This document shows positions 1 through 64,000 of a stretch of 64,000 nucleotides of DNA, in pieces. The notes below the pieces were generated by a model that worked only from the letters and a program-made list of their open reading frames with translations, had not been told where the DNA came from and ran no database searches. Numbering within the stretch: position 1 is the first letter of the stretch; every line of letters starts with the position of its first letter. Source of the stretch: Bacteroidales bacterium 6E (lineage in GTDB: Bacteria > Bacteroidota > Bacteroidia > Bacteroidales > Prolixibacteraceae). The stretch lies in assembly GCA_001270045.2 (NCBI GenBank), contig DF970667.1, forward strand, positions 209,975-273,974. Direction: 5' to 3'. The position numbers were made by a program, and so were the translations under genes.

Positions 1-1479
1 AGGGACAACTCCCTTTTCTTTTACGACCTGAATGCCAAGGCCAATTATGTCATCAACCAAAAAAACAGGCTGTTCCTGTCGGGCTACTCGGGCGACGATA
101 TTTTCAGGAACAACAATTTCGGGGTGGGTTGGGGCAACCAAACCGCTACCCTGCGATGGACTCACCTGTTCAGCAATGCCCTATTCTCGGGATTTTCGCT
201 CATCTACACCCGCTACAATTACAGTTTGGGCATACCCAAAAACCAGCCCAATTCGTTCGAATGGAGTGCCGGCATGAAAGACCTGCAATTGAAGGGCGAT
301 TTCACCTGGTATGCCGACCTTAGGCATACCCTGCGGTACGGGTTCTCGTCGATTCACCATCTGTTCCGCCCCGGGTCGGTGAAGGGCACGGGAGCCGATT
401 CACCCTGGACTCCCATCGAAATCGAACAAAACCGGGCTCTCGATCATTCGGTCTACCTGTCGCACGAGTGGAAGGCCACGCAACAGCTGACTTTCAGGTA
501 TGGACTGAGGATGTCGCTCTTTTCAAATCTGGGCAAGGCAACGGTTTACAGACTCAATGAGAACCACGAAAAGTCCGACTCGACCTACCACCCGGCAGGT
601 TCGGTCTACCACTCGTACCCTGCCCTTGAACCCAGGATCAGCGTGGCATGGTCGGTTTCGCCCGAAAGCTCGGTGAAGGCCGCCTACACCCGGAATGTTC
701 AGTTTGTGCACCTGGCCCGGAATTCCACGGCAGGCACTCCCCTCGACATCTGGTTCCCGTCGTCGCCCAACGTCAAACCCCAGCATGGCGACCAGTTTTC
801 GGCAGGATATTTCAGGAATTTTCCCAACAGGGGCATCGAAACCTCCCTCGAGGGTTTTTACAAGCTGAACCACAATGCCATCGACTTTAAGGACCATGCC
901 GAATTGCTGCTGAACGACCACCTTGAGGGCGAGCTGCGGTTTGGCAAGGCATGGTCGTACGGTATCGAGGCCATGACCAGGATCAGCGAAGGCCGGCTCA
1001 ATGGCTGGGTCAGCTATACCTGGTCGCGCACCTTCCGGAAGATTGCCGCGATCAACAACGGAAACAAATACCCTGCAGGGTATGACCGCCCCCACGACGT
1101 GTCGGTCGTCCTCAATTACGACGCCACCCGACGTTTCAGTGCCGGATTCACCTGGGTGTATGCCACGGGGTCGCCTGTTACTTTCCCGACCGGCAGGTTC
1201 AGGATCGGAAGCTTTATCGCACCGGTATATTCCGAACGCAACGCCTACCGAATGCCCGACTACCACCGGCTCGACCTGACGGCCACGCTCCGCGGCAAGG
1301 ACAAGCCTGGAAGAAAATGGAAGGGCGAATGGAACCTGTCGGTTTACAACGCCTATTACCGGAAGAACCCGTGGGTGATCAACTTCATCAACGATCCCGA
1401 CAAGCCTCACGTGACTTATGCCGAAATGACTTACCTCTTCGGAATACTGCCTTCCATATCCTATAACTTCTCATTCTGA
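1..1479 (+). CDS. TonB-dependent receptor, C-terminal part (5' end outside window)
   Basis: The reading frame is open from base 1 to a TGA at 1477-1479, giving the last 492 residues of an outer-membrane receptor. The sequence shows the alternating aromatic and polar strands of a transmembrane beta-barrel, for example NLSVYNAYYRKNPWVINF near the end, and it finishes in SISYNFSF, the aromatic C-terminal signature of outer-membrane barrels. In the family such barrels import nutrients or siderophores using TonB energy. The plug domain and any carboxypeptidase-like N-terminal domain lie upstream of the window. The DUF4249 lipoprotein gene starts 4 bp downstream, a pairing common in Bacteroidota, which argues against a SusC protein that would be followed by SusD. 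The substrate cannot be told from this part. Confidence 0.88.
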   Translation, partial: RDNSLFFYDLNAKANYVINQKNRLFLSGYSGDDIFRNNNFGVGWGNQTATLRWTHLFSNALFSGFSLIYTRYNYSLGIPKNQPNSFEWSAGMKDLQLKGDFTWYADLRHTLRYGFSSIHHLFRPGSVKGTGADSPWTPIEIEQNRALDHSVYLSHEWKATQQLTFRYGLRMSLFSNLGKATVYRLNENHEKSDSTYHPAGSVYHSYPALEPRISVAWSVSPESSVKAAYTRNVQFVHLARNSTAGTPLDIWFPSSPNVKPQHGDQFSAGYFRNFPNRGIETSLEGFYKLNHNAIDFKDHAELLLNDHLEGELRFGKAWSYGIEAMTRISEGRLNGWVSYTWSRTFRKIAAINNGNKYPAGYDRPHDVSVVLNYDATRRFSAGFTWVYATGSPVTFPTGRFRIGSFIAPVYSERNAYRMPDYHRLDLTATLRGKDKPGRKWKGEWNLSVYNAYYRKNPWVINFINDPDKPHVTYAEMTYLFGILPSISYNFSF

Positions 1480-1483
1480 CCTG

Positions 1484-2335
1484 ATGCGAAAAATTCTCCT
1501 TTATATGGCAATTCTGATGTTTGGTTCATGGATGGGGTGCACCGAGAGGATCGAAATCGAACTCGACGAGCAGGATGTGCGCCTGGTGGTCGAAGGAAGC
1601 ATCAGCACCGAACACGTGAACCATTCGGTCAGGCTGACCCAATCCACCAGCTATTTTTACAATCAGGAGCCTCCCGCCATTCGGGGGGCCAGGGTCGTGC
1701 TCAATGATGGCACCCGCAACATCACGCTGATTGAGCGGGCCGGCGATCCGGGCTTCTACTTCACGCCCATGCTCTATTTGGGACAGCCGGGTGCTTCCTA
1801 TAAACTGGATATCGAACTCCCGGAAGCCATCGGGGGATCGGCCACATACTCGGCCGAGGCCACCATGCCCGACAGCAGGTTTGTGCTCGACTCGATCGGT
1901 ATCGAATATAACCGCGACTTCGATTTCTGGCTGGTGAAAGTGTATGCCCAGGATCCGCCCACCGTTGACTTTTACCGGTTCGACACATACCTGAACGGCC
2001 TTAACGGTAACGACACCACATCGCGGACCATCGCCACGCACGACCGGTTCTTCAACGGACGAAACACCAACGGGTTCGCCATTGCATTTTATGAAGGGGA
2101 AATTTTAAGCCGGGGCGATACCATCACCATGATCATGTCGGCGATTACCGAAGATTACTATCACTTTTACTCCGAACTGGTCGATGAATCGGGCTACCGG
2201 AACCCGCTGTTTTCGGGACCTCCCGCCAATATCCGCACCAACATCAAGGGGGGCGGACTGGGGTATTTTTATGCCCGACAGGTCAGGAAAGCACATCTGT
2301 ATGTCCCTGAGGTGAACCGCAATCCGTCGCCCTGA
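1484..2335 (+). CDS. DUF4249 family outer-membrane lipoprotein
   Basis: This 283-residue protein begins with a lipoprotein signal peptide whose lipobox ends in SWMGC (Cys at about residue 19), followed by an acidic stretch. The start RxxxEGSIST and the run of short beta strands with a conserved 'P.I.GA.V...DG' segment fit the DUF4249 family of Bacteroidota. Members sit next to TonB-dependent receptors and are thought to be surface lipoproteins that help the receptor, though no activity is established. The ATG lies 4 bp after the receptor stop, so the two are almost certainly one operon. A convergent hairpin follows the stop codon. Confidence 0.8.
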   Translation: MRKILLYMAILMFGSWMGCTERIEIELDEQDVRLVVEGSISTEHVNHSVRLTQSTSYFYNQEPPAIRGARVVLNDGTRNITLIERAGDPGFYFTPMLYLGQPGASYKLDIELPEAIGGSATYSAEATMPDSRFVLDSIGIEYNRDFDFWLVKVYAQDPPTVDFYRFDTYLNGLNGNDTTSRTIATHDRFFNGRNTNGFAIAFYEGEILSRGDTITMIMSAITEDYYHFYSELVDESGYRNPLFSGPPANIRTNIKGGGLGYFYARQVRKAHLYVPEVNRNPSP

Positions 2336-2372
2336 AGCCTGTCTTCCCAAAAGGGACTATTCAGGCTTTGTT
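2335..2372. terminator. Convergent hairpin between DUF4249 gene and acyltransferase gene
   Basis: AAGCCTG (2335-2341) is complementary to CAGGCTT (2362-2368), with an inner CCC/GGG pairing and T-rich sequence after the right arm. The two flanking genes converge here and the right arm lies inside the 3' end of the minus-strand gene, so it may stop transcription from both sides. Confidence 0.5.
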
Positions 2373-3166
2373 TCCAGAAGGTGGGGATTCTTGATGATAT
2401 ATTTCAGATACCTGAAAAGCCGTCCGCCATGCGATCCGTCGCATACCCGGTGGTCGAGCGCCGAGCCTATCCACATGATCTTCCGGGGTACCACCTCATC
2501 GTTGACAACCCACGGCTTTTTGTGAACGGCACCGAGCATCAGCACAAACGACACATTCGAGATGGGCATCAGCGAGGGAAAACCGAGATCTAATCCCAGG
2601 GTACCCACATTGGACACCAGAAATGAACCGAAGCTGTTGGGCGTCAGTCCGTACTTTTTGATCGACCAGCCCATGTTGAGCGTATAAAACCTCAGGAAAG
2701 AGAAAATCCAGTTCCGGAAAGGCCACGGCACCCTGGCCATTCTGGCTTTCATGTCCATGACGGAATTCTCTTCACCGCTGCGGGCCGATTTGATTTGGGA
2801 GGCGGTCATTTCGATCATCTCATCGAGGGTTACCTGGTCGGCATTCGGAATCTTCACCGATCCCATCACCGATCCTTCGAGCAATACACTGACCACCGCG
2901 TCGATCTGAGGACGGCTGATGATCTTTCCCCTAACGACATAGGTATTCAGCTCGGGCACCTCGTACTTCAGCGCACGGGCCGCTGCCAGCGTCAGTACGT
3001 GCGTCAGCGTGACCTTTTTACCTTCCTTCCGCTTGCGGGAAATATACTCTTCCAGCTCGGTAACATCGACCTCTGCCTGTCCAAGAATCTTGGAATCACT
3101 GGTTTTCTTGTAGATCGCCGAAGCAACCGAGCGCCAGCTGTTGTTCAGATCAAGTGTAGTTTTCAT
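2357..3166 (-). CDS. Lone 2-oxoacid dehydrogenase-type acyltransferase (E2 catalytic domain)
   Basis: The 269-residue protein is only the catalytic domain of a dihydrolipoamide acyltransferase, related to chloramphenicol acetyltransferase. Near the C-terminus it has SALDHRVCDGSHGG, the HxxxDG active-site motif whose His acts as the base. The N-terminal lipoyl domain and the E1/E3-binding domain found in E2 subunits are absent, and no E1 or E3 gene is near. In the family such stand-alone domains occur in Bacteroidota without a proven substrate. It may acylate a small molecule or a separate lipoyl protein, which is inference. It is convergent with the DUF4249 gene and divergent from the GH43 gene. 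The start at 3166 is the first ATG of the frame. Confidence 0.75.
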   Translation of the reverse strand: MKTTLDLNNSWRSVASAIYKKTSDSKILGQAEVDVTELEEYISRKRKEGKKVTLTHVLTLAAARALKYEVPELNTYVVRGKIISRPQIDAVVSVLLEGSVMGSVKIPNADQVTLDEMIEMTASQIKSARSGEENSVMDMKARMARVPWPFRNWIFSFLRFYTLNMGWSIKKYGLTPNSFGSFLVSNVGTLGLDLGFPSLMPISNVSFVLMLGAVHKKPWVVNDEVVPRKIMWIGSALDHRVCDGSHGGRLFRYLKYIIKNPHLLETKPE

Positions 3167-3264
3167 AGGCTAAAAGTAAAAAAAAGTTTGAGAGATTGTC
3201 ATCCGCAAAATGAACTGACTTTTCAGGATATGATCCTGCAACGTATTGTCCTGGGTCGCATTTC

Positions 3265-3308
3265 AAATAGTTATTAAATAGTTCTCGAATAGTGATCGTA
3301 TAGTTAGC
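3265..3308. repeat. Four tandem 11-bp repeats (core AATAGTT)
   Basis: Four consecutive 11-mers read AAATAGTTATT, AAATAGTTCTC, GAATAGTGATC and GTATAGTTAGC at 3265, 3276, 3287 and 3298. The 11-bp period puts the cores on one face of the helix. They lie between the divergent acyltransferase and GH43 genes. A similar array in the same orientation relative to its gene is at 50550-50593. Confidence 0.6.
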
Positions 3309-3407
3309 ACTAATTAATCAGCTATTTAAATATTTTTGAAATCCATCTGATTACCCTGCCGGGCATTAACCTGTTTGAGATATGGATGGGATTCCACCTG
3401 ATTTTGC

Positions 3408-3415
3408 TAAATTTG
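3408..3415 (+). promoter_or_regulatory. Bacteroidota-type -7 element (TAAATTTG) for GH43 gene
   Basis: TAAATTTG matches TAnnTTTG exactly and lies 23 bp before the ATG at 3439. Transcription would start near 3422, downstream of the possible ATG at 3382, which supports 3439 as the true start. No convincing -33 TTTG at the usual distance. Confidence 0.45.
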
Positions 3416-3438
3416 GGTCTATCAAAAATCATGACAAC

Positions 3439-5169
3439 ATGAACAAGCCTGAATCTTCCGCTTTCAACCCCAAAAAACATTTTCATCATTCCGGATATAT
3501 ATTGCTGTTCACCCTGTTACTGGTAGCCTGCGGCGGCCCCAAAACCGAACCGGGCACGGCCGGTTTCCTTTGGTTCGAATACCAGGGACAGGATGCCATT
3601 CACCAACAGGTGACACCGGGCACCGGAGAAGTCGCCAATCCCATTCTTCAGGGATTTTATCCCGATCCCAGCATATGCCGGAAGGGTAGCGATTATTATA
3701 TGGTCAATTCCACCTTTTCGTGGTTTCCCGGGGTTCCGGTTTTTCACAGCCGCGACCTGAAACACTGGCAGCAAATCGGGCATGTCCTCGATCGGCCTAC
3801 GCAGCTCGATCTCGACGGGTTGCAGGTTTCGGAGGGGATTTTTGCGCCCGCGATCCAGTATAATCCGGCCAACGAGACTTTCTACATGATCACCACCCTG
3901 GTTGGCAAGCAAGGCAACTTCGTGGTTACCGCCAAAGAGCCTTCCGGTCCGTGGAGCGATCCGGTATGGCTCAGAGACATCCATGGCATCGACCCTTCCA
4001 TATTCTTTGACGACGACGGCAAGGCCTGGATCGTTTACAACAGCGGCCCCGACTATGAACCGCTCTACGACGGGCACCGTGCCATCAGGCTGGTCGAATT
4101 CGATGCCGAAAACCTCACCGTGCCTGCACCCGGGAAGGTGGTAGTCGATGGCGGGGTCGACATCTCGCAAAAGCCTGTCTGGGTTGAAGGGCCGCACCTG
4201 TACAAGGTCAATGGAACCTATTACCTCATGGCCGCCGAGGGTGGTACATCCGAATACCATTCGGAAGTGATCTTCACCTCCGATGTGGTGACGGGTCCAT
4301 ACAAACCTGCCAAAATCAATCCGATACTCACCCAACGCGACTTACAAGAGGATCGTCCAGATCCAATAACGTCTACGGGTCATGCCGACCTGATCGACAC
4401 ACCTTCGGGCGATTGGTACGCCGTTTTCCTGGGATGTCGCCCCTATACCGGAAACCATTACAATACCGGGCGTGAAACCTTCCTTTCGCCGGTTACGTGG
4501 ACCGAGGGCATTCCGGTTATCGTACCGGCAGGCGAAACGGTCCCATGGATCGTTGAGGTGAAGGAAGATGCCAATGTGCCGGACGAGGCATCAAGGTTTC
4601 CCACAGGGAATTTCACGGTCAGGGATGAATTTGACGGTGATAAACCTGCAATGACATGGAATATGCTCCGCACCCCACGCGAGAACTGGCATGCCCTGAA
4701 AGACGGCCAGCTGCAGATACGCGCAAGGGATGTCTCCATCAGGGAAAGGCAAAACCCGTCGATGATTGCCCGAAGACAGCAACACCATAATTTCACGGCC
4801 ACCACGGCCCTTACCTTTACACCCGGCAAGGCTGGACAAAGTGCCGGAATCACCTGTTTCCAGAATGAACGCCACCTGTATTCGCTGTCGCTGAAAGAAG
4901 CAAACGGGAACCTGCAGGTGGTACTCGACAAAAGCGCGGTGAGCGGCGACAAGGCTGTTGCAGAGGAAATTGCGGTAGCCGAAAAAGAGATAAAACCGGG
5001 ACGGGAAGTGTGGTTACAGGTGAAAGCCGAAATGCCGTATTACCGTTTCAGCTTCAGCACCGACGGCAAAAACTGGCAGGAGGTAGGGGAGCCGCAGGAT
5101 GCCACCTATCTGAGCACGGCTTCGGCCGGGGGTTTCGTGGGTGTGTACATCGGTTTGTTTGCCGAATGA
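3439..5169 (+). CDS. Glycoside hydrolase family 43 lipoprotein (beta-xylosidase/arabinofuranosidase type)
   Basis: From the ATG at 3439 the protein has 576 residues; the earlier ATG at 3382 lies upstream of the likely transcription start and would spoil the signal peptide. The signal ends in a lipobox LLVAC, so the enzyme is probably anchored outside the cytoplasm. The five-bladed GH43 propeller is clear: NPILQGFYPDPS with the general base at D76, GIDPSIFFDDDGKAW with the pKa-tuning D185, and WVEGPHLYK with the general acid E250. The C-terminal 180 residues look like the concanavalin-like domain of xylan 1,4-beta-xylosidases. It likely removes xylose or arabinose from xylan side chains or oligomers. 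It is about 32 kb from the xylan/glucuronate cluster, so it is not co-transcribed with it. Confidence 0.85.
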   Translation: MNKPESSAFNPKKHFHHSGYILLFTLLLVACGGPKTEPGTAGFLWFEYQGQDAIHQQVTPGTGEVANPILQGFYPDPSICRKGSDYYMVNSTFSWFPGVPVFHSRDLKHWQQIGHVLDRPTQLDLDGLQVSEGIFAPAIQYNPANETFYMITTLVGKQGNFVVTAKEPSGPWSDPVWLRDIHGIDPSIFFDDDGKAWIVYNSGPDYEPLYDGHRAIRLVEFDAENLTVPAPGKVVVDGGVDISQKPVWVEGPHLYKVNGTYYLMAAEGGTSEYHSEVIFTSDVVTGPYKPAKINPILTQRDLQEDRPDPITSTGHADLIDTPSGDWYAVFLGCRPYTGNHYNTGRETFLSPVTWTEGIPVIVPAGETVPWIVEVKEDANVPDEASRFPTGNFTVRDEFDGDKPAMTWNMLRTPRENWHALKDGQLQIRARDVSIRERQNPSMIARRQQHHNFTATTALTFTPGKAGQSAGITCFQNERHLYSLSLKEANGNLQVVLDKSAVSGDKAVAEEIAVAEKEIKPGREVWLQVKAEMPYYRFSFSTDGKNWQEVGEPQDATYLSTASAGGFVGVYIGLFAE

Positions 5170-5226
5170 CAATGAATGTCAGCTTCTGGAATTGAAAAGA
5201 CAGAGGGGAGGAATAACCGGATCAAC

Positions 5227-6162
5227 ATGAGTGACTATCATCTTGCGGAGCGAATAAAGGAGAAATCCCGGGAGTTGGGATTCCTGGATTGTGGGATCGT
5301 AACTGCAGGATTTCTGGCCGAAGAGGAGGCACATTTCAGGGAATGGCTGGCACGCGACCTCCATGGCGAAATGTCGTACATGGCCCGCAACATCGAAAAG
5401 CGCCTCGACCCCACCCTGCTGCACGAAGGTACCCGAACAATCATTGTCGTGCTCCAGAACTATTACCCGTCGGAAACCCAGAAAGATCCCGAAGCGCCGG
5501 TGATCTCCAAATATGCCTATGGCACCGATTACCATTTCGTGATGAAGGAAAAGCTGAACGACCTGCTCCGGTTTATCCAGGGGATCACCCCCTGCACCGG
5601 CCGTCCGTTTGTCGACTCGGCACCAGTGCTCGACCGGGCCTGGGCACGAAAGGCCGGATTGGGCTGGGTGGGCAAGAATGCCAACCTGATTTCGCTGCAA
5701 CATGGCAGTTTCTTTTTCATCGGCGAGCTGATGGTGGATATCTACATCCCCCATCCTGAACCGGAAAGCATCCGCGACCATTGCGGTCGTTGTACCCGTT
5801 GCATCGATGCCTGTCCTACCGGCGCCATCGTTTCCGACCGGGTCATCGATGCCCGGAAATGTATCTCCTACCAAACGATTGAACTCAGGGGCGACCTGGA
5901 CGAATCGCTGAAGGGAAGGTTCGAGAACCGTGTCTTCGGATGTGATATCTGTCAGGATGTGTGCCCCTGGAACCTGAAGTCGTCGCCACACAAAGAACCC
6001 GCCCTGGAGCCGCGGCAGGGACTTCTGGAAATGCTGGCCGAAGAGTGGCATTCGATGGAAAAATCGCGGTTCAACAGCCTGTTCAAGAGTTCGGCCGTTC
6101 AGCGGACAGGCTATAAGGGACTGTTGCGTAACCTAAAATTTATCAGGGATGGGCACGACTGA
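5227..6162 (+). CDS. queG: Epoxyqueuosine reductase
   Basis: QueG reduces epoxyqueuosine in tRNA anticodons to queuosine, using cobalamin and two [4Fe-4S] clusters, in the cytoplasm. The 311-residue protein from the ATG at 5227 (after a GGGGAGG stretch) has the full family length. It carries both ferredoxin-like cluster motifs: CGRCTRCIDACPTGAI at about residues 185-200 and CDICQDVCPWN at about 239-249, and the family segment VGKNANLISLQHGSFFFIGE. An alternative start at 5176 would add 17 residues with no similarity to the family. The next gene overlaps its end by 14 bp, so they are probably translated together. Confidence 0.92.
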   Translation: MSDYHLAERIKEKSRELGFLDCGIVTAGFLAEEEAHFREWLARDLHGEMSYMARNIEKRLDPTLLHEGTRTIIVVLQNYYPSETQKDPEAPVISKYAYGTDYHFVMKEKLNDLLRFIQGITPCTGRPFVDSAPVLDRAWARKAGLGWVGKNANLISLQHGSFFFIGELMVDIYIPHPEPESIRDHCGRCTRCIDACPTGAIVSDRVIDARKCISYQTIELRGDLDESLKGRFENRVFGCDICQDVCPWNLKSSPHKEPALEPRQGLLEMLAEEWHSMEKSRFNSLFKSSAVQRTGYKGLLRNLKFIRDGHD

Positions 6163-6670
6163 AGCCAGACTCGAATATACTGCCGAAATTTATATCGGCC
6201 CGCAAGGAGGATATTACATCGACTTCCCTTACGATGCCATGGAAGTTTTCGGTACCCGAAGCAAGGTGAAGATCAAGGTATGGATTGACGGATTTTACCA
6301 GCGAAAGAGCCTATTGCCAAAGGGTGACGGAAGCCATTTAATTTTGGTGAACATGGAAGCCCGGGCCGCCATCGGGAAAAACGACGGTGATAAAGTGTCG
6401 GTAATTGTTGAACACGACACCGAACCGCGGACCGTCGACATCCCCGAGGAGCTGCAATGGCTGCTCGACAATGAGCCCGACCTGAAAGCCGAATTTGGGA
6501 ACCTGCCTTATTCGGCACGGAAGTTTTACGTTTACTGGATCATGGAAACAAAGGATCCCGACAAGAAAGTCAAACGGATCAACCGGGTGTTTGAGGTGTT
6601 GCACGAACGGAAATCCGGAAAGCGCACCAGAACGACGGAGGAAGAGACGGATACCGAAAACGAAGATTAG
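6149..6670 (+). CDS. YdeI/OmpD-associated family protein with DUF1905 domain
   Basis: The 173-residue protein has an N-terminal DUF1905-like beta domain (IYIGPQGGYYIDFPYDAMEVFG, ending near residue 95 at GDKVSVIVEHD) followed by a helical YdeI/OmpD-associated segment, PEELQWLLDNEPDLKAEFGN to about residue 150. The tail is highly charged and rich in E, K and T. The family is linked to stress and bacteriocin protection in a few species, but the molecular role is unknown. It overlaps the 3' end of queG by 14 bp, so co-transcription is likely. No signal peptide, so it is probably cytoplasmic. Confidence 0.75.
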   Translation: MGTTEARLEYTAEIYIGPQGGYYIDFPYDAMEVFGTRSKVKIKVWIDGFYQRKSLLPKGDGSHLILVNMEARAAIGKNDGDKVSVIVEHDTEPRTVDIPEELQWLLDNEPDLKAEFGNLPYSARKFYVYWIMETKDPDKKVKRINRVFEVLHERKSGKRTRTTEEETDTENED

Positions 6671-6685
6671 GAGTGGTTATAAGTC

Positions 6686-7093
6686 TTACCCCACCTTTCC
6701 CGATTTTTTGAGGTATAACAGTGGCAGGACAAGCTTGTCGAAGAAGAGGATAAAGAACACAAACACGCCCAGGTAAATGAATTTGGTGCCATAGGCATTC
6801 CAGAAAGTCAACCATTGTTCCAGGTCGTTCGAGAAGAAATAAACCACCGCCCCACCCGCAAGCAGTCCAAGGATAATGCCGGCGGCATAGGTCAGGAATT
6901 CACGCACGTACTGGCTGGCCGTCTGGTGCCGGGTATAACGCCGGGCTACCCTGGCTGCAAAATCGGAAGGAAGTGTCACCTGAAAATCGGATTTCAGAAT
7001 GTCATCCAGCAGCTGGTCGTTGGGATCGCTGGTCCCCTCATGATCATATTTTTTCGAAAATCCTTGCCTTTTCATGGTGTTGCATATTTTCAA
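6686..7093 (-). CDS. Small membrane protein, probable anti-sigma partner of the ECF sigma factor
   Basis: This 135-residue protein has about 70 charged N-terminal residues, including a DDILKSDFQVTLPSDFAARVARR segment seen in similar forms in many Bacteroidota membrane partners of sigma factors, and then two transmembrane helices (about residues 66-88 and 104-125). Its first ATG lies 50 bp inside the upstream sigma factor gene; a second ATG at 7075 would give a 32-bp overlap. The translational overlap and the cytoplasmic-tail-plus-membrane layout suggest that it binds the sigma factor, but no zinc-binding HxxxCxxC motif is present. The role is inferred from context only. Confidence 0.55.
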   Translation of the reverse strand: MKICNTMKRQGFSKKYDHEGTSDPNDQLLDDILKSDFQVTLPSDFAARVARRYTRHQTASQYVREFLTYAAGIILGLLAGGAVVYFFSNDLEQWLTFWNAYGTKFIYLGVFVFFILFFDKLVLPLLYLKKSGKVG

Positions 7094-7622
7094 GTTTCGC
7101 CTTCATCATCACCCGTGCCCTCGAGAGGTAACTCTTGATTGTCCCTTCGGGCATCCCGGTGATTTCCTCAATCTCCCTGTATGAAAACTCTTCAAGATAA
7201 AACAAAGTTAAAACTGTACGGTAATGGACCGGTAAAGTTTCAATAAATTTCAGCAGATAGCTTTTCAGCTCGCTGAACTCGACTTCCTGTCCGGTGTTGC
7301 CGGTCTGGTGCTCCGACTCGGGAAGCCGGTCAAACTCCTCCCTTCCCACGACACTTGATCGTTTCATGCGATTGTAGCACGTGATGGACGTGTTATATGA
7401 AATGGTGGCAATCCAGGTCGACAGCTTTGAATTCCCGCGGTAGGTTTTCAGCTGGCTGAACACTTTCATGAATATGTCCTGACAAAGATCCTCCAGCTCT
7501 TCCTGTTGGTTGATGACCCTCCGGACAATATGAAACACCAGTTTCTGGTATTTTACCACCAGAAATCTGCAGGCGTTTTCGTTCCCCGCCAGCACCTGTT
7601 GAACCAGTTCGTTGTCCGTCAT
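7044..7622 (-). CDS. ECF (sigma70 family) RNA polymerase sigma factor
   Basis: From the ATG at 7622 (MTDNELVQQVLAGNE) the protein has 192 residues, typical for ECF factors. Region 2 is visible as DLCQDIFMKVFSQLKTYRG followed by KLSTWIATISYN (about residues 45-80), and region 4 as FYLEEFSYREIEEITGMPEGTIKSYLSRAR (about 140-172), which binds the -35 promoter element. An upstream ATG at 7688 adds 22 hydrophobic residues foreign to the family and was not chosen. It probably directs a stress or envelope regulon together with the overlapping membrane protein gene downstream. Confidence 0.88.
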   Translation of the reverse strand: MTDNELVQQVLAGNENACRFLVVKYQKLVFHIVRRVINQQEELEDLCQDIFMKVFSQLKTYRGNSKLSTWIATISYNTSITCYNRMKRSSVVGREEFDRLPESEHQTGNTGQEVEFSELKSYLLKFIETLPVHYRTVLTLFYLEEFSYREIEEITGMPEGTIKSYLSRARVMMKAKLENMQHHEKARIFEKI

Positions 7623-7749
7623 ACACCCAATATGACTCAAGGTACGAAAATAAGTTGCAGTCGTGACCAGAAAAAAAATGGAAATCACTGCAACCTTTTG
7701 GAACCTCGCGGGTCAGATGGGCAAAGTTCAACATTAAAAAACAATAATC

Positions 7750-8097
7750 ATGGAAGAAGTTGCAGTAACCGGTATAGTATTCTTCGGAATCTACTCCATT
7801 TTAAGACTGACGTCAGAACATTTTCTGAAACGGAAAATTATCAACAGCGGGCACATCGACAAGGCAGGTATCCTGGCACCTCCCCCACAGAGTGAAGAGG
7901 TGAACAAGTATCCTTCGCTGAAGTGGGCCCTGGTTGCCTTTTTCGCCGGGATCGGCCTGATCATCATTGAGGTCATCAGGGTCAACCGCCCCGAAATGAT
8001 CAATTTCCACGACGCCCTTTTGCCTCTGGGAATTGAGCTGGTATTCATCGCCCTTGGTTTCCTGGTCTATTTCTTTATCGCGAACCGCAAGCAATAA
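7750..8097 (+). CDS. Small three-helix membrane protein, function unknown
   Basis: The 115-residue protein has one hydrophobic helix at the N-terminus (MEEVAVTGIVFFGIYSIL), a polar middle containing AGILAPPPQSEE, and two C-terminal helices separated by about 15 polar residues. The layout resembles the small DUF6249-like membrane proteins that occur beside ECF sigma factor genes in Bacteroidota. It is divergent from the sigma factor gene, with 127 bp between the two starts, so they may share a regulatory region. No catalytic motif is visible. Confidence 0.6.
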   Translation: MEEVAVTGIVFFGIYSILRLTSEHFLKRKIINSGHIDKAGILAPPPQSEEVNKYPSLKWALVAFFAGIGLIIIEVIRVNRPEMINFHDALLPLGIELVFIALGFLVYFFIANRKQ

Positions 8098-8103
8098 GAA
8101 ATG

Positions 8104-8126
8104 CAAGCCCTTTAGCCGAGGGCTTG
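8104..8126. terminator. Convergent hairpin
   Basis: CAAGCCCT (8104-8111) pairs with AGGGCTTG (8119-8126) around a 7-base loop, between the ends of the small membrane protein gene and the PLP enzyme gene. The right part lies inside the end of the minus-strand gene. No long T-tract. Confidence 0.45.
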
Positions 8127-9344
8127 TTCAATGTCGGCAATCAGGTCGGCGGCATCTTCGATGCCTAACGAGAGACGCATCATGGTGGGACGAATCCCCA
8201 TGGTGCGTCTTTCTTCTTCGCTGAACTCGGCGTAAATGGTCGACCAGGGATGGATGATCAATGTCTTGTTGTCGTTGAGGTTGGTGGCCCTGCGGATCAC
8301 CTGCAGCCGGTCCATGAAATCGTAGCAGGCATCCTCCGTTGCCAGATCGAAGGTCATGATGGTCCCCGGGATCCCCCTGAAATATTTCCGCGACAGGGCA
8401 TAGAATTCATTTCCCGGCAGTCCGGGATAATCAATGCGTGTCACTTCCTTCCGGGTACTCAGGAATTTCCCGATTCCCATGCAGTTGCCAAAGCATCTCG
8501 AGACGCGCAGCTCGAGAATGTCGAGCCCCTGGATTTGCAGCAGCGCCGTTTGGGGTGTCATGCTGCCGCCCGTGTTCCGATAGATATTCTTTCGCAGCCG
8601 GGCGATAAGGGCATTCTTTCCAAATTTACGGGCGTAGGGTTGCATCAGCGGTAGCTTCGCCCAATCGAAAGAGCCATGGTCGATGATGGCACCACCAAAT
8701 GAGGTAGCCCCTCCCGACACGTATTTGGTGGTCGACAACACCTCAATATCGACCCCATAATTTCCGGCCTCAAAAACATTGGGGGGCGTCATGGTGCTAT
8801 CGGCAACCAGCACCAGATTTTTCTCCCGGGCAACGGCCGACAACATTTCGATGTCGGGGATCTCGAGCTGGGGATTGGTGACCGTTTCAAAAAAGATGGC
8901 ACGGGTGCGTTCATCGACAAGGCCAAGGATCTCCTGGGGGTCGGTGAGGGCCGAGAAACGGACTTCAATGCCCAGGTCCCGGAACGTTTGCTGAAACAAG
9001 GCGTAGGTATGACCAAAGAGGTGATTCCCCGCGATGATGTTGTCGCCCGAACCGACAATGGCCAGCAGGGCATCGGCAATGGCCGCCATGCCCGAGGCGA
9101 CTGCCAGAACGGCTTGGGCACCGGTCAGCTCCCTTAGCTTAACCTCGAAATACTCGACCGTCGGGTTGGAGCTCCGTGAATAGACATGCGCCACATATTC
9201 GCCCCTGAAACTGGCCGCCATTTGCCGTGACGAATCAAACTCAAATGCCACGGCACCATACACCGGCATTTGAAGTGCATGATGGGGGTCGGTTTTGGGG
9301 AAGGGTACATTCAACGCCCGGGTGGTAAAGCCTTGCCTTTTCAT
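8112..9344 (-). CDS. PLP-dependent Cys/Met metabolism enzyme (O-acetylhomoserine sulfhydrylase or methionine gamma-lyase type)
   Basis: From the ATG at 9344 (MKRQGFTTRALN) the protein has 410 residues. It shows the family landmarks: YSRSSNPT in the substrate region, ASGMAAI in the cofactor-phosphate region, FFETVTNPQLEIPDI and VADSTMTPP (PLP nitrogen-binding Asp), and the Schiff-base lysine K207 in LSTTKYVSGGATSFGG. The C-terminal LIIHPWSTIYAEFSEEER and RLSLGIED are also typical. It would use PLP to add sulfide to O-acetylhomoserine or to split methionine or cystathionine; sequence alone does not separate these. The upstream ATG at 9413 would add 23 non-conserved residues. No sulfur gene is adjacent. 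Confidence 0.85.
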   Translation of the reverse strand: MKRQGFTTRALNVPFPKTDPHHALQMPVYGAVAFEFDSSRQMAASFRGEYVAHVYSRSSNPTVEYFEVKLRELTGAQAVLAVASGMAAIADALLAIVGSGDNIIAGNHLFGHTYALFQQTFRDLGIEVRFSALTDPQEILGLVDERTRAIFFETVTNPQLEIPDIEMLSAVAREKNLVLVADSTMTPPNVFEAGNYGVDIEVLSTTKYVSGGATSFGGAIIDHGSFDWAKLPLMQPYARKFGKNALIARLRKNIYRNTGGSMTPQTALLQIQGLDILELRVSRCFGNCMGIGKFLSTRKEVTRIDYPGLPGNEFYALSRKYFRGIPGTIMTFDLATEDACYDFMDRLQVIRRATNLNDNKTLIIHPWSTIYAEFSEEERRTMGIRPTMMRLSLGIEDAADLIADIEQALG

Positions 9345-9365
9345 CTTGTCATTTTTTGCAAAGGA

Positions 9366-9402
9366 ATAAAAATGCCCGGAAAACAAGGATGCTTTCCGGG
9401 CA
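9366..9402 (-). terminator. Rho-independent terminator of the peroxiredoxin gene
   Basis: A perfect 10-bp stem, TGCCCGGAAA (9373-9382) with TTTCCGGGCA (9393-9402), is followed on the minus strand by a T-tract (AATAAAAA on the plus strand at 9365-9372). It lies just after the peroxiredoxin stop codon. Confidence 0.8.
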
Positions 9403-9426
9403 GACAAATGCAATATCAGAAAAAAT

Positions 9427-10134
9427 TTACTTCTTCAGGATGGCATCCAAAACCTTATCCTTATCCAGTTTCTTGGTGCAGAAGAACCAGTCTTTACAGT
9501 CGAGTCCTTCCTCTTTACCGCCCATGCGGTCCTTGGCTGTACCACAGGAACCAGCAGTAGGAACGATCACGTCGTCGCCCGGTCGCCAGTCGGCAGGGGT
9601 GGCAACCTTGAAATGGTCGGCAGCCTGGAGGGCAAGAACTACGCGGTACAACTCATCGAAGTTACGGCCAAGGCTCAGCGGGTAGTAAATAATGGTGCGG
9701 ATGACGCCTTCGGGGTCGATCACGAACACGGCACGAACGGCCTTGGTACTGCTTTCGCCCGGCATCATCATGCCATATTTTTTGGCTACCTCCATGGTGA
9801 TGTCCTCGATCAGCGGGAAAGTTACCTCCACATCCTTCATTCCTTTGTATTCAATCTTTTCCTTGATGGTGCGCAGCCAGGCGATGTGGCTGTACAATCC
9901 GTCAACCGACAGCCCCACCAGCTTGGTGTTGGCCTGGTTGAACTGCTTTTCCATGGTGGCAAAAGTCATGAACTCAGAGGTACATACCGGGGTAAAGTCG
10001 GCCGGATGGCTGAACAGGATTACCCAGCTCCCCTTGTAATCCGAAGGAAAGTTAATGTCGCCTTGTGTAGTTACGGCTTTAAATTCCGGTGCTTTATCAC
10101 CGATTCTTGGCATTGAAAATACTTGTTCTTCCAT
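9427..10134 (-). CDS. Peroxiredoxin, Prx6 subfamily with C-terminal Cys extension
   Basis: The 235-residue enzyme reduces hydrogen peroxide and organic peroxides in the cytoplasm. The peroxidatic cysteine is C51 in HPADFTPVCTSE, the universal PxxxTxxC motif. The Prx6-type C-terminal arm is present (WRPGDDVIVP), with two extra cysteines in CKDWFFCTKK near the end plus one in AGSCGT. The C-terminal CxDWFxC pair is like that of archaeal Prx6 proteins such as the Aeropyrum thiol peroxidase, where one of them resolves the sulfenic acid. The gene is 69 bp downstream of a Fur/PerR-family gene on the same strand, so peroxide-responsive control is likely. A strong terminator follows. Confidence 0.92.
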   Translation of the reverse strand: MEEQVFSMPRIGDKAPEFKAVTTQGDINFPSDYKGSWVILFSHPADFTPVCTSEFMTFATMEKQFNQANTKLVGLSVDGLYSHIAWLRTIKEKIEYKGMKDVEVTFPLIEDITMEVAKKYGMMMPGESSTKAVRAVFVIDPEGVIRTIIYYPLSLGRNFDELYRVVLALQAADHFKVATPADWRPGDDVIVPTAGSCGTAKDRMGGKEEGLDCKDWFFCTKKLDKDKVLDAILKK

Positions 10135-10203
10135 ATTAGAGAGTCTTTATAAATTAGTAATTGAATGGTTTAAAACCAATGATTAATCGTTTCCAGACAG
10201 ATC

Positions 10204-10629
10204 TCAGTCGGCAATGAAATGGCCCTTGATCTGCAACTTTATCTCCTCAATCGTGAATCCCGGGATATTCTTCTTCCTGAAATATTCCATCAGCATAACA
10301 TCCAGTTCATGATTGGCATAATCCTCAATCCGGTCTGACTTGGCACAATAGAGATGGTGGTGCTGTTCGAGTATACCGTCGTAGCGCATTGAATCAGACT
10401 CGGTTTTCACCCGCTTCACCAGCTCCTTCTCCGCCAGGGCATCCAATACTTTATATACGGTTCCGACGGCCACATGCGGGTGGGTACGCCTGATGTATTC
10501 GGTAATGGCCTCCACGGTTGGATGGTTATGCAGGTCATCAATGGCCTGGAGCACCGCCAGACGCTGGGGGGTGACCTTCAATCCCTTCATGACCAGCTGT
10601 TCCTTGTATACGTTCACCTTATTAGCCAT
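10204..10629 (-). CDS. Fur family transcriptional regulator, probably PerR-like
   Basis: The 141-residue protein has the winged-helix DNA-binding domain (KVTPQRLAVLQAIDDLHNHPTVEAI, then VAVGTVYKVLDALAEKELV) and the metal-binding HHHLYC segment at about residue 90. The usual CxxC pairs that bind structural zinc are missing: the first is C-A-K-S and there is no C-terminal pair. Fur-family repressors sense iron or peroxide; the peroxiredoxin gene directly downstream on the same strand points to peroxide sensing (PerR), which is inference. A 7-1-7 inverted repeat 15 bp upstream of the start suggests autoregulation. Confidence 0.85.
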   Translation of the reverse strand: MANKVNVYKEQLVMKGLKVTPQRLAVLQAIDDLHNHPTVEAITEYIRRTHPHVAVGTVYKVLDALAEKELVKRVKTESDSMRYDGILEQHHHLYCAKSDRIEDYANHELDVMLMEYFRKKNIPGFTIEEIKLQIKGHFIAD

Positions 10630-10644
10630 TGAATATTTATTATT

Positions 10645-10659
10645 TAAGAATTATTCCTT
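10645..10659. promoter_or_regulatory. Possible PerR/Fur-type operator
   Basis: TAAGAAT-T-ATTCCTT is a 7-1-7 imperfect inverted repeat (5 of 7 positions match) 15 bp upstream of the Fur-family start codon. Its layout and AT-rich sequence resemble known PerR boxes. The surrounding sequence is very AT-rich, so chance is possible. Confidence 0.35.
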
Positions 10660-10885
10660 TTTAATAAAATGTAAAAATAAGAAGTATTTCCATATTCTCC
10701 AAATAGAATGGAAGAAAATATTATGGTGTAATTTTCATTGTGGGGATCATTTGATTACCAGAACCCTAAAATTAACGAAACCGAACATAAGAACCAAGTT
10801 AACAACTGTTAAACCGGGTGTGGCTATAAAACCAAACCCTATTTTTACAGGCAGATCACCAATGGTCCTTTAAAAATAAATCACG

Positions 10886-11377
10886 ATGAATACTACGGAA
10901 GAATTTAACCTTCGCGAAGCCACACCTGAAGACATACCCCTGATCATGGAATTGCTGAGGGAGCTGGCCGAATATGAAAAAATCAGTGACCAGATGGTCG
11001 TGACCCCCGAGGTGCTGCACGATTCGTTGTTTGTCCGCAAGGTAGCCGAAACCCTGATTGCCGAATCAGCAGGGAAAACCGCAGGTTATGTGATGTACTT
11101 CTATAATTTCTCGTCGTTTATCGGGAAGCCCGGTTTGTACCTCGAAGACCTATACATCCGTCCGGAGTTCCGGGGCCGCGGGTATGGAAAGGCCTGCCTG
11201 ACATGGCTGGCACGCCGGGCGTTGGAGAATAATTGCTGGGGCATGGAGTGGACCGTCCTTGACTGGAACAAGCCCTCGATCGACTTCTATGAGGGCCTGG
11301 GTGCCTTTAACCGCGATGGCTGGCTGATATACCGACTGAAAGGCGAGGCATTGAAAAAGACCGCCGGTATAATATAA
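10886..11377 (+). CDS. GNAT family N-acetyltransferase
   Basis: The 163-residue protein has the full GNAT fold, with motif A as LYLEDLYIRPEFRGRGYGKA (the RGxGxGxA-like acetyl-CoA pyrophosphate loop at about residues 93-100) and the later WNKPSIDFYEGLGA, the typical beta6-alpha4 segment. Overall it resembles the spermidine/spermine N1-acetyltransferase-like subgroup, which acetylates amines with acetyl-CoA, but the substrate is not certain. It is a monocistronic gene flanked by intergenic regions. No signal peptide. Confidence 0.85.
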   Translation: MNTTEEFNLREATPEDIPLIMELLRELAEYEKISDQMVVTPEVLHDSLFVRKVAETLIAESAGKTAGYVMYFYNFSSFIGKPGLYLEDLYIRPEFRGRGYGKACLTWLARRALENNCWGMEWTVLDWNKPSIDFYEGLGAFNRDGWLIYRLKGEALKKTAGII

Positions 11378-11454
11378 AACACCAAAACGTCCTATAGTAA
11401 ATTTATGGGATAAGTACATATTCAAAACGGAAACCAAAAGTGAATATTAATCGT

Positions 11455-11462
11455 TATTTTTG
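11455..11462 (+). promoter_or_regulatory. -7 element (TATTTTTG) of the toxin-antitoxin operon
   Basis: An exact TAnnTTTG match 23 bp upstream of the ATG at 11486. Transcription would start near 11469. No -33 TTTG is evident at the usual distance. Confidence 0.45.
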
Positions 11463-11485
11463 TAGGAGATTAAACATTGGAAGCC

Positions 11486-11698
11486 ATGAATGTCATTGAA
11501 AAAAGAGACTTTATACACAGCTATTTGCACCGAGCCAATGAAAAGACGATCAATGAGTTTTACGAAATACTTCGTAAAGAGGAGGTTTTGTTGAAAAAAC
11601 TGGAAAGCAGGGCACAAAAAGCTGAATCAGATATACGGTCTGGGAAAGTCTTCTCTAGGGAAGAGATCGAACAAAGAACAGAAAACATTGGTCGCTGA
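11486..11698 (+). CDS. Antitoxin of a ParE-type toxin-antitoxin pair
   Basis: A 70-residue acidic and helical protein (ATG at 11486, AGGAG 18 bp upstream; a TTG nine bases earlier is the only other choice). The segment DIRSGKVFSREEIEQR near the C-terminus is the type of motif seen in small antitoxins that precede ParE toxins in Bacteroidota. No DNA-binding domain is obvious, so the helical N-terminus may serve that role or be absent. The stop codon overlaps the toxin ATG (TGATG), the tight coupling usual for such modules. Confidence 0.7.
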   Translation: MNVIEKRDFIHSYLHRANEKTINEFYEILRKEEVLLKKLESRAQKAESDIRSGKVFSREEIEQRTENIGR

Positions 11699-11997
11699 TG
11701 AAACTTGTTTTCACGGAACAATCTCTTAATAGCCTTGAAGAAACCCTTAATTTTATCGCCCCAAAAGTCACCTATGCAAAACTGATAGAAATCAGAAATG
11801 AAATCTTGGATGCAGCAGACACTTTGCTGTTACATCCATTAAAAGGAGGGAAAGAGCCTTATTTAGAACATTTGGAGCTAGGTCACCGCCGCTTAATTGT
11901 CGGCCATTAAAAAATAATATACCGGGTTACGAACGAAGAAATTTATATTACAGACATATTTGATTCAAGGCAAGATCCTGCAAAAATGAGAGGATGA
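11698..11997 (+). pseudogene. RelE/ParE toxin with an in-frame stop at codon 71
   Basis: The frame opens at the ATG overlapping the antitoxin stop and encodes the ParE fold (FTEQSLNSLEETLNFI, HPLKGGKEPYLEHLELGHRRLIVGH). It meets TAA at 11908-11910, but the same frame then continues for 28 more codons that are exactly the ParE C-terminus, KIIYRVTNEEIYITDIFDSR, to a TGA at 11995-11997. In ParE proteins the position of the stop is normally Tyr (GHYKIIYRV), so TAT or TAC to TAA is a single-base change. The truncated 70-residue protein loses the last two strands, which usually contain residues needed for toxicity. It is probably inactive unless the stop is read through or is a sequencing error. 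Confidence 0.8.
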
Positions 11998-12072
11998 CAT
12001 CTTTGCGTTGAGGTCCTCTTCGGAAAGGATGACATCTTTTCGTTGAGGTCCTCTTCGGAAAAGATGTCATCC
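11991..12072. repeat. REP-like repeat cluster (core GGATGACATC)
   Basis: Two near-identical 35-bp units begin with GGATGACATCTTT at 11992 and 12027, and an inverted core ends at 12072. The second unit and the inverted core form a 14-bp perfect stem (12027-12040 with 12059-12072). The first unit overlaps the distal TGA of the toxin frame. It belongs to the GGATGNCATCC family seen at four other places in the window. Confidence 0.75.
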
Positions 12073-12078
12073 TTCAAA

Positions 12079-12096
12079 AAAGGCCCTTTTAGGGCT
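12079..12096 (-). terminator. Terminator overlapping the GH5 stop codon
   Basis: On the minus strand a GCCCT/AGGGC stem with an AAA loop is followed by CTTTTTT. It overlaps the TAA stop of the GH5 gene at 12089-12091. Confidence 0.6.
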
Positions 12097-13345
12097 CCAT
12101 GCCCATGGCCCTAATGTACCCTTCGTTGACCCTGCAATTTTCAAATTTCATGTTTTCGATGAGCTGCAACAGGGCAGTCCGCGCCAATTCCTGGTCGGGA
12201 CGCACGTTCCGGATTGCCTCGTAGGTCAGTCTGGGATCGTTTGCAAATGCGACGATCGAATCCCAGTTTTCGGGAGCCGGAATGGTCACCATGCTGCTGG
12301 GGTTCCCCATCTTCTTGTAAGGCCAGTAATGCCAGCCAATGTTGTTGCGCTCCATGAGGCGGGTCCATGCAGCAACCCACTGATAGGTGTTTTCGCCGGT
12401 TTCACCCATATATATCGGCAGGTTGACAGAATCGCGGAAGTCGACAAAATCCTGGATATTGTGCTGCAGGGTGTCAGACCAATAACGGTGACAGGTGTAC
12501 ATGATCTTGTCGTCGAATTTGGAATCGGTGAATACCCTGAAATTGCTGTTCCACTGGGCACCCCCGAGGAGGATGATATGGTTTGGATCTACTTCGCGAA
12601 TGGCTTTAACGGCGGCCATGTAAAGGGGCTCCAGCTTCGGGTTCAGCACATCATATTCCTCCTGAAAATAGGTGGCAATCGGTTCATTCAGCAGGTCGTA
12701 GCCCAGGATGACAGGCTCATTGCTATACCGTTCGGCAATGCGTTTCCATATGTCGATGAAGAGCTTCTGGCTCTCCTCACTGACCATCAGCCAGGGATAT
12801 CCGTAGCTGTCGTCGATGTTGTCGCCGGTCTGGCCACCCGGTGCGGCATGCATGTCGAGGATCAGGTAAAGCTCCGATTCACGGCACCAGGCCACCATAC
12901 TGTCGATCCGTCGAAATCCCTCATCCGGATCGGAGAGCCCCATGAACTCCTCATTTGTAAACAGCTTGTAATGAAACGGCATCCGGATGGAATTCATCCC
13001 GGTCGACTTGATGTACCTGACATCTTCGCGGGTGATATAGTGATCCTTGAACTGCTGCCAGAATTCGCGGGTAAAGTCGGGTCCCAAAAGCTCCCTGAAA
13101 GCCTGGTCGATCCGGTGTGCCGAATTGGTGCGGCCAAAACGGAACATGTAGCCTTCGGGATTCAGCCAGTTGCCAACGTTGATTCCCTGGATGAAAAACT
13201 TGCTGCCATCGGGAGCCATCAGGTCGGGACCGTTGATGGTGATGAACTTCGTTGGTTCCGGGGTAACAGGCACCTGATGGGTGCATGAGATGGACAGTAG
13301 AATGACGGCAAGGAGGGTAACGATGGACCAGGTCAGGTTTTTCAT
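12089..13345 (-). CDS. Glycoside hydrolase family 5 lipoprotein (cellulase-type)
   Basis: From the ATG at 13345 the protein has 418 residues; an ATG 10 codons upstream would lengthen the signal. The lipobox ends in SISC, so it is probably a lipid-anchored endo-acting enzyme. It has a TIM-barrel GH5 core: GINVGNWLNPEG near the start, the acid/base E221 in YDLLNEP, and the nucleophile E315 in MGETGEN. Several aromatic residues typical of substrate clefts are present (HYWPYKK). The subfamily could act on beta-glucan, mannan or xylan backbones; the sequence does not decide. No binding module is attached. It stands between REP-like repeats and a T9SS protein gene, not in an obvious utilization locus. 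Confidence 0.85.
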   Translation of the reverse strand: MKNLTWSIVTLLAVILLSISCTHQVPVTPEPTKFITINGPDLMAPDGSKFFIQGINVGNWLNPEGYMFRFGRTNSAHRIDQAFRELLGPDFTREFWQQFKDHYITREDVRYIKSTGMNSIRMPFHYKLFTNEEFMGLSDPDEGFRRIDSMVAWCRESELYLILDMHAAPGGQTGDNIDDSYGYPWLMVSEESQKLFIDIWKRIAERYSNEPVILGYDLLNEPIATYFQEEYDVLNPKLEPLYMAAVKAIREVDPNHIILLGGAQWNSNFRVFTDSKFDDKIMYTCHRYWSDTLQHNIQDFVDFRDSVNLPIYMGETGENTYQWVAAWTRLMERNNIGWHYWPYKKMGNPSSMVTIPAPENWDSIVAFANDPRLTYEAIRNVRPDQELARTALLQLIENMKFENCRVNEGYIRAMGMEP

Positions 13346-13456
13346 AGATCTAAGATTGATGTTAATGGAGCGCAAGGTACAAAAAAGTTTATGATCAGTA
13401 ATTAACTGGCAAAGGATTCGGGAATAATGTGGCTATCTGGTCTGGCAAAAAGAATC

Positions 13457-16400
13457 CTATCGCACAACTACCTTTTGGACAGCATGGGTTGTTGTGCCCG
13501 ACAGCGTCACCAGGTAGAGTCCTTTGGCGAGCCCTGAAAGATGGAACCTTTCGGAGGTGGCTTCCCCTTGCACTTCGATACGACGCTCGGAGATAACCTG
13601 TCCACTGGACGATATTACACGAACGAGAATGTTTTCGTTGTGAGGTGCGCTTATCTGCACGGTAAAGCTGCCCTCGTTGGGGTTCGGATACACCTTCCAA
13701 TCGAACACGTCGTCAGTTACTTCCACACCTGCAGACCAGGTCATGCCCAGCAGCTGCGACTGCCCCGAACACCCGTTCCCATCGGTCACCGCAAGGTGGT
13801 ACACCCCGCTTTGCGTGATCACAAATTCCCTGTCTGTGGCCCCGGCTATTGCACCATCGCCATTGTACCACTGATAGGTTGCGTAACCTTCGGACGCGAC
13901 CAGGGAATCACCCTTCACCCAAACTTCGGGATGAACTTCGGGATGAACGGTTAAAACAATCGTGACTACGCTATCGCACCCCTCCTCTGTCGACAAATAC
14001 CTTTCATAGTCACCCGATTCTGTCCAGCCCATATAACTCTCGCCAAAACAGAGGGTCACTTCTTCTGATGTCTCCTTGCGTGGATGAAAACTAAGATGCG
14101 TGACGATCAGCGAGTCACATCCATCTGATGACTCAAGCGTGCGCAAATAAGTCCCAGGGGCACTCCACCCCAGGTAATCCGTGACTTCGCATATCGTGAT
14201 AAACTCTTCCGATTCCTTCACGGGAAGAACAGTAAGATTGGTCGTTACCACCGAATCGCAGCCCGATGCCGACGTCAGGGTACCTGAATAAATCCCTTGA
14301 TCGGTCCACCCGAAGTAATTGTCGCCTGCACAGATGGCCACCTGCTCTTCCGACATTTTCACTCCGAGAATGGACAGATGGGTAGTTACCACTGAATCGC
14401 AACCTGATGTAGCAGTCAGTACCCGTTCGTAGGTACCGGCTACCGTCCACCCCAGATAATTCTCGCCAAAACAGATGGCCACTTCCTCTGAAATCCTGCT
14501 GACAGGCAGCACGTTCAGCGTGGTATAAATAATGGAATCGCAGCCAGCGGCCGTAAAATAATGTTCACTATACTGACCCGGCGTCGTCCTGCCTTGGTAC
14601 GATTCCCCTTCACAAATGGTCACTTCGGCATAGATTTCGTACTTCGGATGAACGGTCAGTTTTGTGGTGACCAGACTGTCACAACCTTCCGAAGAGGTAA
14701 AGGTGCGGGTATATTCACCAGTCATGGACCAGCCATTATAACGGTCGCCCTGACAAATGGAGATTTCCTCGCTGGTCACTTTGGGCTCCACAACCTGCAA
14801 ATAAGTGATCATGATGCTGTTGCATCCCCCGTCTGAATCCAACTGCCGTTCATACGTGCCTGATTCGGTCCAGCCAAGATAAGAATCTCCCTCACAAATG
14901 GTCACCCACTCACTGGAGGTTTCGGCACTGGCAATGTTGACGACCAGCGAAGAGGTTGAACCGACGGCCCCACAGGCACTCACCGGCGTCACCGAGAGGG
15001 TGGCATTCCCGCTGAAGGCAGCCGACCATTGCACCGAAGTCTGGTTGGCGTTGAATGTCAGGGTGCCTGCAGAGACCGGACTCAGCGTCCAGTTATACGT
15101 TTGGGCATTGGTTACCGGGGCAACGGAATAGGGATAGGCTTCGGAAGTGGAGCACACCCCGGTACTTCCGGAGATGGGGCCCGTGGCACCCAGCTGTCCG
15201 CCACTGTTCACCTGGACTGTTAACAATCCGGGGTACGAAAAAGCCTTGCTTTTATTGAGGATATACTGGCCGCATTCGATGTTTACCGCACTGATTTGCC
15301 GGGTTTGGCCCGCACTGATGTTCCAGTGCATCAAATCCTGGCTGTCGACCAGATGACCCATCAGATGGGCATGGGCGAGCTCGTGCAACACCACCGTCTC
15401 GAAGTCGATCTGGTTGAAACCCGGACCGGCGACCGAGAAATTCCAGTTGGCCTCAGGATTAAAAACGATATCCGCCTCGCCCAGCAGCCATTCGGTCATG
15501 CCCCCCGGACGCTGCACCCCTATATAATAGGCATTGGTATATCCCAGATTGTTTTCGAGATCCCCTGCATCATCGCCAAATGAGATGGAGCATATGCCGT
15601 CCTTCCCGTTTCCAGATGCCGGATCGGATGAGATCTGCCAGGGGACCGAGGTAGCACATACCCATTTTCCGATGGCCCTTTGCACGGCACCGGATGCGCC
15701 AGGATTCAATCCCATATTGGTATGGATCCGCCAGGTATACCCACCCTTGGAGTCCTTGTTGATCATCAGGGTCGGAAGATTCTCGAGGTTGATATGGGAA
15801 TAACGGATTTTCAAAGCGGAAGGGCTCACGGTCTCGATACCCGACTTGCGCACCCTGACATTTCCGGTACCTGCCTCCGAGGGTACGATGATCCGGATCT
15901 GGGTATCACTCCACGACTCAATTTTGAATCCGGAAGAGGAAATGATATTGCCCGGATTGTCGGCTGCCACAAACCAAACCTGTCCGTCGCCCCGATCCGC
16001 CCCGAAGCCGGTTCCCGTGATGGTCAGCAAGGTGCCGGTTCCTGCGGTGACTTCGGAGGGCGACAAGCCCGTGATGACCGGCCCGTTGAGTGCCGACTTC
16101 AACATTTCGGAAGGGAAGGAAGAACGAACCTCGGTGGTATAAACTTTCTTCATCAGGTCGGCAAACAGCTGATAAATGTTTTCAGTCTGGCCTGGACTGC
16201 CTGAAATCGTTTCGGTCTTTAATGGAATGATGGCGGAATGGCCTCCCGACAAGAAATAACACTCTTTATCCGCATTGGGAGGCATTTCGGATATCTTTGC
16301 ACTTCGAAGGATAAAATAAGCCTGCTCGCCTTTATGGATGACGGGAGAAATGCTGACTGTCTGCATCCGGTTTCCAAGAATGCCTCCCCTGGTCACCACG

Positions 16401-16630
16401 ATGATCTCACGGTGCTCTTCCCCTGCAAGGGATTGGAGCACCTGAACCGCATGGGCGGTATATATCCCGTTGCCCAAAGGATCTGCATACGACCAGCGAT
16501 CGGTAACCCTTCCCTCGACAATCAGGTCGGCACGGCGAATCCTATCTTCCATGAATTCGGGCAGCGGGGTCTGGGCGCCAACCGGCAGGAAGGTTAACAG
16601 GCAAAAAAACAATAAGATGATGCGGTCCAT
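13457..16630 (-). CDS. T9SS-exported metzincin-like protein with IPT/TIG domain and seven tandem repeats
   Basis: From the ATG at 16630 (MDRIILLFF, a clear signal peptide) the protein has 1057 residues; the frame extends 49 codons upstream but without a signal peptide. Domains in order: an N-terminal region to about residue 175, an IPT/TIG immunoglobulin-like domain (about 180-275), a zinc metalloprotease domain whose HELAHAHLMGH at residue 416 fits HExxHxxxxxH of matrixin-like metzincins, an Ig-like segment, seven repeats of about 45 residues (about 570-900), another Ig/PKD-like domain, and a type A T9SS sorting domain (about 975-1057; VYPNPNEGSF ... GLYLV). The repeats share GWxxxGxYxRxLxxxxGCDS and two cysteines each. 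It is therefore exported to the surface or medium, probably as an adhesin-protease. Confidence 0.85.
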   Translation of the reverse strand: MDRIILLFFCLLTFLPVGAQTPLPEFMEDRIRRADLIVEGRVTDRWSYADPLGNGIYTAHAVQVLQSLAGEEHREIIVVTRGGILGNRMQTVSISPVIHKGEQAYFILRSAKISEMPPNADKECYFLSGGHSAIIPLKTETISGSPGQTENIYQLFADLMKKVYTTEVRSSFPSEMLKSALNGPVITGLSPSEVTAGTGTLLTITGTGFGADRGDGQVWFVAADNPGNIISSSGFKIESWSDTQIRIIVPSEAGTGNVRVRKSGIETVSPSALKIRYSHINLENLPTLMINKDSKGGYTWRIHTNMGLNPGASGAVQRAIGKWVCATSVPWQISSDPASGNGKDGICSISFGDDAGDLENNLGYTNAYYIGVQRPGGMTEWLLGEADIVFNPEANWNFSVAGPGFNQIDFETVVLHELAHAHLMGHLVDSQDLMHWNISAGQTRQISAVNIECGQYILNKSKAFSYPGLLTVQVNSGGQLGATGPISGSTGVCSTSEAYPYSVAPVTNAQTYNWTLSPVSAGTLTFNANQTSVQWSAAFSGNATLSVTPVSACGAVGSTSSLVVNIASAETSSEWVTICEGDSYLGWTESGTYERQLDSDGGCNSIMITYLQVVEPKVTSEEISICQGDRYNGWSMTGEYTRTFTSSEGCDSLVTTKLTVHPKYEIYAEVTICEGESYQGRTTPGQYSEHYFTAAGCDSIIYTTLNVLPVSRISEEVAICFGENYLGWTVAGTYERVLTATSGCDSVVTTHLSILGVKMSEEQVAICAGDNYFGWTDQGIYSGTLTSASGCDSVVTTNLTVLPVKESEEFITICEVTDYLGWSAPGTYLRTLESSDGCDSLIVTHLSFHPRKETSEEVTLCFGESYMGWTESGDYERYLSTEEGCDSVVTIVLTVHPEVHPEVWVKGDSLVASEGYATYQWYNGDGAIAGATDREFVITQSGVYHLAVTDGNGCSGQSQLLGMTWSAGVEVTDDVFDWKVYPNPNEGSFTVQISAPHNENILVRVISSSGQVISERRIEVQGEATSERFHLSGLAKGLYLVTLSGTTTHAVQKVVVR
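13930..14921 (-). repeat. Seven tandem coding repeats of about 140 bp
   Basis: The repeats encode domains with the pattern SEEVxICxGxxYxGW, GxYxRxLxxxxGCDSxVTT and LxVxP. Each carries a Cys in the first part and another about 28 residues later, which could form a disulfide. Sequence has diverged between copies at the DNA level, so they are not recent identical duplications. Confidence 0.85.
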
Positions 16631-16785
16631 ACGCAATGATTTGCCTTTCAAATATATAAAAAGCATTACAAAATCAAATTTCAAGTCAAAACTGATTGTC
16701 TCTTTTGAGAAATCCCGAACATGGAGAATGAAACCAAAACAAATATATCCGGCCGGGTTTGTGTCTGATTTGTCCACACCTAAAT

Positions 16786-16817
16786 GAAAAAGGAGCTACA
16801 TTTTCATGTAACTCCTT
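16786..16817 (-). terminator. Hairpin terminator after tRNA-Lys
   Basis: An 11-bp stem with one mismatch (AAGGAG/CTCCTT and TACAT/ATGTA arms, 16790-16817) is followed on the minus strand by TTTTTC. It lies 11 bp after the 3' end of the tRNA. Confidence 0.6.
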
Positions 16818-16827
16818 GATTTTTGGG

Positions 16828-16900
16828 TCTCCCCGGAGCGACTCGAACGCTCGACCCGTTGATTAAGAGTCAACTGCTCTACCAACTGAGCTACGGAGAG
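16828..16900 (-). tRNA. tRNA-Lys (anticodon CTT)
   Basis: On the minus strand the cloverleaf is complete: acceptor CTCTCCG/CGGGGAG, D arm GCTC...GAGC, anticodon stem GTTGA/TCAAC with loop CTCTTAA (anticodon CTT, reads AAG), and T arm GAGCG/CGCTC with TTCGAGT. The 73-nt gene does not encode CCA. The D arm AGCTCAGTTGGTAGAGC and the T loop TTCGAGT are standard. Confidence 0.95.
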
Positions 16901-16960
16901 GAGGGTGCAAAACTAACAAAAAACATTGTACGTTATTTGAAAAATTTGCACTTTTTATCA

Positions 16961-16971
16961 GGATGACATCC
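16961..16971. repeat. Single REP-like core GGATGACATCC
   Basis: One copy of the palindromic core lies 4 bp beyond the stop codon of the PepSY-like lipoprotein gene, as in the copies next to stop codons at 11992 and 62619. Confidence 0.5.
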
Positions 16972-16974
16972 TCG

Positions 16975-17421
16975 CTAGTCTTCGTACCGGAGAAAATTGC
17001 CCTTGGAATCGAAGGCCATTTCAATGCCGTTGTCCAGCTCAACCTTCTGTCCGTAGCGCTCCTTATCCCAGTCAGTCACCCAGTTACCCGGAAACTTTGC
17101 GGTAAGGTATTCCCTCATCAAGACAGGCAAAACGCTGTCAGGCAGTTTGGAACCATTACCCTCGATATTGGTCACTTCACCTTTTCGGTCGAAGTCGAGC
17201 TCAAAACCGTCGGACAGACGAACCTCGTACGACAAACTCAGGTCATCACGTTCCTTCAGGCTGAATATCATGGTCTGGCCCTGGAAGTGGGTGGCGATAA
17301 ATGTCCTTGCCTGCTGCGGCAGGTCCTGCTCTTCAATCATCTGGTTCTTGTCACATGATACAAAAACCATGGAAATTACGGTGGCCATTACCACCAGCCT
17401 GATCATTCGAATTGTTTTCAT
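16975..17421 (-). CDS. PepSY-like (DUF2874) lipoprotein
   Basis: The 148-residue protein has a signal peptide with lipobox MVFVSC at about residues 18-23, then two PepSY-like repeats: LPQQARTFIATHFQGQTM ... VRLSDGFELDFDRKGEVTNIEG and LPVLMREYLTAKFPGNWVTDWD ... VELDNGIEMAFDSKGNFLRYED. This tandem layout is that of DUF2874/BLIP-like periplasmic proteins, which often sit beside two-component systems. It is the last gene of a minus-strand run RR, HK, YgiW-like, PepSY-like, and may sense or buffer the signal in the periplasm (inference). A REP-like core follows its stop. Confidence 0.75.
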   Translation of the reverse strand: MKTIRMIRLVVMATVISMVFVSCDKNQMIEEQDLPQQARTFIATHFQGQTMIFSLKERDDLSLSYEVRLSDGFELDFDRKGEVTNIEGNGSKLPDSVLPVLMREYLTAKFPGNWVTDWDKERYGQKVELDNGIEMAFDSKGNFLRYED

Positions 17422-17535
17422 AACTTTTTCTATTGTTTAATCATTGATAATTAGATATAACTTTCTCATTACGGAAGCATAAAACCCTGTTTATAAAGGC
17501 GATGCCGCCGGCACTTAATGGATTTGAATCTCAGT

Positions 17536-17925
17536 TTACTGCACTGGTTTTGTTTCAGATTCGGGTAACATTACCCGTTCTACCTCGATTTCTGTTCCCT
17601 CCAGAAGGTCGTAATCCACCTCTCCGATGATGATAAGTTCAGTCTTTTCATTGAAAGGGAAAGAAGGGAGGCTCTTCTTGTCGATCTCCACCTTTATCTT
17701 GCCAGTCGCATCGGAGAACATGTAATTCTCGTCATTCAGTTTTTCAATGATTAAGCCCTTCAGCTTCACCTGGGTGTCCTTGCGATCCAGCTTGAGGGCC
17801 GATCCTTCAACTTCTTTAACCGTCATTAGTTTTACCTCTGAGCCCGGTCCGGTGTACTGGCCCTTTACCAGTTGGGGTGCACCAGTCAAAAAAATAAAAA
17901 TCAGAATCAATTGTAATCTTTTCAT
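17536..17925 (-). CDS. YgiW/YdeI (BOF) family periplasmic stress protein
   Basis: From the ATG at 17925 (MKRLQLILIFIFLTGAPQLVKGQ) the protein has 129 residues and a signal peptide cleaved near residue 23. The mature part is the bacterial OB-fold domain: YTGPGSEVKLMTVKEVEG at its start and QVKLKGLIIEKLNDENYMFSDATGKIKVEIDKK in the core. The family (YgiW/VisP) acts in the periplasm in stress tolerance and binds ligands in enterics. It lies 66 bp after the histidine kinase gene on the same strand; E. coli likewise has ygiW next to qseBC, so a functional link to the kinase is likely. An upstream ATG at 17952 only extends the signal. Confidence 0.85.
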   Translation of the reverse strand: MKRLQLILIFIFLTGAPQLVKGQYTGPGSEVKLMTVKEVEGSALKLDRKDTQVKLKGLIIEKLNDENYMFSDATGKIKVEIDKKSLPSFPFNEKTELIIIGEVDYDLLEGTEIEVERVMLPESETKPVQ

Positions 17926-17990
17926 GGCAATAATGTTTAAATGATGAAACAAAGGTAAAACCCGATTCTGGAGAGATTTTGGAGATTAGG

Positions 17991-19235
17991 CTACGAACTG
18001 AAAAAAACCGTGATTTTGTGTTCGGTCTTGTTCTCCACCTGGTATGAAAGCCTGAAACCATAAAGCTCACAGATTTGTCCAACAATGGCCAAACCGATGC
18101 CGGTATTGCCGTCGGGCCCCTTGGCAAACCTTTGGGTGAACATGGCGGGATCGCCCTCAAAGGGCTTTCCCAGGTTGGCAATTTCGAAGTGCAGAGCATC
18201 GAGCGCAATACGGATATACCCGTCGGGGACATTGTATTTCACGGCATTCTTGACCAGGTTGCCAACGAGGATCTCGGCCAGTCCTTCGTCCATGACCAAA
18301 GGACAGTGGCTGGCGCTGATGGTGGTCTGGATATTCCGGAGGCTGATGGGATCTTCGAAGACAGGCAGCACCGAATCGAGCACCTTTTTCAGGTCGAGGG
18401 GCACCAGGTTGCTGAATTCGCGGTTATGGATTCGGCTCAGGAGCATTAGTGATTTCTGGATCCTCGACAGCTTTCCCGCAGATTCACCGATCCTTCCGAG
18501 TTCCTCAAGCCCGGGGGCGCCAGGTTCAGCTTCATTGATCAGCTTCTCGGTGTTTGCCCTGATGACAGAAAGGTGGGTTTGCAATTCGTGGGAGGCATTT
18601 TCGTTGAACGCCTTGTTGTTCCGGAAATCGTCCGACATCTTCTTCATGAAGCCCTGAAGGGCCTTGTTCAGCTGCATGAATTCGTCGATGTCGGTTTCAG
18701 GGAAATGTGGAGGGGGATCCTCGATCTTATGCTGCCTAATGGTGGAGAGCGTTTGGTAAAATGGCTTCCAGATTCTTTGTTTCACCTGGTTCAGCGCCAG
18801 CATCGACATGACGGCAATAAGGATGACCAGTCCAGCCAGAATGATCATGGATCCCTGGAAGACATCATCCTTCCCGAGCATCAGGTGCCTGAGTACAATG
18901 GTGAAATCCCTGTCCTCATGCTGGATGGTAAACCAAAGTTCCCGGTATGGGATCAGCTCATTGTCGCCGGTCTCCAGTATCAGTGTATCCTTGTAAAAAG
19001 GCTGTTCAAAGGAAAGATCCGGGATGATTTCGACCGCATTGTGAAAATCTGGCAAATCCTGGTGTTCCTGATGGTAACTCACCAACCTGTCCATCTCATA
19101 TGCCAGAAATTCGTCAATCTCCTCGTAGGCGATATACCGGATCATCAGAAACACGAACAGGCTCCCCAGCACGACAACGGGGATCATCCATAAAGCGGTG
19201 TATGAATATGTTTTCCGGATCAGTCTCATGGCCAT
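17991..19235 (-). CDS. Sensor histidine kinase (QseC/CusS-like)
   Basis: The 414-residue protein has two transmembrane helices (about residues 13-33 and 128-149) bracketing a 95-residue periplasmic sensor, then a HAMP-like linker, the dimerization/phosphoacceptor helix with H at about residue 216 in NASHELQTHLS, an N-box NLVKNAVKYN and a G2-box GNTGIGLAIV in the ATPase domain. Unusually, the H-box has SHELQTH where SHELxTP is standard, so the Pro is replaced by His. The gene overlaps the response regulator gene by 10 bp and is followed by YgiW-like and PepSY-like genes, suggesting an envelope, metal or cationic-peptide signal. Confidence 0.9.
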   Translation of the reverse strand: MAMRLIRKTYSYTALWMIPVVVLGSLFVFLMIRYIAYEEIDEFLAYEMDRLVSYHQEHQDLPDFHNAVEIIPDLSFEQPFYKDTLILETGDNELIPYRELWFTIQHEDRDFTIVLRHLMLGKDDVFQGSMIILAGLVILIAVMSMLALNQVKQRIWKPFYQTLSTIRQHKIEDPPPHFPETDIDEFMQLNKALQGFMKKMSDDFRNNKAFNENASHELQTHLSVIRANTEKLINEAEPGAPGLEELGRIGESAGKLSRIQKSLMLLSRIHNREFSNLVPLDLKKVLDSVLPVFEDPISLRNIQTTISASHCPLVMDEGLAEILVGNLVKNAVKYNVPDGYIRIALDALHFEIANLGKPFEGDPAMFTQRFAKGPDGNTGIGLAIVGQICELYGFRLSYQVENKTEHKITVFFSS

Positions 19236-19909
19236 TGGACTTCAAATTTGTACCCTATGCCATACACGGCCTTGATCGGATCACCAGCCCCGGTGGCCGT
19301 TATCTTCTTCCTCAGGTTTTTGATGTGGGAGTAAATAAAATCATACGAATCGGCAAGGTCCATGTGGTCACCCCAGATGTGTTCGGCCAGGCTGTCGCGC
19401 GAGATGACACGACCCGGACTGGAGGCGAAGAAGAGGAGGATCTGGAATTCGGTGCGGGTCAGGTCAACCTTTTGTCCGTTGGCGGTCAGCTCCCTCGCTA
19501 CTGGATCAATCAACAGGCTACCAAAGGATATGGTCGGATTCCCCGAAAAGTTTCGTCTGCGGATCAGCGATTTGATACGGGCCACCAGTTCGGCCATGTC
19601 GAAGGGCTTTGTAAGGTAATCATCCGCACCCAATGCCAGTCCTTCGACCTTATTGTCGACCGAATTCCGGGCCGACACCACGATGATTCCGGCATCAGGA
19701 CTGACCTTCTTGACCTCCCTGATCAGATTCAGTCCTGAGCCATCGGGCAAGTTGATATCCACCACAAGGATATCATATGAATAAAGATGTATCTTTTCGT
19801 GTGCCGTTTCAAAATCCATGGCGGTTTCACACAGGAACTGCTCCTGCTCGAGCGATTTCACCATGGCATCGATCAGGTTATGGTGGTCTTCAACTATCAG
19901 TAATTTCAT
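19226..19909 (-). CDS. OmpR-family response regulator
   Basis: The 227-residue protein has a receiver domain (residues 1-118) with the acidic pair at the N-terminus (VEDHHNL), the phosphoacceptor Asp in ILVVDINLPDGSGL, and Lys in YLTKPFDM, followed by an OmpR/PhoB-type winged helix (DLTRTEFQILLFFASSPGRVISRDSL, then YSHIKNLRKKI). It would activate or repress target promoters when phosphorylated by the overlapping kinase. Two tandem 11-bp direct repeats lie 34 bp upstream of its start, the format bound by this family, so autoregulation is likely. Confidence 0.92.
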   Translation of the reverse strand: MKLLIVEDHHNLIDAMVKSLEQEQFLCETAMDFETAHEKIHLYSYDILVVDINLPDGSGLNLIREVKKVSPDAGIIVVSARNSVDNKVEGLALGADDYLTKPFDMAELVARIKSLIRRRNFSGNPTISFGSLLIDPVARELTANGQKVDLTRTEFQILLFFASSPGRVISRDSLAEHIWGDHMDLADSYDFIYSHIKNLRKKITATGAGDPIKAVYGIGYKFEVQWP

Positions 19910-19942
19910 GGCCGGGACATTTGGGAGGCAATATTAGAAATG

Positions 19943-19964
19943 AATTCTGGATAAATTCTGGATC
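19943..19964 (-). promoter_or_regulatory. Tandem 11-bp direct repeat, candidate response-regulator box
   Basis: AATTCTGGATA and AATTCTGGATC (plus strand) are adjacent 11-mers differing at one base, 34-55 bp upstream of the response regulator start. PhoB/OmpR-family proteins bind direct repeats with 11-bp spacing. A weak -7 element (TAATATTG on the minus strand) lies between the repeats and the gene. Confidence 0.55.
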
Positions 19965-20050
19965 ACCGCGAAAATTGCCGGACAACGGTGACCGCTTCAA
20001 AGTCAATCCTTATATCCTGCATTTACCCGTTGTCCAGACCAAAATTTCCC

Positions 20051-20058
20051 TATCTTTA
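20051..20058 (+). promoter_or_regulatory. Candidate -7 element (TATCTTTA) for the glycogen module
   Basis: One mismatch to TAnnTTTG, with TTG at 20030-20032 about 18 bp upstream as a -33 candidate, and 20 bp before the ATG at 20078. Confidence 0.4.
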
Positions 20059-20077
20059 ACACAAAGATAATCGACTT

Positions 20078-22072
20078 ATGAAGTATCCGACACTGATTAC
20101 CAACGATAAATGGCTGGAACCCTTTGCAGAAACCATCCTTCGCAGGATGGAAAACGCCCGCAGGAAGGAAGCCGAACTCACCGCAGGACACCATTTGTCC
20201 GATTTTGCCAACGGACACCTATTTTTCGGCTTGCACCGCCTGACGGATGGCTGGATCATCCGTGAATGGGCCCCCGCGGCCAGCATGATTTACCTGATTG
20301 GCACCTTCAACGACTGGAAAGAGGCAGACGAATATGAATTCAAGCCGGTAGGGCGGGGCGTATGGGAACTCACCCTCAACGACGACCAGTTGCACCATGG
20401 CGACCTGTATGCGCTGACCATGATCTGGCCGGGAGGAAGCGGCAAGCGCATCCCCGCATGGGCCACCAGGACGGTCCAGGATCCCGAAACGCACATGTTC
20501 AATGCCCAGGTATGGTCGCCTGAAGAATCTTATTCATGGAAGGTTAAGAACTTCGTTCGGGCTCCCGAGCCGCCCCTGATTTACGAAGCACACGTAGGCA
20601 TGGCCGGCGAGGAACTGAGGGTACATACCTTCCGTGAATTCACCAATACCATGCTTCCGAAAATCCATGCCAACGGGTACAATACCCTGCAGCTAATGGC
20701 CATCCCCGAGCATCCCTATTATGGAAGCTTCGGATACCATGTGTCGGGCTTTTTTGCCGCCTCGTCGCGTTTCGGCACCCCCGAAGACCTGAAGGAACTG
20801 ATCGACACCGCCCACCAGATGGGCATCACGGTCATTATGGACCTTGTGCACTCCCATGCGGTGCGCAACGAGATCGAGGGATTGGGACGTTATGACGGCA
20901 CCCGGTACCAATTCTTCCACGAAGGCTCCCGGGGATTGCACCCTGCCTGGGATTCGTACTGTTTTAACTACGACAAGAATGAGGTTCTCCATTTCCTGTT
21001 GTCGAACATCAAATACTGGCTCACCGAGTATCAGTTCGACGGGTTCAGGTTCGACGGGGTCACCAGTATGTTATATCACGACCATGGCCTCGGAAAGGCG
21101 TTCACCAATTACAGCGATTACTTCGACTTGAACTGCGACGAGGAGGCAGTCACCTATTTCGTCCTGGCCAACAAGCTGATCAAGGAGATCAATCCCTTCG
21201 CCCTGTCGATTGCCGAAGACATGAGCGGGATGCCCGGACTGGCAGTGCCGGTGGGCGACGGTGGACTCGGATTCGACATGCGCCTGTCGATGGGCGTTCC
21301 CGACTATTGGATCAAACTCATCAAGGAGAAAAGCGACGATGAATGGCACATGGGAGACCTGTTCCATCAGCTAACCTCGAAACGGCTGGAAGAGAGGGTG
21401 GTCACCTATGCCGAATCGCACGACCAGGCCCTGGTGGGCGACAAGACCATCATCTTCAGGCTGATCGACAAGGAGATGTATTTCAGCATGCGAAAAGACC
21501 AGCCCAACCTGACGGTCGACCGCGGTATCGCCCTGCACAAGATGATCAGGCTGATCACGCTGTCGTGTGCAGGCGGCGGATATCTCAATTTCATGGGCAA
21601 TGAATTCGGCCACCCCGAATGGATCGACTTCCCAAGGGAAGGCAATGGCTGGTCGTACCAGCACGCCCGCAGGATCTGGAGTATCTCGGTCGATCCGGAA
21701 CTCAAATACCATTGGCTGTATGACTTCGATTACGACATGATCCGGCTCGTCAGGGAAAACCACATTCTATCCAACCCGTCAGTTGACAAGGTATGGGAGA
21801 AGAACGACGACAAGGTTGTTGCCTATCACCGCGGCCTTTTCCTGTTTGTGTTTAATTTCCATCCTTCCCAGTCGTTTACCGATTACGGCATCCCGCTGGG
21901 AGAAGGGAAATACAAGGTCGTGCTGACCACTGATAACGGGAGGTACGGAGGGTACGACCGTGTCGACGAGGAGCTGACCTATTATACCCTGCCCGCAGAG
22001 GGTCCGGGAAGCCAGCACTTCCTGAGGCTTTATCTCCCGGCGCGCACTGGAATTGTCTTGAAAAAAGTGTAA
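20078..22072 (+). CDS. glgB: 1,4-alpha-glucan branching enzyme (GH13)
   Basis: This 664-residue enzyme cuts alpha-1,4 chains and reattaches them through alpha-1,6 bonds to make glycogen branches. An N-terminal CBM48 domain (about residues 55-150, WIIREWAPAASMIYLIGTFNDW) precedes the GH13 barrel: VIMDLVHSH (region I), the nucleophile Asp in FRFDGVTSML (region II), the acid/base Glu in LSIAEDMSGM (region III), and the stabiliser Asp in YAESHDQALVGDK (region IV). The C-terminal beta domain ends at the stop. The eukaryote-like GH13_8 form is typical of Bacteroidota. It is the first gene of a dense glycogen cluster, 15 bp before the GSCFA gene. Confidence 0.95.
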   Translation: MKYPTLITNDKWLEPFAETILRRMENARRKEAELTAGHHLSDFANGHLFFGLHRLTDGWIIREWAPAASMIYLIGTFNDWKEADEYEFKPVGRGVWELTLNDDQLHHGDLYALTMIWPGGSGKRIPAWATRTVQDPETHMFNAQVWSPEESYSWKVKNFVRAPEPPLIYEAHVGMAGEELRVHTFREFTNTMLPKIHANGYNTLQLMAIPEHPYYGSFGYHVSGFFAASSRFGTPEDLKELIDTAHQMGITVIMDLVHSHAVRNEIEGLGRYDGTRYQFFHEGSRGLHPAWDSYCFNYDKNEVLHFLLSNIKYWLTEYQFDGFRFDGVTSMLYHDHGLGKAFTNYSDYFDLNCDEEAVTYFVLANKLIKEINPFALSIAEDMSGMPGLAVPVGDGGLGFDMRLSMGVPDYWIKLIKEKSDDEWHMGDLFHQLTSKRLEERVVTYAESHDQALVGDKTIIFRLIDKEMYFSMRKDQPNLTVDRGIALHKMIRLITLSCAGGGYLNFMGNEFGHPEWIDFPREGNGWSYQHARRIWSISVDPELKYHWLYDFDYDMIRLVRENHILSNPSVDKVWEKNDDKVVAYHRGLFLFVFNFHPSQSFTDYGIPLGEGKYKVVLTTDNGRYGGYDRVDEELTYYTLPAEGPGSQHFLRLYLPARTGIVLKKV

Positions 22073-22087
22073 CCAACAGGATACTTC

Positions 22088-23101
22088 ATGCAATTTCGCA
22101 CCATCGTCGAGATACCGCCCTTTGGCAAGATGACCGGTTACCGAAGCAAAAACATGTTTCTGGGCTCCTGTTTCACCGAAAACATCGGCGGAAACATGCA
22201 ACGTCTCTGCTTCGACACCGACATCAACCCATTCGGGATCCTCTATAATCCCGTTTCGATAGCCCGCTCGCTGCAACGCCTCCTCAGCGGCGAACCATTT
22301 ACCCGAGAGGAGCTATTCCAACACAATGGATTGTGGCACAGTTTTATGCACCACGGCCGATTCTCGCATGCCAGTCCTGAAATGGCGCTGCAAGCAATCA
22401 ACGATCGATTCATACAAAGTGCAGCAAACCTGCGTACCGCCGATTTCCTGTTTATCACCCTGGGAACCGCCTGGATTTATGAATTGAAATCCACCGGCAA
22501 GGCGGTAGCCAACTGCCACAAGGTCCCGGCAAACGAGTTCAGGCGTTTCAGGCTGACGGTACAAGAGGCGGTTGAGCACCTAAAAGACGCACTGGAGGCC
22601 TTGTTTGAGGTGAACCCCGGCCTCCACGTGGTATTGACGGTGAGTCCCATCCGCCACCTGAAAGACGGCGCCAACGGAAACCAGGTCAGCAAGTCGGTTC
22701 TTTTACTGGCTTCCGACGCCCTGGTCAGGGGATTTGGCACCGACCGCTGTAGCTACTTTCCGTCGTACGAGATCGTCAATGATGAACTGCGCGACTACCG
22801 GTTTTATACAGAAGACATGACCCACCTCTCCGATGTGGCCATCCGTTACATCTGGAGCCGCTTCAGCGAAAGCCTCATCGACAGCGAAAGCCGGGAAATG
22901 GCCAAAAAGATCGAATCCATCATCAGGGCGGTGGAACACAGGCCTTTTAACCGCCTGACACCGGAACACATGTCATTCCTGCAGAAAACAGAAGAAAAAG
23001 TAATTGACATTCTGAATAATAATCCTTATATTCAACTCCTACCAGTGCAACAGTGGCTTCAAAGGGAAATGGAGGATATAAGGGATTCTCTTCAAGCCTG
23101 A
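22088..23101 (+). CDS. GSCFA family protein
   Basis: The 337-residue protein carries the eponymous motif as MFLGSCFTENIG near the N-terminus and NPFGILYNPVSIARSLQRLL, followed by HSFMHHGRFSH and FLFITLGTAWIYE. The GSCFA family is related to GDSL/SGNH hydrolases, with the Ser in GSCFxE taking the place of the nucleophile. The catalytic block DMTHLSDVA near residue 245 fits the terminal DxxHLS pattern of these folds. It probably acts on an acyl or acetyl ester, but no substrate is established. It lies inside the glycogen cluster, tightly spaced with its neighbours, so it may modify a glycogen-related glycan. Confidence 0.85.
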   Translation: MQFRTIVEIPPFGKMTGYRSKNMFLGSCFTENIGGNMQRLCFDTDINPFGILYNPVSIARSLQRLLSGEPFTREELFQHNGLWHSFMHHGRFSHASPEMALQAINDRFIQSAANLRTADFLFITLGTAWIYELKSTGKAVANCHKVPANEFRRFRLTVQEAVEHLKDALEALFEVNPGLHVVLTVSPIRHLKDGANGNQVSKSVLLLASDALVRGFGTDRCSYFPSYEIVNDELRDYRFYTEDMTHLSDVAIRYIWSRFSESLIDSESREMAKKIESIIRAVEHRPFNRLTPEHMSFLQKTEEKVIDILNNNPYIQLLPVQQWLQREMEDIRDSLQA

Positions 23102-23136
23102 TGTCACTGGGGAATTCAACTTATAACCCACTGACC

Positions 23137-25089
23137 ATGAGCTATATTCAATTCAAAACCAGTCAACTGACCCAAATGGAGTTTTCCTCATCGAGGGAAA
23201 TCCTGCGGACCAACCGGGCGGGAGCCTATATATCGACCACCCTCAACGGATGCAATACCCGCAAGTACCATGGACTGCTGGTGGCACCTATCGCACAGTT
23301 CAACGGCGAAAAACACGTCTTGCTTTCACAGCTCGACGAGACCATCATCCAAAAGGGGAATAAATTTCACCTTGGAGTCAGGCGTTTCATCGATGACCAT
23401 GTTGAACCGCGGGGAAACAAGTACCTGTATGCATTAGATTACGAAAGAATCCCGAAATACACCTACCGGGTAGGCGGAATCATCCTGTCGAAAGAGCGTT
23501 TGCTGGCCGACAAAAAGAACCAATTGCTGGTGCGCTATACCCTGGAAGAGGCCCGTGAACCCGTCCACCTCGAAATCAGGCCCTTTGCCGCATTCCGGAA
23601 CATCCACGCCCTGAGCAAAAGCAATCCGTATGCCCTGACAGGTTTCAATGAAATCGCACAGGGAATCAGCATCCGCATGTATGAAGGCTATCCCGACCTC
23701 TGTATGCAGTTCAGCAAACAGGTCGAATTTACCGGAAAGCCTGACTGGTACTACAATATCGAATATACCAAGGAAAAAAACCGGGGTTACGAATGCCACG
23801 AAGACCTCTTCACCCCCGGGAGCTTCCGTGTATTCATGACACCCGGCGAAAGCATCGTCTTCTCGGCCTCCCTCGAGGAAGAGTCGCCGAAAACCTTCAA
23901 GGGACTGTTCGCACGGGAACTCAGCAAGCGCATCCCCCACGAAGACTTTGAAAGCACCCTGAAGTGTGCCGCATCGCAGTTCATTTGGTTCCGCGACCAG
24001 GGCGTTGACCTGATTGCCGGTTTTCCCTGGTATTCCAGCATTTCGAGGGAAACATTCATTGCGCTTCCCGGGCTGCGGAAAGTGTTCACTGACCGGAAAC
24101 TCGGCATGGAGATACTACAGACCTACATTCCCCACATGGTCAAAGGGATGTTTCCCCGCTCGATTGCCGAGCCATATCCCGTATTTGACGCAGCCGACAC
24201 TTCACTATGGTATATCTGGTCCATCCAACAGATGAAAAAGCAGGGCATGAAGGGGAAAGAACTCTGGGAAAAGTTTTGGGAAACCATCCGAACCATCCTC
24301 GAAAGTTATCGCACCGGCAATGCCATTGTGGTCACCCTCGAGAACGGGCTCCTCTTTTCAGCCGACCAGGGCCAGGCGCACACCTGGATGAACTCTTATG
24401 CCGACGGTAAGCCGGTGGTTCCCCGCTATGGCATGCCGGTCGAGCTGAACGCTCTTTGGTATAACGCAGTGAGCTTTGCACTCGACCTTGCACGATCGTA
24501 TGGCGACCAGGACTTCATCAATGAATGGAAGACGATGCCAGAAAAAATCGGCGAATCATTCATCGAATCCTATTGGAGCGATGAACGGGGCTATCTGGCC
24601 GATGTTTACAACGGGTTCTACACCGATTGGTCAGTGAGGCCAAACATGGTGATTGCCGCCGCCATGGACAACACCCCCCTCTCGCGTGAACAACAGTTCA
24701 AAATCTCCGAAATCGCCACCCATACGCTACTAACGCCCAAAGGATTACGCACCCTGTCGCCCGACGATCCCAACTACAGGGGTGCCGTATCGGGTACACC
24801 CGCCCAACGCGAATCGGCTGCGCACAACGGGGCCGTGCATCCCTGGCTTTTGCAGCTCTATGCCGAACTGATCCTGAAAATCCACCATAAAAGCGGCATC
24901 TCCCCCATCAAAAAGCTGATCCAAAGTTTTGAGGAGGAAATGACCACCAACTGCCTCGGCACCGTTTCGGAAATGTACAACGGGAATCCACCTTACCAGG
25001 GAAAAGGGTCCATATCCCAGGCTTGGAACGTCGCTTCCCTGCTCAGTTGCATCCATCTGGTCGCCCAGGCCGAAAAAAGTACAACCTGA
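23137..25089 (+). CDS. Glycogen debranching enzyme, amylo-alpha-1,6-glucosidase type
   Basis: From the ATG at 23137 (MSYIQFKTSQ) the protein has 650 residues; the frame opens 28 codons earlier inside the GSCFA gene. The N-terminal GDE-type beta domain starts with NRAGAYISTTLNGCNTRKYHGLLVAP, then the (alpha/alpha)6 barrel (GH133) follows, with GFPWYSSISRETFIALPGL and DAADTSLWYIWSIQQ, both typical of the family. It removes single alpha-1,6-linked glucose branch points from glycogen. The GDE ends with VHPWLLQLYAELILK and NPPYQGKGSISQAWNVA. It is 35 bp after the GSCFA gene and 69 bp before the glycogen synthase gene. Confidence 0.92.
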   Translation: MSYIQFKTSQLTQMEFSSSREILRTNRAGAYISTTLNGCNTRKYHGLLVAPIAQFNGEKHVLLSQLDETIIQKGNKFHLGVRRFIDDHVEPRGNKYLYALDYERIPKYTYRVGGIILSKERLLADKKNQLLVRYTLEEAREPVHLEIRPFAAFRNIHALSKSNPYALTGFNEIAQGISIRMYEGYPDLCMQFSKQVEFTGKPDWYYNIEYTKEKNRGYECHEDLFTPGSFRVFMTPGESIVFSASLEEESPKTFKGLFARELSKRIPHEDFESTLKCAASQFIWFRDQGVDLIAGFPWYSSISRETFIALPGLRKVFTDRKLGMEILQTYIPHMVKGMFPRSIAEPYPVFDAADTSLWYIWSIQQMKKQGMKGKELWEKFWETIRTILESYRTGNAIVVTLENGLLFSADQGQAHTWMNSYADGKPVVPRYGMPVELNALWYNAVSFALDLARSYGDQDFINEWKTMPEKIGESFIESYWSDERGYLADVYNGFYTDWSVRPNMVIAAAMDNTPLSREQQFKISEIATHTLLTPKGLRTLSPDDPNYRGAVSGTPAQRESAAHNGAVHPWLLQLYAELILKIHHKSGISPIKKLIQSFEEEMTTNCLGTVSEMYNGNPPYQGKGSISQAWNVASLLSCIHLVAQAEKSTT

Positions 25090-25158
25090 CCGGAATATTT
25101 CTGTCCGGATGTCGATCGAATCAGGTATATTTAACGAGTGAACGGATCAATAAAACGC

Positions 25159-26571
25159 ATGAAGGTACTGATGTTCGGTTGGGAGTTTCCCCCTCATATT
25201 TCCGGTGGACTGGGAACGGCTTGTTATGGGCTCACCAAATCGCTGGCCGAACTGGGTGACACCGAGGTCACTTTTGTGGTTCCCAAGTCATTTGGCGACG
25301 AGGAAACGACTGACTTTGAGCTGGTCAGTGCCGACGATATCGCCCTTTTCAACCTCATCACGGAAGATCCCGAAAGCACGAAAGAGTTTACCAAAATATC
25401 GGTCAGGTCAGATATCATCCCTTATGTGACACCCGAAGAGTTCTGGACACTGAAGAAAGGCATACAAAAACCCGGCACCCGGTTTGTCCCCACCGATGAA
25501 CAGGGCCATGTAAGGTTCTCGGGCACCTACGGCCCCGACCTCTACCGTGAAATCAGGAACTATTCGACCGTGGCAGGCGTGATCGCCGGGCAAAAGAAAC
25601 ATGATGTCATCCACGCCCACGACTGGCTCTCATTTCCAGCCGGGATCGAGGCCTCCAGGGTGAGCGGCAAACCCTTGGTCGTACATGTGCACGCCACCGA
25701 CTTCGACCGGTCGGGGGGAAATATCTCTAGCCGTATCTACAACATTGAACGTGAAGGCATGGAGTTCGCCGAGAAGGTGATTACCGTCAGCAACCTCACA
25801 CGCCAGACCGTGATCGAGAAATACAATATCCCGCCCGAAAAGGTCACCACCATATATAATGCCTCGGCTCCCCCGCCCAGGAAGCGCAATCCCGGAAGGA
25901 CAGAACGCACCTCGGCAAAGACGGTCACATTCCTGGGGAGAATCACCTTGCAGAAGGGGCCAGAATATTTCGTGGAAGCAGCAAGCCTGGTCCTGCGCCA
26001 CATCCCCGATGCCACCTTTGTGATGGCCGGAAGCGGAGACCTGCTGAATGACACCATCGAACATGCCGCCCGTCTGGGTATCACCGACCGGTTTCATTTC
26101 ACGGGGTTCCTGGAAGCCGACGAGGTCAACCACCTGCTCGACATCAGCGACGTGCTGGTCATGCCCTCGGTGTCGGAACCCTTCGGGATCGTTCCGCTGG
26201 AAGCCATGCAGGCAGGAGTTCCTGTCATCATTTCTAAGCAGTCGGGCGTGGCTGAAATCATTGATTATGCCTACAAGATCGACTTCTGGGACACCTATTC
26301 GATGGCTAATGCCATTTACGGATTCCTGCAGTATCCCGCACTCTGGAAAATGTTTGCCCGCCATGGGCGCGTGGAGGCCGAAAACCTCCATTGGAAAGAC
26401 AGCGCCGGAAAGGTGCGCCTGATGTATGAAGACATCATCGGTAAACAGCCGGCACCCGAAAGCAAGATCCGATACCATTCGGCCCGGCACCCTGAAGGCC
26501 ATGTACCACACAAAAACCAGCCGGTCGGCACACGGTCGACCCATTCGAATCATATCAAACCCGGATCATGA
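25159..26571 (+). CDS. Glycogen synthase-like glycosyltransferase (GT4-type fold)
   Basis: From the ATG at 25159 (MKVLMFGWEFPPHISGGLGTACYGL) the protein has 470 residues; a GTG 21 bases earlier would add a non-conserved leader. The N-terminal Rossmann domain shows the KxGGL-like loop HISGGLG that binds the nucleotide sugar, and DVIHAHDWLSFPAGI. The C-terminal domain has VTFLGRITLQKGPEYFVEAA and the EPFGIVPLEAMQAGVPVI glycosyltransferase motif. In this operon context it probably extends glycogen chains from ADP- or UDP-glucose. Its last four bases overlap the GH57 start (ATGA). Confidence 0.88.
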   Translation: MKVLMFGWEFPPHISGGLGTACYGLTKSLAELGDTEVTFVVPKSFGDEETTDFELVSADDIALFNLITEDPESTKEFTKISVRSDIIPYVTPEEFWTLKKGIQKPGTRFVPTDEQGHVRFSGTYGPDLYREIRNYSTVAGVIAGQKKHDVIHAHDWLSFPAGIEASRVSGKPLVVHVHATDFDRSGGNISSRIYNIEREGMEFAEKVITVSNLTRQTVIEKYNIPPEKVTTIYNASAPPPRKRNPGRTERTSAKTVTFLGRITLQKGPEYFVEAASLVLRHIPDATFVMAGSGDLLNDTIEHAARLGITDRFHFTGFLEADEVNHLLDISDVLVMPSVSEPFGIVPLEAMQAGVPVIISKQSGVAEIIDYAYKIDFWDTYSMANAIYGFLQYPALWKMFARHGRVEAENLHWKDSAGKVRLMYEDIIGKQPAPESKIRYHSARHPEGHVPHKNQPVGTRSTHSNHIKPGS

Positions 26572-27854
26572 AAGCATTCAATCTTACATTCCAGATACAC
26601 CAGCCCTACCGGTTGCGCCCATACCGATTCTTCGACATCGGAAGCGAACATTATTATTACGACGATTATGCCAACGAGGCGCTCACCGACTGGCTGTCGC
26701 GCAAGTGCTACCTGCCGGCATGTTCCATGCTGCTGCGGAAGGTCATCCAATATAAAGGGAAGCTGAAGATTGCCATCTATGTTTCGGGCGTGTCGCTCGA
26801 CCTGTTCCAAAGGTATGCCCCTCAGGTAATTGAAGCCCTGAAACGGCTGGCCGAAACAGGACATGTGGAATTTATCGGGGGAACCTGGTCTCATTCGCTG
26901 GCATCTCTGCAGGATCCTGAGATTTTCAGGCAGGATGCCCTTCTGCACCGGGAAACCATCCGGGAAATCTTTGGCCTGACGTCGCAAACCTTTCTCAATT
27001 CAGAGCTGATCTATTCCGACGACATTGGAAAGCAGCTTGCCGACATGGGATATAAAGCCACCCTCACTGAAGGGGCAAGGCACATACTCGGCTGGCGCAG
27101 TCCTGAGATGATCTACAGCAATGCACTGAATCCCGATCTGAGGCTGCTGATGCGTCATTTCAGGTTGAGCGACGACCTCACCTTCCGCTATTCGAATCCC
27201 GACTGGAAAGAATATCCCCTGACACCTGAGAAATTCCTCTCGTGGGCAGAGGCTGAAGGACCCGGCATACAGGCCCTCAACCTTTGCATCGACATGGAAG
27301 TGCTGGGGGCATTGCATACGGTCGACACCGGCATTTTTTCGTTCATGGAGAACTTCCTTGGGCACATGGTCAAGTCGGGCAGGCTCAAAAGTGTCACCCC
27401 CTCCGAATTGATCGGCCAATACCCGCCCAGTTCCCTGATATCGGTCCCCCATCCACTATCATGGGCCGAAGAGGAAAGGGACATCTCGACATGGACGGGC
27501 AATGAGCTTCAGCAGGAAGCGCTGGACAAGGTCTACAGGCTGGCCGACAGGGTCATGCAGTGCCAGGATCCGTCGATAATCCGCGATTGGTGGTTGTTGC
27601 AGACCAGCGACCACTTCCATTATATGTCGACGCGCTATTATGCCCGCGAACTGAAACACCGTCCCAACCCCCACAAGACCCCGCACGAGGCTTTCGTCAA
27701 TTACATGAACATCCTGGCCGACCTTGGAAAAAGAATCGGCGTCACCGGCGAGGATAATATCAAAACAAGGGAAATCGAACAAATCCTTAAGGAAAACAGG
27801 GAACTGAAGGCCAAACTGGAAAGTTATCGCAAAGAAAGGGGGGAGCAGCCTTGA
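26568..27854 (+). CDS. Glycoside hydrolase family 57 enzyme
   Basis: The 428-residue protein starts with the GH57 motif FQIHQPYRLRPYRF (motif 1, HQP) and has GGTWSHSLASL (motif 2 region), the nucleophile E146 in NSELIYSDD (motif 3) and the acid/base D242 in NLCIDMEVLGALH (motif 4). GH57 enzymes act as alpha-amylases, 4-alpha-glucanotransferases or branching enzymes. In Bacteroidota glycogen operons members are placed directly after the glycogen synthase, as here, and probably trim or process chains inside the cell. No signal peptide. A C-terminal coiled coil is visible (residues about 395-425). It overlaps the synthase by 4 bp. Confidence 0.9.
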   Translation: MKAFNLTFQIHQPYRLRPYRFFDIGSEHYYYDDYANEALTDWLSRKCYLPACSMLLRKVIQYKGKLKIAIYVSGVSLDLFQRYAPQVIEALKRLAETGHVEFIGGTWSHSLASLQDPEIFRQDALLHRETIREIFGLTSQTFLNSELIYSDDIGKQLADMGYKATLTEGARHILGWRSPEMIYSNALNPDLRLLMRHFRLSDDLTFRYSNPDWKEYPLTPEKFLSWAEAEGPGIQALNLCIDMEVLGALHTVDTGIFSFMENFLGHMVKSGRLKSVTPSELIGQYPPSSLISVPHPLSWAEEERDISTWTGNELQQEALDKVYRLADRVMQCQDPSIIRDWWLLQTSDHFHYMSTRYYARELKHRPNPHKTPHEAFVNYMNILADLGKRIGVTGEDNIKTREIEQILKENRELKAKLESYRKERGEQP

Positions 27855-27976
27855 CCAAAAAAATAATAATTGATAAAACACTCATTAACAACGACTTTAT
27901 ATCATACTAAAATACCTGTTTCTCCAGGTCATCAACCAAATTGGTTTATGTTTACCCCTAAATCAATTTTACACAT

Positions 27977-27984
27977 TATTTTTG
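27977..27984 (+). promoter_or_regulatory. -7 element (TATTTTTG) upstream of the phosphorylase gene
   Basis: Exact TAnnTTTG match about 87 bp before the ATG at 28071. A TTTA at 27951 could be a poor -33. It implies that glgP has its own promoter and a leader of about 80 nt. Confidence 0.45.
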
Positions 27985-28070
27985 CGGAGAATAAAAATGT
28001 TTGAATGACAATATGATGTTTCATTCGAACCATGGCAATTTTTGCCAGGAACAATTAAAAGAATAACGAC

Positions 28071-30650
28071 ATGAGTAACAACGACAGTGTAAGATATATA
28101 CAGCCACCATTGGTGGACCAGCCCCACTGGAAAAAATTTGTGGTGGAATCCAACCTTCCCGAAAAACTGAACCCACTTCGGGAACTTTCCCGTAACCTCT
28201 GGTGGGTATGGAACCAATGCGCACGCGACCTTTTCCAGTCGATCGACAACCAGCTCTGGGAAGAGTGCGAACACAACCCCATCCTTCTGCTGGAAAATGT
28301 CTCATTCCAGCGACTGAAGGAACTGGAGGAAGACCAGGTATTCATTGCCGAGATGCATTCAGTTTATGGAAAACTGACCACCTATTTAAATAACCGGAAG
28401 AACCTGGATAAGCCACAGGTTGCCTATTTCAGCATGGAATACGGCTTGCACGACAGCCTGAAGATTTTTTCGGGCGGTTTGGGTATCCTTGCAGGTGACT
28501 ACCTCAAGGAGGCCAGCGACTCAAAGGTGAACCTGGTCGGGGTGGGACTTCTCTACCGCTATGGCTATTTCAAGCAGACCATCAACATGCACGGCGAGCA
28601 GATCAACAATTATGTCGCCGAGCATTTCTCCAAAATACCGGTACAGCCTACCTACGACAAAGACGGCAACTGGATTGAAATCGAGGTGGAATTCCCCGGC
28701 CGCAACCTCAAGGCACGTGTCTGGGAAGCCCATGTCGGAGCCGTGAAGCTCTACCTTATGGAAACCGACCACGACGTCAACAATGAACAGGACCGCTCCG
28801 TTACCCATAACCTTTATGGTGGCGACATCGAAAACCGCCTGAAGCAGGAAATGCTGCTAGGTATCGGCGGAATACGTGCCCTGAAACGGCTGGGTTACGA
28901 TTGCGACATATACCATTGTAATGAAGGACATGCCGCCCTGATCGGGGTAGAACGCATGGCCGACCTGATGTCGGAAAAGCAGCTCAATTTTGCCGAAGCC
29001 AAAGAAGTGGTCAGGGCATCCACCCTGTTCACCACACATACACCGGTACCTGCCGGACACGATTCATTCCATCGCGACCTGTTTGCCGGCTATATGATGC
29101 CCTGGGCACAAAAGCTGGGCCTCGACTGGGAAGAGTTCCTGATGCTCGGGAAATCGCATCCCAACGAAGACCATTTCAACATGAGCTTCCTTGCATCCCA
29201 TATGTCGCAAGGCATCAACGGTGTAAGTATGCTGCACGGCGATGTCAGCAAGGGAATACTGAAGGGGCTCTACCCGGGTTACATGGAAGAGGAAATCGAG
29301 GTCGGCTATGTCACCAACGGGGTGCATTACTCGACCTGGACAGCCAAGGAGTGGAAAGAGATCCACATGGAAGCTTTCGGTGAAGACTTCCTTGAAAACC
29401 AGCTCGATTTCGACCGCTGGAACAAGATCTACGATATCCCCGACGAAAAGATATGGACCCTACGCCAGAACCTGAGGATGAAAACCATCGAATACATCAG
29501 GCAAAGGTTCTCCAATATCTGGATACAGAGGCACGAAAACCCGAAACTGATCAGTGAGATCATGGGTAAACTGAATCCCAATGCCCTAACCGTTGGTTTC
29601 GCACGCAGGTTTGCCACATACAAGAGGGCACACCTCCTGTTCCGCGACCTGGAACGTCTTGCCCAGATCGTGAACAATCCGTCGAAACCAGTACAGTTCA
29701 TCTTTGCAGGTAAGGCACATCCGGCCGACAAGATGGGTCAGGACCTGATCAAATATATCGTTGAGATCTCAAAAAGACCTGAATTCAGGGGCAAGATCCT
29801 GTTCGTTCAGAATTACGATATCAACCTGGCCAAGATGCTCCTCCAGGGAGTGGATGTATGGCTCAACACCCCGACCCGTCCGTTGGAAGCCTCGGGCACC
29901 AGTGGTGAAAAGGGCGTGATGAACGGAACGCTCCACTTCTCGGTCATGGACGGCTGGTGGGTCGAAGGGTACAAAAAGGATGCGGGCTGGGCACTTGCCA
30001 AGGAACGCACCTTCGATGTACAGGACCTGCAGGACGAACTGGATGCCGCCACCATTTACGACATTTTCGAAAAGCAGATCATTCCGGCTTTCTACGACCG
30101 CAACACTAACGGCATTCCAGAGAAATGGGTCGGATATATCAAGAATAACATCGCAGGTGTGGCCCCCCATTTTACCACTACCCGCATGATCCGCGATTAC
30201 CAGGACCGTTTCTACCATCCACAGCATGTACGTACACAGAAGATTGTCGGTGACAATTACAAACTTGCCCGTGAAATGGCAGCCTGGAAATTTAAAATCA
30301 GTTCGGTGTGGGATCAGATCGAGGTGAAGGACATCTCCGTTGCACACGGCGTCACAAATGTCATGAAGATCGGACAAGATTATCCTGCACGCATCACTGT
30401 TGACCTGAAAGGCATGTCGAGTGACGAGATCGGACTCGAGCTGGTGGTTACCTCGAACGGCAATGCCGAAAAGAGGAAGCTCGTTGATGTCATGGAATTC
30501 AAGGTGGAAAGCTGTGTGGATGGCGTTGCCGTGTATACACTCGATATCCACCTCCAGAACTCCGGAACCTACAGCTACGGACTGAGGATGTTCCCGAAGA
30601 ACGTAAACCTCCCTCACAGGATGGATTTCAGCTTCACCAGATGGTTATAA
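28071..30650 (+). CDS. glgP: Alpha-glucan (glycogen) phosphorylase
   Basis: The 859-residue GT35 enzyme releases glucose-1-phosphate from glycogen or maltodextrin. It has the N-terminal bacterial form (LRELSRNLWWVWNQCARDLF), the AYFSMEYGLHDSLKIFSGGLGILAGDYLKEASD segment, and VTNGVHYSTW, ARRFATYKR and NTPTRPLEASGTSGEKGVMNG with the PLP lysine K614. The C-terminal beta-sandwich-like tail (about residues 745-859, SYGLRMFPKNVNLPHRMD) is of the long Bacteroidota type. With the five genes before it, it forms the catabolic end of the glycogen module. Separated by 216 bp with its own -7 element, so it can be induced alone. Confidence 0.95.
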   Translation: MSNNDSVRYIQPPLVDQPHWKKFVVESNLPEKLNPLRELSRNLWWVWNQCARDLFQSIDNQLWEECEHNPILLLENVSFQRLKELEEDQVFIAEMHSVYGKLTTYLNNRKNLDKPQVAYFSMEYGLHDSLKIFSGGLGILAGDYLKEASDSKVNLVGVGLLYRYGYFKQTINMHGEQINNYVAEHFSKIPVQPTYDKDGNWIEIEVEFPGRNLKARVWEAHVGAVKLYLMETDHDVNNEQDRSVTHNLYGGDIENRLKQEMLLGIGGIRALKRLGYDCDIYHCNEGHAALIGVERMADLMSEKQLNFAEAKEVVRASTLFTTHTPVPAGHDSFHRDLFAGYMMPWAQKLGLDWEEFLMLGKSHPNEDHFNMSFLASHMSQGINGVSMLHGDVSKGILKGLYPGYMEEEIEVGYVTNGVHYSTWTAKEWKEIHMEAFGEDFLENQLDFDRWNKIYDIPDEKIWTLRQNLRMKTIEYIRQRFSNIWIQRHENPKLISEIMGKLNPNALTVGFARRFATYKRAHLLFRDLERLAQIVNNPSKPVQFIFAGKAHPADKMGQDLIKYIVEISKRPEFRGKILFVQNYDINLAKMLLQGVDVWLNTPTRPLEASGTSGEKGVMNGTLHFSVMDGWWVEGYKKDAGWALAKERTFDVQDLQDELDAATIYDIFEKQIIPAFYDRNTNGIPEKWVGYIKNNIAGVAPHFTTTRMIRDYQDRFYHPQHVRTQKIVGDNYKLAREMAAWKFKISSVWDQIEVKDISVAHGVTNVMKIGQDYPARITVDLKGMSSDEIGLELVVTSNGNAEKRKLVDVMEFKVESCVDGVAVYTLDIHLQNSGTYSYGLRMFPKNVNLPHRMDFSFTRWL

Positions 30651-30666
30651 TGAAGTGATAGGTTTC

Positions 30667-30696
30667 GGTTATGGCAGTCGCAAGGCTGCCATAACC
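30667..30696 (+). terminator. Hairpin after glgP (11-bp stem)
   Basis: GGTTATGGCAG (30667-30677) pairs with CTGCCATAACC (30686-30696) around 8 bases, starting 17 bp past the glgP stop. No T-tract follows, so it may protect the mRNA 3' end or pause polymerase. Confidence 0.5.
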
Positions 30697-30713
30697 GGGC
30701 AACGATATAAATC

Positions 30714-30751
30714 AGCCTGAGGCTGGCCCATTAGCCGGCCTCAGGCTTTTT
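30714..30751 (+). terminator. Rho-independent terminator after glgP
   Basis: A 14-base arm (AGCCTGAGGCTGGC, 30714-30727) is complementary to GCCGGCCTCAGGCT except at one base, and TTTTT follows (30747-30751). Standard stem plus T-tract. Confidence 0.85.
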
Positions 30752-30807
30752 AGGTTAAAAGTGTAAGTCATAAAGACTGAAATGGTTTCATGGTAAAAGT
30801 ATAATCT

Positions 30808-30815
30808 TACTTTTG
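30808..30815 (+). promoter_or_regulatory. -7 element (TACTTTTG) of the XRE-cupin/acyl-CoA ligase operon
   Basis: Exact TAnnTTTG match; TTTC at 30786-30789 lies 18 bp upstream as a near -33 match; 40 bp before the ATG at 30856. Confidence 0.5.
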
Positions 30816-30855
30816 TAATCAAAACGTAAGAAATCAACCTTGAAGAAGATCTGTC

Positions 30856-31428
30856 ATGAAGACAAGTACCATTGGTGACAAAATCCGGCAGTATCGTGAA
30901 ATGCGCAACATCACGCGCGAAGAACTGGCCATCAACGCCAACCTGAGTCCGGAACAGCTGCAAAAAGTCGAAGAAGAGGGCATTGTCCCATCGCTCGGCC
31001 CCCTGATCCGCATTGCCCGGGCACTGGGTGTCCGCATCGGCACATTCCTCGATGATGCCGGACAGGTAGGCCCTGTGGTCGTCAGATCGGGCACCGAACA
31101 AAGCTCCATCAGCTTCGCCTCGAGCGACCCGGCTACCCGTCAGCACCTGAATTTCTATGCCCTTGCAGCCGACAAGGCAGGGCGTCACATGGAACCCTTT
31201 ATCGTGGAAATACAGCCCGGACATGAGCCCGACTATAAACTGTCGTCGCACGAGGGTGAAGAGTTCATCTTCGTCATGGAGGGAGAGATCGAGATCAACT
31301 ACGGAAAGGAGATTTATCGTCTGGGCAAGGGCGACAGCATCTATTACGACTCCATCGTGTCGCACAACGTCCATGCGGGCAGCGACCAGCCTGCCAGAAT
31401 CCTGGCCATCGTTTACACCCCGTATTAA
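30856..31428 (+). CDS. XRE-family helix-turn-helix regulator with cupin domain
   Basis: The 190-residue protein has an N-terminal XRE-type HTH (residues about 6-62: IGDKIRQYREMRNITREELA ... LQKVEEEGIVPSLGPLIRIAR) and a C-terminal cupin barrel (about 105-190) with PGHEPDYKLSSHEGEEFIFVMEGEIEIN and DSIYYDSIVSHNVHAG. Proteins of this type sense a small ligand in the cupin and regulate a neighbouring catabolic or fatty-acid gene. The acyl-CoA ligase gene starts 9 bp downstream, a pair conserved in Bacteroidota, so it is probably regulated by fatty-acid or acyl-CoA state. Confidence 0.9.
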   Translation: MKTSTIGDKIRQYREMRNITREELAINANLSPEQLQKVEEEGIVPSLGPLIRIARALGVRIGTFLDDAGQVGPVVVRSGTEQSSISFASSDPATRQHLNFYALAADKAGRHMEPFIVEIQPGHEPDYKLSSHEGEEFIFVMEGEIEINYGKEIYRLGKGDSIYYDSIVSHNVHAGSDQPARILAIVYTPY

Positions 31429-31437
31429 ACAAACACC

Positions 31438-33090
31438 ATGCAACTACTTGATTATACCCTGGGCGACATCCTGGAAAAGTGGGTGTATGAATCACCCGAC
31501 CGGGAGTTTATGGTCTATCCCGACCGTAACCTGAGGTTCACTTACACCGAATTCAACGAACGTGTCGACAGCCTGGCCAAAGGGCTCCTTTATATCGGTA
31601 TCACTCCCGGCGACAAGGTGGGCATTTGGGCCAAGAATGTCCCAGACTGGCTGACCTTCATGTTTGCCACCGCAAAGATCGGGGCCGTGCTGGTCACCAT
31701 CAACCCCAACTATAAATTGTCGGAACTCGACTATATCATAGGGAACGCCGATTTGAATACGCTCTGCATCGTTGACGGTTACCGCGACAGCGACTACGTG
31801 CAGATGGTGTTTGAGCTGGTGCCCGAACTGAAGCAGCAGGCCCGGGGTGAACTTGTTTCCGAAAAGTTCCCTTTTCTGAAGAACGTGGTTTTTATCGGGC
31901 AGCAGAAGCACCGCGGGATGTTCAACACCCAGGAGCTGATTTTGCTCGGACAGCATGTCGACCAGTCGGAGTTGGAAACCATCCAGGAGACCTTATCGTG
32001 TTACGACGTGGTGATGATGCAGTATACCTCAGGCACCACCGGATTCCCCAAGGGGGTGATGCTCTCGCACCACAACATCCTGAACAACGGTTATTCTGCC
32101 GGGCAATGCATGAAATACACACAGGAAGACAAGCTTCTGTGCTGTGTTCCCCTGTTCCATTGTTTCGGTAGCGTGCTGGCCACCTGTGCCATCATCTCGC
32201 ACGGGGCAACCATGGTAATGGTCGAGGACTTCGACCCGCTTATGGTACTGGCATCGGTGCAAAAGGAAAAATGTACTGCCCTGTATGGTGTGCCAACCAT
32301 GTTCATTGCCGAACTGAACCATCCCATGTTCGACATGTTCGACCTCACCTCCCTGAGGACAGGCATCATGGCTGGAGCCCCCTGCCCTATCGAGACCATG
32401 AACCAGGTCATGTCGAAGATGCACATCAAGGATATTATCATCGTGTATGGTCTCACCGAATCGTCGCCAGGCATGACCGCCACACGCACCCATAACTCAC
32501 CCGAGGTGAGGGCCACCACCGTGGGATTTGAGCTTCCCAACGTGGAAGTAAAAATTGTCCATCCCGAAACCGGGGAAGAGTGCGCTCCCGGCGAGCAGGG
32601 TGAAATCTGCTGCAGGGGATACCTTGTCATGAAAGGCTACTACAAGAACGAAGAAGCCACCCGCAGGGCCATCGACAAGGATGGATGGCTTCATTCGGGC
32701 GACCTGGCCGTCAAGAACGAAAGCGGCTTTTACCGCATAACCGGCAGAATGAAAGACATGATCATCCGTGGGGGCGAAAACATCTATCCCCGTGAGATCG
32801 AGAATTTCCTTTACCAGATGCCACAAATCGAGGCTGTGGAAATCGCCGGCGTACCCAGTCCGAAATACGGGGAACAGGTAGGCGCCTTTATCAAGGTCAA
32901 AAAAGGCATGAGCCTGACCGAAGAGGAAATCGTGGATTTCTGCAGGGGCCAGATTGCCCGCTATAAGATCCCAAAATATATCTTTTTCGTTGATGAATTC
33001 CCCATGACCGCAAGTGGCAAGATCCAGAAATACAAACTGGGGGAAATGAGCCACGACCTCATCCGAAAAATGGGGAAAGAAATCATCTGA
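31438..33090 (+). CDS. AMP-forming acyl-CoA ligase
   Basis: This 550-residue enzyme activates a carboxylic acid, probably a medium or long fatty acid, to its CoA thioester through an acyl-AMP. Visible motifs are the AMP-binding P-loop-like [20 protein letters not shown] (about residues 194-213), YGLTESSPG (A5), SGDLA (A7), [24 protein letters not shown] (A8), and the catalytic Lys in [12 protein letters not shown] (A10). It lies 9 bp after the XRE-cupin regulator in one operon. Two hairpins follow. Substrate chain length cannot be read from sequence. Confidence 0.93.
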
Positions 33091-33105
33091 TCCCTATAAA
33101 GATAT

Positions 33106-33127
33106 GGCGGCAAGTCATTCAGCCGCC
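33106..33127 (+). terminator. Hairpin after the acyl-CoA ligase gene
   Basis: GGCGGC (33106-33111) pairs with GCCGCC (33122-33127), 15 bp after the stop codon, followed by TTAAAAC. Confidence 0.5.
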
Positions 33128-33137
33128 TTAAAACAAG

Positions 33138-33170
33138 AAATGCGGGATATCCAAGTGGAGTCCCGCATTT
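33138..33170. terminator. Convergent bidirectional hairpin
   Basis: AAATGCGGGA (33138-33147) pairs perfectly with TCCCGCATTT (33161-33170) between the convergent ligase and Na/Pi genes; A/T-rich sequence on both sides suits termination from both. Confidence 0.65.
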
Positions 33171-33213
33171 CATTAATATCAGGGGCCAGGCAAACCTTAT
33201 GCCTGAATCAGCT

Positions 33214-34902
33214 TTATTTCACTTCACACAAGGCTTCCGTTACATTGATCACGTAGTCGGCCAGCTTTTCGCATTCCGAGAAAAGGTCATTGAAGATGAT
33301 CCCAACCTCGTATGTGTAGAAGTTGGTCCTGAGGTACTCGAGATGCTCGGTCTTCAGCTGGTTACGGTAGCTGTTGATGCTGGCCTCGAGTTCACGTGCC
33401 TTGGTGGCATTCACCTGCTTCTCGTCCTTCTCGAGGTTATCCTTCATTTCAACCATGGCTTCCTCTACAAGGGTGAACATCACTTCGAGTTTCTGGATCA
33501 CCTCCTCGGGAAGCTCAATCTTGTTGTCGTACATCCGGTTTATTGTACGTGCCAGGTTGAAGTTGCTGTCGCCAATACTTTCGAGGTCATCGACCAGTTT
33601 CAGCATCGAACGTAAACGACGCCGACCGAAATCACTGAGTTTGCCCTGAGCGACTTCGGCCAGGTAGTTGGCGATTTCGACCTCCACGTCATCCGAAATG
33701 CTTTCGTATTTCTGGATCCGTGCGAACATCTTGTTAAACTTCTTGTCCTTTTTTTCGTAGATCAGCTTCCTTACAAATCCGAACATCTTCAGGGTATGCT
33801 TCGAGAAGAACTGTGTTTCACGACGGGCCTGAAGCAACGACAACTCAGGAGTCGACATCAGTCCGGAGGTGATATACTGAAGGCGGAATTCTTCTTCCTC
33901 TGACTGCTTTTGGGGCAAAATATGGACCACCAGGTTTCGCAGCTGGGGCACAAACCAGATGAAGATAAAGGTATTGATCAGGTTAAATGACGTATGGAAC
34001 AGCGACAGTGCGATGGGCACAACCGCAGGATTGGTATAAGGTGAATCGCCATTAAACGAAGTGACAAACTGGTCGATTTTACCGGTAAAGAACTTGAAGA
34101 TGGCCAGCATCCAGAGAACCCCCATAAGGTTAAAGAGGAGGTGGACAAATGCCGCACGCTTCGCCGAAAGGTTCCCCACCGAGGCCGCTATATTGGCCGT
34201 CACTGTGGTGCCAATGTTTTCACCCAGCACCATGGCCGCAGCCAGCTCAAACGAGATCCAGCCCTGGTTCACCATGACAAACGTCAGTGCCATGGTGGCA
34301 CTCGACGACTGGATGACAAGGGTGAGGATGGTACCAACAGCCAGGAAGATCAGCACAGAGCCAAAGCCCAGGTTGGTGTAATTGGCCAGAAAGGCAAGGA
34401 TTTCGGGATTTTTGTCGATGTCGGGAGTGGAGCCCTTCAGAAAATCGAGTCCCAGGAACAGGAAGGCAAAACCGATCATGATTTCGCCTATCGACCGTCG
34501 TTTGGTGGATTTGGAGAAAACAAAGGGAAGCCCGATACCCAACAACGGCAAAACATACTCGCTGATGCTGAACTTGAATCCCAGAACCGATATGATCCAT
34601 CCGGTAACCGTGGTCCCGATGTTTGCTCCCATGATGACACCAATGGATTCCATCAGGGTGATCAGGCCCGCGTTCACAAAACTCACTACCATCACGGTGG
34701 TTGCGGAGGAGGACTGGATAATGGTGGTCACCAGAAAACCGGTAAACACACCCAAAACCCGGTTAGCCGTCATGGCCGAAAGGATGGAACGCAGCTTGGC
34801 GCCCGCTACCCGCTGTAAGGCTTCACTCATGATCTTCATTCCATACAGGAACATCCCGAGTGAACCAACAAGCTTCAGAAAATCAAATAGCGTATAACTC
34901 AT
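33214..34902 (-). CDS. Na+/phosphate cotransporter family protein with PhoU-like domain
   Basis: The 562-residue membrane protein imports phosphate with sodium or controls phosphate. It has two inverted repeats of membrane helices, each with the QSSSAT signature (IIQSSSATTVMVVSF near residue 62 and VIQSSSATMALTFVM near residue 200), which bind the substrates, and a cytoplasmic C-terminal PhoU-like helical domain (about 335-555, with SISDDVEVEIANYLAEVAQGKLSDFG). This NptA/PitA-unrelated architecture is common in Bacteroidota. The gene is monocistronic and convergent with the acyl-CoA ligase. Confidence 0.92.
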   Translation of the reverse strand: MSYTLFDFLKLVGSLGMFLYGMKIMSEALQRVAGAKLRSILSAMTANRVLGVFTGFLVTTIIQSSSATTVMVVSFVNAGLITLMESIGVIMGANIGTTVTGWIISVLGFKFSISEYVLPLLGIGLPFVFSKSTKRRSIGEIMIGFAFLFLGLDFLKGSTPDIDKNPEILAFLANYTNLGFGSVLIFLAVGTILTLVIQSSSATMALTFVMVNQGWISFELAAAMVLGENIGTTVTANIAASVGNLSAKRAAFVHLLFNLMGVLWMLAIFKFFTGKIDQFVTSFNGDSPYTNPAVVPIALSLFHTSFNLINTFIFIWFVPQLRNLVVHILPQKQSEEEEFRLQYITSGLMSTPELSLLQARRETQFFSKHTLKMFGFVRKLIYEKKDKKFNKMFARIQKYESISDDVEVEIANYLAEVAQGKLSDFGRRRLRSMLKLVDDLESIGDSNFNLARTINRMYDNKIELPEEVIQKLEVMFTLVEEAMVEMKDNLEKDEKQVNATKARELEASINSYRNQLKTEHLEYLRTNFYTYEVGIIFNDLFSECEKLADYVINVTEALCEVK

Positions 34903-35052
34903 GAAAAAGGTTTGTGGTGTATAAAATTGGCTAACCTTTGTTAAGCCTTACACAATTTCAGGGCAAAATAACGAAAAAGTCACCTGACTTTTATCCTGTT
35001 TCCAACCTCAATATGAATTTAGAAACATTAAAATAATGGATAAATTTACAGA

Positions 35053-35781
35053 ATGGAATCGGATATCAAGAAACAAAGCGAGATTAATTACCTGAATTTT
35101 TTCAGGGAAAGGTTTCCCGACTTTCCCAAAGGGAAGCTGGTAACCGGTGAATCCCCCGATTTCATGGTGCGTTCGGCGGGCGGAAACCACACCGGAATCG
35201 AGATCACCAGCCTTTACCGGAACCATTCCAACCTATTACACGACAAACCCGAACAGGCCATTTACGCCCGGCTGCTCGAAAAAACCCGGGAACTCACCGA
35301 GCGTTTTGTTTCCGAACCTTTGACGGTGAAGATGCTCATCGGGCCCTACCCCCGGATCTCCGATGCCCATATCCTTTCCCTGGCGGCCAGGACATCCGTG
35401 GCCATCCGCGAGAATCTCCCCACTGCCAATCAACCGGTGGAAGTCACGGGCAGCAGGCGTTTGTCGCCTCCCGTCCGGGGAGTGGTGGTTGAATACAACG
35501 GCTGGAAAACCGTTTCCGACTGGGAAGTTTTACTGCCGCTCGGCATGGACCACGACATCATCCATGACCTGGTCGCGGTAATCGACAAGAAAGAGGAAAA
35601 GCTACCCCTCTATTACTCTTCGGGCATCAGCGAATGCTGGCTCCTTATCCTTTGCGACCACCTCATGACGGAGCGGAACATCAATATTTACAATAAATTA
35701 TCTTTGCATCCTTTCAGGTCGGCCTTCCAAAAGGTATTTTTGCTGGAAATCATGAAGGCCGGGTATATCGAACTGGTTTGA
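35053..35781 (+). CDS. Uncharacterised protein, possible PD-(D/E)XK-type fold
   Basis: This 242-residue protein is not recognised. It is probably soluble and has no signal peptide. The N-terminal third shows a PDF (D36) followed 14 residues later by GIEIT (E50, T52), which resembles the D-...-(E/Q)xK active site of PD-(D/E)XK nucleases, but with Thr in place of the Lys, so activity is doubtful. Later come VSDWEVLLPLGMDHDIIHDLV and ECWLLILCDHLMTERN, the latter hydrophobic. It stands alone, 10 bp before the SDR gene of the glucuronate cluster, so it could be its operon leader. Any function is a guess. Confidence 0.65.
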   Translation: MESDIKKQSEINYLNFFRERFPDFPKGKLVTGESPDFMVRSAGGNHTGIEITSLYRNHSNLLHDKPEQAIYARLLEKTRELTERFVSEPLTVKMLIGPYPRISDAHILSLAARTSVAIRENLPTANQPVEVTGSRRLSPPVRGVVVEYNGWKTVSDWEVLLPLGMDHDIIHDLVAVIDKKEEKLPLYYSSGISECWLLILCDHLMTERNINIYNKLSLHPFRSAFQKVFLLEIMKAGYIELV

Positions 35782-35791
35782 ACAACATAGC

Positions 35792-36610
35792 ATGGAGATG
35801 GATATTTTTGATATTAAGGGGAAAGTCGCTATTGTCACCGGAGGCACAGGCACGCTGGGAGGAAGTATTTCAAGATGTCTTGCCAGGGCCGGAGCAAGGG
35901 TGGTCGTATTGGGAAGAAATCAGGATGCCGTGGCCCGTCAGGTGGATGACCTGCGTGCTGCAGGCCGGGAGGCCATGGGCGTCATTGCCGACGTGACCGA
36001 CATGCGAAAGCTTGAATCCGCCCGTGAGGAAATCATTGCCCAATGGGGAAGGATCGACATCCTGGTCAACACCGCGGGTGGAAATACTCCGGGGGCCACG
36101 GTCAGCGATGATTCCAACATCTTTGAATTGGATGTGGAGGAGTTCCGGAAAAACGTTGATCTCAACCTCAACGGGACGGTTTTCCCAAGCCTGGTTTTCG
36201 GGAAAGCGATGGCCGAAACCGGCAGCGGCTCCATCATCAACCTGTCGAGTATGGCCACCTATTCGGCCATCAGCCGCGTACCCGCCTATTCGGTGGCCAA
36301 GTCGGGCGTCGAAATCTTTACCAAATGGCTGGCCATGGAGCTGGCCTCCAAGTTCAGCGAGAAGATCAGGGTCAATTGCATCGCACCGGGCTTTTTCATC
36401 GGTAACCAAAACCGGCAGGCACTCCTGAATCCCGATGGCTCTTATACCGGACGCAGCCTGAAGGTGCTTGCCAAAACCCCCATGAAACGGTTTGGCCGGA
36501 TCGAGGAACTGAACGGTACTGTTTTGTATCTTTGCAGTGAAGCCGCAAGTTTCGTTACGGGCACAGTGATACCCGTCGATGGTGGTTTCAGCTCCAGTTC
36601 GGGGGTGTGA
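35792..36610 (+). CDS. SDR-family oxidoreductase, candidate D-fructuronate reductase
   Basis: The 272-residue short-chain dehydrogenase has the NAD(P)-binding TGGTGTLGGSI (residues about 17-27), NTAGG, the catalytic Tyr/Lys in AYSVAKSGVEI (YxxxK) and GxxIPVDGGFSSSSG at the end. Alone it is generic, but its position 46 bp before the mannonate dehydratase gene suggests that it reduces fructuronate to mannonate, the role performed by UxuB in other bacteria and by SDR proteins in some. This replacement is inferred from context. Starts at the first ATG; the frame of the preceding unknown gene ends 10 bp earlier. Confidence 0.8.
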   Translation: MEMDIFDIKGKVAIVTGGTGTLGGSISRCLARAGARVVVLGRNQDAVARQVDDLRAAGREAMGVIADVTDMRKLESAREEIIAQWGRIDILVNTAGGNTPGATVSDDSNIFELDVEEFRKNVDLNLNGTVFPSLVFGKAMAETGSGSIINLSSMATYSAISRVPAYSVAKSGVEIFTKWLAMELASKFSEKIRVNCIAPGFFIGNQNRQALLNPDGSYTGRSLKVLAKTPMKRFGRIEELNGTVLYLCSEAASFVTGTVIPVDGGFSSSSGV

Positions 36611-36656
36611 GACCCTCAGTATGAGAAAGAATTTAACCCGTTAAATATTTCCGGAT

Positions 36657-37871
36657 ATGGCATTTGAAAAGACATGGCGATGGTTTGGTCCGGGAGACGC
36701 CGTCAGGCTCCGCGACCTGCAGCAGATGGGAATCGAAGGGGTGGTCACCGCCCTGCACCACATTCCCAACGGCGAAGTGTGGCCCCTCGAAGAAATCCTC
36801 AGGGTCAGGGATGAGGTTGAATCTTACGGAATGCGCTGGAGCGTGGTCGAAAGCCTCCCGGTGCACGAACAGGTCAAGACCGGTGGCCACGATCGCGACT
36901 GGATGATTGAAAACTACCGGGAATCTTTGCATAACCTGGGCAAGGCGGGAATCGACACCGTGGTGTACAATTTCATGCCGGTGCTCGACTGGATAAGGAC
37001 GTCCCTGCACTATGCCACACCCAACGGCGGGGAGTCGATGCTGTTTCACTTCCCGACTTTCGTGGCCTTCGACGTGTTTATCCTCAAGCGCCCGGGAGCC
37101 GTGACCGACTACACTCCGGAGATGATCAAAAAGGCGGATGCCATATTCTGGGGCATGACCCCTGAGCAGCGCGAAACTCTGGCACGGAACATCATCGTGG
37201 TCACGCAGGGCTTTATTGACGGGGTCATCAAAGGGTCCTCGCAGGACTATAAACAACTGTTTCTCGAACATCTCGACCGGTATGCCGGGGTTGATGCCGA
37301 CCAGCTCCGACAAAACCTGGCCTATTTCCTGAATGGGGTACTGCCCGCAGCCGAAGAGGCCGGCATCCGTTTGGCGATCCACCCCGATGACCCGCCCTAT
37401 CCGGTACTCGGACTGCCCCGCATTGTGGGATCGGTTGAGGACATCCGGAAAATCATGGAAATCAGTGCATCGCCCAGCCATGGCTTTACCTTTTGTGCCG
37501 GCTCTTTGTCGGCACGCCGCGACAACGACCTGGTGGCCATGGCTCGCGAATTTGCCCCGCGCATCCAGTTCCTTCACCTGCGGAACACCCAGTGGATCGA
37601 TGATGATACCTTTTATGAATCGGGGCACCTCGATGGCTCGGTCGACATGCCCGAACTGATGCGGACACTACTTGTGGAACAGCACCGAAGGATCAAGGAA
37701 GGACGACCCGATGCCCGGATGCCCCTGCGTCCCGACCATGGCATCCGCATCCTGGGCGATTTTCACCTGAACACCAATCCGGGATACCCCCTCATCGGAA
37801 GACTCAAAGGCCTTGCCGAACTAAAAGGCCTGGAGGCCGGGTTAGAATATAGACTGAAAGAGGGGAAATAA
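36657..37871 (+). CDS. uxuA: Mannonate dehydratase
   Basis: The 404-residue enzyme dehydrates D-mannonate to 2-keto-3-deoxygluconate, in the cytoplasm. It begins with the UxuA sequence MAFEKTWRWFGPGDAVRLRDLQQMGIEGVVTALHHIPNGEVW and contains VVYNFMPVLDWIRT, RLAIHPDDPPYPVLGLPRIVG and PLRPDHGIRILGD, in which the His, Asp and Cys/His ligands of the Mn/Fe site are found. The length fits the family. It is the second gene of the SDR-uxuA pair and is followed by the divergent GH127 gene. Confidence 0.95.
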   Translation: MAFEKTWRWFGPGDAVRLRDLQQMGIEGVVTALHHIPNGEVWPLEEILRVRDEVESYGMRWSVVESLPVHEQVKTGGHDRDWMIENYRESLHNLGKAGIDTVVYNFMPVLDWIRTSLHYATPNGGESMLFHFPTFVAFDVFILKRPGAVTDYTPEMIKKADAIFWGMTPEQRETLARNIIVVTQGFIDGVIKGSSQDYKQLFLEHLDRYAGVDADQLRQNLAYFLNGVLPAAEEAGIRLAIHPDDPPYPVLGLPRIVGSVEDIRKIMEISASPSHGFTFCAGSLSARRDNDLVAMAREFAPRIQFLHLRNTQWIDDDTFYESGHLDGSVDMPELMRTLLVEQHRRIKEGRPDARMPLRPDHGIRILGDFHLNTNPGYPLIGRLKGLAELKGLEAGLEYRLKEGK

Positions 37872-38045
37872 CGTACATCCAGACCATACAGTCAGAATGT
37901 TACAATTGACTAGTCCATGCAGGACATAATGATGCCTGGGAACATGCACAACCAAGCTCGTATTTTAATCATAACAAGACGACAATCCGAAAGTGTGAAC
38001 TGGCAATAATCACCATTACATCACTTTGCAGTCAGTCGAACCTGC

Positions 38046-40448
38046 TTATTTTACTTCCCACTCGTGCACGCCCCCCGAGAAATCACCGGGTAAATTCATC
38101 TCCAAACGCATGGCCGATGCCGTGATCGCAGGGAAAGTCACCTCATCCCAGGCATCTTTATTGCCACCCTCAGGACCTGAAACAGCCACTTCTTTCCACT
38201 GTGACCCCTGGCGGGCCAGTAGTCGCCACTTTTCGGGGATCCGGCAATTGCCACGGGGCTCGTCGTCGAACCAATAGACCCTCGACGTGGTAACCTCAGT
38301 GGGTTGCGTAAAGTGGTACTCAATCCATTCGGTTTGCTTCCTGCGAGGCCAGGTATGGTAAAACGGATGGTTCTCATCGCCCGACGACTCAGGGACCACT
38401 TGGTCGTTGACCGCTTTCAGGGCGTCGGTAGGGTGCGAAGCCTTCACCACGCTGGTGCTTGACAGTGTCGGTCCGGGAATGGGACGCGAGGACTCTTTGG
38501 TAGTAGGGAGCCATACCGCCATTTCACCATTTCCGCGGTGGGCCCAGCCATAGTAGGGAATCGCCTTTGCGCGTTTCGGATACGTCTCCACCGACCCTTC
38601 GGCAGTCCTGCGGGTCCCCTCTGCATCAAAGGTCAGCGTGACCATGCCGTTGAGCAATCCGGCCTCAAAATTGGCCTCTGGCTGCACTTCCCGGCTCACC
38701 ACCAGGTTCGACACCAGCGAGTCGGGCAGGTCGGGCCACTCGGCACAATAGACCAGCGGTCCACACTGAAGCGCCACGCGGTCGACATTGGCGGCAATTT
38801 CGGGGTGCGACAATATCTTTCGGACCTGCATCGGGAATTCCACCTCGATCTGGTCACCAGCCTTCCACTTGCGGTCGATCACGGCATAGCCGTTCAGCAG
38901 TTCAAATTTGGCAGCCTTGCCATTGACGGAGATCTTTACCGGTTCGGCCAGAGCATCGGCAAAAGTGTAAAGATCGCCCGGCACAGGGTTCTCGGATGAC
39001 CAACCCGGGATACGGATATGGAAATCAGCCTTTAGCGGCTTGTCGGGATTCACCTTCACCACCACCTTGCCGTCCCATGGCATCTGAGTCTCCTGTGCCA
39101 CGTCGAGGTGTGCACCCCCCACATGGAGATGCGTCTCGCTGGCCACAAAGAGATTCACGTACACTGAGTTGTCCTTCAGGGCATAGATATAATTGGGCAT
39201 CGACGGTATAAACCGGGAGATGTTTGAAGGACAGCAGGCACAGCCAAACCATTCGCTGCGCTGGTGCTGGCCGTTCGATTCAAGTGGGTTGGGATAGAAG
39301 AAAAGATCACCCGACACCCCGACACCAGAAAGCACATTGTTGTATAACGACCGCTCCAGGACATCCATATAGCGGGCATCGCCCGTCATCAGGAACATCC
39401 GGTGGTTCCAGAATACATTGGCAATAGCTGCGCAGGTTTCGCAGTACGCCTTGCCGTTGGGCAGCTCATAAGGTCCGCCAAACCCTTCGTGACCACCCTC
39501 GGCACCGATTCCACCCGTGATATAGAGTTTACGGTACACCACATCCTCCCAGATGCGGCCGATGGCATCAACATACGACTGGTCTCCCGTGAGTGCCGCC
39601 ACATCGGCCATACCGGTCCACATATATGCACCCCGCACCGAGTGTCCCAAAGCCTCGCTCTGCTCCACCACCGGGATGTGCGACTGGTTATAGCTGTTTT
39701 TGCGGCCAATTCCGTTACTTCGTACGTCGAGGAAGAACTTGGCCAGGTCGAGGTAGCGTTTCTCTCCTGTGGCACGATACAGCTTCACCAGCCCTATCTC
39801 GATCTCCTGGTGCCCGGGCCAGTTCTCCAGTTTGCCGGGGCCAAACACCTTGTCGACCAGGTCGGCGCTCTTGATGGCTATGTCGAGGATCTCGCGTTTG
39901 CCCGTGGCCTGGTAATAAGCCACCGCCGATTCATAAAAGTGACCCAGGTTATATAACTCATGGCTAAGGTCGTCGACCTTCTCCCAGCGTGTCTTGCCAA
40001 TCCAGTCGTGCCCGTTCTCGCCCATGATTGTCCGGTTGGTAAAGAGGTAACCGTCATCCTCCTGGGCCAGCCCGATCAGAATCACCAGCGAATCGACCGT
40101 CGCCTCCATTTCGGCATCGGGGAACATCTGCAGCGAATAGGCCGCACCCTCGATGATCTTGTAAATGTCGGAATCGTCAAACGGGAATGGTGAACGGAAA
40201 ATGCCCTCCTTCAACCCCCCGGCAATCCGGAAATTGTCGATACGGCCCGTCTCCTCGCTCTTTTGTATGGCGATGGGAATGGTCACTTCGTGGTTGGTCC
40301 GGATCCTTTGCGACCAGAAATCATCGGTCACACGCACCTCCGTAAAAGGGACAGGCTGGATCGGATATTCATTTTGGGTGGGGGCAGGGGCCTTTTGCTG
40401 GCAGGAGGCCATCAGCAGGACAATCAGGATGGGCAGAAACTGTTTCAT
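38046..40448 (-). CDS. Glycoside hydrolase family 127 lipoprotein (beta-L-arabinofuranosidase type)
   Basis: From the ATG at 40448 the protein has 800 residues; 24 upstream codons in frame lack a signal peptide. The lipobox ends in LLMASC. The (alpha/alpha)6 barrel contains the GH127 zinc/cysteine site as SEWFGCACCPSNISRF (the Cys nucleophile cluster) and earlier GGIGAEGGHEGFGGPYELPN. The C-terminal part carries a discoidin-like segment (HFTQPTEVTTSRVYWFDDE). GH127 enzymes remove beta-L-arabinofuranose, so in this cluster the enzyme may debranch plant arabinoxylan or arabinogalactan-linked sugars. It is divergent from GH115 and convergent with uxuA. Confidence 0.9.
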   Translation of the reverse strand: MKQFLPILIVLLMASCQQKAPAPTQNEYPIQPVPFTEVRVTDDFWSQRIRTNHEVTIPIAIQKSEETGRIDNFRIAGGLKEGIFRSPFPFDDSDIYKIIEGAAYSLQMFPDAEMEATVDSLVILIGLAQEDDGYLFTNRTIMGENGHDWIGKTRWEKVDDLSHELYNLGHFYESAVAYYQATGKREILDIAIKSADLVDKVFGPGKLENWPGHQEIEIGLVKLYRATGEKRYLDLAKFFLDVRSNGIGRKNSYNQSHIPVVEQSEALGHSVRGAYMWTGMADVAALTGDQSYVDAIGRIWEDVVYRKLYITGGIGAEGGHEGFGGPYELPNGKAYCETCAAIANVFWNHRMFLMTGDARYMDVLERSLYNNVLSGVGVSGDLFFYPNPLESNGQHQRSEWFGCACCPSNISRFIPSMPNYIYALKDNSVYVNLFVASETHLHVGGAHLDVAQETQMPWDGKVVVKVNPDKPLKADFHIRIPGWSSENPVPGDLYTFADALAEPVKISVNGKAAKFELLNGYAVIDRKWKAGDQIEVEFPMQVRKILSHPEIAANVDRVALQCGPLVYCAEWPDLPDSLVSNLVVSREVQPEANFEAGLLNGMVTLTFDAEGTRRTAEGSVETYPKRAKAIPYYGWAHRGNGEMAVWLPTTKESSRPIPGPTLSSTSVVKASHPTDALKAVNDQVVPESSGDENHPFYHTWPRRKQTEWIEYHFTQPTEVTTSRVYWFDDEPRGNCRIPEKWRLLARQGSQWKEVAVSGPEGGNKDAWDEVTFPAITASAMRLEMNLPGDFSGGVHEWEVK

Positions 40449-40654
40449 ATTGAATGGATCAGGTATTGGTTCAACTGTCGTACGCGAATTTACGAAACAT
40501 AACCGAAAAAACCGCCTCAATGCCCTATTAATGCGGTATTATGTAACCAGTTAGCCCCCATCCCAACCCATTTTCACACAGATTATAGGAAATTCAGCCA
40601 TTTCTCTCTATTTTGCAGAAACCAAACCAATTTGTGAATCAGACAGAAACAACC

Positions 40655-43615
40655 ATGAAACGAACCGTCTTTCATCTGATTATCAGTTTCTTATTTCCAA
40701 AATACCCTTTACGGAAGCTGATGGCGCCATGGCTCACCGTGGCATTCTTCCTGTCGTTCCTCCCCTTTCCAGGATCTTCGCAAGGCTTTTTTGAGCGCCA
40801 GTCGGCACTGACCTTTATCGGTACCAAATCCTCCCCGGGGGCCATGGTGATCGCGGGGAAAGAGCATCTGGCGTCCATTGTGGTCGACGAAAACGACTTC
40901 CCCGGGGTACTTAGGGTGGCCAGACTCGTACAGAACGACCTGAGCATGGTCACGGGCAGGGATCCTGTATTGGTGACCAACGGCATTCCCACTGCCAAAA
41001 CCGTGATCATTGCCGGCACCATAGGGAAAAGCAGTCTCATCGACCAACTGGTCTCCACAGGAAAACTCAATGTTGACGATGTTAGCGGCAAGTGGGAAAA
41101 CACGCTGGTTGAGTTGGTTGACAATCCTTTTCCGGGGGTCGGACAGGCATTGGTCATCGCGGGAAGCGACAAGCGCGGCACCATTTACGGCCTCTTCGAG
41201 CTGTCGGAACAGGCAGGGGTATCGCCCTGGTACTGGTGGGCCGACGTGCCCGTGACGACAAGCGAAAGGCTCTTCGCCAGAAAAGACCGATACAATTTTG
41301 GGGAACCCAGGGTAAAATACAGGGGCATATTCATCAACGACGAAGCCCCGGCGCTGGCCGGTTGGGCCCACGAGAAATTCGGGGGCTTCAATCACCGGTT
41401 CTACAACCATGTTTTCGAACTGATCCTCCGACTGAAAGGCAACCTGCTGTGGCCTGCGATGTGGGGACGGGCCATTTACGACGACGACCCTCTGAGTGCG
41501 CCCCTTGCCGACGAATACGGCATCGTCATCAGCACCTCCCACCACGAGCCCATGATGCGTGCGCATGTCGAGTGGGACCGTTATGGTAAGGGCCACTGGA
41601 ATTATGCCACCAATGCCGAAGTACTGAGGGATTTCTGGCGGACCGGGATCGAGCGCATGGGAAACCATGAAAGCATCGTGACACTGGCCATGCGTGGCGA
41701 CGGCGATGAGCCCATGAGCGACGACCGCAACATTGAACTTCTTACCCGGATCGTGACTGACCAGCGCAAAATCATTGAGGAAGTGACTGGCCAACCGGCA
41801 GAGAACACCCCGCAGGTGTGGGCCCTCTACAAGGAAGTACAGGACTATTATGACATGGGCATGCGTGTCCCCGACGACGTGACCCTGCTCTATTGCGACG
41901 ACAACTGGGGCAACATCCGCAGGGTTCCGGGAGAAAAGGAGAAACTCCGCAAGGGCGGCAGCGGCATGTATTACCATTTCGACTACGTGGGAGGCCCCCG
42001 CAACTACAAATGGCTCAACACCAATCCCCTGCCACGCATCTGGGAGCAGATGCAGCTGTGTTGGGACCACCAGATCGACCGGCTGTGGATAGTGAACGTG
42101 GGCGACATCAAGCCCATGGAACTGCCCACCTCCTTCTTCCTCGACCTGGCCTGGGACCCGACTGTCATGACCATCGCCGACATGGAAAACTATACCCGTG
42201 AATGGGCCAAGCAGCAATTCGGGACGGAACATTCCGACAAGATCGCCCAACTGCTGACCGGCTACACCCGAATCTTTGGCATGCGCAAGCCCGAGCTGGT
42301 CGACCCCAACACCTACAGCCTCACCCATTACCGCGACTTCGAGAGGATCACCCGTGAGTTCAATGCACTGGCCAGCCTGTCGGGTGACGTTTCGCGGCAA
42401 CTCGACCACCGATATGCCGACGCGTATTACCAGCTTGTGCAATACCCTGTCGAGGCAGGCTCCAACCTCTACAACCTTTATTACGCCACTGCACGCAACC
42501 GGATGTATGCCCGCCAGGGACGGAGCCTCACCAATACGATGGCCGACAGCGTAAGCCATTACTTCGAAAGGGATGCAGCCATGAACCGACACTTCCACAC
42601 CCAGGTGGCCGACGGCAAGTGGAACCACATGATGTCGCAGACCCGCATCGGTTACACCTATTGGCAGCAGCCCGACAAGGACGTCATCCCCAAAACCGAA
42701 AGGATCACACTGCCCAGCGGACCGGAACCCGATGTTTATGTCGAGGGCAGTGATGGCACCGGACCCGCAGTCCTGCCGGAAATGGACAACCTGGCACGCC
42801 AGGAATACTACGTCGAGGTCTTCAACAAAGGCAGCCAACCCTTCATGGTCACAACCACGCCGTCGCATCCCTGGCTTAAAGTAAGCCAGCTATCGGGCAC
42901 CATCGTCACCCAGGAGCGGATATTCGTGTCGGCCGACTGGAAGAAAGTGCCGCCGGGCGTGACCAACGCATCGTTAACCCATGAGGCAGCCGGCAAGAGT
43001 TTCACGGTGGAAGTTCCGGTGAGAAACTACACCGCGAAGGAACTTCGCCAGACCGGCGGCTTTATCGAGAGCACCGGGTTCATCTCCTTCGAGGCCGAAG
43101 ATTACACCGGCATTAGCGAGAAAGGCCCAGCGAAGTGGACAAGGATACCCGGATTGGGATACGGTTCATCAGGCATGGCGGCCCTCCCCTGGCACTCGCC
43201 CGAAGAGAACGGAGAAAGCTGGCTCGAATACCCCGTCTTTTTCCATACCACAGGAGAAATCAAGGTTCATGTGCACCTCGCCCCCACCCTCAACTTCACG
43301 GGTGGCGACGGCTTCGAATACGGCATCACCATGGGCAACGGTCCCATGCAGCGGGTCAACATCCATGCCGACGAGTCGATGCAGGCGTGGGAACGGAGCG
43401 TGGCCGCCAACGTTACCATAGGCACCTCAATCCATACCGTCACCGCACCCGGCATGAACTGGGTACGCATCCATATCCTCGATCCCGGACTCGTATTCCA
43501 GAAGGTGGTGATTGATGCAGGCGGACTGCAAAGAAGCTACCTGGGGCCCGAACATAGTACATTCCGTTACCTGCCGGGGATGGACCGACAGCCCCTGAAA
43601 AAGAAGAGAAAATAA
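40655..43615 (+). CDS. Glycoside hydrolase family 115 alpha-glucuronidase
   Basis: From the ATG at 40655 the protein has 986 residues with an N-terminal signal peptide (hydrophobic core to about residue 45, PWLTVAFFLSFLPFPGSSQG). The GH115 core is recognised by LFELSEQAGVSPWYWWADVPV, VKYRGIFINDEAPALAGWAHEKFGG and RLKGNLLWPAMWGRAI, and later YDMGMRVPDDVTLLYCDDNWGNIRR. Its C-terminal domain contains EAEDYTGI and other beta-rich elements typical of full-length members. GH115 enzymes release 4-O-methyl-D-glucuronic acid from internal xylan positions. The following gene is GH67, 23 bp away, so both enzymes are co-produced. Confidence 0.93.
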   Translation: MKRTVFHLIISFLFPKYPLRKLMAPWLTVAFFLSFLPFPGSSQGFFERQSALTFIGTKSSPGAMVIAGKEHLASIVVDENDFPGVLRVARLVQNDLSMVTGRDPVLVTNGIPTAKTVIIAGTIGKSSLIDQLVSTGKLNVDDVSGKWENTLVELVDNPFPGVGQALVIAGSDKRGTIYGLFELSEQAGVSPWYWWADVPVTTSERLFARKDRYNFGEPRVKYRGIFINDEAPALAGWAHEKFGGFNHRFYNHVFELILRLKGNLLWPAMWGRAIYDDDPLSAPLADEYGIVISTSHHEPMMRAHVEWDRYGKGHWNYATNAEVLRDFWRTGIERMGNHESIVTLAMRGDGDEPMSDDRNIELLTRIVTDQRKIIEEVTGQPAENTPQVWALYKEVQDYYDMGMRVPDDVTLLYCDDNWGNIRRVPGEKEKLRKGGSGMYYHFDYVGGPRNYKWLNTNPLPRIWEQMQLCWDHQIDRLWIVNVGDIKPMELPTSFFLDLAWDPTVMTIADMENYTREWAKQQFGTEHSDKIAQLLTGYTRIFGMRKPELVDPNTYSLTHYRDFERITREFNALASLSGDVSRQLDHRYADAYYQLVQYPVEAGSNLYNLYYATARNRMYARQGRSLTNTMADSVSHYFERDAAMNRHFHTQVADGKWNHMMSQTRIGYTYWQQPDKDVIPKTERITLPSGPEPDVYVEGSDGTGPAVLPEMDNLARQEYYVEVFNKGSQPFMVTTTPSHPWLKVSQLSGTIVTQERIFVSADWKKVPPGVTNASLTHEAAGKSFTVEVPVRNYTAKELRQTGGFIESTGFISFEAEDYTGISEKGPAKWTRIPGLGYGSSGMAALPWHSPEENGESWLEYPVFFHTTGEIKVHVHLAPTLNFTGGDGFEYGITMGNGPMQRVNIHADESMQAWERSVAANVTIGTSIHTVTAPGMNWVRIHILDPGLVFQKVVIDAGGLQRSYLGPEHSTFRYLPGMDRQPLKKKRK

Positions 43616-43638
43616 GTCAAACAATAAAAAATTGACCC

Positions 43639-45804
43639 ATGAAAGTCACCTTCTCCCCCATAATCAGAAAACTTGCCATTGCGACTTTGCTGGCACTCAC
43701 CCTCCCGGCATTGGGCGAAGACGGCTCGCGGCTTTGGCTCCGGTACGACCTCATGGAGGAACCACTCCGCAGCCATTATGCCGAAACCATAAAATCGCTG
43801 GTAGCCCCTGAACAGGGTGAAACCATGGCTGCCGCGATCGCAGAAATCGACATGGCCATGGAAGGCCTTACCGGCCGGAAACCCGAAAGAACAACCCTCC
43901 CAGTGGCAGGCTCGCTGGTCATCGTTACCTTGAAAAACCCACTGGCCCGCCAATTGGTAACCAAGGAAGAACTGGCCGGTTGTGGCAACGAAGGATTCCT
44001 GATCCGAAGTCTTCAATACCGTGGGCAACCCATAATCCTCATCGCGGCGAACACCCCTGCCGGCGCGTTGTACGGCACCTTCCGGCTGATCGCCCTGATG
44101 CAGTCGGGCAACCCGTTGGGAGATCTTCACCTGCAGAAACGTCCAGGTTATAAATTCAGGCTCCTCAACCACTGGGACAACCTCGATGGCACCGTTGAAC
44201 GCGGCTATGCAGGCCGTTCCATCTGGTGGAACCACGAGGGCGACGAGGAACGGCTCAGGGAGCTCTACACCACATATGCCCGCGCCAATGCCTCAATTGG
44301 CATCAACGGGGCCTCCATCAACAACGTCAACGCCTCGCCGCAGGTACTTACCCCGGAATACATCGACAGGTTTGCCCGGTTTGCCGGATACCTTCGGCCT
44401 TACAACATGAAGATCTACATGTCGGTCAACTTCTCGTCGCCGAAAATAATCGGCGGACTCGCCACCTCCGACCCTTTTGATCCCAAAGTGCGGCAGTGGT
44501 GGAAAGACAAGGTGAAAGAGATCTACACAAAGATCCCCGACTTCGGCGGGTTTCTGGTGAAGGCCAATTCCGAAGGGCAACCCGGGCCGCAGGACTTCGG
44601 GCGTACCCATGCCGACGGCGCCAACATGCTGGCCGAAGCCCTCGAGCCCTACAACGGGATCGTCATGTGGCGAGCGTTTGTATACCAACCCGAAGGCGAC
44701 GACCGGGCCAAACAGGCGTATACTGAATTCAAGCCCCTCGACGGACAGTTCCACCCCAACGTGATCGTTCAGGTGAAAAACGGGCCGGTCGACTTCCAGC
44801 CCCGCGAACCGTTCAGTCCGCTCTTCGGGGCCATGCAAAAGACCCCTTTGATGGCAGAATTCCAGATCACCCAGGAATACCTTGGCTTTTCGTCGCACCT
44901 GGTATATCTGGCCCCCCTGCAGAAGGAAGTCCTCGATGCAGACACATATGCCCGCGGACCCGGCTCGACCGTGGCCAAAACCACCGACGGAACGCTCTAC
45001 CCCTCGCGTCACACCGCCATTGCCGGGGTGGCCAACATTGGGCGCGACACCAACTGGACCGGCTACCACTTTGCCCAGGCCAACTGGTATGCCTACGGGC
45101 GGCTGGCATGGGACCCCGGACTGCGAGCCGGTGACATTGCTGATGAATGGCTGAAGATGACTTTTACCCGTGATGAACGATTCGTCAGGAAGGCAGGCAA
45201 CATAATGATGCGGTCGAGGGAAGCCGCCGTGAACTACATGACCCCCCTCGGGCTGCATCACCTCATGGGGTGGGACCATCATTACGGTCCGGAGCCCTGG
45301 ACCTGGTTCGAAGGGGCACGACCTGACTGGCTGCCCTCGTATTACCACAAGGCCGACACGGCAGGCATCGGCTTCGACCGGTCGCCACGAGGAAGCAACG
45401 CCGTGGAACAATATTTTTCGCCTATAAGGGAGCAATACGGCGACCCGGGGAGCTGTCCCGACGAACTGCTCCTCTGGTTCCACCACCTGCCGTGGGGCTA
45501 CCCCATGCGCTCGGGCCGCACCCTGTGGAATGAGCTGGCTTACCGGTACACCGACGGCATGCTAGAGGCCCGGGAATTCCAGAAAATCTGGGACATGCTC
45601 GAAGGCGCCATCGACGACAAACGCTTTCAGGAAGTGAAATACAAACTGAAGGTGCAGGCCAGGGAGGCCCAATGGTGGCGCGATGCCTGCCTGCTGTACT
45701 TCCAGACTTTCAGCCGCAGGCACATTCCCGCCGAGCTCGAACGCCCCGTGCACGACCTGCAGGAGCTACAAAAGCAGAAATTCGACCTGAAGCACCATAA
45801 TTAG
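43639..45804 (+). CDS. Glycoside hydrolase family 67 alpha-glucuronidase
   Basis: The 721-residue enzyme has a signal peptide (MKVTFSPIIRKLAIATLLALTLPALG) and is exported to the periplasm. It removes (methyl)glucuronic acid from the non-reducing-end xylose of aldouronic acids. Recognisable motifs are LLNHWDNLDGTVERGYAG, INGASINNVNA, the general acid Glu in GFLVKANSEGQPGPQ, the conserved NVIVQVKNGPVDFQPREP (Asp and Glu nucleophile/base pair) and DHHYGPEPWTWFEGARPDW. Products feed the SDR-UxuA pair. A weak hairpin follows the stop. Confidence 0.95.
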   Translation: MKVTFSPIIRKLAIATLLALTLPALGEDGSRLWLRYDLMEEPLRSHYAETIKSLVAPEQGETMAAAIAEIDMAMEGLTGRKPERTTLPVAGSLVIVTLKNPLARQLVTKEELAGCGNEGFLIRSLQYRGQPIILIAANTPAGALYGTFRLIALMQSGNPLGDLHLQKRPGYKFRLLNHWDNLDGTVERGYAGRSIWWNHEGDEERLRELYTTYARANASIGINGASINNVNASPQVLTPEYIDRFARFAGYLRPYNMKIYMSVNFSSPKIIGGLATSDPFDPKVRQWWKDKVKEIYTKIPDFGGFLVKANSEGQPGPQDFGRTHADGANMLAEALEPYNGIVMWRAFVYQPEGDDRAKQAYTEFKPLDGQFHPNVIVQVKNGPVDFQPREPFSPLFGAMQKTPLMAEFQITQEYLGFSSHLVYLAPLQKEVLDADTYARGPGSTVAKTTDGTLYPSRHTAIAGVANIGRDTNWTGYHFAQANWYAYGRLAWDPGLRAGDIADEWLKMTFTRDERFVRKAGNIMMRSREAAVNYMTPLGLHHLMGWDHHYGPEPWTWFEGARPDWLPSYYHKADTAGIGFDRSPRGSNAVEQYFSPIREQYGDPGSCPDELLLWFHHLPWGYPMRSGRTLWNELAYRYTDGMLEAREFQKIWDMLEGAIDDKRFQEVKYKLKVQAREAQWWRDACLLYFQTFSRRHIPAELERPVHDLQELQKQKFDLKHHN

Positions 45805-45820
45805 AAAGGATGCCGCACCC

Positions 45821-45866
45821 GAAACGGCCCGATTCATCAAAGCCTGGATCCGGCCGTTTCATTTGT
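45821..45866 (+). terminator. Hairpin after GH67 gene; rest of 45805-46119
   Basis: GAAACGGCC (45821-45829) pairs with GGCCGTTTC (45852-45860) and is followed by ATTTGTCTT. The remaining gene-free bases to 46119 are A/T-rich and hold the promoter below; I see nothing else in them. Confidence 0.5.
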
Positions 45867-46047
45867 CTTACCATGATTCTAAGGGCATGCTTTTATTCAT
45901 TGGAAACATTTGTGGGAGTGTGGGTTGAACACAACCAGGTAAATCTCCAATCTACCCCAGCCAATTTCCGGCACCCCTAGATTAAGAAACAGAATGCTGA
46001 TATTCAATCCATTATAAGATTTCACTTTTACTTAACATTTTTCATAC

Positions 46048-46055
46048 TATATTTG
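46048..46055 (+). promoter_or_regulatory. -7 element (TATATTTG) upstream of the TIM-barrel gene
   Basis: Exact TAnnTTTG match, 64 bp before the ATG at 46120. The -33 region is only TTTT. Confidence 0.45.
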
Positions 46056-46119
46056 TCATAATCTCTGTATATTAGATACCAATTATTTCAGAAAAACAGA
46101 ACAGCAGCCGCAGAGATTC

Positions 46120-47022
46120 ATGAAGACACATAACCAGTTTAGTCGCAAGGAGTTCCTGACCAGCCTGGCAGCCATGGCCGGGATGATGATGGTACCGGGA
46201 ACGATCGCCGCGAGTCCGTTTCAGCGCCGGGTGAAGCCACGTGTGAAGTTTGGCATGGTAACCTATTTATGGGGAAAAGACTGGAACCTCCCCACGCTCA
46301 TCGACAACCTCACCAAGGCCGAAGTCTATGGGGTGGAGTTGCGCATTGGCCATGCCCACGGGGTAAATGTCGGCATGTCGAAAGATCAGCGCAAGGAAGT
46401 CAGGAAGATGTTCAAGGATAGTAAGGTGGAGGTTTTGGGCATCGGTACGCCCCTTCGGCTCGACCATCCCGACCAGTCGGTCTTACGCGAAACCATTGAC
46501 CAGGCCCGGGAGTGCATCCTTCTGAGCAACGACATCGGCGGCAGTGGCATCAGGCTACAGCCCAACCAGTTTCATGCCGACGTACCCAAGTCGCGCACCG
46601 TCGACCAGATCGGTCGTGCCCTGAACCAGCTGGCACGCATCGGGGCGGGAGTCGGGCAGCAGATCAGGCTCGAGGTGCACGGTGAGGAGACCCAGGAGAT
46701 CGACATCATCAAGGACATCATGGATGTGGCCGACCATCCGAATGCCACGGTATGCTGGAACAGCAATCCGCAGGACCTGAACGGGCGCGGACTGGCAGGC
46801 AATTTTAACCTGTTGCGGAGCAGGATGGGCGACATCGCACATGTTCGGGAGCTCAACGACCCCTCCTACCCCTATGGAGATCTGGTGAGACTGTTTGTCG
46901 AGATGAACTACAAAGGCTGGATCCTGCTCGAAGGCCGCACCGATCCGTCCGACAAGGTCGAGGCACTGATCGCCCAGCGGAAAATTTTTGAAGAGATGGT
47001 GGAAAAGGCCATTATTTTATAA
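46120..47022 (+). CDS. Sugar phosphate isomerase/epimerase-like TIM-barrel protein with Tat-like signal
   Basis: The 300-residue protein starts with FSRKEFLTSLAAMAGMMMVPGTIAAS, a Tat-like signal with an RK pair before a hydrophobic core, so it may be exported folded. The barrel domain (from MVTYLWGKDWNLPTLIDNLT) resembles xylose-isomerase-like epimerases, with conserved Glu and His in GVELRIGHAHG, RLEVHGEETQEIDIIKDI and ILLEGRT. Such Bacteroidota proteins lie near carbohydrate loci but most have no proven substrate. It is just downstream of the glucuronoxylan cluster with its own promoter. Confidence 0.8.
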   Translation: MKTHNQFSRKEFLTSLAAMAGMMMVPGTIAASPFQRRVKPRVKFGMVTYLWGKDWNLPTLIDNLTKAEVYGVELRIGHAHGVNVGMSKDQRKEVRKMFKDSKVEVLGIGTPLRLDHPDQSVLRETIDQARECILLSNDIGGSGIRLQPNQFHADVPKSRTVDQIGRALNQLARIGAGVGQQIRLEVHGEETQEIDIIKDIMDVADHPNATVCWNSNPQDLNGRGLAGNFNLLRSRMGDIAHVRELNDPSYPYGDLVRLFVEMNYKGWILLEGRTDPSDKVEALIAQRKIFEEMVEKAIIL

Positions 47023-47049
47023 ATTTGGCCCGCGCAAACGCGCCAAAAA

Positions 47050-47122
47050 GCCTCTTTAGCTCAGTTGGTAGAGCAGCTCATTCGTAATGAGCAGGTCGTG
47101 GGTTCGAGTCCCATGAGAGGCT
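47050..47122 (+). tRNA. tRNA-Thr (anticodon CGT)
   Basis: Complete cloverleaf: acceptor GCCTCTT/GAGAGGC (one U:G pair), D arm GCTCAGTTGGTAGAGC, anticodon stem GCTCA/TGAGC with loop TTCGTAA (anticodon CGT, reads ACG), T arm GTGGG/CCCAT with TTCGAGT. The 73-nt gene has no encoded CCA. It marks the left edge of the AT-richer segment. Confidence 0.95.
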
Positions 47123-47131
47123 CGCAGAGAT

Positions 47132-47153
47132 ACGCCCAAATTGGGCGTCTTTT
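47132..47153 (+). terminator. Terminator after tRNA-Thr
   Basis: ACGCCCAA (47132-47139) pairs with TTGGGCGT (47141-47148; outer six pairs usable) and is followed by CTTTT. Confidence 0.65.
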
Positions 47154-47249
47154 CTATCAATGCGTCACCGCACCATACGAAAATACATACACTTTAGGCT
47201 GTGACCCCTACGATTATTAGCCAACTAATAGTATATAAGTCTCGCAAAG

Positions 47250-47267
47250 GGCGCGATCAATCGCGCC
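47250..47267. repeat. GC-rich perfect inverted repeat
   Basis: GGCGCGAT and ATCGCGCC flank two bases in an otherwise AT-rich gap of 285 bp between the tRNA and the LuxR-type gene. It could be a terminator remnant or a protein site; no T-tract follows. The rest of 47123-47407 shows nothing clear. Confidence 0.4.
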
Positions 47268-47407
47268 GCCACTATTCATTTTCCAGATGGTATTGGCTGG
47301 AATGCATTTTAATCCACACAATCTACAAATATGAAAAATCCATTTTGATGTCAGTTAACCGTTAATAATAAAATTTTGTAAATTTAGTTAGGCTAAAATT
47401 TTACAAA

Positions 47408-48112
47408 ATGAAAATAAGTCCACCCGAAATGGATGATTCACATGAATCTACCGATGAACTTATTAAGAATAAAATAGCTGAATTTGCAGCTTGCGAAGAT
47501 GATATTCCCGGGATTATAATAATCATCAATGCAGTAGATTTTAGCATAAGATACCTGTCAAAAAGAGGGATTGAAGTTTTCGGGTTAAACCCTGAAGAAC
47601 CTCAGGGCATTGGAATCAAATATCCTGCGCTCTTTCTAAAAGCCGAAAACCCCGCTGAATATTCGGCTTCAACATTTGAATTATTAAAACATGACAATAA
47701 CGATGAAATCATTTCGCTCTTCCAGGAGTTCAGGACATCAGCACAACACAATTATTCATGGTTTTATGTTGGCGTGAAAGTGCTATTGAGAAATATGAAA
47801 GGAAATCCGGAATTTCTGATAGCCATGGCAATCCCTCTTAATCCAATGTCTGAAATGACTGAAAAGACAGAACGGATTTTAAACGACCAAAATGAACGCC
47901 TCCGGAATCAGCAAAAATTTCTTTCCCTGACCAAACGTGAAACGGAACTGCTGAAATATATTGCCCTTGGCAAAACAAATGAAGCAATCTCCACTGAACT
48001 TTATATTTCTGCTGAAACCGTTGCCACGCATCGAAAAAACATTAAACGCAAACTAGGCTTCAAATCCAATTACGATTGCACCCACTTTGCACAGTTATTT
48101 AATCTCATCTGA
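47408..48112 (+). CDS. LuxR-type helix-turn-helix regulator with PAS-like N-terminus
   Basis: The 234-residue protein has an N-terminal region (about 35-150) with the pattern IIIINAVDFSIRYLSKRGIEVFG expected of a PAS-like sensor, a short linker, and a C-terminal LuxR/FixJ helix-turn-helix (about 170-232): LTKRETELLKYIALGKTNEAISTELYISAETVATHRKNIKRKLG. No receiver domain is present. The gene and its surroundings are clearly more AT-rich than the xylan cluster. It may control the downstream surface protein, but only position suggests this. Confidence 0.8.
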   Translation: MKISPPEMDDSHESTDELIKNKIAEFAACEDDIPGIIIIINAVDFSIRYLSKRGIEVFGLNPEEPQGIGIKYPALFLKAENPAEYSASTFELLKHDNNDEIISLFQEFRTSAQHNYSWFYVGVKVLLRNMKGNPEFLIAMAIPLNPMSEMTEKTERILNDQNERLRNQQKFLSLTKRETELLKYIALGKTNEAISTELYISAETVATHRKNIKRKLGFKSNYDCTHFAQLFNLI

Positions 48113-48234
48113 TTCAATTCCTTCCGCTTTCGAATCCTTATTAAAAAATACCCGATTTTGGGTATATCGTACGTCAAATAAATGGTTTAATTTTATTTGA
48201 GATATTAAGGTATTTATTTCTAATAACTACAACT

Positions 48235-49608
48235 ATGGAAAAGAACCTCAAACTTTTGGATAGAAATCGGGTAGATTTGATATCCGGACAATCGAAAACG
48301 GGAACTAGATGGTTAAAAATCGTTATCCTCACCGTGTTTTCCTGTTGCTTTGCAATATTGCAATCATACGCCCAGAAATTTCAGGTATACAATACCGAAA
48401 ATTCAGGATTGCCCCATGACCAGGTACTTTCGGTTGCGATTGATGCGCAAGGCAATAAATGGTTTGGCACGTTTTACGGAGAGGTGGTTAAATTTGATGA
48501 TGTCAATTGGACCGTATACAACAAACTCAATTCAAAAATTCCGGGTGATTATAATATAACCACGATTGCGATTGATGCACAAGACAATAAATGGTTTGGA
48601 GCTTCCTATTCCCCAACCCTTAAATCAGGCGGAGGATTAATAAAATTCGACAATGCCAGCTGGACACTTTATAATGTCTCCAACTCTGGTCTGCCGCACA
48701 ATACGGTAACGGATATTGCCATTGATGAATCAGGCAATAAGTGGATCAGCACTTTTGGTGGTGGCGTAGCCAAATTTGAGAGCACCGGCTGGACGGTGTA
48801 TAATAGGTCGAATTCGGATTTGCCCGATAATAATGTACGTTCAATTGCAATCGATGACCAAGGCAATAAATGGTTTTCAACCATGACGGCAATTGCAAAA
48901 TATGACGGTAACGCATGGACCATATATAAATATTCGACCTCCATAATTCCTTATTATAATGATAATGGTGGAATTATATCCATCACATTGGATGACCATG
49001 GCAATAAATGGTTCGGAATAAGTCCTGACTGGGATTCCGGTCATCCGGGAGGAGTGGTAAAATTTGACGATGAAAACTGGACAGTTTATACCAGATCAAA
49101 TTCGGATTTGCCATTCGGGGTTTTTTCTGCCGCAACCGACAAAACGGGTGATATCTGGTTTGCGACATCCTATTGGGCAGAAGGTGCACTTGTAAAATAC
49201 AATGGATCAGACTGGACAGTTTATGACAGTGAAAATTCGGGTTTGCCTAATGACTGGATCAACTCAGTAGTCATTGATGAGCAAGGGTCCAAGTGGTTTG
49301 TTACCGGGAATTCTGGTGTGGTAAAATTTAATGAAAATGCAATTACTACTGACATTGACAATAATATTCAAGCTGCCCAGGATGGGTTCAATGTATATCC
49401 CAATCCGGCAAATGACCAGATTTCCATAAAAGGATTGAAACCTGGAACCATGAGTATATTTAATTCTTCAGGAGAGGTTGTTAAAAACTCTGAAGTGAAG
49501 GAAGTTTCAGTCGATATCGATGTTTCCGATTTGCCGGAAGGAATGTATTTCATTCGGTTTACGACAGAGGACAATGTAATGGTAAAAAAGATTATCAAGG
49601 GAAATTAA
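48235..49608 (+). CDS. T9SS-exported beta-propeller repeat protein
   Basis: The 457-residue protein has an N-terminal membrane segment (about residues 26-46, KIVILTVFSCCFAILQSYA), six or seven propeller blades of the two-component-regulator type with the recurring DxxGNKWFGT signature (for example AIDAQGNKWFGT, AIDESGNKWIST, AIDDQGNKWFST), and a C-terminal T9SS sorting domain (about 383-457, NVYPNPANDQIS ... LPEGMYFIRFT). The kinase parts of hybrid sensors are absent, so it is a surface or secreted protein of unknown ligand. It lies directly before the repeat array. Confidence 0.8.
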   Translation: MEKNLKLLDRNRVDLISGQSKTGTRWLKIVILTVFSCCFAILQSYAQKFQVYNTENSGLPHDQVLSVAIDAQGNKWFGTFYGEVVKFDDVNWTVYNKLNSKIPGDYNITTIAIDAQDNKWFGASYSPTLKSGGGLIKFDNASWTLYNVSNSGLPHNTVTDIAIDESGNKWISTFGGGVAKFESTGWTVYNRSNSDLPDNNVRSIAIDDQGNKWFSTMTAIAKYDGNAWTIYKYSTSIIPYYNDNGGIISITLDDHGNKWFGISPDWDSGHPGGVVKFDDENWTVYTRSNSDLPFGVFSAATDKTGDIWFATSYWAEGALVKYNGSDWTVYDSENSGLPNDWINSVVIDEQGSKWFVTGNSGVVKFNENAITTDIDNNIQAAQDGFNVYPNPANDQISIKGLKPGTMSIFNSSGEVVKNSEVKEVSVDIDVSDLPEGMYFIRFTTEDNVMVKKIIKGN

Positions 49609-49699
49609 TGCATAATCAAATGAATCTCCAAAAATTATCATGTATGTAATCATTCCCTTCTGGAATGTGAGAGGGAGGCACATTTGAAGAACAATCATC

Positions 49700-50340
49700 A
49701 CCGGGATGACATGAAATCCCGTAGGGTAGACATGATTGTAACACACCATCGTAAGGAAACCCACCCCCTTTAAAGGATGCCATCTTTTCCGCAGACAGAT
49801 GCAACGAGAAGATGGCATCCTCTGTTGATTCCCGTAGGGAAGACATGATTGTAACACATCATCGTAAGAAACCTGTCAGATTCCCGTAGGGAAGACATGA
49901 TTGTATCATCGTAAGAAACCTGTCAGATTCCCGTAGGGAAGACACGATTGCAGCATCGTAAGGAAACCAACCCCCCGTTAAAGGATGCCATCTTTTCCGC
50001 AGACAGATGCAACGAGAAGATGGCATCCTCAGCTTGATTCCGGACGCCCCTATAGACATCGAGGGCAAGCGGAAGACATGATTGTAACAACATCATCGCC
50101 GGGATGACATGAAATCCCTTAGTGAAGACACGATTGTAACATCGTCAGAAACCTGTCAGATTCCCTTAGGAAGACACGATTATATCATCGTAAGAAACCT
50201 GTCTGATTCCCGTAGGGAATACACGATTGTAACACACCAACGTAAGGAAACCCACCCCCCTTTAAAGGATGCCATCTTTTCCGCAGACAGATGCAACGAG
50301 AAGATGGCATCCTCAGCTTAGATGACATCCTCAGCTACCC
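49700..50340. repeat. Composite intergenic repeat array with REP-like hairpins
   Basis: The 1008 bp between 49609 and 50616 hold no gene. About eight copies of a 45-52 bp unit (GATTCCCGTAGGGAAGACA followed by TGATTGTA and CATCGTAAGAAACC) occur in one orientation at 49719, 49831, 49884, 49930, 50070, 50118, 50163 and 50208. Three of them end in an almost identical 48-bp hairpin at 49774-49821, 49982-50029 and 50266-50313, whose arms (GGATGCCATCTTTTC) pair over 16 bp with one wobble around a 16-nt loop. Small open frames here are fortuitous. The 276 bp after 50340 are AT-rich and contain the 11-bp repeats listed separately. Confidence 0.85.
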
Positions 50341-50549
50341 TATAAATCAACCCATTAGCCATATATAACATTGGTTCATTTTAAAATAAGTATAAAATAC
50401 CATTTTAAAATCCTATCTCCCAATTCATCCATTACGCCATTCACTCCAAAAACCTTGCAAAACCTCAGTTTTTTTTCATTATTTTTTTGCTGCCGACAGT
50501 GATTTTTAATGCAATAAATTATGTTATTTGATAGATTTTAATTACCTTT

Positions 50550-50593
50550 AACTATTCCATAACTATTCGAGAAGTATTTTATATCTATTTTAT
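50550..50593 (+). repeat. Four tandem 11-bp repeats (core AACTATT), upstream of DUF6266 gene
   Basis: AACTATTCCAT, AACTATTCGAG, AAGTATTTTAT and ATCTATTTTAT follow each other at 50550, 50561, 50572 and 50583, decaying towards the gene. The inverse of the first two matches the array at 3265-3308 (ACTATTCGAGAA is shared over 12 bp). The ATG is 24 bp downstream. Confidence 0.6.
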
Positions 50594-50616
50594 TATAATA
50601 CCAAAACCAAATCAAT

Positions 50617-51225
50617 ATGTCTATAGTTAAAGGCGGAATTACGGGTACACTCTCCGGGCGAATCGGGAGTGTGGTTGCGGTAACACGTGGTAACACAACT
50701 TACCTGCGATCATTGCCCACGCGAAAAAAGGGTTCGGGTACTGAAAATCAGATCCGTTCAAGAAAACGATTCGCCATCATAGTCAAATTTTGCAAAGGGT
50801 TCAAGGAAAATGTCATCGTTCCCATCTGGAACCTTTTGCCCGGTAATGCCTGCGGATATGCCTTGTTTCTGGGAGCCAACGGCAGCGCTTTCGACAGTAT
50901 GGGAAACCTCATTGAGCTGTCGATGCTCACGTTCTCAAATGGCAATCTCCCGCCGGCACTCCAGGTGAAGCCGGTCAGGAAGGAGGGCAACCTTGAGGTC
51001 AGCTGGTTCAATGACCCGAATATGGCAAGAACCCGACTGAAAGATGAACTCTGGTACATGGCCGTTGTGGGCGACAAATTCAACGGTCCTTTCCAATCCG
51101 GACTGACCAGGGGAATGAAAGGAGGAGTCATTACACTTGCAGATCCTGCCACCCGTGGAATTTACCTCTTCTTTGCGGCACCCGACCGAAAGGATTTCTC
51201 GCCCGACAAGTACGTGGAAATCTAG
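50617..51225 (+). CDS. DUF6266 family protein
   Basis: The 202-residue protein begins with KGGITGTLSGRIGSVVAVTRGNTTYLRSLP, the diagnostic N-terminus of DUF6266 (a short Gly-rich start, then a basic region), and its later part has repeats of WYMAVVGDKFNGPF-like beta strands. Members are known only from Bacteroidota, often in multiple copies near repeats, phage or T9SS genes, and have no established function. No signal peptide. It lies between the repeat array and the split transposase. Confidence 0.75.
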   Translation: MSIVKGGITGTLSGRIGSVVAVTRGNTTYLRSLPTRKKGSGTENQIRSRKRFAIIVKFCKGFKENVIVPIWNLLPGNACGYALFLGANGSAFDSMGNLIELSMLTFSNGNLPPALQVKPVRKEGNLEVSWFNDPNMARTRLKDELWYMAVVGDKFNGPFQSGLTRGMKGGVITLADPATRGIYLFFAAPDRKDFSPDKYVEI

Positions 51226-52005
51226 TCCAAACCGGGACGGTAATTTGACGAAAATGAATGGGCCTTGTCGCCATTTTGAAGGCCGGCAGGGCCCCTTTCA
51301 TGATGTGATCCAACCTTTGTCAATGGTTTGTCTACGCCTGGTACAATTTTTAGTACACCTAATTACAATCGAAGGTAAAAAAATATGCTTGTCTACACTT
51401 TGTCCCCGTTATTGTTAAGCTGATCGGGCCAAATTGTCAAATTGTCAAAATTGTCACGCGTATATCTTTTTTTTTTCGAATGTTATCTTGCCTTGCTTTT
51501 GGCATCCCCTCGCAATTTTTCCATTTTTCTTTCTAATTAGCCCCAATCAAAAAATGAGGCCTGTTCTTTACAAATCACGGCCTGTGGGTTAATGGCTCCA
51601 TGATGATCCTTCTCAAAGGAAGCATATATATTGTTTGACGATATAAGACTGACTTTCAGAATAATGATAATTATTTTCCTGCTTTGTTGCACGATGATCA
51701 TATTATTTATAAATTGCACCATCGTTCACAATCAAAGGATGGGGGCGTTTAAAAATCCATGATCTGCCTTCAATTTTATAAGGCAGATCCCACTGGTTGA
51801 AATGAATTTGCATTTGTATTTATATCAATATATATAGACAGATGTACAGGCAGACTATTTTTATAAAAAGGGGCACAATTTCCCCAAAAAAAAATTGAGG
51901 ACCTCAATGTTTGCCAGACACAACCTCACCCCGCGATTTTGAGGAAATGGTTTCAATCAGGGTTTGATCAGGAAAAGGGATCATTATTCCAGAAACCCTC
52001 AAAAC
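51226..52005. other. AT-rich gene-free segment
   Basis: I see no supportable gene in these 780 bp. Short frames on both strands are low-complexity and lack neighbours or motifs. One feature is a triplicated AATTGTCA motif at 51427-51458. The end of the segment leads into the transposase frame. It is probably degraded mobile DNA. Confidence 0.5.
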
Positions 52006-52312
52006 ATGAGCGAGAAATATAATAACAAATACCGCATAACTTCTGCCAGGTTGCCTCAATGGGATTATGGCAACAGTGCCACCTATTTTGTAACCATATG
52101 TACCAAAAACAGAGAATCCTATTTTGGAAACATTGACCAAGGAGTAATGCAATTATCGCCACTTGGAGATATAGCCTTGAAATTCTGGCTGGAAATGCCT
52201 GCCCATTTCCCATTTTTAACGCTGGATGCATTTGTGATCATGCCCAACCATGTTCATGGAATAATCGTAATTGACAAAATACATGCACCGACCAATGGTT
52301 CAATGCACCCTG

Positions 52313-52341
52313 TAGAGGCTGTCTCAAAAGGGCAGCCTCTT
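52313..52341. repeat. Left terminal inverted repeat of the IS1182 element
   Basis: TAGAGGCTGTCTCAAAAG begins the element, and CAGCCTCT (52334-52341) completes an 8-bp stem-loop with the AGAGGCTG at the end. It can act as a transcriptional terminator. Confidence 0.85.
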
Positions 52342-52425
52342 TAATTTGTTGACAACCAACATGTTAATGTTAGCAACTTGTCTTTAAATATCTCATTATC
52401 AGCCCAATAATGATTATATTTAAGC

Positions 52426-53955
52426 ATGAGAACAAAACAAGTGAAATTCAAACCATACAACCAAGGCCAGTTGATGGTTTTACCACCCAGCTTTGAGGAT
52501 CTGATACCCTCCACCCACCCCGTGCGTGTGGTAAATCAGGTGATTGACAAGATAAACCTGAACCCTCTGATGGCTACGTATAAAGGGGGCGGCACCAGCA
52601 GTTATCACCCGAGAATGCTGCTTAAAGTACTGGTATATGGCTATTTGTGCAACTTGTATTCTTCGCGCAAAATAGAAGCTGCCCTGCAGGAGAACATTCA
52701 TTTCATGTGGCTCAGTGCAATGGAGAAACCGGATCACAATACCATAAACCGCTTTCGCAGTGAACGCATGAAGGAAGTGATCCAAGAGGTGTTCAGCCAG
52801 GTTGTCCTGATGTTGGTCGACTCCGGACACATTGATCTTCAGAGAGTATATACGGACGGGACCAAGATAGAGGCAAACGCCAATCGTTACACCTTTGTTT
52901 GGGGGAATAGCATAAAGAACAATAAACAGCGGATCAAGGAACAGCTTGAGGAGTTGTGGGCATATACACAGGAGATTGCTTCAGAAGAGTTGAAAGATAC
53001 GGCACCCGTGAACTTCACATCGATTAATCCGGAAACGGTTCGACAGACGATTGAACAAATAGACCAGGCTCTAAAAGATAAACCGGCAGATGAAAAGGTA
53101 AAGCAGAAAGTTAAATATGCCAAGAAGAACTGGCCCGACAAGCTGGAAGAATACCAGGAAAAGGAGAAGATTTTAAAGGAAAGGAACAGTTTTTCCAAAA
53201 CCGATCCCGATGCCACTTTCATGCGTATGAAAGAGGACCATATGCAAAATGGACAGCTAAAACCCGGATATAATGTTCAGATCAGCACCAACAAACAATT
53301 TATAGGCAACTACTCCATCCACCAGAGCACAACGGATACGACAACCCTACGTAGTCACCTGGTTTCCTTTGAGAAACTCTATGGTTTTATGCCCGAAGAA
53401 TTGACTGCCGATGCTGGTTATGGTTCACAAGAGAACTATGAGTTTTTAGAAAACAATGGGATAGAAGGCTATGTAAAGGACAACTATTTTGACAAGACCC
53501 AACATGGGAAGGATGATCTGAAAAGGGAGTTTCATCCCGACAATCTTTTCTATAACAAATCGCTTGACTGTTACTATTGTCCAATGGCTCAGCCAATGGT
53601 ATTCATCGGGTACGAAACAAAAATTACCAAGACAGGTTATCGGGTAACCCTGTCAAGATACCAGGCCCAAAACTGTGAAGGATGTCCTCTTCATGGCAGG
53701 TGCCACACCAGCAAGGAAAACAGGATTATAGAAGTGAGCCACAGGGGCAATGAGCTTAGGAACAAAGCCAGAGAGAGATTACGGAGTGAAAAAGGGATAA
53801 ACCACAGAAAGCAAAGGCCTGTTGATGTCGAACCTGTCTTTGGCATAATAAAGCACAACCGTGGATTCAAAAGATTTATGCTCCGTGGCCTGAACAAGGT
53901 TGAAATTGAGTTTGGATTGCTGGCTATTGCCCATAATCTTAAGAAGATTGCATAA
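52426..53955 (+). CDS. IS1182-family transposase
   Basis: The 509-residue transposase has the N-terminal region of the family (PFxxGQLMVLPPSFEDLIPSTHPVRVVNQVIDKI), ARxLLKVLVYGY..NLYSSRKIE, and the DDE catalytic triad: D in RVYTDGTKIEANAN, D in LTADAGYGSQENY and E in PVDVEPVFGIIKHNRGF. The three ends are well spaced for a functional RNase H fold. The frame is intact. A Cys-rich segment (CYYCPMAQ ... CEGCPLHGRCH) matches the family's zinc-binding insertion. Confidence 0.95.
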   Translation: MRTKQVKFKPYNQGQLMVLPPSFEDLIPSTHPVRVVNQVIDKINLNPLMATYKGGGTSSYHPRMLLKVLVYGYLCNLYSSRKIEAALQENIHFMWLSAMEKPDHNTINRFRSERMKEVIQEVFSQVVLMLVDSGHIDLQRVYTDGTKIEANANRYTFVWGNSIKNNKQRIKEQLEELWAYTQEIASEELKDTAPVNFTSINPETVRQTIEQIDQALKDKPADEKVKQKVKYAKKNWPDKLEEYQEKEKILKERNSFSKTDPDATFMRMKEDHMQNGQLKPGYNVQISTNKQFIGNYSIHQSTTDTTTLRSHLVSFEKLYGFMPEELTADAGYGSQENYEFLENNGIEGYVKDNYFDKTQHGKDDLKREFHPDNLFYNKSLDCYYCPMAQPMVFIGYETKITKTGYRVTLSRYQAQNCEGCPLHGRCHTSKENRIIEVSHRGNELRNKARERLRSEKGINHRKQRPVDVEPVFGIIKHNRGFKRFMLRGLNKVEIEFGLLAIAHNLKKIA

Positions 53956-54104
53956 CCCAAAATGGGGAAAAAAGACCAAAAATCAACTGATTTAAGCCAA
54001 AATAAGCCTTAAAAGGACCAATAAGGAAGAATCTCGAGCAAAAGATGTAGTCGAAAGGGAAAACTGATCCGATTGGATCAAAAATGACTCATCGAAAAAT
54101 AAAA

Positions 54105-54135
54105 AGAGGCTGACCCGCTTTTGGGACAGCCTCTA
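54105..54135. repeat. Right terminal inverted repeat of the IS1182 element
   Basis: The inverse of the left end, reading TAGAGGCTGTCCCAAAAG from 54135 on the minus strand; AGAGGCTG (54107-54114) pairs with CAGCCTCT for a terminal hairpin. Confidence 0.85.
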
Positions 54136-54732
54136 CCAAATTGGGCGTCTCTACGGCATCATCCACCTATGCGGCATCACAAAAATGGAAACCAGCAACC
54201 TTGGGTGTTGTCATAAACCAATACAAACGAATGGTTACCATCCATGCAAGGAAAATTGCAGCCGGGTATGCATGGCAATCGCGTTTTCACGATCATATTA
54301 TCAGGAACTATGAATCGTATCTGAAAATCCGGAACTATATCTTATACAATCCCATGAATTGGCCAAATGACTCGTTAAACCAAACTATTGAATAATCTGT
54401 ACCACTATCTGCTGCAAAAACATTTCATGTCAATTCATGGATAATTCCCGAAGGCAAATTAGTGTAATTCGAGGGTAAATGGTGATTTTCCCTCCGATGG
54501 GAATACAATGTTTTTGCGGGAAAAAATTGTGCAGGTGCAATCCATCAACATCAATTCGGGAATGAATTGTGGCTGCGCGATTTATCGCGAAGGTTTGGTC
54601 TTCAGCTGTTTTCTGTGTTTTCCGTGGTGAGAAAAACGTTGCGGGTTGCGGGTTACGATGGTGCGAGGCACTTTGGTCTAAAGATTATCATTATTTATAT
54701 CCATTCTAAAAATCATCATTTCCCGAAATCCC

Positions 54733-54740
54733 TACCTTCG
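54733..54740 (+). promoter_or_regulatory. Candidate -7 element (TACCTTCG) for the large secreted protein gene
   Basis: One mismatch to TAnnTTTG, 24 bp before the ATG at 54765. The 369 bp from 54396 to here are otherwise featureless AT-rich sequence. Confidence 0.4.
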
Positions 54741-54764
54741 TTTCAGAACCAAATATGCAACACC

Positions 54765-57700
54765 ATGGGCAAAAAGACCTTAACCTCCCTTGCGGCTTTG
54801 TTTGCTCTTTTCATGATTTCTTGCTTTCCCTTTGCCGCAACGGGTGCCAAACCCCAACCCCAGTCGTTCGTCAACTACCTGATTCCGAAAACCGAAGGGT
54901 GGTACTATACCGGTGATAACGCGTCGGGCGACAGCTACGTATTCGAGAATGCCAGCCTAACCACGGCCATACACATCAAGAAAGAACCCACCCTGTGCGA
55001 AAACAGCCAGGAGTTCAACAAGGTGATCCTTACCTATATCCAGTCGCTGGCCAAAAACCAGGAGTTTGCAGAACAAAGGAAAACGGCCGCCCCCTACCCT
55101 TTCATGGGACAGAAATTCGGGCACATGGTCATCGTGAAATCTCGCACCACAAACCATCGCCGGTTTGTGCTTAACCATCTCGTGGGCACTAACATGTACC
55201 ATATTGAAGTGACCGCCAACGGTAACGCTATGACACCTCCCGATGATGCCATGGCCTTTATCGCCCAGATTACTGCCGGAAGCGGACAAGGCATGCCCCC
55301 GTCGCCCGAAGCGATCCCGCAAAAGGCCACGGCAGCAGCCACCCAGGGCCAGTCGGGTACCACCACCCGCACAGCCGCAGCAACCACCCGCGAAAGTGTT
55401 AGCAACGTCGCCGGACGGTCACAGACCCAGACTGCAGCCTCCAACGCACGGCAGAGTACCGACACCCCCCAGGGCTACCGAGCCGGCACGACCGACGCAG
55501 CCAATCGGGAGCGTGCAGCCGCAGCCAGTCAGGAGAGTGCCGCTGCCACCAATAAAGCCCAGGGTACTGCCGAAAATACACAGCCACAATCCTCAACTGC
55601 CCCTGGACAAGCACAGGGAGCCACAGGCACTGCCGTCCCTGCACCGCAGGCATCTTCGGGACAATCGGTGAAAGCCCCGGCAGATGTGCCATTTACGCCC
55701 GGTCAGATTGCAAAGGGTGATATCCCCATGGTAAAATTTTCGGCTACCGATCCTTGTGCCCCAGCCGGAAATGACAAGGCTATGCCCTGGAACCAGTCGG
55801 GCAATGCCAAAATCGACCTGCCCAAAGGAGTGACGGCCATCGTGCCTCCTGTGGTGCCCAACCTGCAGCATTTGTCGGAGTTCAGCTTCAACTCTGCAGT
55901 ATCGGCTGCTTTTGAGGCGATGCGACTGGTATACGGTCCCATGCCCGACGACGAGGCCAGGAAATTTGAGGCCGCTTGGGCACCGCTGTTCGACTTCCCG
56001 ACTCAGGAGATCATCGACTACCTCAATAAACTTAACCCGCTGGTGAGCCAGTTCCTGGCCTGCCGCGAATCATACATCAGGGTGCTCAACGACCTGCACA
56101 TGGTGATGTTCGACGCGTCCATCGCCATTGAGGACGACAGCCAGGTGGCATGGGAAGCCGCCATGGCCGAGGCCGCCCTCTACACCTCAACCCTTACCCC
56201 GCTGGAGGCCACCATGAAAAAGATCGCCTCACAGATCGAAGGCCTTGGCAACCCGCCCGACCCTAACCAGGCCAAGTGTGAAGCCCGTCAACGCTACAAC
56301 CGCTTCTTTTCGGGCGAATACCCTTTCGAGGGCGAATGGGCGGGTGACAACGGCGAGGAATTCCTGCTGAAAGTTGGGCACACCTACCCCGACGGCAAGG
56401 TGCTGGTTTATTGGTTTCCTATTTCATGGCTTAACGAAATGGAGGCCAAGGGATATGACATCACCACAATGGGCATGCAAAACACCGAAGACGGGGGACT
56501 GGGGATTATTCCCGGACTTTTCGATCTGCTAAAGGTGATGGAAGAGATTGAGCCCGGCTTCTGGGTCAGCTACCATTGGGCATTCGATCGCACCATGTTT
56601 GTTTACCGGCCCGACAATGATGTAATGCAAGTGGTAAAATACCACCCACCCAGCAATTGGTCGTCACAACGGACTTTGGAAAAATATACGGCCCGCAAAA
56701 CCCGCGAACCCCGGGAGCCCATCCCTCTCGTCAGGTCAAGTGACGGGACAATCAATAATTGGCAAGACTTGGTAAAATTACTGCCCGCCGATAACTGGGG
56801 CGGTAACAAGCTGCGAGGGTATAATCAGATAAAGAGCGAGAACTTCCTAACCGACATCGAATTTGCACTCTTCGACAAGCAGGACAAGAACGAGGAATTC
56901 AACCGAAAGAAGCAGGAAATCGAAAACGACAAGGATCTGACACAAGCCCAGAAACAACAAATGATCAGTGAGCTTGAGGATGAGTATTCCGATATTATCG
57001 TCAGATCGGCATCGGGCAAGACTGCCGCTACCGCACCTGCACCTGCAGCAGAAGCCACCCCGAAAGAAGGGATCCCTTCGGCTGCCGAAGCCGAAAAGGT
57101 GGCCCGGCAGGAGGCCATTGCCTTCCACAGCGAAATGGTAGACGTAATCAAGCACAACATGGAACGCGACATCGCCGAACGGAACGAGGTCAGGCAGCAG
57201 CTGGCGTCAGCAAAAACGCCCGAAGAAGCCAAAAGGATTGCCGACCGGCTGAAGGAATTCGATCTTCGCATCATACACCACCAGTCGAACATGCAGGCCG
57301 AGCAAGACCTGGTCGACTCACACAAGACAGGCGAGCTGGTACACACCCGCACCGTTTTCGACGACTACGCCCACAACCAGTTCATCGACAATATCCGCGA
57401 GAATGCGGCCCGCATGGATGCCACCCGTCGAATAGCCGAGCGCATCAACCGTCAGATTGACCTGCTGCCCGAGGAGATGCGTGCCGAAGCCCGCGATCGC
57501 GCCTACAAAATGCTGGATGGAGAAACCGTGGGATCGGGCGACATCGAAAAGGCCCGGAAAGTGGCCATGGCCATCACCAACCAGGTGCAGGGATATGCCG
57601 GCTACGACAATGCCATGGCCAAGGAGGCCGAGATCGATTCGGAAGTGAACGAGTTCTATGCCCAGATGGCGATCGTAGCCGTGGGTGCCGTGTTTGTCGG

Positions 57701-59099
57701 TGTGGGCTCGTCGGCACTTGCCGAAGCCTATGGGGCACAATCGGCGGCCGCCATTTACGGGACCAAGGCGTTGGGAGCCATTTACGGCGGTACTACCGGA
57801 GCTATTGCAGGCGGGCCTAAGGAGGGGGTCACCTCCGCCGTCTCGTACTGGTCGCCCTACGGATATGCCGCCACCCAGTTTGTCGACGGGTTCCAGCGGG
57901 CCGGACTCAATCCGGATGCCGATGTGCGCACCAAGATGTGGCAGGGAGCCAAACAGGCCGGAACAGCATGGGCCATGGGCAAAGCGTTCGAACTGGGCGC
58001 CGGTGTGGTCGCCAAGGGATCGCAAAAGGTATTCGGAAACGACAGCAGGTTGTTCAAGCCTGTCGTGAAAACCCCATCGCAGAGGTCGAAAGAGATCCTC
58101 GACGGACTTCGCACCCAGGGCAAACACCTCAATGCCGCCGACGAGTTGGCCACCTTCAGCAAGCTCGAAAGCCAGCTGGCCATCCTGAAGCGCGACCCGG
58201 TGGCCAATGGCGCCCGGATTGCCCAGATGGAAAAAGAGCTGAACCAGCTGGCAGCAGGACTCAACATGAATTACTACACCAAGTGGAACCTGAAATACAA
58301 GGCTGATGCACTTACCCGCTCGAAGTATGACCGCAGGGTACAGCAGAATTATTCAGAGATGACCCCCGGGATGAAGAACAGACTCGACCAGCAGGGGTAT
58401 AATATGGAGGGAATCGAGTTTGTACAGTTCAGGAATGCCAACAGTGGCGGGACCTCAAGCATGGACCTCGACCTGGTGCCCGTGCGCGCCGGAACCCGCA
58501 ACGAACCGGCCTTTACTGTCAACGGACAGAAGATGGTAATGAAAAAGGACGGCACCATGGTTACCCTCGAGCAATTCACCGACGACGCCCAGAAGGCCAT
58601 GAATGCCGAATACCGCCGCATAACCGGACTGGATGCCCATGCTTCTGAAATGAACCTTGTGACATCAGTGCACAAGGAAGCCTTCTCGACCACGAAACTG
58701 CTCGACAAGGATGTCGATTTCTCGACCTTGTCGCCCGATGAAATTGCCAGTATTGGCAAAGTACTGGAAGTAAAGATGGATGGCATCAACAAGAACATAA
58801 TGCTCACCAACACCACCAAGATGCAGGCCAAATGCCGCGAGTCGTCAAAGGAGATCGAGAACATGCTGCTCAGGAAACTCAGGAGTGACCTGCAACAAGC
58901 CCCCGCCGGAAGTCCTCAGCAAAAGCAGGCTGCAGCCGACATCAAGTACTGGGAAGACATGCTCCAGCGATTCAAGACCATCGGCACCGACGAAACCAAT
59001 CCCGCAAAGATCATGGAACTGAACCGCGAGATCATGAGGGAAACCGGCGGACGCGACGTGAATGGCGTTATCAATGATTTAATCACACGATTCAAATAG
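54765..59099 (+). CDS. Large secreted protein of unknown function with polymorphic-toxin-like layout
   Basis: From the ATG at 54765 the protein has 1444 residues; the frame runs back to a TTG at 54567 without similarity to a signal. An N-terminal signal (KKTLTSLAALFALFMISCFPFAATGA) could be a lipobox (FMISC) or cleave after ATGA. Visible regions: a PsbP-like opening (about 30-165), a Gln/Ala/Thr/Ser low-complexity linker (about 190-310), a beta/alpha domain (about 315-700), an Ala/Glu coiled-coil region (about 745-960), a glycine-zipper hydrophobic segment (about 970-1050, GAVFVGVGSSALAEAYGAQ, IYGGTTGAIAGG), and a mixed C-terminal domain (about 1150-1444) with SGGTSSMDLDLVPV. This order resembles polymorphic toxins, but no immunity gene follows. 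Family not recognised. Confidence 0.7.
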   Translation: MGKKTLTSLAALFALFMISCFPFAATGAKPQPQSFVNYLIPKTEGWYYTGDNASGDSYVFENASLTTAIHIKKEPTLCENSQEFNKVILTYIQSLAKNQEFAEQRKTAAPYPFMGQKFGHMVIVKSRTTNHRRFVLNHLVGTNMYHIEVTANGNAMTPPDDAMAFIAQITAGSGQGMPPSPEAIPQKATAAATQGQSGTTTRTAAATTRESVSNVAGRSQTQTAASNARQSTDTPQGYRAGTTDAANRERAAAASQESAAATNKAQGTAENTQPQSSTAPGQAQGATGTAVPAPQASSGQSVKAPADVPFTPGQIAKGDIPMVKFSATDPCAPAGNDKAMPWNQSGNAKIDLPKGVTAIVPPVVPNLQHLSEFSFNSAVSAAFEAMRLVYGPMPDDEARKFEAAWAPLFDFPTQEIIDYLNKLNPLVSQFLACRESYIRVLNDLHMVMFDASIAIEDDSQVAWEAAMAEAALYTSTLTPLEATMKKIASQIEGLGNPPDPNQAKCEARQRYNRFFSGEYPFEGEWAGDNGEEFLLKVGHTYPDGKVLVYWFPISWLNEMEAKGYDITTMGMQNTEDGGLGIIPGLFDLLKVMEEIEPGFWVSYHWAFDRTMFVYRPDNDVMQVVKYHPPSNWSSQRTLEKYTARKTREPREPIPLVRSSDGTINNWQDLVKLLPADNWGGNKLRGYNQIKSENFLTDIEFALFDKQDKNEEFNRKKQEIENDKDLTQAQKQQMISELEDEYSDIIVRSASGKTAATAPAPAAEATPKEGIPSAAEAEKVARQEAIAFHSEMVDVIKHNMERDIAERNEVRQQLASAKTPEEAKRIADRLKEFDLRIIHHQSNMQAEQDLVDSHKTGELVHTRTVFDDYAHNQFIDNIRENAARMDATRRIAERINRQIDLLPEEMRAEARDRAYKMLDGETVGSGDIEKARKVAMAITNQVQGYAGYDNAMAKEAEIDSEVNEFYAQMAIVAVGAVFVGVGSSALAEAYGAQSAAAIYGTKALGAIYGGTTGAIAGGPKEGVTSAVSYWSPYGYAATQFVDGFQRAGLNPDADVRTKMWQGAKQAGTAWAMGKAFELGAGVVAKGSQKVFGNDSRLFKPVVKTPSQRSKEILDGLRTQGKHLNAADELATFSKLESQLAILKRDPVANGARIAQMEKELNQLAAGLNMNYYTKWNLKYKADALTRSKYDRRVQQNYSEMTPGMKNRLDQQGYNMEGIEFVQFRNANSGGTSSMDLDLVPVRAGTRNEPAFTVNGQKMVMKKDGTMVTLEQFTDDAQKAMNAEYRRITGLDAHASEMNLVTSVHKEAFSTTKLLDKDVDFSTLSPDEIASIGKVLEVKMDGINKNIMLTNTTKMQAKCRESSKEIENMLLRKLRSDLQQAPAGSPQQKQAAADIKYWEDMLQRFKTIGTDETNPAKIMELNREIMRETGGRDVNGVINDLITRFK

Positions 59100-59114
59100 C
59101 TACGTGATGTTTGG

Positions 59115-59148
59115 TGCTGGCGGGTTGCCAGATGGCAACCCGCCAGCA
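59115..59148 (+). terminator. Perfect 15-bp hairpin after the large secreted protein gene
   Basis: TGCTGGCGGGTTGCC (59115-59129) pairs without mismatch with GGCAACCCGCCAGCA (59134-59148) around AGAT, 15 bp after the stop. A second short inverted repeat (AGCATT/AATGCT) follows. No T-tract, but it probably ends transcription or stabilises the mRNA. Confidence 0.7.
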
Positions 59149-59169
59149 TTAAAAAATGCTGAATTTCCT

Positions 59170-59177
59170 TATCTTTG
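59170..59177 (+). promoter_or_regulatory. -7 element (TATCTTTG) for the CNNM/CBS gene
   Basis: Exact TAnnTTTG match, 15 bp before the ATG at 59193; transcription would start near 59184 with a very short leader, which excludes the TTG start at 59175. Confidence 0.5.
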
Positions 59178-59192
59178 AAAAAAAATCAAACA

Positions 59193-60263
59193 ATGTTTTT
59201 ACTTCTGGTTTATCTCTTTACAGCCTTGTTCGTTTCATTCCTTTGCTCCATCATGGAAGCGGTGTTATTGTCGACCCCGATTTCATTCCTGATGGTTAAA
59301 AAAGATGGTGGCCACAAGTGGGCCGACACATTCATCAGGCACAAGAACGATGTCGACAAGCCCTTGTCGGCCATCCTTTCGCTCAATACCGTGGCACACA
59401 CGGTGGGGGCAGCAGGAGTGGGTGCCCAGGCTGTCAAGGTGTTTGGCGAAGCCTATTTTGGCATCGTTTCGGCCGTATTGACCATCCTTATACTTGTGCT
59501 GACCGAAATTATCCCCAAAACCATAGGTGCCCGTTTCTGGCGCGGATTGGCCAAATTTGCTTCCAATACCATCAGTGGAATGATCATCGTGACTTATCCT
59601 TTGGTACTGTTGTCTGCAGTCATCACAAAAATGATATCCAGCCGCGACCAGGAGCAATCGACCAGTCGCGAGGAAATATCGGCACTGGCCAGCATAGGCG
59701 CCGATGAAGGCATTTTCAACGAAAAGGAACACAAGATCATACAGAACCTGCTCAAGCTACGGAATGTCAAGGTCGACGAAATCATGACACCCAGGGTGGT
59801 TGTCGCGATTGCCGACGAGAACCAGAACCTCAGTGAATTCCTTAGAAACAAGGAATACCTGAAGTACTCGAGAATTCCGTTATACTCGGGCAGCGATGAA
59901 AACATCACCGGATACGTCTTTCGGCAGAGCGTCATGGAGAAGCTTGCCGAAGACCAGCATGAAATGAAACTGAAGGAACTTCGCCGCGAGATCGTGGTAG
60001 TCCCCTTCTCAATGGTGCTGTTTAACCTTTGGGAGCTGCTGCTGAAGAAGAAGGAACACATAGCGCTGGTGGTTGACGAATACGGCGGTATGGACGGCAT
60101 TGTCACCCTCGAGGACGTCATCGAGACCCTCCTGGGACTCGAAATCGTGGATGAAAAGGATACGGTCAGCGACATGCGGAAGTTTGCCCGCGACCGCTGG
60201 GCCACCCGCCAGGCGAAATACCAGTTGCTGAACCAGACAGGGCAGAGCGAAAATCCAGTTTAA
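59193..60263 (+). CDS. CNNM/DUF21-CBS domain membrane protein (CorC/HlyC-type without the C-terminal domain)
   Basis: The 356-residue protein (ATG at 59193; a TTG at 59175 adds six residues ahead of the transcription start) has an N-terminal CNNM transmembrane domain (about residues 1-165, with LYLFTALFVSFLCSIMEAVLLSTP, LSLNTVAHTVGAAGVGA and ILTEIIPKTIGARF) and a pair of CBS domains (about 175-320; VDEIMTPRVVVAI, and the nucleotide-binding VDEYGGMDGIVTLEDVIETLLGLEIVDE). The CorC_HlyC C-terminal domain is missing. Members transport or help export divalent cations such as Mg. A hairpin follows its stop. Confidence 0.9.
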   Translation: MFLLLVYLFTALFVSFLCSIMEAVLLSTPISFLMVKKDGGHKWADTFIRHKNDVDKPLSAILSLNTVAHTVGAAGVGAQAVKVFGEAYFGIVSAVLTILILVLTEIIPKTIGARFWRGLAKFASNTISGMIIVTYPLVLLSAVITKMISSRDQEQSTSREEISALASIGADEGIFNEKEHKIIQNLLKLRNVKVDEIMTPRVVVAIADENQNLSEFLRNKEYLKYSRIPLYSGSDENITGYVFRQSVMEKLAEDQHEMKLKELRREIVVVPFSMVLFNLWELLLKKKEHIALVVDEYGGMDGIVTLEDVIETLLGLEIVDEKDTVSDMRKFARDRWATRQAKYQLLNQTGQSENPV

Positions 60264-60264
60264 A

Positions 60265-60291
60265 TTTTGATTCCGCTTTGCGGAATCAAAA
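60265..60291 (+). terminator. Hairpin after the CNNM/CBS gene
   Basis: An 11-bp perfect stem, TTTTGATTCCG with CGGAATCAAAA around CTTTG, begins 2 bp after the TAA. It has no T-tract but ends in A/T-rich sequence. Confidence 0.6.
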
Positions 60292-60308
60292 CCTTAACCT
60301 TTATTTTT

Positions 60309-60330
60309 GTACCACGCTTGTGCGTGGTAT
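60309..60330. repeat. Small inverted repeat before the ArsF-like gene
   Basis: ACCACGC and GCGTGGT flank TTGT in a 22-bp segment 16 bp upstream of the ATG at 60346. It could be an operator for the ArsF-ArsG pair. Confidence 0.35.
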
Positions 60331-60345
60331 AAAAACCTCATCATC

Positions 60346-60843
60346 ATGGAAATCAGGATACCCGGAACCGGATGTGCCAATTGCGAAAACCTGGAGAAAC
60401 CGACCCGGATGGCGGTTGATAAGTTTGGGAACACAATATCGCTTCTGGTATGGATGGCCTTCCTCTTAGGCTCCGTCTCCTTATGGTCATGCACCAACCG
60501 GAGTCATTCTGCCGATAGCACGGAATACGAGCCCCAAACCCCGGTGGAAGTGATTTTCTTCCACACCAACTACCGCTGCGAATCATGCGAAGCCATCAAA
60601 TCAGAAACCGCAAAGATCATTCATGAGATATACGGCGACAAGGTACACTTTGCCATGTACAACCTTGACGACAAATCAGGACAGAAGCCGGCAACCCAGC
60701 TAAACATCAGGCAACAGACACTGCTGGTCTTCGGTGGGAAGAAACGCTCTGATATCACAGCCATAGCCTCCCTGTATGCCCATGCCAATCCCGAAAGGTA
60801 CCGGGAGAAACTGAAGGAAACCATCGACTCAATGATGCCATAA
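60346..60843 (+). CDS. ArsF-like nitroreductase subunit with an ArsE/thioredoxin-like N-terminal stub
   Basis: From the ATG at 60346 the protein has 165 residues. Residues 1-28, MEIRIPGTGCANCENLEKPT and the next eight, match the start of small redox-active disulfide (thioredoxin-family) proteins, with CxxC at 10-13. Then the sequence switches to a hydrophobic segment (about 30-48) ending in LWSC, a signal-anchor or lipobox, followed by the periplasmic ArsF-type domain, VIFFHTNYRCESCEAI (second CxxC) and TLLVFGGKKRSDI. In Bacteroides the arsEFG operon reduces and exports nitro-aromatic arsenicals with a separate small thioredoxin-like ArsE. Here it seems to be truncated and fused. Alternative start: ATG at 60409. 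The next gene overlaps by one base. Confidence 0.8.
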   Translation: MEIRIPGTGCANCENLEKPTRMAVDKFGNTISLLVWMAFLLGSVSLWSCTNRSHSADSTEYEPQTPVEVIFFHTNYRCESCEAIKSETAKIIHEIYGDKVHFAMYNLDDKSGQKPATQLNIRQQTLLVFGGKKRSDITAIASLYAHANPERYREKLKETIDSMMP

Positions 60844-61544
60844 TGGACAGACTCCTGACCGAATGGATCGCGAACAGCACCCTGCCCGGGATCACAGCCA
60901 TGCTACTGGGATTCCTGATCTCCCTAAGCCCTTGTCCGCTCGCTACCAACATCACAGCCATGGGTTTTATTGGCAGGGATATGGCAGACCGTCGCAAGGT
61001 TTTTGTGAATGGACTGACCTACACCCTGGGGACCGTCGTGTCGTATTCACTGCTGGCAGGCGTGATCTATCTGGGGGCCGATCTGCTGGAGCTGTCGGTC
61101 GTGTTTCAGCGCTACGCCCTGAAAATCATAGGCCCCTTGCTGATCGTGATCGGGCTGGCCATGCTCGACGTGATCAGGATCCCATTTCCCGGATTCAGCC
61201 AAATCACCCAACGATTCGGGCAATCGGGCAAGAAAAGTCCCTGGCACGCCTTTTTGCTGGGAATGCTGCTGGCCCTGGCTTTTTGTCCGAACACCGGCGC
61301 CCTCTACTTCGGCATGCTCATTCCCATTACCATTGGAAGCCCGTATGGGATGCTTCTTCCCGTGATTTTTGCACTCAGTTCAGCCATCCCCGTAGTCATC
61401 TTTGCCTACCTTTTAGCCTTTTCCCTGAACGGGGTGGGCACCCTTTTTGGGAAGATCAAGGTCATAGAAATCTGGATACGCAGGGCTGTTGCCGCCATAT
61501 TTATCCTTGCGGGGATCTTTTTGGTTGTACAGGTTTATTTCTGA
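60843..61544 (+). CDS. ArsG-like permease (CcdA/DsbD-like transmembrane domain)
   Basis: The 233-residue protein has six predicted membrane helices and the paired signatures LISLSPCPLATNITAMGF and LLALAFCPNTGALYFGML, each with a Cys-Pro in the membrane, as in CcdA/DsbD electron-transfer permeases. In the known arsenical operon ArsG exports aromatic trivalent arsenicals. It overlaps the ArsF-like gene by one base and is certainly co-transcribed. It could equally pass electrons from cytoplasmic thioredoxin to the CxxC of the ArsF-like protein. Arsenic-specific role is inferred from the family naming. Confidence 0.85.
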   Translation: MDRLLTEWIANSTLPGITAMLLGFLISLSPCPLATNITAMGFIGRDMADRRKVFVNGLTYTLGTVVSYSLLAGVIYLGADLLELSVVFQRYALKIIGPLLIVIGLAMLDVIRIPFPGFSQITQRFGQSGKKSPWHAFLLGMLLALAFCPNTGALYFGMLIPITIGSPYGMLLPVIFALSSAIPVVIFAYLLAFSLNGVGTLFGKIKVIEIWIRRAVAAIFILAGIFLVVQVYF

Positions 61545-61674
61545 GGTCCTTCTGATGCTATGCATCATCAGGATGACAACCTCGGCTTGACAATACATTT
61601 GGTCCAGCTGGAGAAGGCAACATTCAACAATGATAAAAAGTTGGATTGCAAACGTCAGCCAAGCTTTTCTTTCC

Positions 61675-61682
61675 TAACTTTG
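61675..61682 (+). promoter_or_regulatory. -7 element (TAACTTTG) upstream of the CDF gene
   Basis: Exact TAnnTTTG match 37 bp before the ATG at 61720. The -33 region is unclear. Confidence 0.45.
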
Positions 61683-61719
61683 ATCACTCACAAAGGTTCA
61701 TACCAAATCAACCAAACCA

Positions 61720-62619
61720 ATGAAAGCCAACAGCCGTACCAGTGAGATAAGGAACATCACCCTAATCGGATCAGTGGTTAACCTGGTGCTGACCATCGGG
61801 AAGGTGATCGCCGGGTTTGTCGGACACAGTTCGGCCATGATTGCCGACGGTATACACTCCCTTTCCGACCTGGCCACCGATGTGATCGTGATCGTGTTCG
61901 TAAAGATTTCGGGCAAGGAGAAAGACGAAACCCATCACTACGGACATGGCAAGTTCGAGACCTTTGCCACCATGATCATCAGTTTTGCGTTGCTCATCGT
62001 GGGTATCGGTATTGGTTGGACAAGCGCCGAAAAGATCTATAATTCGCTGAACGGGGAATTAATTGACAAGCCCGGATTGATAGCCCTTTATGCGGCATTG
62101 ATATCCATTGTCAGCAAGGAAGCCCTTTTCTGGTATACAAAGATAGAAGGGAAGAGGCTGAACAGCCAGGCCATGATCGCCAACGCATGGCACCATCGTT
62201 CCGATGCCTTTTCGTCAATAGGAACCGCATTGGGCATATCGGGAGCCATCATGCTGGGCGAGAAATGGCGCATCCTCGACCCACTGGCAGGAGTCATCGT
62301 CAGCTTCTTCATCCTGAAGGTGGCGTGGGACATTGCCAAGCCGAGCATCGATGAACTGCTTGACCGCTCTCTTCCCGAAAGCACCCAGAAGGAAATTGAA
62401 CAAATCATCACCGATACGAATGGCGTCAAGAGTTTTCACGGACTGCGAACCCGCAAAATCGGCGACCATTACTCGGTCGAAATGCACATCCAGGTCGACC
62501 GCCACCTGACGGTCGAGGTATCGCACCAAATGGCCACTGATATTGAGAACACCCTGCGGCGAAAATTTGGCGCCAATACACATGTGGTGGTGCACATTGA
62601 GCCCTTTAAGGGTTCTTAG
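61720..62619 (+). CDS. Cation diffusion facilitator (CDF) metal exporter
   Basis: The 299-residue antiporter exports divalent metal such as zinc or iron against protons. It has six membrane helices (about residues 10-205) and the metal-binding HD/HD sites: HSSAMIADGIHSLSDLATD (helix 2), HHYGHGKFE in the loop, and HHRSDAFSS (helix 5). The cytoplasmic C-terminal domain (about 210-299) has the dimer fold with HGLRTRKIGDHYSVEMHIQVD. The TAG stop overlaps the first REP-like core. The TolC-family gene starts 165 bp downstream on the same strand. Confidence 0.93.
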   Translation: MKANSRTSEIRNITLIGSVVNLVLTIGKVIAGFVGHSSAMIADGIHSLSDLATDVIVIVFVKISGKEKDETHHYGHGKFETFATMIISFALLIVGIGIGWTSAEKIYNSLNGELIDKPGLIALYAALISIVSKEALFWYTKIEGKRLNSQAMIANAWHHRSDAFSSIGTALGISGAIMLGEKWRILDPLAGVIVSFFILKVAWDIAKPSIDELLDRSLPESTQKEIEQIITDTNGVKSFHGLRTRKIGDHYSVEMHIQVDRHLTVEVSHQMATDIENTLRRKFGANTHVVVHIEPFKGS

Positions 62620-62710
62620 GATGACATCCTTTAAAATCGAAGAGGATGTCATCCTTTAAGATTATCGAGGATGACATCCTCTAAAATTAAAAGGGATGTC
62701 ATCCTCATTA
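62617..62710. repeat. Two REP-like hairpins between CDF and TolC-family genes
   Basis: Four cores at 62619, 62644, 62669 and 62694 alternate GGATGACATCC and GGATGTCATCC, forming two stem-loops with 11-bp stems. The first core overlaps the TAG of the CDF gene. They separate the two genes and may end or pause transcription. Confidence 0.75.
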
Positions 62711-62752
62711 AACGCAGGCCAAAAGCCCTGAACAACATAAAAAATATATGAC

Positions 62753-62760
62753 TACCTTTG
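62753..62760 (+). promoter_or_regulatory. -7 element (TACCTTTG) of the TolC-family gene, inside a palindrome
   Basis: Exact TAnnTTTG match 24 bp before the ATG at 62784. It lies in the palindrome CTACCTTTGGTAG (62752-62764), so a regulator bound there would cover the promoter. No clear -33. Confidence 0.5.
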
Positions 62761-62783
62761 GTAGTTGTTCAACCATCCTAATC

Positions 62784-64000
62784 ATGAAAAAACCATTACT
62801 GGCCTTGTTCCTGCTGGCAAATACGCTGCTGCAGGCACAGGACAAACCGCTCACCTTGCAGGAAGCTGTCAAATCAGGCATAAACCGTAATCCAGAGCTC
62901 CGCGAGCTTTACTCCGTGCTCGACCAAAAGCGGAATGCCGCCCGACAGGAAACAGGCATTGCCGATCCCGAGGTCAGTTACTTCAGGGAAGGCATCTCCA
63001 ACGGCCCCGGCGACATCTTCGACGAACAGCGGGTCACGGTCTCCCAAACCATCGATTTTCCGCTCACCACGGCTTACCGGATAAAAGGGATCAGAGAGGA
63101 GGTCAGTGCCCTCGAAAACGAGCTGAAAGCCCGCGAGAAGATGGTCAGGGCCGAGATCAAAAGCAACTACGTGGAGGTGATCTATGCCCTCCGCCTGCAG
63201 CGGTCAAGGCAAAACCAGGTCAACATCCTCACCGACCTCCACAAGGCGGTGTCGACCAAGCTCGAACTGGGCATGGCCAGCGGTATCGACCTTGCCAGCG
63301 TGGAGCTACAGCTCCAGGAGGCCCTCAACGACCTCGACCAATCGGAATTCATTCTTCACAAGGCCAGGTATAACCTATTCTATGCCATGGGAATGCCTGT
63401 ACCCGAGCAGAAATATTCCATCACCTTCAGTGATTCACTCAGCGCTTCCGAAGTGGAGGTCGACCAGATCCTGACCCTGGCCCTGCTAGAGCAACAGCCC
63501 GAGTTCCAGTCGACCATCCATGAACTGCAGGCTGCCCGCCTTTTCCTGAAGGAAGCCAAAAGCAATGTCCTGCCCGACCTCAGGCTCAACCTCTATCGGC
63601 AGGACTATGGCTCGGGGTACGATTTCACCGGTTTTGAGGTGGGCGTGAGCATCCCCCTCTGGTATCCACTGGCCCACAAGGGGAAAATCAACGCTTCGAC
63701 GGCCAGGGTGGCAGAAGTAGGCTGGAAACAAGACCGGATCAGGCTTGAGCTGAAACGCGAACTCGAGCATGCATGGCACAACTACGACATCAGCCGCAAG
63801 ATCATCAACCGATACCGCGACACCATGAGAAGCCGCGCCACCGAACTCCAGAGGCTCAGTCTGCGTGCCTACCAGCTTGGCGAAATCGACCTTCTCATGC
63901 TTCTCAATGCCCGTCAGGTCTTCCTGAATGGCGAACAACACTACCTGGCCGCCATGCGCGACTACTATCTCCAGCTGATCGCCCTGGAGAGGTATCTGGG
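62784..64000 (+). CDS. TolC-family outer-membrane efflux protein (3' end outside window)
   Basis: A frame open to the window end encodes at least 405 residues, starting with a signal peptide (MKKPLLALFLLANTLLQAQ, cleaved near AQA|QD). The coiled-coil repeats of OEP/TolC proteins are visible: LTLQEAVKSGINRNPEL near the start, then the second repeat ALLEQQPEFQSTIHELQAARL and VGVSIPLWYPLAHKGK (barrel strand). Such proteins form the outer-membrane exit of RND or ABC efflux systems, here probably for metals given the CDF and ArsG-like genes upstream. CusC-like membership is likely but the diagnostic partner genes lie outside the window. Confidence 0.9.
   Translation, partial: MKKPLLALFLLANTLLQAQDKPLTLQEAVKSGINRNPELRELYSVLDQKRNAARQETGIADPEVSYFREGISNGPGDIFDEQRVTVSQTIDFPLTTAYRIKGIREEVSALENELKAREKMVRAEIKSNYVEVIYALRLQRSRQNQVNILTDLHKAVSTKLELGMASGIDLASVELQLQEALNDLDQSEFILHKARYNLFYAMGMPVPEQKYSITFSDSLSASEVEVDQILTLALLEQQPEFQSTIHELQAARLFLKEAKSNVLPDLRLNLYRQDYGSGYDFTGFEVGVSIPLWYPLAHKGKINASTARVAEVGWKQDRIRLELKRELEHAWHNYDISRKIINRYRDTMRSRATELQRLSLRAYQLGEIDLLMLLNARQVFLNGEQHYLAAMRDYYLQLIALERYL

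Follow-up and report, generated by a model that had tools for sequence, protein, structure and literature searches.

A REP-like repeat family in Bacteroidales bacterium 6E with a probable partner in a subclass 1.2 TnpA transposase

In REPtrons, or RAYT-REP pairs (TnpAREP), a Y1 transposase gene is flanked by inverted hairpin repeats, and copies of these repeats occur elsewhere in the genome. Members of the IS200/IS605 family such as IS608 and ISDra2 also use a single-strand transposase that recognizes a hairpin, as outlined in the cited part of PMC8266576. Two further groups are described in the parts of Quentin et al. (2018, PMC6006769) drawn on here. RAYTs of subclass 2.4 carry double-foot REPs inside the gene, and TnpA proteins of subclass 1.2, found mostly in Bacteroidetes and Cyanobacteria, are given a Y---Q--HH signature and have no REP in Table 1 of that paper. 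The REP search outlined in the same parts accepted only sequences with GTAG or GTGG on the 5′ side of a basal stem of 7 base pairs or more, so units with a 5-bp stem would escape it.

Here we examine an array of short hairpin units in Bacteroidales bacterium 6E that had been predicted to be the REP family of a nearby split RAYT gene, left stranded when an insertion sequence broke that gene. Our analysis indicates that these CCCGTAGGG units do constitute a REP-like family, and that their partner is probably not the split RAYT; the likely partner is a 153-amino-acid HUH/Y1 transposase of subclass 1.2 encoded on contig C10. Relative to REPtrons, the unit has a stem of only 5 bp, lacks a GTAG 5′ foot, carries a conserved 3′ tail and forms long head-to-tail arrays. 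Searches of openly licensed PMC papers turned up neither an account of these mini-hairpins nor a REP assigned to subclass 1.2, and of six unit strings a single one occurs in that literature, in four papers that are unrelated by title.

Composition of the array and anatomy of the unit

The window, by which we mean the whole 64,000-nucleotide stretch that was analysed, holds the array at positions 49700-50340 (+). It is flanked by a gene whose product has a C-terminal secretion-sorting domain (48235-49608) and by a short gene (50617-51225) that matches no Pfam family. The array is a composite of mini-hairpin units and 48-bp hairpins. Its predicted make-up was confirmed, in that the 48-bp hairpin is present in three identical copies and the unit in eight copies that share one orientation. 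All eight unit tails, identified with at most one substitution, are on the + strand at spacings of 46-134, and TRF reports periods of 47 and 46 bp. The predicted number of about eight copies therefore holds for the tails, but a perfect 5-bp stem is kept by only four of them.

49716-49740, + strand: unit 1, ATCCC-GTA-GGGTA-GACATGATTGTA, 3/5 pairs
49774-49821, no strand assigned: 48-bp hairpin copy 1, AGGATGNCATCYT arms, separate family
49829-49853, + strand: unit 2, TTCCC-GTA-GGGAA-GACATGATTGTA, 5/5 pairs
49881-49905, + strand: unit 3, stem as in unit 2, 5/5 pairs
49928-49952, + strand: unit 4, stem as in unit 2, 5/5 pairs
49982-50029, no strand assigned: 48-bp hairpin copy 2, identical to copy 1
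50062-50086, + strand: unit 5, tail only, stem absent, 0/5 pairs
50114-50138, + strand: unit 6, decayed stem, 3/5 pairs
50160-50184, + strand: unit 7, decayed stem, 2/5 pairs
50207-50231, + strand: unit 8, TTCCC-GTA-GGGAA, 5/5 pairs
50266-50313, no strand assigned: 48-bp hairpin copy 3, identical to copy 1

The unit follows the formula [5-bp stem]-GTA-[5-bp stem]-GACA-YGATTRTA. A genome-wide count, which had been proposed along with the original prediction, returned 89 matches to the unit core with at most three mismatches (85 forward and 4 reverse) and 65 to the 48-bp hairpin pattern, overlapping matches being counted in both cases; the same patterns read backwards gave no match in this genome. 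A second set was anchored on the tail, with GACAYGATTRTA and one substitution allowed, and yielded 101 sites in the window and 19 other stretches of the genome. When these sites are scored for a 5-bp stem closed by a 3-nt loop, 84% of cells are paired and 66 of the 101 stems are perfect, with GTA as the loop bases at 64 sites. Perfect stems include the compensatory versions ACCCC/GGGGT, TTCCC/GGGAA, ATCCC/GGGAT, ACCCT/AGGGT and ACCTC/GAGGT, the first of which occurs 27 times over all loops and 16 times with the GTA loop. The version differs by array, being mostly ACCCC in the array at the C10 gene and TTCCC in the window. Thus the anatomy of the unit, a covarying 5-bp stem with a 3-nt loop, a 4-nt spacer and a conserved tail, is directly supported.

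One alternative is a passive array, in which a tandem repeat between genes was amplified by slippage or recombination and no enzyme acts on it now. This would fit the decayed stems in four of the eight window units and the identity of the three 48-bp hairpins, and the duplication of blocks is suggested by repeat periods of greater length, which are 113 and 134 in the window and about 114 on C9. We nonetheless regard a passive array as improbable, because compensatory stem changes accompany a constant tail both within and between genomes, which points to selection on the hairpin, and because the units cluster at TnpA genes in many genomes (see below).

The GTAG within the unit had been taken for the foot that is typical of REPs in other bacteria. 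This reading was not sustained, since GTA is the loop of the covarying hairpin and the following G is the first base of its 3′ arm. A GT[AG]G foot 5′ of the stem, as in canonical GTAG-type REPs, is lacking in the unit, and a relaxed search for such feet within 300 nt found them at 16 of 96 TnpA loci and at 4 of 53 distant control sites. The basal stem also falls short of the canonical minimum of 7 base pairs, 5 bp being the length that was scored and found. The more general proposition did stand, namely that of a REP-like unit with links to a transposase of the HUH/Y1 type.

We also considered whether the unit forms a stable structure by itself and rejected this candidate, because six single-unit segments fold scarcely better than their shuffled counterparts (z -0.18 to -1.56). 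When copy 1 of the 48-bp hairpin is folded as DNA, its stability greatly exceeds that of shuffled versions (z -4.64, reached by 0 of 200). This hairpin is present in 10 of 199 genomes, with 65 matches in the genome studied here, 3 in G004, which belongs to the same genus, and 1-3 in each of eight genomes of genus g10; none was found in the other 189. Given this distribution, the possibility that the 48-bp hairpin is served by the enzyme of the unit was rejected, and we treat the hairpin as a separate family that was caught up in the array.

Another explanation is that the hairpins are host signals at 3′ ends, either terminators or mRNA stabilizers, and that TnpA genes just happen to be located among them. 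Locations of 35 sites of the 48-bp type were compiled from the window and fetched stretches of the genome using rough ORF calls. Eleven start within 30 nt of the 3′ end of a gene, and in six of eight g10 loci the hairpin lies between convergent genes; yet 20 of the 35 sites are between tandem genes, 4 are between divergent genes and 6 fall inside ORF calls. Moreover, this evidence concerns the 48-bp family, whereas the mini-hairpin flanks TnpA genes on both sides, including upstream of the start codon. We therefore hold it very unlikely that 3′-end signalling accounts for the units, and a 3′-end role for the 48-bp hairpin is itself a guess. At L146, L148 and L149, all from genus g10, a hairpin of the 48-bp type is found about 20 nt past the stop codon between convergent genes, a placement that suggests a two-way transcription end signal.

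Rfam searches of the window returned two tRNAs only. Small arrays of a AGGATGNCATCCT palindrome are also present in the window at 11991-12073 and 62618-62705, with periods of 35 and 25 bp.

The split RAYT gene beside the array

The gene that was originally assigned to the units as their partner is indeed close by and is indeed broken by an insertion sequence, here one with a DDE transposase. Its start, at 52006, is 1.67 kb away from the array, and the six unit matches of the window array lie 1.7-2.3 kb from the gene.

52006-52314, + strand: split RAYT, N-terminal part, with MPNHVHG motif, resembling subclass 2.4
52315-54133, + strand: insertion sequence with inverted ends GAGGCTGTC/GACAGCCTC and a DDE transposase at 52426-53955
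54139-54154, + strand: half of a GTAGAGACGCCC...GGGCGTCTCTAC double-foot palindrome, retained within the split RAYT
54141-54395, + strand: split RAYT, C-terminal part (open frame), with a weak NF047646 match

No Pfam match was found for either part of the split gene, and both match NF047646 weakly (E 3e-6 and 8e-8), with matches too weak to reach the cut-off of that model. Because RAYT-type genes here are missed by PF01797, NF047646 and a protein query were used to find them. The 29 loci of relatives include 23 with a full gene, and 6 have less than 600 nt on one side. Motifs and the palindrome inside the gene, rather than a tree, suggest that the split RAYT resembles subclass 2.4, and the in-gene double-foot REPs described for that subclass fit both this gene and its relatives. 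A long palindrome with GTAG or GTAA feet is located within the gene in 20 of the 29 relatives, 15 of which have the strict form GTAGAGAC...GTCTC[TA]AC; of the 20 palindromes, three are variants and one, that of L209, is unrelated in sequence. Long footed palindromes occur within 400 nt of 6 of the 29 RAYT loci, and the corresponding numbers for TnpA loci are 1 of 96 in the gene and 5 of 96 within 400 nt (2 of 43 for distant controls). The split gene itself retains AATTGGGCGTCTCTAC, half of such a palindrome, next to where the insertion ends on its right side (54139-54154), and C24 carries two complete GTAGAGACGCCC...GGGCGTCTCTAC palindromes. The palindrome of subclass 2.4 (GTAGAGACGC...GCGTCTCTAC) differs from the unit in both sequence and structure.

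These observations bear on the original assignment of the units to the split RAYT as its REP family, which we now consider improbable. The proximity of the gene to the array favors this assignment, as does an association between the presence of the unit and that of RAYT genes over 199 genomes (see below). However, RAYT relatives typically carry the long palindromes described above, and a CCC-NNN-GGG core is found within 1 kb of only 1 of 29. By eye, no other genome among the matches listed has a unit within 2 kb of a RAYT, and a rough estimate based on about 15 arrays and three RAYT-like genes puts the chance of such closeness at about 3%. Mini-hairpins occur within 150 nt of 14 of the 29 RAYT loci (on both sides of 1), which is above background.

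Further RAYT-like matches are present at C3:282254 (L012) and at C5:172702 (L011), the latter with an internal stop, and no unit match is listed on C3 or C5. Proteins encoded at window positions 50617-51225 and at L011 positions 456-1133 have similar N termini (MSIVKGGITGTLSGRIGSVVAV and MTVIKGGKPGSLSGAMGNIVVV), and each is near a RAYT-like gene (on C2 and C5, respectively). A hairpin that follows tRNA-Thr at 47124-47160 in the window (ACGCCCAAATTGGGCGT) has a core in common with the RAYT double-foot palindrome.

The C10 transposase and the flanks of its relatives

At E ≤ 0.001, PF01797 matches the genome only once, at C10:36178-36522, in a gene for an IS200-like protein of 153 amino acids that scores 75.6 bits with NF033573 (cut-off 55). 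Its motifs include YISNQEQHH and the HUH sequence DHVH, and on motifs rather than a tree we assign it to subclass 1.2. In addition to these signatures, the protein resembles that subclass, as characterized in the cited parts of PMC6006769, in its WQ motif, its length of about 150 amino acids and its low copy number. An alignment of 36 sequences, this one included, shows no variation at residues H55, H57, W95, Q96, Y115, Q119, H122 and H123. The nearest solved structures by sequence are those of IS608 and ISDra2 (E 8e-6 to 6e-5), but the C10 TnpA differs from IS200/IS605 elements in that the hairpins at its flanks are oppositely oriented and the gene is present in one copy; instead of the several near-identical element copies that define such elements, this genome yields just one TnpA match, and relatives yield up to 11.

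The array at 49700-50340 had been described as the densest here. Among the arrays found in the genome, the densest is instead the one at the C10 TnpA gene, which is on a different contig from the window; 36 of the 89 unit matches fall in an interval that reaches from 1632 bp upstream of this gene to 438 bp downstream of it. If matches were independently placed, 0.08 would be expected within 1.7 kb, although this assumption fails because matches sit in arrays. TRF counts a 25-bp unit 54 times at this gene, which makes this array the largest among those examined.

Relatives of the C10 protein were gathered by a contig scan (80 loci) and a search of 199 genomes (30 loci, one being the gene itself), which gave 110 loci, and 96 remained after dereplication, in which residues were compared position by position without alignment. 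All 96 are near relatives of one protein, mainly from Bacteroidota. The Y---Q--HH signature is present in 108 of the 110 loci and H.H in all 110. Hairpins with a 5-bp stem and a loop of 3-4 nt are found within 150 nt of the gene at 92 of the 96 loci, including that on C10, and their covariation distinguishes these relatives from subclass 1.2 as published in the parts cited. At 58 loci the hairpins are on both sides, an arrangement like that of REPtrons, in which tnpA is flanked by inverted hairpin repeats.

Close to the TnpA gene, over the first 120 nt, there are 7-10 hairpins per kb, compared with 0.06-0.7 in shuffled sequences; the number drops to 0.9 per kb between 0.8 and 1.5 kb away and to 0.6-0.8 between 2 and 5 kb. 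On either side of the gene, hairpins are most frequent about 10-20 and 60-75 nt from its end, and GTA and GAA are the most common loops among + strand hairpins 5′ of the gene and among - strand hairpins 3′ of it. Sites chosen by their tails and blind to the hairpin have a full 5-bp stem at spacer 4 and loop 3 in 72 of 164 cases and at loop 4 in 19, whereas unrelated registers give a full stem in at most 5 of 164. Requiring an exact tail, again without regard to the stem, leaves 65 distinct sites, of which 43 form all five pairs at the fixed position with a loop of 3 or 4 nt, using 12 distinct stem sequences. Over the 65 sites, 237 of 325 cells are paired, a number that none of 1000 shuffles reached (165.5 ± 6.8); when each locus contributes a single site, the count is 140 of 195 cells, versus 97.3 in shuffles (maximum 113). 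The exact tail is present at only 39 of the 96 loci, however, and 22 of the 65 sites lack a perfect stem. At 45-75 nt, hairpin and tail occur together on both sides of the gene at 12 of 96 loci and on a single side at 26, and 58 loci have no such unit there.

The CCC-NNN-GGG core occurs within 1 kb of 60 of the 96 TnpA loci, as opposed to 1 of 29 RAYT loci and 0 of 41 distant controls. Together with the concentration of units at the C10 gene, this suggests that the split RAYT was probably the wrong choice of partner. If the C10 enzyme serves the unit family, then the family is also not stranded in this genome, as had been supposed.

Proposed action and occurrence across genomes

By analogy with IS608 and TnpAREP, the TnpA may recognize the mini-hairpin that folds when the DNA is single-stranded, cleave it close to the tail and paste units beside the tails of existing units, by which head-to-tail arrays would grow. 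Tandem duplication could then amplify composites, including those that contain the unrelated 48-bp hairpin, and the window array would represent a dispersed, partly decayed branch of the CCCGTAGGG unit family. We see about even prospects for a broader proposal, namely that transposases of subclass 1.2 constitute, throughout the phylum Bacteroidota, a system in its own right, wherein a minimal 13-nt hairpin with freely covarying stem and fixed 3′ tail is recognized, spread and stacked head to tail while enzyme and stem co-evolve. Should the pairing of unit and TnpA hold, a transposase subclass described as having no REP would have a cognate DNA repeat, and one kind of GC-rich repeat found between genes in Bacteroidota would be accounted for. 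The system would also provide a substrate of about 25 nt for studying how single-strand transposases recognize hairpins of changing sequence and how arrays arise.

Co-occurrence was counted by hand from listed rows. TnpA matches are present in 150 of 199 genomes and the window-type unit in 36, the genome studied here included in both. TnpA is found in 31 of the 36 genomes with the unit and in 119 of the 163 others (p 0.13), and RAYT in 26 of 36 versus 75 of 163 (p 0.005). Pairing by genome-level co-occurrence therefore does not favor TnpA over RAYT, whereas local linkage does. The association with RAYT either favors the original assignment or reflects genomes that gather both. The reversed control matches once in each of 9 genomes, so single unit matches may be due to chance.

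It had been proposed that the RAYT pairing would fail if the repeats were absent from RAYT-bearing relatives or abundant in genomes lacking a RAYT, and some of each was seen: the unit is absent from 75 of 101 genomes with a RAYT match, and G035 has unit-like matches without one. That genome, which is 99% complete, carries 10 matches of the CCCGAAGGGATGACATRATT type and none to the TnpA, RAYT or REP_Tyr_transpos queries, and its unit-like matches count against a TnpA partner as well.

A sister unit is present in 21 of 392 Bacteroidota genomes, including the one studied here, and its control matches none. TnpA accompanies it in 17 of these 21 genomes compared with 168 of the 371 others (p 0.0015); among the matches listed, G269, G326, G411 and G536 have sister-unit matches without a TnpA match. 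Also among the matches listed, 18 of 64 sister-unit matches lie within 1 kb of a TnpA gene, where about 0.2 would be expected. Window-type matches within 2 kb of TnpA occur in G105, G073, G050, G097, G071 and G028 as well.
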